Shown: positions 1-64,000 of the stretch, piece after piece
Layout of the letters: every line of letters starts with the position of its first letter
Position numbering within the stretch: position 1 is the stretch's first letter
Source: Arctopsyche grandis
Taxonomy: Eukaryota > Arthropoda > Insecta > Trichoptera > Hydropsychidae
Direction: 5' to 3'
DNA: 64,000 bases
Assembly (NCBI RefSeq): GCF_051622035.1
Contig: NC_135360.1
Location: 25,185,206-25,249,205 of the forward strand
Notes under the pieces: model-generated
What the model was told of the DNA's origin: nothing
Databases searched by the model: none
Seen by the model: only the letters and a program-made list of their open reading frames with translations
Translations under genes and position numbers: made by a program

Positions 1-155
1 GGCTTTGTCGTATGCATGGGTCTTTTTATAAAATGCTGTGCAGTGCACACACCCAGCAGTAATCCAAAACAACCACCTGCAAGGTAATAAATAATAACTG
101 AATTTGAATTGATATTGTACGAATAAAATTGAATTATATTATTGATTTGTTTTAG

Positions 156-1663
156 ACGGTTATCTGAAACGTTGCGTAGGCCAATGAATACATTGAGACG
201 AATGAGGCGAGGTCAATATGGGCCGACCGGTCCTGGCCCAAACGCACCTTCGAGAGATTCTCGGGGATCAAGACCACCGCCAGGTGCCTCTCGACGTCCC
301 CAGAATCCTCACAGAGGTTATCAAGAAGGTCGAGGTCATTATCAACAGCCCAAGGGTCTGTTTCGTTGTTTCAATGCATTTGCTCACAAATGTTTTTGAA
401 ATAATCAATGCACTCAATTCATTTCTATTGTATTTAAAATATACATAAACAATTGCCTTGATTTAAATATAAATAATCATCAACCTTTTTTTTATTTAAT
501 GTATTTAAATATCTTATGAATAGTATTATATGCATGTAGACTTATTTTGTGTTGCGTTTTCAGCGTCCGCGCCTGCACCAAGTAGTGGAAGAGGAAGCAG
601 CGGCGGTAGAGGAGAATTGTATGCCGGTGCATATTCCGGTCCTCCTAATTCCTATGAAATGCGCTCCAATAAAGTCTGACAGTGTTGTCCGCAGCACGAT
701 TCGCAGGCGTACTTGCTGCGGTCTTATCAAGGAGCCCCCGTTATCATTCATCAACCGCCTGAACGATGCCAGGCAACCTCTTACACACCAAATGAATACC
801 CAAACCGGCAGTTTCAATATAACGACGATTATTTATCCGATAGATTTTATTCTAGAGAGAATCAGCAGAATTACAATGCATACATGAGAATGAATGCTAG
901 AGAGGGAGCCGCAGTGTCGCGTAGAAGAATTCAAAACGATTCATCAAACATTTCGCCTGATAATATTATAAATAGTGCATCAAACAACGCTCAAAACGAA
1001 AACTCACCGCATACGGGCAGAGAGGAGATGCTCTATCAGCTGAGCGAAGAGTCCGTTCATTGGCAATTTCCCAAAATCATTGTAGGATATCAACCGATGA
1101 GGCCTTACTCAAATGGTGTGCATGGACTAATGTTACAACCGACAATGGTGTATCAGGCGGAGAATATGATTTACCATTTAAGAAATGAGGATTTAACTAA
1201 ACCTATAGTGCCTCAACAAAATTCGGATGCTGTTAGTGAAGACGAAAACAATTCCAATCAAAGTTGCATAAACAGTAAAAAATTACAGGAAAACCCCAAC
1301 GAATGTTCCAACTCATCATCACAAGATATTTTTGAACTTAAAACTCAAAAGATCAGAAACGACATTAAAGCGTTACGCGATTCTAATCCGGGACTGCTTT
1401 CTGAAAGCCTAGAGTTATTGGATCAGAATAATATTTCCAACGAGCACATTGATAACTCTGACGAGGAAATCATCAAGCCACACTTGAAAATGTTAGTTGT
1501 AAAGACGGTCGCATCTCAGACCAATATAACTCTGCAGTCTCCCGATTCTCTCAGTGTCAAAAAATCTTATGATTGTAATTCTGCCAAAGCGTCTTCTACT
1601 GATTTATCATCTAATGTTTCTACGCAGCTTCCAACGAAACATATGTCTGAAACTGTCATATAA
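156..1663 (+). CDS. 3' part of an unidentified low-complexity protein gene, with an in-frame TGA in the last exon
   Basis: Two exons are visible: 156-355 (acceptor TTTTAG, donor AAGG|GTCTGT) and 564 onward (acceptor TTTTCAG). Joined in phase, they encode an Arg/Gly/Pro-rich segment, then a GRGSSGGRG stretch ending in YEMRSNKV, then a TGA at 677-679. The same frame continues without a break for about 328 codons to a TAA at 1661-1663. This downstream part is rich in Asn, Gln and Ser but has complex, protein-like composition (for example HWQFPKIIVGYQPMRPYSNG). The gene starts upstream of the window. The RG-rich first half suggests an RNA-binding or RNP-associated protein; that is inference from composition. 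I do not recognise the family. The TGA is discussed under findings: stop readthrough, sequencing error or pseudogenisation. Splice sites and frame are seen directly; function is unknown. Confidence 0.6.
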
Positions 1664-4600
1664 TTGTAATATATTTAAAAAAAAAGTTTGTTTTTTAATA
1701 TTGCTACCATACAATCAGAGTGAAGTATTATTATTTAATACAAAACCAAATGTTGCTCAAATATAGTTTTGACTGTAAAAGAGTGAAAATTGAGTGTTTT
1801 GTACTATCGTATGAAAATTATTATTATATTACATACGCTTAGTGAACTGATTGAAAAACTTTTTGTTTATAAACTTTTAAGTTACTGAAGATTGGAGTGA
1901 AATAATAGTTTGTTTCAGTGTTTTTATTTTTCCTTTTTTGTTATAAAGACTTGAATAGTTAAAATATATATGTAAAAATAACTTGATTTTACAAATAAAC
2001 CAACAGATATAATTTAAAATAAATATGTGGTAAAATTCATGTAAAGAGATTACGTAATGGACAATTTTCGTTTATTTCCTATTTATACTTATAAAAAAAA
2101 AACATGACACTTTGGATTACTTTTCATTTTTGTGGAATATTAAAGTATTGCAAACAGTCAAATAACTTATACATTTGACTTGTGTTCGTTAGTACTAATA
2201 AAACATATTAATGTTTTTGATCTCTTTTCATATTATGTTTAAATTGAGTCACTTATCTCATATAGGCTCTTTGAAAAGTAAAGTACTGAAAGATGGACTC
2301 ATTGTTGTATTTATTATTATTATTATATCATTCCGTTACTTTTATACATATGTATGTAACAGACTTTTATTGTAATTTAGGGTATTATTTTTTATGCATA
2401 AACCGAATTATCATTTCCATAAAACGTGCAATATGTATAAATGTGCAAACTTAAAGACAATTCCTTTTTTTTTTGTATATGTATAAATTATAGCAGAGAG
2501 AATTCAAACACTGATTAAAAATTGATCGAAATATAGTTTTCAATCTGAGAAATAAAATCTGCCATTTTATTTTTAAGCATTGTCGATATATAGCAACTTT
2601 ATTATAAACAAAATACATCTACTCAATATTCAAGCTATGTGAAGTATCATTTTAAAACTATTTATGAATATATAATTATTGTATCTCTCGCATACCAAAA
2701 CTTGTATGATAGTTACAAATAGTGAATGAGAGTCTAATCATTCTGGCTTTCGAGCGCGTTTGTATGATCTGTGAACGCGCGTCTATCAAATGAAATCGGT
2801 AAAGTTCATAACGGAAGATAAAATACATAAACAGTCGGCTGTAAAACATTTGTATTCTTAAATTATATTTCAGCGGGCGTGAATGTGACGAGTATTCGAT
2901 ACGATTCTATAATAACACGAGTTCACGTACACCGCATTATCAGTTTTCAACTCTTAATAGTACTATTCTAATGGATGAATAATATTTTTCAGAAGTGTAT
3001 ATCTTAAAATTTATATATATATATGTATATCGAAAGACTACTTTCTATATTTATCGACTGTCTGATATTTTTAATGTCACTTGTCTCACCGAGATCTGTT
3101 TGTGAATAATAAAAACTAATAAACGAAATAAAAACCTGCGACTGCTGAGTGTGAACATATAAGATGTACATAAGAGTAACCGATTTTTTTATAAACACAA
3201 ATCATAATAAATGTACCTTAGATACTCTAAATTACTTTTTAAAGTAGACATTACATTACAAAAGGAAATATTATCATTTATGCTCGTTTTAACGCTGCTA
3301 GACAATAAGAAAACTCCACACATTGTAATTTTTGTCATCCTATATTTATTATATTAAAAAAGAAAAGTATATAATTATATAATAATCGTCATTTAACCCA
3401 GAATTATATGCATATACATACATATATTGAATGTCTTATCAATATTACGTGAATGCCGTATTCGATATGTATCGTTTCGATCCGTTCGTTCGTTCGCTCT
3501 TACGTATGTAGGTATGTCTCTCTTATGTGCTTACACACATGTGAAATTGTCCAGTTCACCTGAGCCTTTCGTTACGATGTTTATGATTACATATGTATGT
3601 TTTACGTAATCGTTAGTGTTTAAGGTTTGTCCCACGAGATGATGATCGAGTCTTCCCGAATTCCAGACGCCGGATATTTCGCATTTAGTAAAGCTGTGAT
3701 GTGTGGCATAGTTGGTAATATTTCCTTCCTAAAATGACCAATTGGTGTTGTATGGATTAAAAAGGAGAACTTCTGTTTAGCAAATAATATATATAATGTA
3801 TATATACATATATATATATATATGTTAAAATGAATGAAAAACATTGTAATTCACGGTTCCCTTCTTTGACCGTCATCACACTTTTAAAATTATTGTTTCT
3901 TTCATGGAAGAAAAGCGTATGATTTACATAAATGTGAATATTTTAATTATATGATGAATGTTGATAATTAATCAATGTGATTTAAAAATGTAAAAAATAC
4001 AAATAAATTTTACATTTAAACCGATGTGCTGTTTGAACTTTTACTATTCATACTCCCCATTTTCCTGACTCTTCATAAACATACTAATCACTAGAGATAG
4101 GCTAATCGTCAGGGCTCTTTTTTATTTTGAGCACTGATGGAATGATTTTTTTTAAATGGTACCATTACGGGTTTTACCCCAAGGCGACACCTATGGCCAA
4201 ATTCGTGCATACATTTATACTTGATATAAATTTATAACATTATCATGATAAACTTGATATTATATTGAAATAATGTTGACAAACTAGGGGGTCTACCTCG
4301 TTCCATCAATTTGCAATATCTCAAGACTCGTTTTCCCAACTTTTTCGGTGTATTTCGTCGTCGATTTTGAAACATATATATGTCACTGTGAAAATATATT
4401 CAGTGAAATCATAACCAGTTAAATTTTCAGGGTTGGTTTTATTCATTCGAGATTAGATTGTTAGGGTTGGTATTATTTAAGCGTTAGGATAGGTTAGGTT
4501 AAGTAAGGGTTGGCCTTATTCATTTAAGATTGAGTTATTAGGGTTAAATTTATAGAGTTAAACGTTGTAAATTCATTGTTCGATACATTTTCACTGCTTG

Positions 4601-4861
4601 AATTAGTGAAAATCAAACATATACAAAACTGTTTTACATAGCGAAATACTAATTTCACGAGATAAACATTTAGTATTAAAAAAATATAATAAGAATTAAT
4701 TTAAAAACGTTTTTTTAAATATTTTAAAAATCTATGAATGATCAGAATATGTTTCGTATATTAAAGATATTGCATACATGTAAACAAAAAACACATTGTA
4801 TACAATATACAAGCACATGTTTAAGCAGAAATAAAGTTGAGAAAACGAGTCTCGAGATATT
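1664..4861. other. 3'UTR and intergenic spacer, no gene recognised
   Basis: AT-rich DNA with several AATAAA hexamers downstream of the stop codon at 1661-1663, so the 3'UTR of the preceding gene may end anywhere between about 2 and 4 kb. Short (TA)n and TACATATGTATGTA-like tracts recur (about 2345, 3010-3030, 3415, 3595, 3800). A degenerate run of TTAGG/GGTTA words lies at 4430-4560. Two roughly 35-bp arms, 4309-4345 and 4832-4866, are inverted copies of each other. No ORF with protein-like composition was found on either strand. Confidence 0.5.
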
Positions 4862-5060
4862 GCAAGTGAGTAGGTTGCCGATTTGTTAGGAACTGTTTCA
4901 ACAATGAAATCAGATAAATTGGCAAACTCTGATAGGAAACGATCGACCCGTAGCACACGTATATACATACAAGAACTGGCCAGCAACACCGGTCCAGGGA
5001 TTGAACCGATGACTCCTCAGTTTATAGCATTATACGCTTACCACTGGGCTATGTTACCGT
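4862..5060 (-). repeat. tRNA-derived SINE, copy 1 (5' part)
   Basis: Reading the minus strand, the element begins with a tRNA-like head (GCCCAGTGGTAAGCG resembling an A box; GGTTCAATCC as a B box). It then has a body containing GATCGTTTCCTATCAGAG and ATTTCATTGTTGAAACAG. The body matches three other copies in this window (16735-17200, 21712-22140, 49295-49640), while the head differs from that of the copy at 21.7 kb. This is a non-autonomous retrotransposon that would be transcribed by RNA polymerase III. The 3' portion is not clearly present here. Confidence 0.75.
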
Positions 5061-5110
5061 TATTTTACAATTGCCCTTTCGAGACACCTATCTCTACCTA
5101 TACTTATCAC

Positions 5111-5338
5111 AATGGGCGGCTCGTCTTTGAGGGCAACCGGGGTTCTGCCCCACACACATTAATCCTAACCAAAAAAAAGAAAACAAATTTTGAATATTGC
5201 TTGTAAGAGTCAAGAAGTGTTTATTTATCCCATATTAAGTTTAATTTTTTTTTGGAAAAAGAATAAATATGTAGGGGGTGGAGGGCGACTAAAGCCTCCT
5301 TGTGCCCCACCTGTTTTAAAAATCACGAGCCGCCCCTG
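5111..5338. mobile_element. hAT-type MITE with 8-bp target duplication
   Basis: The element is bounded by terminal inverted repeats (left GGGCGGCTCGT, right ACGAGCCGCCC) and flanked by a perfect 8-bp direct repeat, CTTATCAC (5103-5110 and 5339-5346). GGGGCGGCTCGT-like termini with 8-bp duplications are typical of hAT transposons. At 228 bp it has no coding capacity, so it is non-autonomous. It sits beside the SINE at 4862-5060. Confidence 0.8.
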
Positions 5339-5346
5339 CTTATCAC

Positions 5347-6456
5347 TAAGGGATGGATACTCATTAGGACAAAATGCTCTTGGGGCGTTTCGGCTATTCA
5401 CTTTGTAGAAAAGTTTATTTTTTACTCCTTTGCTTTCAACAGTGTTGGAACGTGTATTGTTTGGGATTGCCCTAATGACTATCCATAGTCTACTTATCAC
5501 ATATATGAGGAAAATGACAACACAACAAAGTGATATACATAGTAAAAGATTATGAATTTTATTATAAATGCATAAATATAAAATATGATAATACTAATAC
5601 TGATATAAAATTTATACAACTTATTACTTATTATATGCAATGTGAATTTTTGTTGTTTCAATTACTATCGTGTACTTTATGTATGTGTAATAAAATAAAT
5701 TATGAATCTACGATTGTACACAATATGTAATAATAATCATATAAAAGAAAGTCTAATAACAACATTATTATAATAATATTACTTGTGAACTATTTATTAT
5801 ATTAATTTTGTAATATATTTTACAAAATGGATTAACATCTGCTTAAAATACGCCTAGAATAATTATTACTAAATAAATGCACTAAAATAAATTGCCGAAA
5901 CATGGAATTTTTTGAAATTGTCGATATAATGTCTGATGATGATGATGAACGAGAACGACCTTCGGTTACAATAATAGTATTACTCAGAAAAATTTTATTA
6001 ACGGATGTATTTATGTATAAAATAAACGACAATTTTTTTTTTGTTCGTATTATATCATTATTTTCGAGTCACTATTATTACAACCGGTAATGATGATTAT
6101 AAATTAAAATTATAAATATACTACATTAACAATTACGCATTACGAAAATAAGACAAGAAAAGGCTTGAAATTCAGCAAAATATTATTATTCTTCATAGCA
6201 ATAATCAGTCAAAACGAATTTTTCTTCTACTAAGGAGTGCAGCTATAAATAATTTCAATATCCTTTATCAATAACAATTGACACATTTTGAAAAAATACA
6301 TATAATCGTATAAAAAGGATCTAAATTTCAACTAGCCATCGTAAAGCATGCCGAATATACACTTAAATCGTATATTCAATTCAATAAAATTTTTACATTA
6401 ATAAAAAGTAATTAAATAAACCCAATAAATATTTTACAAAGTCAATAGTGTTGTAC
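5347..6456. other. Spacer and 3'UTR of Hem (minus)
   Basis: AT-rich sequence with no protein-like ORF. TTTATT hexamers, which are AATAAA on the minus strand (for example near 5995), could serve as polyadenylation signals for the minus-strand gene that stops at 6457. Its 3'UTR therefore probably covers part of this stretch. Confidence 0.4.
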
Positions 6457-9400
6457 TTATGGATGGGTCATAGCCTGTTCTTGCTTGTAAACGGCATTGT
6501 AAGCGTTCCGTATCAGGGCGTACGGGAAACAAGACTCGAGCAGGTCCATGGTGAGGAACGGTGATTCCTGAACGATCAAATCGAGAAGCAGATAAACCGA
6601 CTCGCGATTTCGCGTAGCCTCTTTATCAGCTTCTTGACCGAGTCTCAACAGAGACGACGAGGTCAACGCCAAGAACTCTTTCATCCGATCCTCGATATCG
6701 CCCTGACCGCAAATTGTGAACAAAGCACCGAATACATTATTTATCGCTAAAGCCATGCAATGACTGTTGTTCGCGTGACCTTCTAATGACGCTTTGAAGA
6801 AAGAGCTTTCATTTCGAGCCAAACGAGGGATCGAAACGGCAACGAACACCATCAAAAGACATACAATCAGATGCTCTTCGTCATCGTCGGCTTTGTGCTG
6901 CCGCAGAGCATTCGCCAGAGTTGGATCGACCTTACACGGCAAACCCGCAGCCGAGGACATTTCAGATATGACTCTCATCGGATCGCCACTCGGCAAATGA
7001 TGCTGGAAATCTTTAATGGAACTTATCAAGAACGGAATGCGCTGTTCCAAGACGTCTAACAAAGCCTCTTGGGCGATTTCTCTAAAGCTTAAAATAACAC
7101 CGACGATGGTCATCCTTTGTAAAACATTGTCTACGTATTGCAGTCGTTTGAACTGTTCTTTCATAACTTCCGGCTTGTCGAAGCTCGTTCTCAGCATTTG
7201 CAAGACGTCTTTATTGCTTATGACATGCTTTTTCAACTCTAAAACTTGACTGGTGATGTGCCACATCAGTGTTTCATTCAGGTGTTTCATCCCGTACGGT
7301 CCGATCAATTCGGCCAAAGCTCGAAGTTCGTTCAAATCTGAAAACTCTTCGGCGTTGAACGGAATAGTACCTTCGGCAGTCAAACTGACGAAAGCTTTTT
7401 GATTCATCGAGAAGCAAATATTTCCGGCGCTGACACGCCTCAACAATATTTCCGAATACCACGTCGTATATAAAGATGTGATGGTTTTTTCTCCGTGGCT
7501 ATCGACGCTTTGCGTCTGCTGAAGCAAGGCATTGTTGAACACTCGGGTTATGTCGATGTGTACGTAGTTTTCTACCGTCTGCAGAACGTTCATGTACGCG
7601 CGTACGCTTACGAGCAATTCAGTCGGCTTGGCTATCTCGCTTGTATCCTGATTGAACATGACCATAACGACCAGCGCTTTCGAAAACCTCGTTTCTAAAT
7701 GCTGATGCAGATACTCTCTAGGAGCGAACGTATATTCCCAAACATTAACTGTAGTGCAATAATTGATTGCGAAACACAATTCAGTGAGTGCCATATGTAA
7801 TTTATCCATAGTAGTCAATTCCTCGCGAGTTTTTCTAAAGCTCTCCGATCCCGGTTTCATGACTTCAATAGCATTCTTCTTGTTCTTGTCTTTCTTCTTG
7901 CGATTCACCAACTGTGCAATCGTTTGAGCGCAATGCTTCGGCAGCAGCTTATCACTCATCTTACACTGTTCGTCGCATATCGTCGTTATTATATTTTTAG
8001 CCTCCTTGGCCATTTCCTCCAGGAACATATTGACAACGGATAAACTGCGCTCTCGAATGTGGTGTCGCTCTTCCGGGCAGAGTTCATGCGTGCAATTTTG
8101 AAAGTGGCTACAAATCAACGGGAACGCTATGATGTAACGGTTCTGGGCGGGGAACTCCAGGCACATGTGGAACTGATCGTCAAATATTTTACTATAAAAA
8201 CAAAAAATTGATAAATCGGACGTCTCTACCATGATTTCATCCAAATTATCGACCATCTTTGTATGAAAGACCATCTTGTCAATGAGTTGGGCCATCTCGC
8301 GGTTGTCAGCGATGACCAACGCCGTTCTAGCTATGGAAGTGTACGCTTGGAATCTGAACCAATCGAGGCGGAACGCTCTAAAGTCGAACATCTCATTGTC
8401 TTCCACTTGCTTCACGCTCAGACTTGCAGCCGTATTGCACAAAGAAGATAAGATAATACCTTCATCTTCGGGTAGTACTTGAAAGTTTTGTATCAAAATG
8501 TTAAGAGCGATAGCGTCATGTCCTGATAAGTATTGTATATAGTAGCGTTGCATAACTTGACTGTACTTCCGCACCAAAGCCCTCAATTCTTCCATGTGAA
8601 ACAGCAACTCTGGCAATTGCCTGTCTACTAAATCTTCCGTCGATTTTCCTTTAGCTTTCTGCAAAGGCGGGTTGTCGTTGTGACGCAGTAGCCAAAACAC
8701 TTCATCTCTAGCATAGCACAATCCCATGAATATCAATAGAGCTTTTGGTCCTAGTAAACCAGGTTGATCAGTTAAAATTAAACCCAACTCTTTTAAAGCA
8801 GTACGAAGAAACTTTCTACGTTCCCGATGCTTATAACCTGCCTTCTGTACGGCATGATTATAACAATCTTTGACTTCGGAAATTTTTTTACTGTAGCCTT
8901 TAATACCATCGAAGAATCCTTGAATGTACGAATGAATATAGATTACCTCGTCACGGAACAATGCAACGACCCATCCCGATTCTAAAGCACCCACCCACAT
9001 CTTATTCGCCTGTTCGTTCTGCAGCACATGATTGCACAACATAAATCCGAATATAATCCATCGCTCCATTGCCTCCAACGATAGATAATCACACGACATT
9101 GTATTCGTCTCGGCAGCCTTCAATATCTGACTAGGGTTTCCGACCAAACTCAACTTTTGATCTGATCTCCAAGCATCGGCGGTTAAATTCCTTCCTGGAT
9201 ATATATGCGCGAGGGACATCAGCGCGTTGATCAAAGTCTTTTGATGTATTCCAAATTCTTCGGTCAATTTTTTCATAGGCACATCGTAATCCATAATCAA
9301 CTGGCCTAATTTCGGAAAGCTTGAATCAATCTGATTGTGGACCATTTCATATGCGGCGTTGAACAATCCGAGTACCGGTTTTCGATCTTCGACTCTAGAA

Positions 9401-9825
9401 AGCAAAATCATCAAAGATACGTATGTGGTGACTAAATCTAAATAATTTTTAGTCAACTCGAAATTCAACGTAATATCGAGATGAGCCTGACAAGCGTCAA
9501 CTATATTTAACAATTCGCAAACGTTATCTTTAAAATCTAACAAGTCGACAAAAGTATAATAGTATAGAGAGAGTGACTTAATTATTTCATTTTTTATATT
9601 AGCGATGGCTTGGAGTCCTTTTATGTCAACGGTGGGAAACTTTCTGATGATAAATTTAATAGACGACTCTAGCGTCTTATCTGAAAGAAAGGCCGGTTTC
9701 GATTTTGGATCTCCGCACGCTTTTTTAATGTTGTATATTCTAGTCAGCATTCCAACACCGCGGTCGTTCAAGATGACGAGCTTTTCGGCCAGCTTCTGCT
9801 GGGATGGACTCATCGGACGAGACAT
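6457..9825 (-). CDS. Hem: Hem / Kette, Nck-associated protein 1 (NCKAP1), WAVE regulatory complex subunit
   Basis: An uninterrupted 1122-codon ORF starts [20 protein letters not shown] and ends near EQAMTHP. Length and sequence match the NCKAP1/Hem family (about 1120-1130 aa, all helical). The conserved N-terminal [26 protein letters not shown] region, the Lys-rich loop KKKDKNKK in the middle and the C-terminal [12 protein letters not shown] region are all present. The protein is a cytoplasmic scaffold that binds Sra1/CYFIP in the WAVE complex, which activates Arp2/3 and branched actin assembly downstream of Rac. The start is chosen at the first Met after an acceptor-like CTGTTTTCAG (minus strand, at 9857-9866). 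The entire CDS lies in one exon, which is unusual for this gene, but an apparent 5'UTR intron argues that it is the functional locus and not a retrocopy. No frameshift or stop is seen. Confidence 0.97.
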
Positions 9826-10140
9826 CTTGGTGTTGTGTGGTGGATTTTCAACGCATCTGAAAACAGTCGTCCCAATCTATGTCATAACTACATATCCACT
9901 AATCAAGTGTCAAATCATGTAAATTGAAGACACTTATCTGATGCATGTAAGTGATTGTTTTTCTAGATGGAATTATAGATATTAGGGGTTACCTGAAAAC
10001 TATAAAACGTCACAATCGACGTATAAAGGCGAGGGTTTGGAGTCCGATGAGGTGAAGTTCAAGGAAGCACAGCAAGGCTGACGGCGGGGCGCGGCCGCCC
10101 GCTACGTCCTGTCAGAGCCGCTTGTCGGTTAGCTTAGCCG
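9826..10140 (-). promoter_or_regulatory. 5'UTR with intron and GC-rich promoter region of Hem
   Basis: On the minus strand, CAG|GTAACC at 9993/9992 is a good donor and CTGTTTTCAG ending at 9857 a good acceptor. Together they define a 136-bp intron (9857-9992) immediately upstream of the Hem start exon, with 31 bp of 5'UTR (9826-9856) before the ATG. Upstream, 10060-10140 is much more GC-rich than its surroundings (GGCGGGGCGCGGCCGCC and similar), as expected for a housekeeping-type promoter. The transcription start itself cannot be placed. Confidence 0.55.
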
Positions 10141-10246
10141 GTTGCCTTTTCAGCCAGCTGCTCTAATCTCAATTTATTTCATCTGTAATGTTATATTTTT
10201 TAGCCTAGAAGTTCCAAGTTCTATTAAGAGTCTTAATTTTTTACAT

Positions 10247-10393
10247 TGTTCGGTGATTATTCCGCAAAAAGTGATTAAAATCTCAATCACGTAACATCGT
10301 AAAATCTCAATCACGTACTCGAGTGCCAGATGTTTCGCGATCGAGATTTCAGTGACTTGCGCGAGATCGCTATTCTGGAATAATCCGTTTGCC
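10247..10393. mobile_element. Short MITE, family C copy 1
   Basis: Begins TGTTCGGTGATTATTCCGC and ends GAATAATCCGTTTGCC. The same terminal words, together with internal CTCGAGTGCCAGAT, occur in the element at 33497-33697. The termini are imperfect inverted repeats. No clear target duplication survives on the flanks. Non-coding. Confidence 0.6.
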
Positions 10394-10409
10394 AAATAAT
10401 TATGGTGAG

Positions 10410-11116
10410 TGTGTAGGAATCTCGACATCGTCACCGCCATCAAAACATCTACTGCAACGGAGAATACATTTCTCACGCTCAACCATTGACGTCATCTCAA
10501 GACGAAAGAACACCTGCATCCATAAAACTAAATCGAGTGGAACGGCGCCAAACATTCGAGAAACGTCCACCCTAATCGACAAAACCACATTCCTCGCACA
10601 CATAAACACCATCTGCGACGAGTCACGTGATGCCCAAAAACAATATAAAAGGAGGTCCACCCCAAACAACTTCAGTCGACCCACAGCAACAAGCGTCGAC
10701 ACACAGCAGCAGACCAGTCGACCCACAGCAACAAGAGTCGACACACAGCAGCGGACCAGCCGAACGAGCCAGCAACACACTGCCGTATCCAGAGACCTTC
10801 TGAACATAGCCGAATGCCGAGCCAGCAACACTCTACCGTATCCAGAGACCTGCTGAACATAGCCGAATGCCGAGCCAGCAACACACTGCCATATCCAGAG
10901 ACATCTGAACATAGCCGGATCCAGAGCAACGACACATTGCAGATCCAGCGGCCCGCACGACACCAAGTCAACAGCCAATAGCCGTCTCGAGAACACTACG
11001 ATTCCAGCCGCTTCAACAACATATTTATACACTTGTATATTCAAACAATAAAGTACCTTATTCAAACAAACAGCAGTATTAACTACTAAAACACAGACGA
11101 ACTCGTCTATAATACA
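10410..11116 (+). mobile_element. LTR-like sequence followed by a primer-binding-site-like motif
   Basis: A roughly 0.7-kb GC-richer block starts TGTGTAGGAATC and ends TATAATACA, followed directly by TGGCGGACTGG, which resembles the TGGCG start of the tRNA primer-binding sites of insect LTR retrotransposons. It contains a TATA-like CAATATAAAAGGAGG (about 10640), an AATAAAGTACC polyadenylation signal (about 11048) and two internal tandem arrays: about 42 bp x2 with GTCGACCCACAGCAACA, and about 53 bp x3 with GCCAGCAACAC. These are the expected parts of a 5' LTR with repeated U3 elements. No gag or pol ORF follows, so this is a remnant. Open reading frames across it are repeat artefacts. Confidence 0.6.
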
Positions 11117-11189
11117 TGGCGGACTGGTGGTGAAGAACACCTTCACAACTACATAGATCAGTCCCCATAAGTGCATTAATTTTTTCAAT

Positions 11190-11968
11190 CTTCCTTGGTC
11201 CTGAGAAATTTGAGTAATTTTTCCCAAAAAAATATTTCTAAATACTTCATTTAATTTAAACGAACAATCAAGAATGTGTACACATTTATTAAAAATTTAA
11301 TTCGTCTCCTTGAATGCTCTTATAAAATTCTACACAAGGCTGGTTAAAATCATACTTGTGATTAGCAAATATTTTTAAGGTTTCAACATTTTTAAGTTTT
11401 ATCACTGGTCCATGTATTGTACATCAAAGTAAAAAAATTCTTCGGCAGGTGCATTTCTTCTTGATTAACGGAAACAACATTCGACTGATATGCTCATATT
11501 TTGTAGGAGACATCATTTTGGCCGGAGAGTGTATATTTATTTATTTATTAGATAAAAAAAAGTTCTATTACAGAAAAAGACATGTACTGGTTTTATCTTA
11601 CAACTTACCAGGACTTAAATTATTTTATGTAGATTCGTGATTCATTCATAAATGAAAAAAATATTTATAATAAAATACAAACAGAATATAATAATTTTAC
11701 AATTATTTTTGATATTTTTTCTTTTTACAGTTCATCACCCTTCAAAATGTGCGACCCTTAGACACTGTTTTTCTTGCTCATACCAATGGGACATCTTTGA
11801 AGAGTAGTAAATGGAAATTTTTTAATTTCAATTAGATTATGGCTGTATTTATCTGTGGTGCGTCCACAGCAGCACAGCACAGCCGCATCGGCGCGGCTTG
11901 CGCGACCTGTCAATTCGGTAGCTGTTCGCAAGTCGAGGAACGGGGATTCCCCGTAAAAAGCGGCCAAG
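11190..11968. other. Spacer and promoter/5'UTR of CDC5L
   Basis: AT-rich spacer with no gene to about 11850. It then becomes GC-richer, with repeated AGCACAGCACAGCCGC-like and CGGCGCGGCTTGCGCG motifs just before the CDC5L ATG at 11969. The last part is probably promoter and 5'UTR. Confidence 0.45.
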
Positions 11969-15455
<3,487 letters not shown>

Positions 15456-15525
15456 GAATCGTATTGTAAAATAACGTATGTGCCACATTATATTGGTTCG
15501 TTTGTATAATTGTATTGTTTCATAT

Positions 15526-15531
15526 AATAAA
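15526..15531 (+). terminator. Polyadenylation signal of CDC5L
   Basis: AATAAA lies 71 bp after the CDC5L stop codon, in a T-rich context. It is the first canonical hexamer downstream of the stop. Confidence 0.6.
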
Positions 15532-15919
15532 AAGACTTAAGTTCGCTATAAATCGCTTACGTAGAATTTTACGATTTTTAATATAAAAAAAATATGAACT
15601 TTTCATTTAATTATATATAATAAATAGCATTAAAGAATTGATGTCACATTCAAAACAAGGTTAGAAAAATTGTACAATATTCACCAAATTTAAATATTGC
15701 TTTATTAGACAATGTATAATTTCTAACTGTATAAATAAATTATAACATCTTTCACATGATTTTGATATTTACGATAATTTCATATTGTTACAATATATAT
15801 GTATGTATAATCAATCCAGAGAATGATTTATTTATAAACTAAAATAACACCTTAAACAACAAACAACAATTTAATATACATATCACAGCATCATCAATCG
15901 AAACTAATGGTAAAAAAAA

Positions 15920-18900
15920 TCACACAAAAGCACTGCTTTCGTCAGAGCTAGAATCGCTATTTATTCTCATCTTAGCCCGTTTATTTTTATTCTGATTCAC
16001 CGGACTGTCCTCGCTAGTATGGCTCTTATTGAGTTCGCTGTTAGACGATCCACAATCGTCACTATACTCTTGCTGATATACCCTTCGTCGTTTCCGCTTC
16101 TTCAGTATGGCCTCGGCTATTTCCAACTCGGACAGGTCTTGCGCTTGTGTCAGGAGTTGTTCGTTGCCGACGCAGAAAGAGTCCTGAGCATTCAAGTAAG
16201 GTTAAATTTTACACAATACAATACATAGTAACACAATGAAACATACCAATTCGTATGAAGCGTCTTGATCTGGATCGGCTTGGGAAAACACGTTGGCGTT
16301 GATCTTGGGAAGTTGCGGTATTTTGAATTTACCATTCAAAGGACTTCTGAAATGCATTTTATTGGTTCAATTTTCGTTTTGAATGTATTGTTGCATAGGG
16401 GTGGGTTCAGGATCCAAATGAAAGGTCAAAGTCGCTTCAAAGCATTTATTTAACGATTCAGGAGGTCCACACGTAACTACCGCTCGCTCCAGAATAATCT
16501 GCTCTACCGTGTGTACCTCCTTATAAAGGACAAGTTTCTCATCACAGCTTCCCCGATCCATTAATGTGTGTATTGTGTAGGCACGTTCGCCCCGGTTCTG
16601 AGAATTCTAGCGGGCAATTACTGAGTCCCGTTTAGCCTAATCCGGGGGTCTATTGTTCACACCTGAATGCACTTAGACAGCGGTTACTCTCTCCCGTGTT
16701 ACCACGTTACAGTATTTATATTTATTTATTATACATATACATATATATACCAGGAAGACCTAACAGGTAAGCCCCAATGCGATTTCCTGGCCAATTACAA
16801 ACAATGCAGCATTTTTATTACGTAAGTCGCTAAATTATGAGACACTGAAAAACTCCAAATTAACGAGACATCTATGAATTTTAAACTAGTACATAAATTT
16901 TATTGTACATAAGTCATATTCAAATAGTGGTGACATAGTCAGAAGGAAGATTTTTAGCAAATTTTAATGGAGGAACCGTTTCAACAATGAAATCAGAAAA
17001 ATTGGCAAACTCTGATAGGAAACGATCGACTGGGAGTCATAAATATCCAAGTATGACTAGCAACATTACGGATAATATACTCATAATAAATTCTTTTCAA
17101 TCGAGGTCAACTCACGGGATCGAACCCGGTGACCTCACAGTGCTAGGCAAAAGTCCAACCACGAAGCCATGCTGCTGGCTATTATTACTATGTATATATT
17201 GTTTTGGGGTCTGGGTCACTGCATCGAACGTCGAAAGATCGAAAAGATGGGGATTCGTTTTCGATCTTTCGACGTTCAATGCAGTGACGGCCACCGATTG
17301 TTTGGTTGATGCAATGATATATGTACTTACTTGACGGATTGTAAATACTTGGCTCTCATGTCGATGGATTCGTTGAGGTCTGCATTTTCATCACAGATGA
17401 AACTGCCTAAAGTAGTATTGGAGCCTTCGCTGTCGTGTTCGCTGCTTCCACCTTCATAAGAATCGTCGGATAGTATAGCCTCGTAGTCGATGAATTCGCA
17501 CAATTTTTTCTTTTTCTGAAGTTTCAAATGCATTTATTAATCACTAGATTGAATTATTCCAAGTAATATTAGATTTATACTTACTTTTTTGGCTTTGTTT
17601 TTATTTACTTCCGTATTACGTTTCTTTTCAAATATGGGCTTCCGAGGAGATTTTGTGAAAAAATCATCATCACTATCTTCGGAATTCTTATACAGTTCCA
17701 AAGAGCTATTTGAACGATTCACGTTGTGTTTCATCATCGTCGTTTTAGATTTTCTAGCGAATGCACTCAGTTGATGAATACTATTGACAGTGTGGTTACT
17801 AGAAGACTGCACTAGATTCACTTGCACTTGTTCATTATCATCAGGACATACATTTTCTTTTGAACTAAACGAAAAATCTGAGCCTAAACTTAGCGAATAA
17901 TCTAATTTTTCTTTAATTGATTTGTGTTTATTATCTGAAGTAGTATTTTTAAATGTATTTACGGAACTGGGAAAAAATGGTGAAGCTTCATCCGAATTGA
18001 ATACAATTCTATTTAACAGTGATGGAGAAGCCGTTTCTGAACGCAATACCGTTGAATTAGTTTTAATATCATTGCTATTGTTAAAAGGTTCTAAATCATT
18101 GTCAACATTTCGAATCTCATTAGAAGATTTAATGTCGAGTGAGTCATCTGAACTTTCGGAACTAGCAAGGATGACTATATTTGGTTTCAATTGACTGAGC
18201 GTCTTTTTAGTTTTGAACATCTTTGGTTTAGCAACCTGAGAACAAAGTATAATTGAATGACTACTTTCATTACCATCATCACTTTTTGACATATCTAGAT
18301 CAGTTTTGTCTTTATTATTAATCATGTTGATGGCTTGTGTTATAGATAATAGCGTAGACTCGTTGCAATCATTGAACGTTTGATTTAGATTCCTTTTAGG
18401 AGTGTGTAAAGAAAGATTTATGTTTGATTGAATATTAAATTTGGTATCGTTCAAACGTAAGCGCAAATCGTCATCACCGTTGAGGATTTTCGGTATAAGA
18501 GCGGCATTAGACATTCTCGATTTTCTATCGCGTTGAGTCATGATAATCGGTGAAGTCGAATCTTGCTCAATATTTATATTCCTATCCAAAATTGGAGATT
18601 TGATTGAAGAAATTTTTGATTCGTTTGTGGATTCGTCGAACGAATTGCTCGCAAATATGTCTTCAACACCACCGAGGCCGAAAAATTCCAATGGATTTTT
18701 AGTATCATTGAGCAGACTGCTACGTTTTAATTCCATATTACATTCAAGATTGGCATTTTTAGGACTGTTAGTATCACTAAATGCAAAATTAGACTCGTCG
18801 AAAATACCGTCTACATCAATGACATTAAAATTGTCTCTTTTAGTGCTGTCGTTATTTTGACAGTTTTTTTGGGCATCAAGTGAAGTATCATTGATTTCAC

Positions 18901-21900
18901 AGTGAAAACTATGATCGTCAAAATTAACATTGTGTTCGGCAATGTCGAATTGATCCATATCAAAATCTTCAATGCCGCTGTTGTCCGATTTTGGAGATAG
19001 CACTAATGATACGTCAATTTTCATATCTACCGATGAATTAAGATTTAAACTACTAAGACATAAACTATCGTCAAGTTTGTAGTTGGGTAATATAGCCGAC
19101 GATAAATTGGAGGCTTTAGCTTTTATCAATGTTAATTCTGGAAAAGTATATTCCATTACACTGTCTAGTTTAGATTTGCCAATATCTAGCTCAACCATAA
19201 GATCTACCAGGCTAAATGGAATGTTTTCCAATTTTAGATGATCATTTATCGATTCTTGAGTACTAGTATCGATGCCGCACTCGTTTAAAATTTCATCTAA
19301 TCTATCTTTAAATAGAGTTTCTTCTTTATTATTAGCTCTATTGATTTTTCTGAACAGTTGCCGGATGTCATTATTGTTTTTAGGTTTCTGGGAAGCGTTT
19401 ACTTTTTCCCGTTTCTTTGGTGCTATAATTTTCTTTGCGTTTGGCACAGTGTTAATTTCAAAATCTAAATTCGGTGGACATATATCTGAAAAGAAAGAGC
19501 AATGGTTGATTATATTATATACTGTGTAGTCACATATTTTAAAAATTACACTGAGCAACCAAAAATCACGTTTTTTTCTTACCGAAGCCGAGACTTATCA
19601 ATCAAAGTTTGACCCACTAAATTCGAATATGACAATGATTTTTGTTGCCTTCTTCTCGTTTATGAGATATAATGTTTTAAAAAAGCGCAATTTTTACAGA
19701 TTTAAAAATATACAGCAATAAAAAATTATAATCAATAGAAAAACATCTGACTATGGATTCCAATAATCACTTTTGGCACAGCAATACTAGATTTTGAGTT
19801 AAAAACTGCAAAAGTCAAAAATCTGTAAAAATTGTGCATTTTTGAAAAGCTTATATCTCATAAACAAGAAGAAGCCAACAAAAACCATTGTCTTATTCAA
19901 GTGGCTCAAACTTAGTATAGATTAAGTGTCTAGTCCGGTAATTATTTCTGTTGCTCAGTGTTATCAATATAAATAATTGAATGTATTACTGGCATCGCAA
20001 GTAGACTGAATATCAAATCTTTTCGAATCGGCAAATTGAAGCAATTTAGTAAAAATTTCACTATTCACAGAATGACCCATTTCGCACGTATTCTGTAAAA
20101 TTCGTTGCCATTCTGTGCGTTTTGATAAGAGATTTCCTGGATTTTCAATTGATATATCGACATTTGCCGAGTTTAAGAAATCCACTTTAAAATACGTTAT
20201 AATGTTTATTAAAATATATATGTATATGAAAACGCATCTGATTAAAAATAAAAAAGAAACTGATGATACCTTTAGATGTATCGAAACAATCTAATTCTTT
20301 AACGAAATATTTTGACATATTAAAACTTTCACCATAAGTAGAAAGAAACTCTTCTTTCGATATAAGAGCCGGTTTGATTTCAACATTATTTTCATTTTTT
20401 GTTTTACCGAATATATCCTTCAATTTAGATTGAACCTGAAATATTTAATTGTATTATAAATTTATATGCAATTTTTTTAATACATTGATTAACAATGCTT
20501 TACCTTTTTAGATTGATTCCCTTTTTCAACTACCTGTTTCTTTTGTACTGTTATGAACATTTTTTGACATACTGGTTTTATATTTTGAGGGATCATTCTT
20601 GGATTGCCTGTATATAAGCACTTTTGAATTTCTTTACTATGAAGTATTCTTTTGTTTAAATTATCCCTTTCATACATGCAATCTCGCAATGTCTACAATG
20701 GATAAAACAATAAAATAAAATATGAATTTTACAGATACATATGTATAATACATTTCAAACAAATTACTTGATGTTCTTTTCCTTCGGTGACTAGAATTAC
20801 AACACGACCATTCCTTTCCCTGCCAGTTCTTCCACATCTATAAAGAATATCATATCATAAATGTTACAATAAACAAATCCAAGTACATACATAAGTAGCG
20901 TATTTCCGAACCTTTGGACTAATCGTACGGGTGATTTATTTGAAATATCAAAACAAATAATCAAATCGACATTGCCGACGTCCAATCCTTCTTCGCCGAC
21001 ACACGTTGATATTAAAACATTGCAAACACCTTCCCTAAACAGCTGCATCACTTTCAATTGCTGCTTTTGTGAAAATGGTTTTAAATTAGAATCTTTTCCA
21101 CCTGAAATAATATCGCAGAACGTTTAAAATAACAATTTTTAATACAAAAACAATCAATGCAATTTAAACATACCTGAGCCGGCACCTTGACCGATGAACA
21201 TGTTCGGTTTTATCAACGGTCTACATTGCAAAAGTAAACAATGCACCAAGTTGACACTTTCCCTATACTCACAAAATACTAAAAAAATAATATAAAGCAT
21301 TATTTTGTTGTATCTGAATACAATATAATATAAAATAAGTGCAAACAAACTGATAGCTTTTGTCTCTTGGCCTTTGTACTTGGCTGTGTTGAAATGTTCC
21401 AACATAATACTCTTCAAATGATCAAATTTGGGATGGCCAAATATTAAATTTTCTTTTATCTAAAATTTTATAAATTAAAATAAAATAAAACAATAGGATA
21501 TGACTTAAATAATTTTAACGGTTTTCCCGCGGCCGTCTTCTATGGAAGCTTTGAGCGACAAGTCTGTAGCGCGGCTGTCTTCCATAGAATTTCTGAACTT
21601 TGCACGGGATTTTGAGGCTTATATGCGCCTATTTCAACTGTTTTAAGGTTCAAAATTGGTTGAATATATTACTGAGTTAAATTCCATCTATAAATTTGCT
21701 AAAAAAGGAATATAGCCAGCAGCATAGCTCGGTCGTTAAGCTTCTGCTTAGCGTCAAGAAGGTGCCGGGTTCAATCCCCGAATGAAAATGAATTTTTCAG
21801 AGTATGCTGTTGGTCAGACCTGGATTTGTGACTCCAGGTTGATCGTTTCCTATCAGAGTTTGCCAATTTTCTCTGATTTCATTGTTGAAACGGTTCCCGG

Positions 21901-24160
21901 AAAAAAAAATTGGCTAAAAATCCTTCCTACCTACTATGTCACCACTATTTAAAGTTTGATTGATGTACAATTCATAGATGTCTCGTTAATTTGCGAGTTT
22001 TTCAGTGTCTCGCAATTCAACGACTTGTAATAAAAATGCTGCATTTGTATTTGTAATTGGCCAGGAAGGGGCATTGGGATTTTCCTGGTATATATGTAAA
22101 ATAAAAAATATATACCAGTCAAAATATTAGTTTTTTGTGGAACCATAATGAAACCTCGTTTATGTGACGTCACGTCTTCATACAATTATGAAGAATGATT
22201 ATTTGACAATTAATCAAGAACTACGAGATATATTATGTATTTTATTGTTTAAAATAATACTTTATGTGTTAATTAACATATCTGGTTTCTTGAGTAAATA
22301 TTAAAATCTGTATTTAAGGTCGAAAACTCGATTGCCAAATTCGCGAAAAAGGTGCCGCGCCGCGTACAGGGCTTGTTCGCTATATTTATTGCCGCGGGTA
22401 AAGGGTTAATATTATATATATGTTTATACTTCCGGTATGGTGCCATCGGGTAAAGTGCTTCTGTCTATAGACATCGGATTGACTCCCAAATCGTCCCTCA
22501 ATCGTTCCAAAAAATATACAAGTCGATCATCTTTTCCGACCCACGTTTTATCCGTATGTTCGTCGAAAAAATTCAAAAACACACGAGCACCGTGACGCGT
22601 CAATAATTCTAATGCATGGTACAATGTTATAACCATTGTAAAATCTAACATTATAAATTTGTGTTGGGGATGTCTAAAAAAACAAAAAAAAAATTAAGTA
22701 CAAATTAAAAAAGTAAAAAAAAAATCATTTGTGAACCTACCTTAGACTTTTTTCTTTAGTTTGATATTCTTTAAACAGCATTATTATTCTTCCTTTAGAA
22801 AGAGCACCAATATTACCCGTCAAAACTTTACATTGTACTAAACGTCTAGTATAAATATCTAAAATCTAATCGATAAGTATAAATATCAATAATTCTTTGC
22901 ATTAAAAATGGAATAATACAAAAACTTCCAACCTCTATAAATTGATTTCTAACAGCATTGAGATCATTTCCAAGTGGCACTACTACAGTTTGTATATTTC
23001 TAGAATGGCTATACATAGCAACGTCTATACATTCTTCAGTACGCAGTTCTAAATGTGATATTTTTAAATTTTGGACAACCTTAAAACAAATAATGTAAAT
23101 AAAAGCCAGAAAATAATACTTGGAATGAAAAAATCATAACAATAACAATTTTACATGTATAACGTCTTCAACTTTACTTCCTGGAGTGGCAGAAAGTGCT
23201 AAAATTCTATACAACTTGTGTTCTTTAATGGCGAGCAATTCAACTAATTGGCAATAAGAGTGTCGGCCTTTGGCTCGGTGAGCTTCGTCTATCACAAGAC
23301 ACCTGACAAGTTCACCAGGACAAGATCCAGATTCTAAATCGTTCTGTACCACTTGTGGTGTAGCAAAAATAACTCTCTTCTGTTTCCAAGCTATCTTTCT
23401 CGCCGCAACTGGCATAGTACCTAAAACAATTCAAATATGTTCATAAAACATTCCAAAAACAATTTAATAAGGTCAATTCAACGAGGTGTACCAGTCATTT
23501 CAATTGTATCTTCAGGAGGAATGGCCATTATATTATAACAAGCGTCGATCTGTTGTGCTACTAGCGGACGGGTTGGTGCAACAAATATGATTTTGCCCAT
23601 TGGATACCATCTGTAGTAATTGCACATTACGACTGCGGCTATGAAAGTCTTACCCAGCCCGGTCGGTAAGCTAACCTAATTGAAGGAATGATTTGTTAGA
23701 ATCATTGGATAGGTTAATTTACAGTACATACTATCAGAATAGAACAAACCAAAGTATTTTTAAATAGAGAGGTTTTGACGATGTTGAACTGATAATCTCT
23801 GACAGAATAGTTTGTAGGGTATATCCAAGTGTTTCCATTGTTTTTGTCGAAGCCCACAAATTCTTCATCGCAACAGAGGGCGCTGAAAAAACGTAAATCG
23901 ACTTATTTTAAATAAAACATTGTATGTAAGTGATAAATTGCGGTTTAATTTAATCTATTTTAGAGTCATGGACAATTCAAACCGAACTGTCAAAATTGAA
24001 ACTTATTAAAAAGTTCACTAGTTAGTTAAAAGTCAAGAATACAGAATTAAATGGGTGTTATTGGGAATTATATTGTTTTAATAAATCTTTTAAATGTTTT
24101 TGTGAACCTAATATCAAGCAATGAAGCCTCAAGAAATGCAGCATCGTCTGCATCATCCAT
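15920..24160 (-). CDS. Fancm: FANCM, Fanconi anaemia group M / Hef-Mph1-type DNA helicase-translocase
   Basis: Eighteen exons on the minus strand: 24160-24108, 23882-23750, 23675-23492, 23420-23155, 23079-22933, 22865-22741, 22673-22430, 21459-21351, 21278-21174, 21101-20912, 20837-20768, 20692-20504, 20435-20270, 20184-19990, 19485-17585, 17515-17331, 16346-16247 and 16183-15920. They sum to 4626 nt (1541 aa) with every phase matching. The start [14 protein letters not shown] leads into [16 protein letters not shown]2 helicase motifs: PTGLGKT (66-72), DEAH (168-171), [17 protein letters not shown], and [10 protein letters not shown] as motif VI (from 518). A 634-codon acidic, Ser-rich exon follows, then the conserved [19 protein letters not shown] (about 1416-1434). 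There is no C-terminal ERCC4-type nuclease or HhH domain, as in other insect Fancm proteins. Predicted role: branch migration and fork remodelling at crosslinks, with MHF partners. Introns carry a SINE, a MITE and a small nested ORF. Confidence 0.95.
16367..16561 (-). CDS. Candidate small ORF nested in FANCM intron 16 (64 aa)
   Basis: A 64-codon ORF from ATG (context ACATTAATGG) reads [20 protein letters not shown] at its start and ends [12 protein letters not shown]. An AATAAA on the same strand lies within about 10 bp of the stop, just before the intron's acceptor (CATTTCAG at 16347). The upstream 150 bp is GC-richer than the rest of the intron. The composition looks like a real soluble protein, with no low complexity, no membrane segment and no transposase motif that I recognise. 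It could be a retrocopy, an exon of an unknown transcript, or chance. I do not assign a function. Confidence 0.35.
   Translation of the reverse strand: MDRGSCDEKLVLYKEVHTVEQIILERAVVTCGPPESLNKCFEATLTFHLDPEPTPMQQYIQNEN
16735..17200 (-). repeat. tRNA-derived SINE, copy 2, in FANCM intron 16
   Basis: A near full-length copy in minus orientation. The tRNA-like head is at the right end (GGGATCGAACCCGGTGACC contains the B box, ending near AGCCATGCTGCTGGCT). The body (GATAGGAAACGATCGAC on the plus strand) is in the middle, and the 3' tail at the left end contains GGCCAATTACAAAC and the terminal CCAGGAAGACC / TATATATACCAGG. It matches the copies at 4.9, 21.7 and 49.3 kb. Confidence 0.8.
17213..17292. 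repeat. Short foldback hairpin with about 33-bp arms
   Basis: GGTCACTGCATCGAACGTCG followed by AAAGATCGAAAA pairs, after a roughly 12-bp loop (GATGGGGATTCG), with the inverted copy TTTTCGATCTTTCGACGTTC...GCAGTGACGGCC; one base is mismatched. It lies in FANCM intron 16, between the SINE and exon 16. The GATCGAAAA/TTTTCGATC core also occurs in the inverted-repeat arms at 24.4 and 27.3 kb. Confidence 0.8.
19549..19960. mobile_element. Foldback MITE, family D copy 1, with TTA target duplication, in FANCM intron 14
   Basis: Terminal inverted repeats CACTGAGCAAC and GTTGCTCAGTG are flanked on both sides by TTA (19546-19548 and 19961-19963). The interior is itself partly palindromic: TTTTTACAGATTT near 19690 pairs with AAATCTGTAAAAA near 19825. 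A 3-bp TTA/TWA duplication is characteristic of PIF/Harbinger-type elements. Two further copies lie at about 34995-35310 and 44045-44355. 412 bp, non-coding. Confidence 0.75.
21712..22140 (+). repeat. tRNA-derived SINE, copy 3 (best preserved), in FANCM intron 7
   Basis: Plus-orientation copy. The head AGCCAGCAGCATAGCTCGGT with GGTTCAATCCC gives A-box and B-box-like internal Pol III promoter elements. The body has GATCGTTTCCTATCAGAG and ATTTCATTGTTGAAACGG, and the tail has GTAATTGGCCAGGAAGGGGC and CCTGGTATATATGTA. It explains the long intron between FANCM exons 7 and 8. Confidence 0.85.
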
Positions 24161-24230
24161 GACGGCCCGCAACAACACTTCAATAAAATGTTGACAGCTG
24201 AACACGTTTTGGCCTAAGAACCAACTACGC

Positions 24231-24386
24231 GGTTCGGTGATTACTAGTCAAATGTGAACCGGTCACAGGACAACCGGTCACTCTAGATCGGTCACATGTG
24301 ATCACCCGTCACACTAAAACTGGTCACGAGAAAACTGGTCACACCCAAAAATTGGTCACACCCGAAAATTAGTCACGAAAATATAT
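24231..24386. mobile_element. Half copy of the GGTCAC foldback element (family A)
   Basis: Starts GGTTCGGTGATTACTAG and continues through repeated GGTCAC units (CCGGTCACAGGACAACCGGT, AACTGGTCACGAGAAAACTGG). It is nearly identical to one arm of the complete hairpin at 33832-34148. The second arm is missing, and the sequence runs directly into the inverted-repeat island that starts at about 24388. Confidence 0.75.
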
Positions 24387-24483
24387 GGGTCTACGTCACG
24401 GGCCCGAATGTGAAACGCCCGAAAACGCAAATATCGGAAGGCAAAGATCGAAAATCGAAAGATCTTAACACTTTGGTGGACAC

Positions 24484-24541
24484 GACTGCAATTGCAGTCA
24501 TTTTTTTGTATGCTCGTGGGACACGAATGCAATTGCAGTCG
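24484..24541. repeat. Two copies of a CTGCAATTGCAG palindrome
   Basis: GACTGCAATTGCAGTC at 24484-24499 is a perfect 16-bp palindrome. A second copy, with one altered end base, lies at 24526-24541 in a similar GGACACGA context. They lie just inside the left arm of the island. Confidence 0.6.
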
Positions 24542-24588
24542 TCACATAAAACTTGTTTATTGCGCCGGACTAGCCATACAATGCATAG

Positions 24589-24719
24589 GCGCCGTCCACA
24601 CACACGGTATTTACCGGCGATATTTACGATATTTTCCATAACCAGTTCCTAAATAGCAGCCACAGGTTGCAATATGGGAACTGGATACGCCGGTAAATAC
24701 CGTGTGTGTGGACGGTGCC
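24589..24719. repeat. 130-bp hairpin-forming inverted repeat
   Basis: GCGCCGTCCACACACACGGT followed by ATTTACCGGCG (24589-24620) is inverted at 24687-24719 (CGCCGGTAAATACCGTGTGT and GTGGACGGTGCC). Inner segments AACCAGTTCC and GGAACTGG also pair. Non-coding. Confidence 0.75.
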
Positions 24720-24825
24720 ATAGAGGCACGCGTGACAATTATGTAGTTTGTAAGCTTGTATAAACTTGCAACAATTACGTCCCCCCACAAACACACACTT
24801 TTGTCACTTGTTGTCATTTTGATTT

Positions 24826-25204
24826 CGATGTGCGTGCGTGCGTGCTTTCATGCGTGCGTGCGTCCATCCGTGCGTGTGTGCGTGTGTACGTGCGTGCGTC
24901 CTTCCGTGCGTGTGTGCGTGCGTGCATCCGTGCGTGCGTGCGTGTGTATTTGCGTGCATCCGTCCATCCGTGCGTGCGTGCGTGCGTGATACGATTTCGA
25001 TGTGTGTGTGTACATGCATGCGTGCAATTTTGATTTCGATGTGTGCGTGTGAGTTCGCGCGTGCGTGTGATTTCAATGTGTGTGTGTGTGCGTGCGTGCG
25101 ATTTTGATTTCGATGTGTGTGTGTGCGTGCGTGCGTGCGATTTCGATTTCGATTTCAATGTGTGCGTGCGTGCGTGCGTGCGTGCGTGCGTGTGTCCGTG
25201 TGTG
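24826..25204. repeat. Degenerate GCGTGC/TGTGCG microsatellite
   Basis: About 380 bp built from GTGCGTGC-type tetramers, interrupted by repeated GATTTCGATGTGTG spacers. The purine/pyrimidine alternation is nearly continuous. ORFs in all frames here (Cys/Val/Arg or His/Thr/Ala repeats) are artefacts of the repeat. Confidence 0.9.
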
Positions 25205-25207
25205 CGT

Positions 25208-25460
25208 ACGGTGTTACGCGCACAAAATTTCAATCGCGACAGCTGGCTCACGGGCATTACCGAATGTGCCGATACTGGTGGTATCAGTATTTGACCGAAA
25301 ACAAACCTTTGGAACTACCGGTACTACAAACTAAACAAATGCTTTTGAAAATCCGCAGATTTGTCAAAATAACTGTTTTGAGCTGTTGTCGCGTGAGTGA
25401 AATTTCGTGCGCGTAACACCGTTTGTCGCGAAACCGTGAGCCAGTTGTCGCGAAACCGTT
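25208..25460. repeat. Inverted repeat pair with about 50-bp arms
   Basis: GGTGTTACGCGCACAAAATT and the following GACAGCTGGCTCACGG (25208-25262) return inverted as CCGTGAGCCAGTTGTCGCG and AATTTCGTGCGCGTAACACC (about 25396-25460). The order within the right arm is partly duplicated or rearranged. Non-coding. Confidence 0.6.
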
Positions 25461-26082
25461 TATAACGGACCGTCCACTTGTTTTTTTTATATATGTATGT
25501 ACATATACATGTTTACTGCGCCCGACAAGTCTGTGCTTACAGGCGCGAGTGAAAAGTAAGTTGGTATGCCTACACATCACAACAGTGTATTTCATTTGTT
25601 TTTCACAATAGTGTTTTTCAGTTGTTTTTCACGACAATACATACGATTTTTTGTATAAATTAGATAGTTAGAACAACTGCTTTTGATTATTATTACTTTT
25701 ACTACTAGTTGATGTTTATAATATGTATGTATGTACAGTCGATGTATCGCAAAAATCAAATTATTCATCAAAATTAATTTATCTTATTTAGAAATTAGAA
25801 ATTAAAAATACGAAGTTGTACGCCCCCCACTTCCCATGCTGAAATCAAACATCAAATCAAATACGATATGACCACGATCACCAAGCACGACCATTCGCAA
25901 CGGCGACCGGCGGCCTTCTGGCGAAGTAGAAACGACTATAAGCGATATACGATAATTGTGGGTTTTAGTGATGGTTTATCTATGTTTTAAATGTTCATGA
26001 AATGCATCGATAATTGGTGTCCCACGCGAGGCGCAAGTAATTTTGAAGTGTCCACGAAAGCGTTAAGTCGAAAGATATAAAA
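25461..26082. other. Non-coding stretch inside the repeat island
   Basis: I see no gene-like ORF here. The stretch contains short TACATATACATG-like motifs. Around 25860-25950 there is a GC-richer segment (ACCACGATCACCAAGCACGA) without recognisable function. Confidence 0.4.
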
Positions 26083-26270
26083 GGGTGCATAGTAAACGGT
26101 ACATACTCATTTAATTTGCGCGAGCAGGATACAACAGGAACAAGAGGAACAAGCTTTTCCTCCCGTATTCTGCGCGCGTACATTAATACGGGCGGAAAAG
26201 CCTGTTCCTCTTGTTCCTGTTGTATCCTGCTCGCGCAAATTAAGTGAGTATGTACCGTTTACCATGCACC
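26083..26270. repeat. Foldback hairpin with about 80-bp arms
   Basis: The arm from GGTGCATAGTAAACGGTACA through GCGCGAGCAGGATACAACAG to CCTCCCGTATT is repeated inverted from AATACGGG to ACCATGCACC, with a roughly 17-bp centre around GCGCGCGTACATT. A third, single-arm copy (CTGTTGTATCCTGCTCGCGC) lies at about 27170-27232, so this unit has amplified locally. Confidence 0.85.
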
Positions 26271-26324
26271 TTTTTTTTATCTTTGAACTTAAGATCTTTC
26301 GATTTTCGATCTTTGCCTTCCGAT

Positions 26325-26892
26325 TGTAAGATCACCAATTTAGTAGTCGGCGGACATCAGTGTAAGACAGGTAGTGCTGGCTGCGGCGAAGTTGCGACGT
26401 TCGTTGAGGGGGTCACCAGTTATAGAACAGGGGTCACCAGTGTAAGACAGGGAAGGTATGTTGACCGTATCCCGGTCTAACGAAACACGTGTTGTGTAGT
26501 TTGAAAGAGGATCGTTTATTTTTGTTCAATTGGTACAATGGTTATTGTATGTACGAAGAGGTTTCTTCGGAGAAGTGATCTGTATGAACTCCAGAGGCTC
26601 ACTCTGCCGGTGGAGGTTGCTGCGTTGCTTTATAAACGTTTTGGGTTGAAGTGTGTCGTGTGCACATCTTTTGTTCTTGGTACTCGCGAGCGTGGTTTTA
26701 TGGGTTCATACGCCTGGACGTAGTTCGTGGTTTTTATGGGTTCAGTGTGTTCTTCCTTTGTTTCCCAGATACGTGTATAGAAACACGTGTCGACCTTTTG
26801 ACGAGGCGAGCGTGTGCCATGCGTTAATGACTTTCCTGGATATGTGTCGCAGTGACCTGATGAGATCATTTCAGTTGTACTATATGCCTACA
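26325..26892. mobile_element. Solo LTR with 4-bp target duplication
   Basis: A 568-bp segment beginning TGTAAGATCACC and ending ATGCCTACA is flanked by CGAT on both sides (26321-26324 and 26893-26896). It interrupts an otherwise matching inverted-repeat arm exactly at the duplicated CGAT. TG...CA ends and a 4-bp duplication are the signature of an LTR retrotransposon, and a single LTR without gag/pol is the product of LTR-LTR recombination. No coding sequence remains. Confidence 0.8.
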
Positions 26893-27687
26893 CGATATTT
26901 GCGTTTTCGGGCGTTTCACTTTTGGGCCCGTGAGGGAGACCGATAATATTGTGGCGGCTCGCTTATACGACATGGTCGAGTTTGGTTGCCTTCCTGCGAG
27001 TGGGGACCAACTCGGCTGGGTTCGGAGAGCCACTACTAACTCTGCCTTCGGCTGTCATAAATAAAACACGTGCATTAACATGCCAGTCGTCTCATTCGTT
27101 CATCCCCCATAATATATACGAGTGGCATGCGGTGAAATGATCTCTCTTTAGCCTTGTTTAATGTGCGCACGCAGAATACAGGAAGAAAAGCATGTTCCTG
27201 TTGTATCCTGCTCGCGCAAATTAAGTAAGTATGTACGAGGGGGGGGAAGAGACCCTTTTTTTATCTTTCGATTTTCGATCTTTGCCTTCCGATATTTGCA
27301 TTTTCGGGCGTTTCACTTTCGGTCCCGTGAGATAGACCCATCGTTACTACGTACATAGGTAAAGTAAAAATACAGTTTTGTGTAAAATACTCCAATTTTC
27401 CCAAAGTTTCCGTTTTTTTCCCGTTCGTTCAAAATTACCATTTTTGGCCATCTCTAGTCACTAGTAGAATAGCATTTGGTGAATTGATTTCGGTGAATAG
27501 CATTCGAACAATTTACATGTTTCCAGTGTACACGCGCCATCTATTGTGCAATTAAAACACTGCTCTGTTTCCGGTTTTGCACATACATAGATATAGAGTA
27601 CTATGGTTTTGCGCGTCCTATTGTCTCGGGAATAATCGGAAGCCCTGGCCACAACTTCCCATTGGACTAGTCTGTTTCTTGGTTCTG

Positions 27688-29509
27688 ATGGAGTGCCGAC
27701 TTTGTCTCTGCTCCGCTCCAGCAGGCTCCTTCGTCTCCATCCATGACGACCCTCATCCACCTCGTTTGGCGCAGCTCATTTGGACCTGCTGTCAACTGCG
27801 TGTCAGTCACCTTACACTTAAACCATTGCTATTATTAATTCGCTAGTCCTCGTAATCGTCAATACCTTTCTCATTTGTAGGTTAGGAAAGATGACCAGCT
27901 GCCAGATACGATATGCCTTTCGTGTGTCAACAATCTGGAATTGCTCGACAGCTTTCGAAACGCTTGTTTTCGGAGTGACAAAACGTCGAGGGTAAAGTTC
28001 GACAAGTCTTTAGCTATCAAGCCGGAGGAAGTTTGGCTGGAAGATTTAAAATGGAGAGATCAATCGGGTGCTCATTTACCGCCAAACATTTCTACTTCTC
28101 CGGACGATGGCGAGGTAAGTCAATGGAATTCGAGTGCTTTTGAACGATTCCTTTAATCGAAAATATAAATTCTTCTGCAAAATGACATCCCGTCACATAA
28201 CGTTCAATTTATTTTTTAGACCCCTGAAGGAAAAATCACTCGGAACGATAATAAGGCAGACATAATAGATATCGATAGACACATTCTACAGAAAAACTGT
28301 AACACTCGAAGAAAGCTGCATGGATGTGACATTTGTTCAAAGTCATTTAATACGAAAAGTGGTCTCCGTGTACACCGGAGTGTTCATACAGGGGTAAAGC
28401 CACACAAATGCGACATTTGTTTAAAATCGTTCGTTTTAAAATATCAGGTCCGTAGACACATGCGTATGCATAGTGGGATAAAGCCATACAAATGTGACAT
28501 TTGTTTAAAATCGTTCGCTTCAAAATCTAACATCAGTCTTCATATGAGTATTCATTCTTTGGTAAGGCCGCACAAATGTGAGATTTGTTTAAAATCATTC
28601 ACTTCAAAGTCTTGCCTCCGTAATCACGTTAGTATTCATAGTGAGGTAAAGCCACACAAATGCGAGATTTGTTTAAAATCATTCACTTCAAAATGTTACC
28701 TCCGTAAGCACACTAATATTCATAGTGAGGTAAAGTCACACAAATGCGAGATTTGTTTAAAATTATTCACTTCAAAATATTACCTCCGTGAACACTCGTG
28801 TATTCATAGTGAGGTAAAGTCACACAAATGCGAGATTTGTATGAAATTATTCCCTTCGAAATCTCGCCTCAATGTACACATGAATATGCATACTGGGGTA
28901 AGGCCACACGAATGTGAGATTTGTTTTAAAACTTTCTCTCATAAATATGTCCTCGTGAAACACATGATAATTCACACTGGTGTAAAACCACACAAATGTA
29001 ATATTTGTTTAAAATCATTCACTACAAAATATCACCTCAATATACACATAAATATGCATACTGGGGTAAGGCCACACAAATGTGAGATCTGTTCAAAATC
29101 ATTCGCCTCAAAATCTGACTTCCATAAACACTTGAGCATTCATAGTGGGGTAAAACCACACATGTGCGACATTTGTTTAAAGTCGTTCGCTTTCAAATTT
29201 CAGGTCCGTGTACATATGAATATTCATACTGGGATAAAGCCACACAAATGTGACATTTGTTCAAAGTTATTCACTTCAAAATCTCATCTCAATAGACACA
29301 TGAGTATGCATACTGGGGTAAAGCCACACAAATGTGACATTTGTTTTAAATCGTTCACTTCAAAATCTGACCTCCGTATACACACGAGAATTCATAATGG
29401 GGTAAAGCCATACAAATGTGAAATTTGTTCAAAATCATTTACTCATAAATCTACACTTTCCGTGCATTTGAAATGTCACACTCGAGAAATTCCAATCACA
29501 TTAATGTAA
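27688..29509 (+). CDS. ZAD domain plus 14 C2H2 zinc fingers, putative transcription factor
   Basis: Three exons: 27688-27801, 27881-28114 and 28220-29509, total 545 aa, all phase 0. The N-terminus MECRLCLCSAPAGSFVSIHD with Cys3/Cys6 and, across the first junction, PDTICLSC with Cys50/Cys53 form the four-Cys ZAD (zinc-finger-associated, dimerising) domain typical of insect C2H2 proteins. After a roughly 100-residue linker come 14 consecutive fingers of the form C-x2-C-x12-H-x3-H, joined by HTGVKPHKC/HSEVKPHKC linkers, each 84 bp. Fingers 4-7 are very similar to one another, suggesting recent array expansion. A nuclear DNA-binding role is expected; the target is unknown. The start is the Met directly before the first zinc-binding Cys. 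A MITE begins 38 bp after the stop, so the 3'UTR includes or abuts it. Confidence 0.92.
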
Positions 29510-29547
29510 TGCTATTAGTTTTGTTTTAATTTTTACTGTTTTTTATT

Positions 29548-29913
29548 GGTTGTGGCTATTTGCAGGTACTATATCTGCAAATTATTGGCTATTTGCAGGT
29601 ACTGTATCTGCGAATTATTGGCTATTTGCAGGTACTATATCTGCGACAGGCGCAAAGCTTTCTGTGCATGCGCATGAACTGTCACTGTCAGCGTGTTTAC
29701 TGCTAAAATTTTGTTTTAAACCTGTTCAAATTTAGTTCGAACTCGTAAAGTGACGTAGAGTAAAAAATATAATACAAATTAGTTAATATTATTAATTCAA
29801 TCAAGTCTAGCATACATTAAATGTAAGAAATTATAATCGGATTATAAGTTCACGCGCATGCGCAGAAGGCTTTGCGCCTGTCGCAGATATAGTACCTGCA
29901 AATAGCCACAACC
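29548..29913. mobile_element. 366-bp MITE with triplicated terminal motif and 9-bp target duplication
   Basis: Starts GGTTGTGGCTATTTGCAGGT and ends with its exact complement order, ACCTGCAAATAGCCACAACC. The flanks carry TTTTTTATT on both sides (29539-29547 and 29914-29922). Inner arms GACAGGCGCAAAG and CTTTGCGCCTGTC also pair, giving roughly 60-bp terminal repeats. On the left side the motif GGCTATTTGCAGGTACT is repeated three times. A 9-bp duplication with long TIRs suggests a Mutator-like relation (inference). Non-coding. Confidence 0.85.
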
Positions 29914-30099
29914 TTTTTTATTTCTTCTCAAAATACATGTTTTTTTATTTATACTTATTTGACTTTCTCTAGGCTTACCAAATTTTCATCGGGCCCTGCT
30001 TTTAGGAACAACAGTTTAGAAATAATCTAGTAGTTTTTGATTCTAGAAGTATGGGTGTATCTATTTAAGTTTTGTAGTTTCAATTTTGATTGAATCCAA

Positions 30100-30700
30100 A
30101 TCCCGTAAAAATCACTTTTTAAACGTCATTTGCTCGCTTTGCAATTTCATCGTGGATTCTATTAATGGCCGTAACGTCTCAATGATGACATTAATTTCGA
30201 TCCATTTACATATGTTCTAGGAAACAGTACTCCATATTGTTTTCAGCTATTTTTGAACAAAATTTTTTACATAGCAATAAAGAGTTTAACATATCGAATG
30301 TACTATTCCATCTAGTACATACTACAGTCTATTGCATTTTCATTAAATTTCATTATAAGATAAGGGATTCTAAACTTTTTAACCAAGTCGCGATCTTCAC
30401 ATATAATTGTATTTAAATCGGAATTGTTAATAGAACATTTGATTGCCAATATTGTAAAGTATGTGCCACACATTTTATTCCGATGAGATGAGAGAAAGAA
30501 TGTTTCAATGGAAGGAATCAGGTCTATTATCTGTTGTAACAGCGTAGATTTGTTTGATATCGATATTATAGTTTTCTAAAAGTTGCAAAAACATATTTTT
30601 AATATGTATTCCTGTATGTTTGTCTATTAATTCTATCATTCCCAATGTTTATATATTAATTTAACCGAACCGCAAAAAATAACGGTTGGTTCGGCTTCCT
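30100..30700 (-). pseudogene. Broken hAT-family transposase fragment
   Basis: On the minus strand, separate frames give IYAVTTDNRPD (about 30528-30560), then IKCVAHTLQ (about 30450-30480), then TRWNSTFDML (about 30290-30318), in the order found in hAT transposases (catalytic TDN region, CxxH-type CAAHTLQ, TRWNST). Stops and frameshifts separate them, so the gene is dead. Sequence to about 30990 (near TTTATCCAGCCTGACAT) may belong to the same element, but I could not set its ends. Confidence 0.7.
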
Positions 30701-31982
30701 GGTGAAGAGTATATCCGAATATGTATATTTATAGGTATCAGTATCACACACATGTATATTTATAGGATTCCCGGAAGAATGCGCTGAATAGTGGTGCAGT
30801 TTCGAGAAATCCTGATTTTCGAAGGCGATTAAGAAAAACTTACGCAATAGAATTCCACAAAAAAAGCATTAACACCATCGGATAACATACAAATACCTCT
30901 TGTGGAATTCCATTGTGTTAGTTCTTCTTGAGCATCTTTGAAAGTTTGGATGTCTCGGGAGTGGGGCTCTCTTGAGTTTATTTATCCAGCCTGACATATA
31001 ATATTGTAACATTTATAGATATTTAAATAGATTTGTGTTACTTAAATGTGATTGAATCTTTATGGATATATAAAGATTCGATCAAAGAAATTATATTTTG
31101 ATATAAATAAAAAAAATATATACAATTTAAGCAGCTTTATTAACCTTTTTATTACACTTCAAACACTGTACGCAACAATACACCCTTTTCGGAAAAAGTA
31201 AGAACACAGATTCTATTCTGACAAGAAATGGGAATTTACATAATTTACGAAATCGGAGAACGGTTTTTGACTCATAAGCCGTTCTCCGACTTCCATTTAA
31301 CAGTAACATATTATGGTACTATAGTATTTTATTATAATTATATTATTATACTGAAAAAATCATTATTATTTTCAATTTTATTAGTGGGCGGTGTCATTGC
31401 AATTTAATCAAACACGTATAGTCATTAACATAAGTAATGATTGTTATATGTATTTAAATAAAGTGAGAATGGGGGTTGGAGGGGCTTCGTAAGTGGAATA
31501 GCCTAGGGTCTCTTTTTATCTAAATCCAGCCTTGTATGTAATATATGATGTTTTTACAATTTAAATTTAAATTCAAAAAAATGTATTTTCTATTTGTATT
31601 TGTTTATTTAACTTCAGATTTGACAAATCTAAAATATGACAAATTTTGTTTAATTTTTTATGCTTAGGAAAAGCTGCCTGAAGTTCATTTAAATGATATT
31701 TGAATAAAATTTTGATAAAAGCCTAACAAGAAATGCGTTTATAGCTAAGATTGGAAGACTTGCCATCAGAACACTATGAGCCAAATGAATAGAAATCATT
31801 TATTTTGTTAAAAATTTAACTTTCAGTAAATGGGATTGTATATGTATATTTGTTGTTAGCTTCAATGCAATTACAAACAATGAAAGTATATAATAATTTT
31901 CTATATTAGTAAAATATCAAACAGGCTAAAAATAATACAACATATGAGTAATATTGTTAACATATTGATAGACTGTTGGAAT
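30701..31982. other. Spacer between hAT remnant and ERCC1
   Basis: AT-rich. A stretch at 31450-31540 (GGGGTTGGAGGGGCTTCG, CCTAGGGTCTCTTTTTATC) resembles the degenerate ends of hAT-type elements but has no partner that I can identify. A 60-codon minus-strand ORF at 31127-31309 ends CCVQCLKCNKKVNKAA; I do not recognise it and would not call it a gene. Confidence 0.35.
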
Positions 31983-33219
31983 TCATATCGTTGCATCAGC
32001 AGAATTTGAACTTGTTGCAACGTCGTTATTTTGCATGATGGCTTCAATTTCTGCAATATCGAATTCATCATCGACCGATAGTTTAGGAGAATCACGAGTG
32101 TTTGTACGTTTATTTAAAAACGGCCTATGTAAAACCTTGTAAAGCTTTGTCGCTTTCCGAACGCCAAAACCGGGACACTGAGCCAATTTGTTTTCCGAGG
32201 CACTTATTATATTCCCCAAAGTGCCAAATGTCGATAATAGAGTCATAGCATCAGTTTTATTTACAGGTTTGATCGACGACAGAGCATTAACAATCTGTAA
32301 TATAAAAAAATAGTTTTGAGTTACTTACAAATATGCCAGAAAAATTTAAAACGTTTATGATTATATTGACCTTTTGATGAGGATCATTTTCAATCTTTTC
32401 CATGATTTGATCCGGTGGTTTATTTTCATATATTTTGTATGTTTCTATAATTTTACCAGCCTCTTCATAATTCCATGATAACATCAACGTTAAATCAGCC
32501 AGAAGACACATTCTAGTTAATTTTTTTAATATTAAATGTGGCTCACTTACATCCACCTAAAAATATATTATACATAAGCTTTTGAATAAAGCAAATACAT
32601 ATGTATGTGAGTTTTATTCCACAGCAAATTATTCACCTGAACTAATAAAACTCGCAATTCATACGCTTTACCCAAAACCTTTAATCGGTCTTGAATATAA
32701 TCTGGATTCATATTATGATATTTGAGAGATAGAAAAAGAGCACAAGTGGTCGGTCCCATAACATAATCTGGAATAATGTCTTCAAATTCCCACGGCACAC
32801 TAGTGATACCTTTTAAAAGAGGATTCCCTTTCTGAAAAATAATTAGTACAAATAAGAAAGAAGACACATCATCAAATATATGTATATATATATAAATTAT
32901 TTTACCTGTTTCGGATTGACGAGTACACAATGTGGTTTTGAAATTATTTTTGGTTTAGTGATATTGGCTGGAACTAAAATGAAAACGTATATTAAACAAA
33001 AAAATTAGCATTAAAATAGAATACTATACACTGATGTAGACCATCGGTTTCCACTCGGGGTAATTTTGAGGCTGATGGTTCCGAATCTTCCACTTGTTTC
33101 TGTATAGATTCTGGTTGTGTCTGAGGCTGTGAATGTGTCTGTGATGTCTGTGACGTCTGATAATCATTGAGACATTCCTCGGCTGCCAATAGCAGTAGTT
33201 CATCATCGTCCTCATCCAT
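31983..33219 (-). CDS. Ercc1: ERCC1, non-catalytic subunit of the XPF-ERCC1 structure-specific endonuclease
   Basis: Five exons on the minus strand: 33219-33042, 32973-32906, 32831-32637, 32556-32371 and 32294-31983. They sum to 939 nt (312 aa; human about 297 aa) with matching phases. After an acidic, Gln/Ser-rich N-terminus ([20 protein letters not shown]), the central domain reads [39 protein letters not shown] and [10 protein letters not shown]. This is the XPA/DNA-binding ERCC4-like fold without the nuclease motif. The C-terminal tandem helix-hairpin-helix region ([40 protein letters not shown]; about residues 220-275) dimerises with XPF. Role: the 5' incision in nucleotide excision repair and in interstrand crosslink repair. 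The first-exon donor GATG|GTCTAC is chosen because it alone keeps frame with VPANITKPK. It lies about 8 kb from FANCM on the same strand. Confidence 0.96.
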
Positions 33220-33496
33220 GTATGAAATGACAACAATTATTTAAAAGTTTGACAGTTCGTGCATCTGTCACCGGTTGATCTTAGCACAATATTTCATGAC
33301 CATGTTTGATTTACATCCATCCCCAAAATAACACGAAAATAATAATTATAAAATTATCCGTATTCATGAAACCGTATCAACTGTATGTGTCTATTGGTAA
33401 TAAAATACAATTTTGGATCAAAGTGCTGTTTATTTATTTGAATATATGTATGTAAATAAAATATACTGATCTTGAAAGAGCACCTATATTTTAAAT
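33220..33496. other. ERCC1 upstream region
   Basis: AT-rich sequence upstream of the ERCC1 start, with no further ORF. It presumably holds the ERCC1 5'UTR and promoter. No TATA box or clear initiator is recognisable. Confidence 0.35.
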
Positions 33497-33697
33497 GGTC
33501 CGGTGATTATTTCGCAAAAAGCGATTTCGCGCACATCACTTAAATATCGATACTGGCACTCAAAAACTCCATCAATCAAAAGCTTCTCTGGCGAAATATT
33601 CTATTATACTAATGATAACTCGAGTGCCAGATATTCCGTATTCCCGATTTTTGCGGCAATGATTGTCGTGCGCAATTTGTGCAATAATCCGTTTACC
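33497..33697. mobile_element. Short MITE, family C copy 2
   Basis: Termini GGTCCGGTGATTATTTCGC and GCAATAATCCGTTTACC are imperfect inverted repeats. They are flanked by ATTTTAAAT (33488-33496) and ATTCTAAAT (33698-33706), a 9-bp near-duplication with one mismatch. It shares termini and CTCGAGTGCCAGAT with the element at 10247-10393, and its ends resemble those of the GGTCAC foldback just downstream. Confidence 0.7.
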
Positions 33698-33831
33698 ATT
33701 CTAAATACAATCTATATATGTATATATTTAATTATATAAAAATAAAATATCAAAGGACAAATAAAATATTATAACTATGTATGTAATAAAATAAAAATAA
33801 GCAATATATCATCGATTTTGTATATATTATC

Positions 33832-34148
33832 GGTAAACGGACTACTAGTCATATGTGAACTAGTCACAGGACAACCAGTCACTCTAGATCGGTCACACGT
33901 GATCACCCGTCACACTAAAACTGGTCACGAGAAAACTGGTCACACCCTAAAACTGGTCACGAGAAAACTGGGCACACCCTAAAATCGGTCACGAGAATAC
34001 TAGTTGACCGATTTTGGGGTGTGACCAGTTTTCTCGTGACCAGTTTTAGGGTGTGACCAGTTAAGTGTGACGGGTGATCACGTGTGACCGATCTAGAGCG
34101 ATCGGTTGTCCTGTGACCGGTTCACATTTGACTAGTAATCACCGAACC
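33832..34148. mobile_element. Complete 317-bp foldback element built of GGTCAC units (family A)
   Basis: Two arms of about 150 bp are inverted copies over almost their whole length (GGTCACAGGACAACCAGTCA on the left, GGTTGTCCTGTGACCGGTT on the right). They are flanked by the 8-bp direct repeat ATATTATC (33824-33831 and 34149-34156). Within each arm GGTCAC or a close variant recurs roughly every 15-20 bp. The 8-bp duplication points to hAT-type mobilisation. A half copy lies at 24231-24386. A transcript across it would form a very long hairpin. Confidence 0.9.
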
Positions 34149-34231
34149 ATATTATCGGAGTAATAGCTTCTTATAAAAATTTAAAACAAATAAACATAGT
34201 ACACGAGTCAGCTGTTGACTAGTGTAAAAAT

Positions 34232-34430
34232 AAATTATATTCGATTTATAAATTATATTATTAATTATATTCGATTTATAAATTATATTATTAATTATAT
34301 TCGATTTATAAATTATATTATTAATTATATTCGATTTATAAATTATATTATTAATTATATTCGATTTATAAATTATATTATTAATTATATTCGATTTATA
34401 AATTATATTTATAATTTATATTCGATTTAT
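34232..34430. repeat. 30-bp tandem repeat, about 6.5 copies
   Basis: The unit TTAATTATATTCGATTTATA followed by AATTATATTA repeats almost without mismatch for about 200 bp. It can be read as an Ile/Asn/Tyr/Arg/Phe repeat ORF, but that is an artefact of the 30-bp period being a multiple of three. Confidence 0.95.
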
Positions 34431-34994
34431 TAAAGAATGGAAGGCAATTTTAACCAAATTTACACAACAGAAATATTTCGTAATATTTACAATAGATGTA
34501 AATCAATATTTTACTACAATTACTATCGGGGTTGTCACCATATACATAGACCAAGTGAAAGTTCACTACCGTATATTTTTGAAACTAGGTATTACTTTCA
34601 GGGTCAAATTTGAGTATACTGATATTTACAATCGATAAATTAGATTGCACCGTAGAATTACATATGTGTTTTCAGAATAAGTCCTTCAAACCAACTCTAT
34701 ATTTCCATTAGTTTTCATACAAAGTGTAATCTAAACACATAACCATATATCTATCGGTTCGGTCATAATTTTTCAGTTTGAACTCTCATTGCTTTGAACT
34801 CTCAAGCGAAGAGATTTTAAAGGATACGCAAAATAATCAAAAACATATCTGGCATGATTTTTACTGCTTCTGCATGGAAAAATGTAATTGAAATTGACTA
34901 TTTTACACGACTAAATATTTCTTATTCATTCAACATTTTAAAATTAACCATATTATGAATTAAATATGCTTATTATGAATTAATTATGTAACTA

Positions 34995-35310
34995 CACTGA
35001 GCAATAAAAAATCAGTTTATTTTACCGGAGCGAAGACTAATCAATTTTCAATAAGTTTGACCCACTAAATTCGAATATGACAATGATTTTTGCCGCTTTA
35101 AAACTCATTTATATTTTTGTACTATAAATCATATATTTTTGACTTTAAAAATACGCTAGATATAAGCATTTTAAAACAAAAAAAATATCACAATCAATAG
35201 AAAAACATTTGAATATGGATTCCAATACTCACTTTTGGCAGAGCAATCCTAAATTTTGAGTTAAAGATTGCGAAAGTCAAAAATTCAGTAAAAAATGAGA
35301 CGACTTCCTT
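34995..35310. mobile_element. MITE family D, copy 2 (right end decayed)
   Basis: Starts CACTGAGCAATAAAAAATCA and shares GTTTGACCCACTAAATTCGA and TGGATTCCAATACTCAC with the copy at 19549-19960. The right terminal repeat is not recognisable. Confidence 0.7.
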
Positions 35311-35411
35311 TTGATTAGGTTATTCATATTGAATATTCAATATTGTCGTATAAAGCTTACATATGTAATTCATATACTTACTATTATATAATAGGTACAT
35401 AATACCTCCCA

Positions 35412-36331
35412 CCCGGGGCCGACGAGAGGGGGGGAAGCTAGGGTAATGTTCCATGGCCCGGACTACTTGAGGGGCGCCGTATCGGGACGTTCGACTAACT
35501 GGTATTGATATTTTGTATTATTCTACATAAAAACACATATGTACATATATTTATTTAATACTAAATGTGTCCATGTGAAATCGTACCCATTATATCATAC
35601 TTTATTATTCAATTATTTAAAAAAAATAGCAACCCACATATAGGTATTTTTCTAATAGTTCTGATAGATTTTTCGCATATTAAAAATATATATTTATAAG
35701 ATCATATTTTTTAATTTGTCATGGGAGTATTGGGATCCCAATCGAATATTCGAATTATTCGTCTGATTTTACAGCCATTCGTTATTCGAATATTTCATCT
35801 ATTCGAATATATATTTTTTTATAAACAAAATCAACATGAAAAGAGTGATGACAAAGAAGCCGACTATTATGAAGAAAATGAAATATATAATGGGGATAAT
35901 TGTGATAAAAATGAAGATAATGAAGAAGATGAAATGTCTACATGTGAAGAAACGGTTTTTTATTCATTAAATACGGAAATTTTTGAAGAAAATCACTTTT
36001 CGATCGCTACGAAATTTTAGAAAACATCAGAAAAATAATACGAATATTTAAGAAGTCACCGGCGAAATATAAATTTTTACAAGAAATCATAATGAAAAAA
36101 GAAAATAAAAAATTGAAATTATTATTGGCTTTAAAAACGAGGTGGAATTCAATGGCAACTATGATAAGACGATTCATTCAAAATTATGCTTGGTTCATAT
36201 GTATGTAATTACCTTTTTTTAAATTTTCGAATATATTCGAATAGCTCTCGATTTACTATTCGATATTCGAATAGTTTACATGGGACCCGAAATTATTTTT
36301 CCAGGGCCCGGTATTCCTCTCGGCGGTCCTG
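35412..36331 (+). pseudogene. hAT element remnant with transposase C-terminal fragment
   Basis: The right terminus CTCTCGGCGGTCCTG and the left GGCCGACGAGAGG are degenerate inverted copies typical of hAT ends (CAGGGCCGCCGAGAGG-like). Between them, an acidic segment (35850-35960, rich in Asp/Glu/Asn) precedes, in a shifted frame, a segment at about 36005-36205. That segment contains RKIIRIFKKSPAKYKFLQ and LKTRWNSMATMIRRFI, which match the region of hAT transposases around the TRWNS motif. Frameshifts and the absence of the N-terminal catalytic half show it is inactive. Duplicated flanks were not found. Confidence 0.65.
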
Positions 36332-36489
36332 CTCTCACGTATAAAATGAATTATTTTTGTCAATATTTGGTGGTACGCCAAAATCAAGTCTCTGAAATGG
36401 TACACACATAGAAGTTTCGCAAACATCGCTTTAATAAATTGAGAAGTTTTATATTTGAACCATCAAAGTCGGAGAATAAAAACAGCTGG

Positions 36490-37199
36490 AGCGACCTATT
36501 GATTGATTCAAATATTCCAAACAGAATTTGTACAAGCTGAAGAAGCACACGTTTCAGAAACAGAGAGAGACAGAAGATTTGTGTACAACGCTACCAATGA
36601 CAACAAAACAAAGTGGTGGAAGCAGCTCGACCAGCTCCAACGGCCACGCTTCAAACCAGCTCTGGCACACAACCGGCACGGTCGTCGCGTCCACAAAGAC
36701 CGGTACTCGTGTTCCATTTATTTACAAACACAATTCGTAGACCACAGAACAAAACAGACATAGTGTATTCTACTAAAAATCGAAATCAGTGTTGGGCCGG
36801 GTGTGGGAGTGTGTCCGAGTAACGAACGAACTGAAAAGCATGACAGTATTATCGAAAAAGAAAACGGTAGTGAAAACCGGTGCGTGACACTTGTTGACCG
36901 GTCGCCGTTGACCGTTCTCCTTGTGATAAATGTGGAATGATAACAGGAACTGTGCAAATTCCTGCGGGTTCTTCTTGAACATTTTTGCGAATTTTTAACG
37001 CGTGTGTTGTGTCCGTGTTGCTCTTTCGGATTTAGAAAGTTTTTTTTTTATCTAAAACACTTTCGCGTTGCGGAATTTTTAGTCGAGTGCTTTTTACGTA
37101 TTAATTTTATAGCGATTGTGATTAGTGCCCGTTCGAAAGGTTCGAAAGTGAACTTGTGGATTGAAAATTTCGGTTTTTTATGGATTACGATTGATTTAG
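36490..37199 (+). other. Possible non-coding first exon of a gene extending downstream
   Basis: This segment is less AT-rich than its surroundings and has no long ORF. It ends TTGATTTAG|GTAAGATA, a strong donor at 37200. The following 25 kb has no coding exon that I can recognise. That arrangement fits a 5'UTR exon plus a very long intron, as in many insect developmental genes, but this is inference from composition and one splice site. Confidence 0.25.
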
Positions 37200-40100
37200 G
37201 TAAGATATTTTTGTACTTTTTAATGTTTACTTGTTGGATTCTGATAAGAATTTCTCATGATTTCTGTTATAAAATTTAATTTCAATGCTTCTTGTTTACT
37301 TTGAAAGCTCTCTTCTTTTTTTAAATTAAGAATAACACGTACATGAAAATAATAAACAAATGAAGATTGTTTGATTGCCTTTATGCCGTTTTAACCGTAA
37401 AAAATTAAACATACAATTTCTAATATCATAATTAAAGTTGCTCTTTTTGGGAACATCTTTGATGTTTGTGTTATAAATCATTTTCATAAATAAAGCATTA
37501 TTATTTATATTTTGTTAGCTTTACTAAAGTAAAAATGAATTTTTAATTTAAAACTTCAATTTTTTACATAATAAAAACAAAAGACAAGTTTTAAAAAAAA
37601 ATTTCATGTGAGGAAGCTCAGTCGTACAACATAAATTCATGCTAATTTTTTACGAATGCTAATTTTTGTATTACTAATTATACATTTGAAACATACTAAT
37701 ATATCACTGCAAAGGCAGATAAATCTACTTTAATTTTGTTTTTATGTCAATACTGCAAAATAATTATTTTAAAAGATACAAGCCTTCAAACATAAGTTAC
37801 TATCGTAATTGCCACATTGCATATGAACATTAATTTATATATGCAGATAGTTTGCAAATGAAACTCATTAATTATGTTTTCGTTTAAATGTGAAATGTAT
37901 ATACATATATGTATATTGATTTTTTATACTAAAAATAAAATGGTTTTTAGTATTAAATTGGGAAGGTTGAAATTATTATAAAAACTATGCCAAAAATTGC
38001 TTTGGCAAAATAATGTTCATTCTTCTCAATTAGGTATATCAAGTTTGATTATAATAATAGATTTGTTTAGAATTTGAATTCAAGCATTTCTATACGATGA
38101 ATGAAATGCATAATGAATATTTTAATGTTAATTTAGCACCAATAACTTGGCTTATAGCGCTAAAACCAATATGCTAATTATAACACAGATAATTACCGGT
38201 TTCTAATAAACGGATCTTCTTTTTTCGATCACAAACACGGTTTATCGACTTCTAATTCTTCTATTGTTCGTGAGCTTTTATCGTGCTATTCGAATTTTAT
38301 AAGCTTTCTCGTCGTTGAGCATTTGTTAATGTCGTCACCATAAAAAGATTAGACTTCCATTAAGGTTTCCTTCTTTTATTTTTGGCCCCTCTGTTACACC
38401 TGGGTAAGAGGGCACGTGTCGTAACCGCTTTCTAAGACGACCGCTTCTCTTCTACGATAAGGCATTTTTTCGTTGAAAGCTTAAGTCGCTCTTAAGTCGC
38501 ATTCAAATAGGTCGACTAATGGAAATAGCAGCCTGCCAGACAGCTCCCCAATAAATCTAGGAAATCTCCTTCTTACGCAAGGGTATTTTTGGAATGTTTT
38601 ACTATTCAATACGATTCGGATAAGAGGCCGTGGGGTTTCAGTGTTACAATTGATGTCCAAGATTGTACAACTGAGTTATTCCAATATATGTCTCTTCTAT
38701 CGATGACTTTTACGGTTTATCTTAATCGCATGACTTTTTTTTTTTGTGTATGTGACCTTTCAAAAACGAGAAATTTTCGTTCGTTGTCCGTATGTATCCA
38801 TTTTGGCGTTGTTACTTCCACCTTCTGCCCAACATTTTTTCTTTTTGTTTTTATTTTGTTACAAATGGTGAAGGTTGACGTCACCTTCAACCGTTACTTG
38901 TATGTTAAATCTGCTCGACAATGATGTAAAGGCACATGTTAAATGTTTGCGCAAATATTATAGGCTCAATTTGGGATTTGGCTCTTGAGATCTCTATCCT
39001 AGCATTCGAGTGTGGTATTGAAAATATGTATAAATTACAAATCGTTTAGGAATTTGAAGTGATCTTGACTAATTATGTTTTGTGCGTCGATGCAAACAAT
39101 ATTTCAATGAAAGCAACTGTCAAAGTTAAAGGCCGTAAGCTTGAACAAAAAATAGCTACATAGTTGAAGCGTTCTTTTTAATCCATGATTTGTATTCAAA
39201 TTCCATTTTGAATGAATCGCTTTGAAACAATCACCGAAGATTATTTTGATAGGCGACAACCTTCACTCTGCTATTCTATTGAGGTTCTAATGATGTGAAA
39301 TTTAATACGCTTTGTATATAAGATGAATGAATATGTATTTGTATATGTTATAGATCTTTGCTATTTTTCATTAAATTTGCCTATGTGCATTCTACTGTGA
39401 AATTATCCACGATGTACTGAATTTTATCCTTGATCCGATTCAAGAAGCACTTAACTTCTTCTGACAATCTTTTGTAAAGATCTTTGACATTTTAAACATA
39501 TCTAAAAACATTTTCACACATACTTACGAACTCGTGTATAGAATGCGACTGAGATAAAGGTCGTAAATATATAGAAGTAAGACAGGAGTCAATGATAACA
39601 ACCACCCAAAAAATTGGGAAAAGATTGTGTCAATTAGAGCCAAAACAAACTTATCTAATAATAGGTATGTATATGGGGCTTTTTTTCTTCAAGAGTTTTC
39701 TTCATTCGTTGCTATTTTCCATTGCAAAAGTCGTATCATAACTTAACCTTTGCTCCAAATTACCTATTTTTAGCTCGAGCACAGTTTGTAACTTACGAAC
39801 AATGTTTCTTTTATGTGCAAACAAAAACACACACATACACATGATGATTGAAAATGGTTCACTGAAATGTGAAAGTGTACAAAACTAGCTCTGTATTCCC
39901 ACGAGATTGGCGCTAATGAATGGAAGCCAGTCGAGACGTGGCGTTGTTACAAAAGAAACGGCATCTTTGAAATTATCCCATTACTTCGACCAGATAACAA
40001 CTATCGTTGTTTTTTTTTTCATTGTGTTCATCTCAATTTTGCCCCTCGACGATTTTCTTCATTTACTCCTATTGTCGCGGAGGCTGTTACACCGTTCGAT

Positions 40101-41040
40101 TTTATAGGTTTCCACATACATATAATATGTACGTACATATACACAGCATCGTGTTGATTGAATTTGGCAATCGAAGTTATGGAGTTCGCGATATGTAGCA
40201 TGTGGGAGCGAATCGGTTGTGTGATACCGTTTTCGTCCGATCTTTTTGTATAGTAATAATAATGGTCGAATGTGTGTATGTTGCTCAACGTCGATATTGT
40301 GATTTTGTATAACCCACATCATCGGATTGCGGTGCAGAATCAAATATGATCGAAATTTTACGAGCTGCCCACAGAATGAAAGTCGATGATGAAGCATGGA
40401 AGTAATGATCTGCCTGGAACGCGCGTTCACTTTTATCTCCTACGCGAAAATGTCTTTAAAATTGTTGATACATAAGAGTGTGGTATGGAATTTTATTTTG
40501 TTTACGACTTTGGGGTTTTCTGTGCTGTAAGAAGATACGATAAGAATTACAGTTAGTGTAATCTAATCACTGAATGAACTTGTGTCTAAGTTGGATTTAT
40601 GTGCATCTTTCTAGATACATACTTACATACATTAAAGACTGCTTTTCTTTTGTATTTTTGATAAAAAATTTTAGCTTTCATTGACATAGTAGTTTTTATC
40701 GTCTTTTCTATTATGATTTATATTATCTTTGGTTTAAATACAATGAAATAGTTTTTAATTTATTTCAAGACAGGTATTATTAGCTCTTCAGAATACTGAC
40801 TCAAGAAAATAAATCTTGAAAATTCATGATTTTTTTTATAAAATTGAGTATTTTTAATTGTATATGTATGTATGTAAAATATATGTTCATACATATGTAT
40901 AATATATTCAAGTATGAAAATATTGTAATTAGTATAAACTATGTTTACTGGAATTGCTCTTTGAAAGGCTTTATATTTATTCGATTTATTTTTTATAACA
41001 TTTATTCATATATTACATTTATTTGGCGAAAGTGGCAATG
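37200..41040. other. AT-rich non-coding region
   Basis: No protein-like ORF on either strand. There are many TACATATGTATGTA-like words and short (TA)n tracts. A somewhat GC-richer stretch at 38380-38540 and another at 39900-40430 show no codon structure. The region probably is intron or intergenic DNA. Confidence 0.4.
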
Positions 41041-41530
41041 GTCAGTCTGATAAAGATATGGAAGAACCGCTCTATCTGTCTGGTGCGATCTCTGGTGTTC
41101 CTCATTGCATTGTATGTAGTCGAGACATGGACCCTGGAAAAAAAGGGATAGGGACATGCTATGTATAATAGATGCATTTGAAATGTGGTGTTGGAGAAGG
41201 ATGCTGCGCATTCCGTGGACCGCAAGACGGACGAAAATCTCCAACCTCAAAGACTTGGCAGTTTCAATTTCACAACATGTAAGAAATGGGTTCCTCCCTA
41301 CTTTGGCCATACTGTCAGGAAGAATGCGGAGAGTCTGGAGAGGCTGGTAGTCACCGCTAGAGGGAAGGCGAGTGAGAGGACAGTCTCCCAAGAGATTGTC
41401 AGACCAAATCAAATAATTTACGGGATCTTCCTTTGACGATGCCTTCAACTTGGTACAGAACCGAAAGGAGTGGAAGAGGATTGTCCATCAAATTCCAGAC
41501 GACAAAAATGACTTCGACACTCAGCATTGA
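41041..41530 (+). pseudogene. LINE (non-LTR retrotransposon) ORF2 3'-end fragment
   Basis: Successive frames on the plus strand read SLVFLIALYVVETWTLEK, then IDAFEMWCWRRMLRIPWTAR, then FGHTVRKNAESLERLVV and KASERTV. This is the conserved C-terminal order of insect non-LTR reverse transcriptase ORFs (Y.SETWTL ... EMWCWRRMLRIPW ... GH..R). Several frameshifts and stops break it. It is a 5'-truncated, inactive copy. Confidence 0.8.
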
Positions 41531-43616
41531 GCAAACGAGGAAGAAGAAAATATATTTAGTTATTTACAATTTTTTATATTGTGGCATTACAGAATAGCTT
41601 AAAGTCTTCACTGTGGTTAAAAAAAAACAACAACAACAAAGAAAACAATAAGTATGAAAAAATAAATACAACATTAGTTTATGATCTCAAATTTAACAAT
41701 CCCTCAACCAGACCGAGATATTTTAGATTAAACAAATCCAAGTCCAAATCCAAATCGCAAATTTGGTTGAGGAGCTTGATACTCCTTTGCAACAGGCGGC
41801 AAAGCCATCAAATTGGTACGTGCCGTAGGGGAAGACAACAAACTGCGGCATCTAATGTATGTACATATGTACCTGAATTGGCTGGGAACATTGATGCTCA
41901 ATTCATTATTTATTTTAAAATTCATCTGTCACATTCTAGACACGAAAAACGAATTGAATTAATTATACGCGTTCATTTTAGCTTTAGCTTTCCCATATCG
42001 TTCCTTGACAGGTTTCGCAAATTGTTGAACGTGTAGGTACCTACTCACTGTATCGAATTTGTTGTTTATACATTCAATACGCATCGGTCATCTTGAGATC
42101 ATTGTTTATTCAAAGGATGATATCTTTGTACGTATGTACGTATATACATATATATATATATTTTTATTTTGAGAACGCAGCACGTTGTTTGTATGCTTAA
42201 AAAGGTAATTTTCAAAATTCTCAAGAACCCTTGAGCAGTACACTACGCAAGTACTCGAAGCGCAGACAATGTCATTCGAATAGCAAGTGTTTATATGAAG
42301 AAATCGTTTTTGTGTACTCGAGACAAATCTTTGACTGTTATTTTTTTAATCCGCTTAAATTGTAACGAATTTTGAAGAGTTCTAGTCACGTTCGGTAAAC
42401 TGACCGGTTTCGTTATTTATTTATTTTCGTGAGATGTTCCAATGTGGTTCACGCTGATAAGGACCTTATTTATGCGTTGTATTGTCTGTGGAAAAGTATA
42501 CCAGATCGAGTTTGATTTTGCATTGTTTAAAATGGAGTATCGTTCGAAATCAATGGGCAATTTTACAAATCACTCGCACTTTTATTGCACTAATTACGAG
42601 CCGGTAAATGCAGTATGTATGTAAGTTAATACGGCATTCTGCCAATATCGAAATGTGTTTGCACTGTGATGAAACAAGCCTTGAAATCGTTCACTGTGAA
42701 ACACAACAGATAATGACAGCCGTTCGTTCGACGAATGTACATACATATGTGTGTAGTATTTGTGAAATTGTTTGAAAATACATCGCATTCGATTTATGCA
42801 ACCACCTGCGAAGCAATTAATCATTTTTTTCGGTCGAAAAAATCATTTTCTTGCGTTTGTGGCATTCAATACGGTTACGTTGTGCGATGTGTAATTACGA
42901 AATGGAGAATTATTACTGTCGGTACAATAACAAATAGTCTCTGTAGAATTGAGATTTTGTAAATGTGTGTGTATGTTGAATGTTTTTGGATAGGTTCATA
43001 GTAAAAATTGTGCTCTGTTTGTTTTTGATAAATATGTGCATAAGTATGGGTCTCTTTTTTTTTGAATTTGTTCTGCGTTGTCGTAAATTGCGAAATTATT
43101 TTGATTGTAGTGTATTTTCAATTGAAAGTTTATGAAATCGCTAAAAATCTAACTTCAACTACACTACCTACATATATACATATGTATATGTGTGCGTACT
43201 ATAGACTATTTTGTTTATTTTTTCGTTCGTTTTATTTAAGTCGTGATTGGGTTTGGTTGTCTGGCGACTGATTCCTAGACAGCCACGAATTACCAAAATT
43301 TACGACTCCAATTTTGACTGTTCAGCATTGATTTGTACTTGCTATATAAAGTACTTGCTTTGGAGCGTTGATAGATAATATAGCAGTTGATTGCGAGTCG
43401 TATTTTTTTCGAAAACTAATTGGAATTTTCCATAAAAATTTGAATATTTGTTCCATTTAAAATTTTCATTATTCCATATCAATTTTCATAGCATCAGTGT
43501 AGAGTATAATAATGGACATTCAAGTGTATAGTATAATAGTGGACCTTCATATAAAATGTTTATGTTAAAATTTGATTAATAATCCAAACCAAGTAAAGTA
43601 AAAAAAATAAGATACA
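41531..43616. other. AT-rich non-coding region
   Basis: No gene recognised. Simple runs (AACAACAACAAAG, CCAAGTCCAAATCC), a (TA)n tract near 42145 and TACATATGTA-type motifs are present. Confidence 0.4.
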
Positions 43617-43935
43617 TGTACATATACATATGTCAGTATATGAGCCGTTATATTTGAAAGTGGCGGAAGTCTAATTTTCAGTTCCAATAATACTATTTCT
43701 GTTTGACTTAATTCAAAAATGACTTAAATCACTTATTTTAATTCAATATGTCTAGCATCTCTAGAAATCATAATAAACGTACATATTACAGGCCACCAGT
43801 ATTTTTACAAACCTCCTTTACGTTTTTAAATTTTGTTAAACGCAAAGCATTATATTTAATGTTTTGCGAAATATTGGACTTACATATGCCACTTTCAAAT
43901 ATAACGGCTCATATATGTATGTACATATGTATGTA
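43617..43935. mobile_element. MITE with about 30-bp terminal inverted repeats
   Basis: ATATGAGCCGTTATATTTGA and AAGTGGC (43636-43665) are inverted at about 43887-43917 (GCCACTTTCAAATATAACGG and CTCATAT). The outer borders merge into TACATATGTATGTA-type sequence on both sides, so TA or ATA duplications cannot be distinguished. Non-coding. Confidence 0.75.
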
Positions 43936-44044
43936 TAATAATAATGTGACATGTTTTTCCAGTCTTTATAAACGTGGTAAAATGAAAAACTAACGAAAAA
44001 AACTCATAATATCACGGGCTAAAAAAAATATATGCATGTGTATT

Positions 44045-44355
44045 TAACTTTAAAATTTGCTAGATAATTAATTATTAATTAAGTATTTTGAAGTAATAAA
44101 TCACAATCGATTTAAAAAAAATCCGATTATTGATTCCAATACTCACTTTGAGCACAGTAATACTATTATAGATTTTGAATAAGATCGCAAAAGCAAATAA
44201 ACTGTAAAAGCTGCGCATTTACTAAAACGCTCATATCTCATAAACGAGAGTAAACCAACAAAAAAAGCATCAAAGGTCAATCTTACATACATACATAATA
44301 TTGTTTAGTCTCCGCTCTAGTAACTCAAAAATGTGATTTTTTTATTGCTCAGTTT
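44045..44355. mobile_element. MITE family D, copy 3 (left end decayed)
   Basis: Shares TGATTCCAATACTCACTTT and CTCATATCTCATAAACGAGA-type sequence with the copy in FANCM intron 14, and ends TTTTATTGCTCAGTTT, a degenerate right terminal repeat. The left end is not clear. Confidence 0.6.
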
Positions 44356-46336
44356 ATCCGAAGCTTTTTTTATGAATAAAACGTTTAAAATAATAGCGTC
44401 ACTGCAAGTTTTCCAAGTTTTTCTCGTACACTCTTGCTCGGAAGTACTACATATTTTGTAAGACTTGCTTTATTTTTCGAAAGCCCACTCGGTCGTTTGT
44501 GCGTGCCTCGACTTAAGATCTTTGCGGTTAGACTCCATTTTCTAGATTGCGTTGGCATTTATGGTGACCGTAAAACCCTCTACGTATCTACTGTTTCCTC
44601 GTACTTTGTCTATTTCTTAGGTGCACTCGTGACCCGAAAGGTTGACCACCGCTGTCGACCGCGTAACACGACTGGTCACGATCTATTCTAGACATGGTAT
44701 ATCTACACACACTCCTATAGAGTGTAACCATAAACGATTGACGCCTATTCCGATTGTAAAATTGACAGCATTCGAGTGTTTCGGACCACGATCGACAATC
44801 AATTAAAACGAGACTGGCATGAGGAAATTTTCATTATGTAAAACTCACTCACTGTTGTTGTTGTATTCTGAATCTTCATATATCAAACGCACGTGTCCTT
44901 CTCGTTCGGAGATTTGTATTCCCGACAACAATAGAGTGAGCTGGTACATTAGACATGTATAATATTACGTACTTCTCGGTGTCGGTTAGAGCAATCTGGT
45001 CACAATGGGTAGGCCGTGGGCACGCTCTGCACTACCGTCTTTTCGGCTCTATTGTGCAACTAATGACACGTGTATTTTATTTGTAAAATGGTTAAAAAAA
45101 GCCCCGACAACAGCAAAACAATGACAGAAACCGCGTGGGCCAATGTGATAAAATATATCGTCGCTGTTTGAGGATAATCGATCGTCGGCGGCCCGTCACT
45201 GTGTTAAATTTTCCGCAAGAGTTCGCGAATGTGAAAAAACCGGTCATCGGTGATGCTGTCTGCTGAAATTTCGTAGATTGCTCTCTCGCTCTTTCTCGTA
45301 TAGCCTATTGCTACGGTCGTGGCTTTCATTCTTGGTAGTGGTAATCGAATCACACTAGAAAACGGGGAAAAAACAACGGAGAAGAACCAAAAAACTGATC
45401 CCATCTCCGCATATTGTGTTTCTGTGCGCCTTCCCTTCCCCGTGTGTTCTGGTTTGGGCGCAGATTAATATTACGATTTCAGAGTGAAATGGGAAAATTC
45501 CACCAAATGAACACATTTCATTATCATACCTTCAATTTGATCTATCTAATCGAAATATTTCAGTGAAAATTTGAGTTAGAATGTCCATCAGACTTCTACT
45601 CTGCTCTGTAATTGAATAAGCTACATTATAACCGGGATTAGCACACACGCAATTGTTATGCTCTATGCTAAGGTCTTTGTTCTGATTCGATATACTTTTG
45701 ATGAAATTGTATAGTAAGAATAGTTCAAGGATTCAATACAACAGCTAGAAATCACTTGCCTGGGGTCTTGTTTTGTAGAAAGGTGTTGATTCTTTCGATT
45801 TTGTATACAAAAAATCATATTATTTTATGGATTTATATTATCTAATATATAATTTTGAAAGAGACTTTGTATTATATATAAGTATGTAAGAAAATATGTT
45901 GGTTGGGAACTGTTGGGAAAGTTTCTATGACGACGATACGATTTTTTTTCGATTCAAATATATTTAATAAAAAAACAAATGAATATTTACTATTAGATTC
46001 GCCATGTTTAAGCTGTTTATATTCCAAATACTAAGCGAAGCCGGGTAAAACAACTAGTATAATATAAAGAATTCATCTATTTAAAATAGAAACGTACAGC
46101 ATTACAATATTTTTTCAAAACATTTTCACCAAAAAAGTATATGTATATTGCATGTATAAAAAGTATATATAAAAATATACTGTAAAAAAATATATATTTA
46201 TATATGTATTTATCCGTTATATATTAACCCCGACAATATGTGCCACTACAGGCTGTCCAAGGCGACACCTACATATGATCAAACTTTTATACATAAATAC
46301 CAAATACCATCATTACACATAATGATTATACACAAA
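44356..46336. other. Non-coding region with a GC-richer segment
   Basis: 44430-45450 is less AT-rich than its neighbours. It contains motifs such as GTAACACGACTGGTCACGAT and GATAATCGATCGTCGGCGGC but no ORF with protein character, so it could hold regulatory DNA or an untranslated exon. At about 46025-46057 GCGAAGCCGGGTAAAACAAC followed by TAGT resembles the CTAGT-type 3' ends of insect Helitrons; no 5' end was located. Confidence 0.35.
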
Positions 46337-47601
46337 CAGTGGCGGACTGGCCATACAAGCGAACATGCCCGATGGCATGTGGGCCCCACTGTCTGTTAGA
46401 AAATATGGGCCCTCAGTAAAATTAAATAACTTTTTATCTATTTCACGTGTGTAAAAATTTATAGGATATTGCACTTTGGGACCTAAAGTTTGGGTATTTC
46501 AACAAAACAAATATCTTACGATATACAAAAACAACTAATACCTGCTTTAACAGCCCAAAGATTGGTTAACTTTTTGTATTAGGCTCGAAATGTAAGTTTC
46601 AACATTTCAACGTGGGCCCTTTTGCCGGGCCCATTTCCAACGTCAATATTATGTATATACCAATACCTATGTTACAACTACCTACTGAAATAAAAATGGT
46701 AATAAACAAATTTCCGTGAATAATATAAACTGAATTGCTTAAAACAATTTTGATAGGACGATTCATCATCAACCAGCTATTTAAATTTACTTCATACTTT
46801 CAAAATAACATTTGATTATACTTCGACGATATAGTAAGATTTAAATATACAATTGTAAACAGTTTCCGAATATAAAATCTAATCCTAATCTAGACACATC
46901 CATGTATATAGAAATATAGGATAGGGGCCCCCTTCCCAAAATCCAGATTTTCGCATGATCACAAAACTTTATCTATTGTTATTACGTACATATGTATGTA
47001 TGTATGTACATAGATAAAGTGAAAAGACAGTCGGTAGAAATTAAGTTAATTGATAGTTTTTTAGTGACTCAGTTTGATGGTCGATTTTTGTTGACCATGT
47101 GAAGATTTTTAGAAAAAAATTTTCGCCTGCGGCGCTTTTTTCGATTTTTACATAATATTTTTTTATAATTAATTTTTCAAATATAAGCTTATTTTTTTCA
47201 TATTTTATAACTCAATAAGGTGTATTCAAAGAATATTTTCCATTTTTATTCCGATATAAAAAGATTTTTTGAAAAAAAATTCAATTTGACCAATCTTTGC
47301 CAGCCCAAGAAAAAGCTGAAATGACGTCCCTGATTCTTTTATGATGCATTCTATTTACCTAGGACAAGGGTTACAACGAAATATACAATGTAATTTATGG
47401 ATCTATTTTGCTTTTGCCATTTTTCTTTTACCTAAATTTGTTTATTCCCATTTTTGAAAAAAAAAATTTTTTCCCTTGATTTTTAGCGTGATGGAAAGAA
47501 GAAAATTTTGTTATATGGGGGGGGGGGGGCAAATTTTTTTAACCCTGGGGGGCCCCCTTTGACTCCTGGCATGCACTGATTTCAGTCCCAGTCCGCCACT
47601 G
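46337..47601. mobile_element. Non-autonomous hAT element with perfect 8-bp duplication
   Basis: Begins CAGTGGCGGACTGG and ends CCAGTCCGCCACTG, exact inverted copies, flanked by TACACAAA on both sides (46329-46336 and 47602-47609). The length is 1265 bp. GGGCCC-rich segments lie just inside both ends, and there is a run of about 13 G at 47517-47529. No transposase ORF is present. The intact termini and perfect duplication indicate a relatively recent insertion. Confidence 0.93.
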
Positions 47602-47803
47602 TACACAAATATGAGTTGAAAACAGCCGCTATATCAGCTTTATCATATGTAGATGTTCCTCTTCTCAATTTGGGAACGCTGCTTTTTGGTGAAATCCAAA
47701 AATATAGCGCTGAAAAATCCATCGTATATCTAAATATGCCAATATTGAATCGCAATAAATTGTTGACTGCAAGTAAAATTGATGAAAAATGTATGACTTT
47801 TGA

Positions 47804-49294
<1,491 letters not shown>

Positions 49295-49640
49295 TGTGCA
49301 TATATACTAGGAAGACCTTACAGGTAAACCCCAATGCGCCTCCCTGGCCAGTTATTAACATCGATAAACAATTTTACAGAGCATCATACAGGCATCTATG
49401 AATAAATTTGACAATTTTTTTTGCATTTTATAAATTAGCAAATTTGAGATGCTGAAAATTCGAGTTTTGCGAGAAACAGGACACGGTTGCCAATTTGTTG
49501 GAACCGTTTCAATCAGACCAGATAAGTTGGCAAACTGATAGGAAACGATCGACCTGTAGTCACATATCCTAGGTCTGGCCAGCAGCACCCGGACAAATAT
49601 TGAACCCAGCACTGATATATGCTGCTGGTTATAATATACA
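49295..49640 (-). repeat. tRNA-derived SINE, copy 4
   Basis: Minus-orientation copy. The tail lies at the left (TATACTAGGAAGACCTTACA and CCTCCCTGGCCAGTTATTAA). The body has CGTTTCAATCAGACCAGATA and GATAGGAAACGATCGACC, and a decayed tRNA-like head lies at the right (GCCAGCAGCACCCGG, GCTGCTGGTTAT). It is more diverged than the copies in FANCM. Confidence 0.75.
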
Positions 49641-52479
49641 TATATGTAGGTACTTTATAATTAAGTATGTACATAGAAAAAGCATTGTTCACATTGAAAT
49701 TATAATTGAACGGTATTGCTTCAAATATTGCTATTTGATTGTGTTTTAATTACTGTTTGTAGATAATTTTCTCCTTCACATATGTAGATATATGTATGTA
49801 TATGATATAAGTTTTTTTTTGTATTCAAAATTTATATATTAATTGCAATAGTACAAATGTAAGTAAATAGCTGTTTAGCGCGTCGTTTTAATAGTGTTTT
49901 ATAGGAAAATGAATATTTCATTTCAAGAATAATTTAAGATAAAAGGTTTTATAAACATTATTTAACAGGAAGTGACAGTTAACTTGCGTATCGCATTATA
50001 TTGTTGCATTGTTTTTGCTCATAAGATTTTATCATAATAAATGCAGATAGCAATCATGGCATTATATAATGTTCGTTAATTAAATTAGAGCTAGAAAATT
50101 TAGTTTTAAGCTGATAAAAAATAATGATAGGGCTCAATTTAAGCTCGTATATGAATTGGTTAATTTTGATTTGATTTGTATCGTATGTGGATTAATAAAA
50201 CAAAACATTTTAAGAATGCGACGCGCGTAAGAAACTAATGTATAAATCGTTCTCGATGTATAATTTATATTTTCCCCTATAAATAGTCCCAAAATTAATT
50301 TCGAATTGACATTTACGATAAGTTAAACAGCCATTGAGTCACATCCGCAATTACGGAAATCTCGAAAAGAAAATCGAGTCAGTTTTTCACGAGACGCAAT
50401 CGACAGTCACGGACTTTTTTAATGTTTACCTTAGAACCGGTCGTGTTCCGATACAAATTAAATTATTTTTATTTATTATGTAGTTCGACATTTGTTGCCG
50501 TACATCGAGTTTATACCGCCAAAAAAGCGTTTAAAAATAACGAGATTATCATTCGACGTCGAATCACACAGTGTGCACGTACAACCGGAAATTCGTTTTA
50601 CGAGCGCGCACGTCACTTTATAATTGACAGTGTCCTATGTGGAGCATTTTTTTTTTTTTGGAAATCTTACATTATCAGAAGTATTTGGTTTACGATTATT
50701 ATTGGTAAAGATCTCGATTGGAGAGCATACAAATTTGAGCAAATAACTATGTAACTGTTCGCGCTACCGGAAGACTCCCATCAAAAACGCGTTATTACTG
50801 CATGTCCCTGGATCGGTTTTTGTTTTGAATCATGGGAAAAGTCGACACTCGTTCGTGTGCCACTAGAACTTGACCAACATCTCCATTATATCTAGTCGTT
50901 TACCGTGACAAATGCTCGTCTGAAACTGTACTTCCAGCCGAGCTTCCATATGGTCTGTTAGTCTGTCTTATTTCACTTTGACAATGACAAAACTAGGCAC
51001 AGACAAGCCCGAAACTGTTAACTTGACCCTTGGATTGAACAGGTAGATTCTGGCATGAATTTTCATTAATATTGTAATTCGATTGTATTGTTAGTCACTG
51101 ACTTAAAATTCACTAGGAAGTAGTAAAAATTTTAATGGAATGAGAGTCATGAGTAATACACGCGCAAGGCTAGATGAGTCTTAATGAAAAAGTTATACAT
51201 CTTCAAAATTTAGTACATAAAATAGTTATTATCTGTAGCTTAAAATGATATAATTATAATTTATTTATTAAATAATTTAACAACAATTATTTAGATTTTA
51301 TAATTGCCCGTTTTTCTGCCACACACAAAAATGCTACTAAATATGTACATGTGTTTGTATTTGAGGATCAATTTTCTGATAACGATTACATTCAATTAAA
51401 AATCAAAATTAAGGATATAATTGAAGAGAGAATGATATAAGTATATTCTAATTAATCAATGAATTAAAAATCAAATCAATCTTTGTCATTTTTGACAGTA
51501 TTTCATACCGAGACGTTTTATTGTACGCTTTCATATGCAAATTTAATAGAAAACGTTTACCTACCGAGCGTACGAACAAAAAAGATTGACATTAAATTTG
51601 CATATCAAAAATATATTTATAGTATTGTTAGATCTTATCAGTGCCGTTTGATTAATATAATTGATGCTTCAACTTTGTTTTTGTGTGTCTACTAAAAGCC
51701 ATAGATCAGATTTAACGAGCTCGATTCGCAACACTTAGAACAATTCAAACAGTGTCACAGATGATTTTTTTCGTATTTTGACCTCCATCACGGCCGTGTC
51801 ATCGACATCGATTGTTATTGTCTTCGATTTGTGCGATCATCGCGTTCAATTTTTTGGTGGAATGAACACCGGAACCACCTGACCTGAACCGGCGATTTAA
51901 TCATTGTCTGAACGTCTTCTTCTGTTGGCGTAGGTTTGCCGCATCCGTTCTGGTCTGTCGGCCAACATCTTACGTCCTTGACTCTGAACCAGAAAGTACA
52001 TATCTGATCGCGTCTTCTATAGACCCAACCACTTGAGTTTCGCTAAGTAAATATACGAAGTTCTTATGTGTGTTTTTGAGAGCGTCTCAAGTGGATGCAG
52101 TCTGTCGGCCTATCTTAAGAATCGATTAGTTTGAAAGTCTCTCAGTTTCGGTATGCTTAAAATTCGCGTGTAAAAAATAGAGTGTCCTACAAATTCAGTG
52201 ACTGTGTGATTAATTGCACTTTTTAATTTTAGAAGATGCGCTCAAAATTAAGAAGCATTTGAATAAATAATAATTACATCGAGAAACAATTAAAGCATCG
52301 CTTTTGAAAAGCAGAACTCAACAATGTAGAAACTCAAAAGTATGTTCCAATTCGGTTAAGCATTATCTTTCCAGTGAGTTTAATTGAATAATATGTGTTT
52401 AGGTTTCTAATTCACAATTTTTTAATTCTACACTTTTAAAAGTGAATTTTAACTATCGGTGATGACGTATGTATAACTT
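49641..52479. other. AT-rich non-coding region
   Basis: No gene recognised. 50330-50620 and 51760-52110 are less AT-rich and might be untranslated exons or regulatory DNA, but nothing in the sequence allows a firm call. Confidence 0.35.
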
Positions 52480-52864
52480 GGGCATTGAACGTCATAATGC
52501 TGCATAAGGTCTAGTGCACTTAAAGAAGTATGGAACGCCGTATGCTTGGCATAACGAGGAGACATATAAACGGAATACGTGGGTTAGAACTATGACAAAA
52601 GTGGTTGATGTAAAAGTGAGAGTAGAGAAATTGAAATGGCAAAGGAAAGGGCCACGTAGCTAGAAAAAACAGACGATAGATGGACGAAAGAAGTGCACGA
52701 ATGGTACCCGAGTGAATGTAAAAGGGTGCAAGGAATGTCACATAGTAGATGGGTAGACGGAATTAGAAAAATGTATGGAATGAGATGCATGAGAGTTGGT
52801 CAAAACAGATACAAATGGAAGCGTGTTGTGTTGGAGAGGCAGTGGATGGTGAATGGTCGTGAAT
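52480..52864 (+). pseudogene. LINE ORF2 3'-end fragment, second family
   Basis: Plus-strand frames read RRMLGITRRHI, then KLKWQRKGHVA, then DDRWTKEVHEWYPSE and SRWVDGIRKM, ending WKRVVLERQWMVNGRE before TGA and a GATGATGATGG tail. This is the characteristic C-terminus of an RTE-like non-LTR reverse transcriptase ORF (ERxMLGI ... KWxWAGHVAR ... RWVDDI). Frame breaks show that it is dead. It differs in sequence from the fragment at 41.0 kb. Confidence 0.75.
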
Positions 52865-53002
52865 GATGATGATGGTAATATACCTACAAATGTGTACAAT
52901 CAGACGTTCTAACGTACATTTTTTTAGATTTAAATTTATTTAAGCTGAAAGTCAATGTGTCTAGATTTTTCCTCCTTCGTCAATTCCTTTTATGAATTAT
53001 AT

Positions 53003-53741
53003 TTAGGATGACCATACGTCCTGTTTTGGACGGGTCATTCCTGTTTTTTATGTGCTTTGCGTTCGTCACGTCGTTTTGTAAAATTGTTTGACTTGTTTTT
53101 CCAAATCAATTATTATTTTCCAAAAAGCAAATATTATTGTTTATGTACATTACACATACAATAAACTTATACAATTTAAAGTAACATTTAAATATTTTAT
53201 TGCATGATTCATTTTACATGTTTCTGAAAAATAATTGCTTTGTGCTATTATTTTCATTATAATTATTTTTGAATAACCGTAAATTACAATATTATATTGT
53301 ATTTAATTTTTATCCTGTTTTATTTTCTTCTTTTAAAGAATTGTACGTTCTAGTAAAAATTACATTACTTAACACAGGAAGAAATGAAAATTTACAGTTG
53401 CACATAATATTTCCAATTAAAAGAAACCGAGAATATATTTTTGAAAAATTTGTAGTTATTTTATTTGCTAATTTTACACTTTCAGAAAAAAATCCGCCTG
53501 CGATGCTTAAGCATCAAATAACATACTACGTATTGTTTTTTTTTTATCTTGTTTATATTTTCCTTGTGCATAAGAATTGTACATTCTTAAAAAAATATAT
53601 AATTCATTCCCAATCTTAATGGTTATTTAAGGGAAAAATTATAAAATTTTTGGACGTGCAGCACATTTTTTTTTATATAGAGGAGTGGGCAATTGTTATA
53701 CGGAGCGTCGTGTATTGAGTACTGGGAAATATGGTCACCCT
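53003..53741. mobile_element. Non-autonomous DNA transposon with AGG(G/A)TGACCATA termini
   Basis: Left end TTAGGATGACCATACGTCC and right end ATATGGTCACCCT form short inverted repeats flanked by AATTATAT on both sides (52995-53002 and 53742-53749). 739 bp, AT-rich interior, no transposase ORF. The 8-bp duplication favours the hAT superfamily. Confidence 0.7.
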
Positions 53742-53869
53742 AATTATATGTATTTCATCCTAATTTTCATCACACGAACTTCTTTGTGTTTTTTTTTGTT
53801 TTTGTGTAATGGTCACAATTTGAGCTTCAAACATTCATAAAGTTGCAAAAATGGTCCGTGTAATCGTGA

Positions 53870-54142
53870 TTACGAATGGTTTTTTTTTCCACGTTTTTTA
53901 ATATCCTTATTTAGATTATTCTGTCGGAAAATTCTCACGCTATCAATTGTATCCGTAGGATAAAAATAATAATCGAATCCGAAGAAGGACAGCTCGATCG
54001 TGCCACTCGAATGTACATAAATATCGTTCTTCACAACAGGCTTTGTTTGGTTTCTTATTGATTTTAACGAGGTGTAAACTGGAGCCTCCATTGTTTTACC
54101 CCTTCCGTAATTGTCGAGCACGAAAAATTCATCCGAAAGCAA
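53870..54142 (-). CDS. Unrecognised ORF, up to 90 aa
   Basis: The minus-strand frame contains MEAPVYTSLKSIRNQTKPVV and SSGTIELSFFGFDYYFYPTD, ending in a Lys-rich tail before TGA. Composition is less biased than in most spacer ORFs here, and it follows a transposon. There is no family match that I recognise, no signal peptide and no neighbouring splice sites that clearly extend it. It may be chance or part of an unknown exon. Confidence 0.2.
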   Translation of the reverse strand: MLSDEFFVLDNYGRGKTMEAPVYTSLKSIRNQTKPVVKNDIYVHSSGTIELSFFGFDYYFYPTDTIDSVRIFRQNNLNKDIKKRGKKNHS

Positions 54143-57100
54143 TGAGAACCTTCATTATTTCACCTACTGACATAGTTGGTGTTTAGATTTTTAGTCAGTT
54201 AGGTGGGCGGTTATAGTCGCGTTTTGTGTGTTATATGGGTTTGTGAGAAAAATATCATGGTTAGAATCATATTATACGTATTTTTCTATCGAATTTCGGG
54301 TTTCATTGTATGCACAAATCGCTCACGGAGAGGTCACAAACAATTGTGAAATACAATATAGACGTAGTAATACTCAATAGGTATGGCCTTTGGCGCGTTT
54401 ATATACAAAGTATTTATATGCGATATAAATCTTACGGGTGTACGTTTCAAATCCGGCTAAAAAAATACGTACATGTGTCTAGAAGTGCGAACGTCATCAA
54501 TCAAATGTAACTTTAACGCTAACGAAGTGCTGATGCATTAAGAATTTGTTCTCAGAAGATGTTTCAAGATGTTATTTCTCTAGTCAAATGTAGAAAAAAA
54601 AATATAGGCGATTGAATTTTATCTTGCGATGATCTCACCGTGTCTCTAGTTCAAGACGAGATAACAAAGATAGTGTGTGGTGGGCTACATAGCACGTAAC
54701 TCCTTCTACTTTACGCATGGGAATATAATTTTTACCGGTTGTAAAACTATGGTTTACCACGTTTATGTGTGGCTTGACATTTTCTTCATAAAGTTCTTCT
54801 CAAACCCGCTACATGTCGTTTTATTGCTTTATCTGTAGGAATATGGAACTGTAGTGCTATTAAATATTATGTCTGGTTTGTATTGAAATTGCACCATAAA
54901 GATGCTTTCTATCTCAGTAAATATATTGTATATATGTATGTACATATGTACATACAAAAACATATGTGGAATTAAATATAGATATATACACATTATTTGA
55001 ACCCAGAATTCGAAATTTTTCTATTTGTTACGTATAATAGAATATGTATTGAGTTTTTATATAATGTTAAATATAGTATTAGAATAATATATTCGGCAGT
55101 TTTTATTTAAATTTTCACTTCATGCATGTGATTATTTTAAAAAGTATTTATAATCAAATGTTCAGATCAGATCGGTAGGTGAAAAATGGTTACATTTAAT
55201 ATTTATTTTTTTCCAGTGTGGAAATCCGTTTGCTTGAATTATTTAGATCGATGGCTTTCCTAGTAGGTATGTACATATGTATATATATTTTTATTTAAAA
55301 GTTTTAATTAGAGATTCAAAGATTTCATTGGAATCAGTATACTTGATACGTATTATTTTATATATGTACATAGATAGTTAATACTTGTCTTACATTTTTA
55401 ATTTATTCTTGGCACAATATAGTAAAACTTTAATTGTATGAATTGATCAAGAAGTAGGTATAGATATCTTTTATGATCGCTATTAATTTATTTACGCCAA
55501 ATTTATTACTTATGATCAGTTTCGCTACACAGAGAAAACGCCACGTTTCGATACGATCTCCAGACGTGTTTATACATAAATGATTAAAATCCAATTTTAT
55601 ATTTCATTCGAAAAAAGCAAACAAAAGGTTATCAACTTCACCTGTCGGTAGCAAGGTGTATCTTTCGTATGCCACGTGCATATTTTTTATTTGCAATGTG
55701 CATCCAGGTGCATTTTGGACCAGCCAGCGGAGCGCAGGTTTAGCGCGAGCCGAAATTTAATATCGTACAGTTCGATCGAATCGTAAATAATAAAAATGGC
55801 ACAGCTATTTCCGATTGGATTCGGAATAGACCGGTGTAGATAAATTTCATACTTCACATTTATTTAAAAAATGATAATAGGAAAAAAATGCGCGTATCTA
55901 AACTCGTATAACTCGTTCGCGCCTAGTCGAGATTTACAGAGTAGGGGCAGCCCCGTAATTAAATTCCGCATAAAAATTTATCTGGTTCGTTTGTGTGATA
56001 GGTGAAAAACTGAAATAATCTAATTCGTGTACGACGTGTATAATTTAGGAACAAATAAATTATTCTGGTCTTGTCTCAACGATTAGATCGTTACCCGCGA
56101 CTTCTGCAAACCGAGCAGACGTTAACGCCATCACGATTTATAGACATTCATCATTTTACTATACTCATTTAAAAACATAATCCATCAATCGAGATCGATG
56201 TCAATTTTGAGATGAATTTATATCATGTAATGTTCGTGACGACGCGTGCTTAATCTTGATTGCGATTTTTTTCATATCACAGCGCCATACAAATTTGTGA
56301 ATTAATTTCGAAGTCAGATTATCATATGTAAATAATAAAAAAAACTTGTAAAAAAAAACCACTCGTTTAACGTTCATTGTTTTCGTACTTTCGTTGAAAG
56401 GTTTTTAGAATGTGTTGAATAGGTTTTTATGTGCTGTATAGGCTTAGGTTAATCTGGAGCGTTTGAATGAGGTTTTTTTTTTATTATTTTATATCTTATC
56501 TCGTCTTTTGAGATGAATTTTCGAGGCAGTTGACCCGAAAGGATCACGCCGTGTTCGTTCGGGTAGAAGGCCTAATCATAAAGGGCGTTCCCTTCCATTA
56601 TTTTTGTATGGATCGCAGCTTCTTTCTATAGAAGCATATTTATATGTAAAATAAGTTGGAATACAGTGGCGTCTTAATTTGGGTGTGTGTTCGTTTATAC
56701 ATAAATGCACATTATTTTATCAAAATTGAGTTTAAATTTTGATAAAATTACTTGTTTTAATGACGAATTATGTCTATCGAGTGAATTTTTAGTACATACA
56801 TATGTATATATGTATATTTGTATAGTAAACCATTAAACCATATTTTAAAATTTATTTTCTAATTCAAAGTCATATTCCAACCAGGCAGAATTCAAAACTA
56901 TGCCAATTGTTTTGAATTATAATGTATGGCAATTGTAGGATTTTGATAATGTACATATGTATATGTATATACATATATATAATACAAAAGTGGAATCAAT
57001 TACGTACAATAGTGAGTATATGATTCAATAATAATAAACTGAAAGTGAAATTTTTTCTACATACAATATGTTCGTACATAGTTCGTTTTAAATATATTTT

Positions 57101-60100
57101 TTTTTTACACGTTATGGTAGTATACATATATATATAATGCTTTCTTTCATCTTTCACTAGCAATTTTCACACAAACATACTTCCTAAATAACATAACGAG
57201 CAAAATTGAAGAGGTTAAAAGGTGAAAATTGCACAAGCTCTCATCGCGATGTTGGTCGGAAAAATTTCAATTTACGTAAAAAAGTGTAATGAAATTCCTT
57301 TCTCTGTACATTTTAAATTACCCAAAGACAGTGCAAAATTTAACGACACTTTTAAAATCGTTACACGTGTGAAGTTGTGCTCATTTCCTTGTTTACGTCT
57401 TACGCGAGAAGTGTGTAATGTAGAATAATAAAACCAAAAAAAGTATATATAACCTGTACCACTGAGGTAATTCTGAACCTTGCTCCTTCTTCATGGGGTG
57501 AGTATCCTTCAAGGACAAGCAAAGCTGTATTATATGTGTATGTACATATGTGTATATTCACGAACACACATACCGTGAACGTAGTATACTCTTGGCAGGT
57601 GTATTCAAATCGATTTTCTCACAAATTTGTGAAATAATTGCGTATAGACACATGTACATATATGTATGTAGATCGTCGAATAAAATTAACATAATTTGTG
57701 TAATGTTCCATTTTATGATTATGCGCACTTGTTTAATGTCGGTTTTTGTTGTTGTATGTATGTATGTATGTATGTTGTACTTTGATTTTAGTTTTATGTG
57801 TGTGTTATGTTTTATTATTTTTAGTTTATATTATATTTAGGTGTGTATATTAACCTACCGATTCTGGTGAGAAATCGCACGGTTTTTCGTAAGTCGTGAG
57901 GCTATATTTTCGGTGTGGGAATATTACGTTAATTGTGCGTTCGTAATAAACGCCATTGTTTGCACAATATGAAATAAATTTTATCGGGTGCGTATACTAT
58001 AATGAATTCGTAGATTGCGCTCGTAAAATTATAAAATTTGTTCATTGAATATTTGTGAAGTGGTATGGAACTGAACTTGTTTGAAAAAAAAAATGTAATT
58101 TATTCCATTAGTAAATCATTTCTGTAAGAAATTTTTGTACCAAAATATAGCTACAAATCTAGATAGGCTTGAGTGAAAAATGGGAATTTTGGATTTCCCA
58201 CGATGTACTTAGTGGAAAACTTGCGTTGTATCAAGGGAACGTTATACAAAATTTCATTGATTTTAAACAATTTTCTGTGTTTTCAATCGATCGATTTATC
58301 TCGACAAAACTTTCGAAAAAGTGGATTTTTTTCCTATATGTACATATATTTTTTTAGAATAGATTCGATTTTTCTATTGTTTAAAAAAAATATACACATA
58401 TTAACCCTAAATTGTCACCTATAGCAGATTATTTGGGTCGATTACGATTAGTTTTCACTGATTAATGAGAATTAAATCGCCGTTTTGCCTGAAAAAATTG
58501 ACATTTTTTCAAGTTTCCGTCATTATTTTTTTGAAAATAAAAGCTTCTGAGAGCTTACTTGAGTATCTATATTTATTTTAAACACAAAACATGCAGAAAA
58601 AATGTGTATTTTATAAAATAGAAGTAGGTAAAAATGACTTTTTCGCGTACGGGAGCTTCATAGCAAAACGCATACAATATTTTTCTTCATACTCTGAAAT
58701 ATAAATATGGAAAGATATTTAATTATAATATGTAAAAATTGAAATGAAATATAAACGAAAAAACAAAGATGTATTACAAAATTTATAATTGTTTTAAGTC
58801 TGTTAGGTATATAAGCTATTAATTAAATGTATGAAATGAATATAAAAATATTCCAATACTAGTCAAATAAATCTTTAAAAAAATTTATGCTTATTCTACG
58901 TCCCCAGAAGAAAACTAAAAACCATTAAAGTGTGATCAGGGATCGATACAATCAGTCGAAATCTTAAGTTCGAATTTTCTCAGTCACAATACAATTGATA
59001 CTTCATATATGTACGTATGTAGGTATTTGTGAAAGAAAAAATATAATTTGAATTTCTTTTACATAATTGGGACAGATTAATTGTGTTTCAATTAACCAGA
59101 GCCTACTTATTTATTTGACTTAGTACGTTATTAAAAATAAATTATGTACGTATGTATGTAAGATTTTAACATTATAGTTGAACATCCCTATCGCGAAGGC
59201 TTTTACGATTTACGTTTCGTTGAACACCTGCATCCCACTCGGCTTTTATACCTGTGTACACGTAAAAAAGCCAGCCCGGAGCCCCCGGTGTCTTTTCGGG
59301 GCCCCCAATCGGGCTACGCCACCATTTTGTTTTTGTTTGTGTCGAATTGAGCCATCGAAACCCGGTGGCTTAGATCGTATGACGCCTCTTCGCGCCTTTT
59401 TCTATCAACCCTCTCATATTCAAATTGTTTATGCATCCACCCCATAATATGCATCGATATTGCCTATTTAAACGAGGTAACTTTCCGACGGTTTTGCAAT
59501 TCAAATATGCAAGTCTACGATTTGAATTTGCATGCGCGCTTTACAGTTCGGTGACCTGTACTGGTAAAGTTCGACGCTTTTCCGAATCTACGTGCATACT
59601 TATACATACATATGTATTCGAGTGTGCTGTTTTCATTGTAAGTGTCGTAGATTTGCATGCGAAATCGGATATTGTTGTATCCAGTTGTGTAATAAAATCG
59701 TTCTTGAATTTATCTATCTCGCTGTGTCTGCACAAATTTTCGACATAAATATCTTTTACTGCTACGATATTAATTCTTATTACTGTCGTAAAAGTATAAT
59801 TTGTTGTGGTTTTATTAAATGATACACATTTAAGATGCGGCAATCATTGATTTTTTTCGTGTCGACTTCTAGACACGACTATTTACGATCCGGTAGAAAA
59901 ATCGAATGTTTGTTTGGGTTAATAATAACTATCATATTCTTAACAATAAATTATTGTTGGTTTTTATTTTTTTTTAACCGTTGGATTTATTTTATTTAAA
60001 TGTTTTCCTATCAGCTAACTAGCCAATAACTTTTAACAGCAATAGCAATAATTTTCAAGTATATCATGTATCTTTTAATATTTGTATACTATTGTAAATA

Positions 60101-62814
60101 CTATATGTATTATTTGTAGGTATCTATGGTAGGATTTACTATGGTAATAATAGCCCAAAATTAAACCCAGGTAATTTTTAGACAGCTCAATTAAATATTT
60201 TATTATGAGAGTACCTGTTGTTATATTTTGATTATAAATTTAACCCTTCGCTTAGTTATATCTACATCTATAATTAATTTTATCCAAATTCGTGTAACAG
60301 AAAAGAAGGTATCAGAAGATTTCTAACCATTGGGAAACGTAAGATAATTTGAGAAATGGATTTCATTTGAATTATACTATACATAATGTTCGTCTGTTAT
60401 TGATTTGCTTATAAATTTAAAATATTTTTACAATTGAAATTTAAGAATAATTATCATATTAATTACTTTTTATTCCAGACGATAGGGAGAGTAGTGCAAT
60501 CCCCATCGTCCATATAAATAATATATAGATCCAAATGAATGATAAAATAAGTAAATATAATATACATATATGTACATATAATAATAATAATAATGAATAA
60601 ATCGATTGAAAGTCTATTTATAGCGGTTAGTGAAGTAGTTTCACTGAATATACAATTTGACGATACAAATACAAGACGACGTGGGGAGGCCACTTTCATC
60701 CTGAAAATGGTAATAAAAATAGAATAAAAAATCTGCGATGCGCTACAACTCCTTGGTAGCCCGGAGAGAGCACGGTAGCAGTTTTTGTATTGTACTTTTA
60801 TCCTCTTCATTGTCTCCTGCTATGGAATATGGTACCATATAAATTATGTGGTATATCTGTAATATAATATAATAATATGTTGATCAATAAAAAATTATAG
60901 TTTTTGTATGAAAAAAAAAATGAGATACCTTCATTAGTGTCAAACTGAGTTATTTGAAAGCGCATGAAATTGAGACATTAACATAAAGTAGTGTCAGCCA
61001 GTTTGGCATTTGAGAAGCACATTAGTATAATAAAATGACTAAAATTTTAATATCAAATGTATCTTATATACATACATATACGTGACTACCGTTTTCTTGA
61101 CGAACGTTAATGCCTAGGAGAAACGTCTACAGAAGTAGACAAATGAGTATTCGAACGGTGGCCGTTGGTCAAAGCTCGTCACATTTCCATCAAATGAGAA
61201 ACAAGAATAAGAAGTCGAAAAAAATGGAGGTCTGATCGAATTTTGATGAGTGTGTGTACGCACGCCGTCGACCTGTGTGCCTATTTTCCAATGGACCGGT
61301 TCGTGACCGGCCCGATATCACAAATTAACGTCGTGTGTTTTGGCCGATTAGTTTTTGTAATGTCATCTCGGGCTTCCAAACAGAACGACGACGATAATAA
61401 GAAAAACCAGAATACGGTTGGTAGCCGGGGGTGTATCTATGTATGTACTTGGGTACATGGGATATGTGGAGGAACGCGCGTGTCCTCGGTTGTTATTAGC
61501 CCTGGTTTGAGTACGTCTGTACACATACTGGAGACTGTAATCATCACATTGCAAGCTTTCAGTCTAGGCTAGTTATTATAGCCGGGATGGAATCCGGTAA
61601 TAATCCTTTTAGCGGTCGACTCTCCGCGGAACTCGTTACTCTGTCTAAACTCGTATGTAATACCCCGAAAGTCGGGTTTAAGAGGTCGAAATGCTTCAAA
61701 CTCGAGGATAGGTGACGACGAGTCGTTTGGAAAACGTGATCTATCGGTTTGAAAACGAGCGTCTAATACGTGAGTGTTTATCTCTAACTATGGTTGAGTT
61801 GTTTAGTAAGTGTAATGCATGGTCTGTTTTGAGATTTTGTTTGGAAGATCAAAGTTTTTTTTTTGTAATTGCCGAAAAATGTACGAATTTTCTTTTAGTT
61901 GCCGAAAAGTGTGTGTGTTATAAATATTTACATAGACAAGTAAAGTGCTATAATCGCCTCATGACTGAATAAATATAGTTTGCGGTCTACTTTTTTGAAC
62001 TTAATGTATGGAGTTGTGCTTTAAATACGACTTATATATGAGTGGAATATCACTGTTAGTTTATTTATTATTTAATTATTTATTGATTTAACGATGCATT
62101 TAAAAATAGCTTTCCTCCTTAGAACGAATCATTTGCGTATTAGAGTAAAAGAAATTGCGTATTAAATAAATGTATTTCTGTTAAATAAAAAGTGTTACAT
62201 TGAGCAATATCTTATTTGTAGTATGAAATAAAATTATATCGGAAAACGGTGATAAAACTGAAACAAGATTGATTTTGATAAAATCGTGTTCATTCTCCTC
62301 TTAATAAATTTAATTTGTGATTTACAAGGCTTACACGTTAATATAACGATTTTTAAGAGTATTTCTTATACGGCGTTTAATTTTTGTACAATTTTTTTTG
62401 AAAACGCTGGAAAACTTTTGTAAACATCTTCATTTTATTACCGTTAAAACCTGTATTTTTGTATAAAAAAACGTTTCCCTTATCGAAAGCTTATCTTTCG
62501 AAACAAAAATACAGCACATAAAAGAAACTCGCCATATTAAATTCCCATTTTGATGACCGTGCATCGAACTTTAAGGTCAAATGTTAATATCATCGCTAAC
62601 CCCATCGGCTCATCCGTATTTTATTAGTATTTTTATTCAAGTTTTATATTTATAAAAAGCGACAAAAATGCTATAAAATTTATCATAATATCGGGAAAAC
62701 TGCTAACGAGTAACCGACTATATGTTATTAAGCATATTAGGTACAGAAGAATTCAAAATGCTAGTAGATAGCTAGTGATTAGTGCGACCGGTTTTACGTT
62801 TGGCGGCTTTTACA
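54143..62814. other. AT-rich non-coding region
   Basis: No gene recognised over 8.6 kb. Many TACATATGTA/TATGTATGTA tracts occur (about 54925-54965, 55268, 56790-56815, 56950-56980, 57540, 57755-57775, 59145-59160, 61065). Less AT-rich islands at 55660-56130, 59210-59430 (with CCCGGAGCCCCCGGTG and TTTTCGGGGCCCCCAATCGG, which look like hAT-type end debris) and 61080-61720 could hold regulatory DNA or untranslated exons. Confidence 0.35.
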
Positions 62815-62994
62815 ATGAAAAAATCCAATCTATTCAAATTTCAAATTAAGCGTCTGTACAGGACATTATTTTTTGTTGTTGTTTTGTTTTTTATTATGAT
62901 AAACAAACAATGTTTTCGGAGGCCATGTCGAAATAAAATGATGCGTGCCAAAAGTAATTCCAGTCGGACTGGTGGTTCAACCCGGCAGCTCTGA
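62815..62994 (+). CDS. Short ORF resembling a type II membrane-anchor first exon
   Basis: From an ATG in the context TTTACAATGA, the 59-aa frame reads a basic N-terminus (MKKSNLFKFQIKRLYR), a single hydrophobic helix (TLFFVVVLFFIMI) and then a Cys/Arg/Ser-rich stem. This is the layout of the signal-anchor region of Golgi enzymes such as glycosyltransferases and sulfotransferases. A donor-like AAAA|GTAATT lies at about 62950, so the coding exon may end there and continue beyond the window. With only one exon visible, this stays a suggestion. Confidence 0.3.
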   Translation: MKKSNLFKFQIKRLYRTLFFVVVLFFIMINKQCFRRPCRNKMMRAKSNSSRTGGSTRQL

Positions 62995-64000
62995 GACGTA
63001 TTGTGTCTGGTGCATTGCACTCTCGTTGCTCTTTTTGCCGACAATGGTGTTAATGGACTTCCTCTTCTATTATATGACGTGTTCTATTTGTGTTTTTTTG
63101 TATATATTTTATATATGATATATGCATTCAAAGTAAATAAGGCGTGAAAATGGTGGAAAGTTTGATGCGCGTCGCAGATTCGTACCGTATGGTGTCGTTT
63201 GCAAATGTAAATGACTGGTATTGTATTATAACTTTCCATATGTTGATTATGCAATTTTGTCTTAGATATATTTCAAAATGTGAAACAAAAATTATATATT
63301 TCGGTGTATAAAAAAGAAAGATTTTATTTGAAGTTTTACGGTTTAAAAGTGTGTACGGCTTGTATATCAATTCTTACTTTAAAAGTAGTATTTACAGATT
63401 ACAGTTATGTATTCTCATTTATTGTTGTTTTTATTATTATACATATATGTATGTACAATACATGTAGGACTATTGTGGGACTATTTTGATGCGACTTCCG
63501 TATCCACCCATTTCTATCTACGTTTATTGCGGGAAATTGTTATAAAAGTTTATGTAGATGTAAATGTAGAAGTATCCTATAATTTTCGAATCATCTGTGT
63601 TTTGTGTAGTATATTATTACTAAACGGTACTTGATTGAGAATGTTTATTTCTTATCTTTGTCCTTTTTATTGTCTGAATTTTCAATGCATTTAATACTTA
63701 TGATTTAATGCTTATTGTTATTAGTAAAAGTCTATTTACATACATCATACATTACGTATGTACAAATAAATCTCAAGCAAATATCTTCCGTGTTTATCTC
63801 ATATGGTCTTATTGTTAGGTTAATTATTATACATTATTCTTATTATTTTTCATTTACATATGAAAAAAATGTTTTCGTTGTAAAATAATGTTGAAAATGA
63901 AACGTTATTTTATTTTCTAAAGAAGAGGAATCGGTTGATTTATTCCAGATCGGTGAAGAGATGAGTTGAGACTTTGAAACTTTTAACTGATTAATCAAAT
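62995..64000. other. AT-rich non-coding region to the window end
   Basis: No gene recognised. TATATATTTTATATATG and TACATATATGTATGTACAAT motifs occur. If the ORF at 62815 is a first exon, this would be its intron. Confidence 0.35.

Follow-up and report, generated by a model that had tools for sequence, protein, structure and literature searches.

A candidate stop-codon readthrough in the ADAM10/kuzbanian gene of Arctopsyche grandis

The ADAM10/kuzbanian gene at the start of a 64,000-nucleotide stretch of the Arctopsyche grandis genome (the window) may encode two cytoplasmic tails, a short one that ends at an in-frame TGA and a long one that would be produced by readthrough of this UGA-C stop. 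We assign this reading, which is drawn from the sequence, a probability of roughly 0.6. Three options had been offered in the initial annotation: two isoforms by readthrough, a recent nonsense allele, or a base error. Readthrough is the best supported among them, because the TGA lies where human ADAM10 ends, its context is UGA-C and the frame downstream is coding-like, although splicing had been dismissed there on an incomplete set of acceptors. According to the proposed mechanism, a near-cognate tRNA would sometimes decode the normal UGA-C stop as sense. The majority of ribosomes would terminate and release the ordinary short-tailed protease, with 109 residues after the juxtamembrane motif HTPSSNPK, and some would continue through one inserted residue and 327 codons, which would give a long-tailed form ending in -SETVI.

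ADAM10, called kuzbanian in flies, is a membrane protease whose cut activates Notch. The gene lies on the + strand, and only its last part falls inside the window. The transmembrane exon begins upstream, its reading running on from L002:9851-10000 of the same contig, and directly upstream of the window (L002) lie the disintegrin-region exons and one that carries HEIGHNFGSP, the zinc-protease motif. The gene is identified as ADAM10/kuzbanian because of the transmembrane match to human ADAM10, the HEIGHNFGSP exon, and the exon next to it, which matches ADAM10 (E 2.8e-20) better than ADAM17 (E 5.8e-11). Its catalytic and disintegrin exons are closest to ADAM10, and both the transmembrane segment and the juxtamembrane motif are present. 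The exon ending at 83 contains the end of the transmembrane segment followed by HTPSSNPKQPPA, and its donor is AAG/GTAATA. The features of the locus are as follows.

1..83, + strand: 3' part of the ADAM10/kuzbanian transmembrane exon (FVVCMGLFIKCCAVHTPSSNPKQPPA..), matched by phmmer to human ADAM10 chain 8esv_A with E 7.8e-6
84..155, + strand: intron of 72 nt, GC 0.17, GT..AG, in phase
156..355, + strand: exon 2, cytoplasmic tail, R/P/G-rich, joined in phase (AG 154-155, GT 356-357)
356..563, + strand: intron of 208 nt, GC 0.24, between exon 2 and the last exon
564..676, + strand: last exon, end of the first ORF (AG 562-563), ending NSYEMRSNKV, which resembles the human ADAM10 end ESYQMGHMRR
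677..679, + strand: first stop, TGA followed by C, in the context AAA GTC TGA CAG
680..1660, + strand: candidate readthrough extension of 327 codons, S/N/Q-rich, net charge -11, an open frame that is coding-like in frame 0
1649..1660, + strand: C-terminal -ETVI, a possible class I PDZ-binding motif (end pattern [ST].[VILF])
1661..1663, + strand: second stop, TAA, around which GC falls from 0.401 (680-1660) to 0.229 (1664-2700)

The likeness to ADAM10/Kuzbanian covers the HTPSSNPK motif, the HEIGHNFGSP catalytic site, the R/P-rich tail and an SYxM followed by five residues before the stop. The difference is the 327 more in-frame codons past the stop, which have no Pfam match, no significant PDB match (best E 1.6) and no relative among plasmids (a single match, E 5).

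The sequence and frame check bore out the earlier description of this structure. Exons 156-355 and 564-676 do join in phase and reach the TGA at 677-679; the same frame is open to 1663, where the 328 codons first counted are 327 sense codons plus the TAA (680-1663); and the base after the TGA is C (TGA CAG), which makes it a UGA-C stop. An open frame of this length by chance was rejected, as a first-order Markov model of the same composition gave no open frame in 20,000 sequences and the analytic estimate is 7.6e-9. The hexamer AATAAA occurs within coding sequence at 668-673, a few bases ahead of the TGA, and as a possible poly(A) signal it could permit a transcript that lacks the extension.

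The protein-like composition claimed past the TGA was also confirmed. The extension (680-1660) is coding-like in frame 0 only: its codon score in this frame is 4.2 SD above 500 dinucleotide shuffles, and the other two frames give -1.6 and -1.1. The signal is spread over its length (z 2.2, 2.2 and 2.8 for successive thirds), and the control 3' flank (1667-2647) gives -0.3, 1.3 and -1.2 in the three frames. The codon table for these scores was built from the neighbouring Nckap1 gene and the upstream exons of ADAM10/kuzbanian. Codon tables of this kind are of limited reliability where composition is unusual, because several controls were misread: with a table from Nckap1 (Hem) only, a real zinc-finger gene scores negative (-0.26), and the later table gives the R/P/G-rich exon 2 no coding signal (z -0.7) and favours frame 1 of exon 3 (2.45) over frame 0 (1.35).

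The position of the TGA was compared with the end of human ADAM10. The short form ends NSYEM-RSNKV-stop and the human protein ESYQM-GHMRR-stop, in both cases SYxM, five residues and the stop; the human end was confirmed in PDB chain 8esv_A (residues 520-543 of 543). A random ten-residue peptide of the same composition would match the last ten human residues equally well with a probability of 0.0055. NSYEMRSNKV is also the best among 440 stretches of the tail and extension (score 12, next 11); this rank adds little, and the moderate weight that we give to the resemblance comes from its placement right at the stop. Because the short-form end resembles the human one, the TGA probably marks where the old ADAM10 stop was, and what follows would be an added tail. 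With moderate confidence, given one orthologue and a short match, we favour an extension added behind an existing stop over a stop that arose inside an older long tail. An end position common to human ADAM10 would provide a handle on when the extension arose and on whether lineages with a continuous tail lost the stop.

A derived nonsense change would reverse this order: the ancestral tail would have been long and continuous, a sense codon would have become TGA here, and the tail would now be truncated with little or no readthrough. The frame contains no second stop before 1661, as expected if such a change were recent. The fly Kuz protein, of about 1238 residues, has a long tail, and if this tail is continuous and homologous to the extension, the TGA could be the derived state. 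This history is a live rival, but we consider it less likely than readthrough, as the coincidence of the TGA with the human ADAM10 end would then be accidental, and the codon is followed by C. In D. melanogaster, the available part of PMC5100048 gives, in its 2016 single-species estimate, a correction for only 17 recent nonsense cases versus an estimated 754 readthrough regions with scores above zero, two separate estimates made in another animal.

A search of the species' own genome (475.7 Mb) returned the extension at one place, so this genome contains neither a second haplotype copy of it nor a processed mRNA copy that would show splicing. The lack of a second copy for comparison, and the fact that a single changed base would be enough, leave some room for an assembly base error at 677-679. 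Such an error is an unlikely cause of the TGA, indeed the least likely one considered here, given the contiguous assembly (475.7 Mb in 189 contigs, with a contig of 34.75 Mb at this locus) and the coincidence of the TGA with the ADAM10 end position.

An isoform spliced past the TGA, from an in-frame donor (84, 284, 356, 606 or 627) to an acceptor at 731, 1085 or 1554, would make readthrough unneeded. The initial annotation had held that splicing cannot skip the stop. The AGs at 694 and 706 on which it relied are indeed out of frame from donor 356, but the claim was too strong because other in-frame acceptors exist, for example AG 731. It had also named a single GT...AG of 21 nt within the interruption as too short for an intron; the length argument stands, but GT 674 pairs with three AGs (9, 21 and 33 nt, all in frame). 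These micro-introns were rejected as too short; by score, their donor stands at the 66th percentile among 222 GTs. GTs of the three exons were paired with AGs wherever the resulting intron would take out the TGA without shifting the frame, and the best 25 of those of at least 40 nt were considered, scored with a crude matrix. Among the pairs listed, AG 731 (TTATCAAG/GA) is in frame from donors 284, 356, 606, 627 and others, with rough scores of 12.8 (284), 11.3 (627), 10.4 (356) and 9.9 (606). The pair 284/1085 reaches 13.5, AG 1085 being in frame with further listed donors as well, and 84/1554 reaches 14.3, but the latter would remove most of the extension. The two accepted introns reach 8.9 and 11.1 on the same rough matrix, values like those of the in-frame bypass pairs.

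Such an isoform is a live rival, but we regard it as less likely than readthrough in view of the composition of the bases that it would remove. GC content is 0.549 in 680-730, the 51-base stretch from the TGA to AG 731; among windows of this size, 2 of 4136 non-coding ones and 138 of 1432 coding ones attain that value, and none of 4120 non-coding windows attains the GC content of 732-784. The non-coding windows were taken from the introns of the gene and its 3' flank (to 4800), and since windows overlap these counts are descriptive. The first 17 codons past the TGA also lean weakly towards frame 0 (z 1.9 versus 0.1 and -0.9). A constant intron or UTR need not show exon-like GC or such a frame-0 lean, and a coding-like signal is likewise present in the thirds of the extension that precede 1085 and 1554. 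Moreover, AAG is an uncommon splice acceptor, and the acceptor at 731 is of this type.

Other arrangements of the exons were also considered. Skipping of exon 2 was rejected, as it yields an early stop. Within exon 2, the in-phase donor 284 (CAG/GTGCCT) scores 7.4 versus 5.0 at 356 on the crude matrix, and its use would remove 24 tail codons. A second frame, one base ahead of the kuz frame, is open across the TGA for 115 codons (540-887, + strand); the chance that one given frame is open in this way is 0.0059 for 564-884 and 0.045 for 564-784. Translation of exon 3 in this +1 frame was set aside, as none of the 11 GTs of exon 2, nor donor 84, leads into it, and the ADAM10-like end belongs to the other frame, that of TGA 677-679. 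The +1 frame is reachable only from three GTs inside exon 1 (7, 10 and 43), located in or beside the membrane segment.

Among the features that characterize functional readthrough, the locus has an in-frame, coding-like second ORF after the stop and the UGA-C stop context. Five folds around the stop revealed no RNA structure beyond that of shuffled sequences (z -0.74 to 0.07). A-rich bases just upstream of a stop favour readthrough, and the bases directly before this stop are GTC, not of the A-rich kind. The 8-mer CAGCAGCA is enriched in fly and mosquito readthrough genes; neither the extension nor the 250 mRNA bases that precede the TGA contain it. Over the whole window this 8-mer occurs 7 times versus 0.64 expected from shuffles, with no occurrence in the kuz part.

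A UGA is also open to recoding by selenocysteine insertion, by A-to-I editing to UGG, or by a suppressor tRNA. Together these routes are very improbable here. An Rfam scan of 500-4500 detected no SECIS family (five weak matches, all below gathering scores), no fold around the stop was better than the shuffles mentioned above, and the A that would be edited has a 5' G, a neighbour that ADAR disfavours.

Readthrough by near-cognate decoding, our preferred reading, is an event type well known in insects. In the available parts of the corresponding papers, hundreds of genes in flies and mosquitoes are reported to undergo it, as are genes in bumblebees (PMC5100048, PMC4528330, PMC7826183), UGA-C is described as the favoured context in insect readthrough genes (PMC7826183, PMC5100048), and long disordered extensions, including those of transmembrane proteins, form a described type (PMC4528330, PMC4999894). 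The 2016 survey found no such abundance in A. mellifera or T. castaneum (PMC5100048). The present locus resembles the genes described there in its in-frame stop, coding-like second ORF and UGA-C, which is enriched among them; it differs in that its extension is far longer than most, in the absence of CAGCAGCA and RNA structure, and in being called without PhyloCSF. Among the 851 readthrough candidates of the bumblebee B. terrestris, the available text treats UGA-C enrichment as a marker of true readthrough (PMC7826183), and UGA-C is found here too. The Drosophila leucine-rich transmembrane protein Caps, with a readthrough extension of 240 aa, is similar in bearing a long tail on a transmembrane protein; however, it belongs to another family, and its extension continues the similarity to Trn according to the part of PMC4528330 available, whereas the own genome contains no second match to the extension reported here.

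In the available portion of PMC5100048, kuzbanian and ADAM10 appear once each, in a reference title only; the name kuz is absent from the main text of PMC7826183, whose candidate gene list sits in a supplement, and from the main text of Dunn et al. 2013 (PMC3840789). Across open texts, a scope that leaves the candidate lists of supplements outside, readthrough was not reported for kuzbanian/ADAM10; apart from the reference-title mention, the hits were unrelated work as judged from listings. ADAM10/kuzbanian is thus a new candidate gene for readthrough in the searchable texts, and kuz may already be on a published supplementary candidate list.

The two predicted tails differ in composition. The short tail after HTPSSNPK is basic (net +15), R/P/G-rich and contains three PxxP motifs. 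The S/N/Q-rich extension contains two PxxP, two YxxPhi and one dileucine pattern, all of which are frequent by chance. No relatives of the extension or the tail were found in viral contigs or in genome contigs. The definitions of class I PDZ ligands and other motifs were applied to both parts, and the extension ends in -SETVI, which fits the pattern [ST].[VILF]; the short form lacks this pattern at its end. This makes -SETVI a possible class I PDZ ligand, judged from a four-residue pattern. The known link between SAP97 and ADAM10 runs via an SH3 contact with the tail. If the four-residue pattern is a true PDZ ligand, the long form could contact SAP97-like scaffolds directly, and binding of its end might alter the place or turnover of the protease. 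Involvement of the scaffold SAP97 in ADAM10 trafficking in hippocampal neurons is described in the available part of PMC4260750.

A more ambitious reading, which we find doubtful, is that the ancient ADAM10 stop was kept, a 327-codon tail grew behind it, and readthrough now acts as a Notch-sheddase switch between a short form with a basic tail and a long form, net-acidic and probably disordered, whose PDZ ligand would lead it to scaffolds at junctions or synapses. If readthrough does set the tail length of ADAM10/Kuzbanian, the place or turnover of this sheddase could be tunable at translation termination; otherwise, the locus would be one more instance of a phenomenon reported in hundreds of insect genes.

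Further frames were noted in the rest of the window. An uninterrupted 1139-codon frame at 6457-9876 (- strand) matches Nckap1 (Hem) over the whole profile with 1733 bits, so this gene is apparently a single coding exon. The frame at 14668-15132 (+ strand) has a weak Myb_Cef match (29.1 bits versus a cut-off of 27) and may represent an exon from a CDC5-like splicing factor, and the S/N/D-rich frame of 685 codons at 17537-19594 (- strand) has no Pfam match at E 0.01. Overlapping frames of HTHART-type low complexity at 24804-25314 (- strand) are probably a simple-repeat array, not a gene. A 429-codon frame at 28220-29509 (+ strand) contains 11 matched C2H2 zinc-finger stretches, and two frames at 31983-32954 (- strand), matching the helix-hairpin-helix and Rad10 domains, constitute an ERCC1-like gene.
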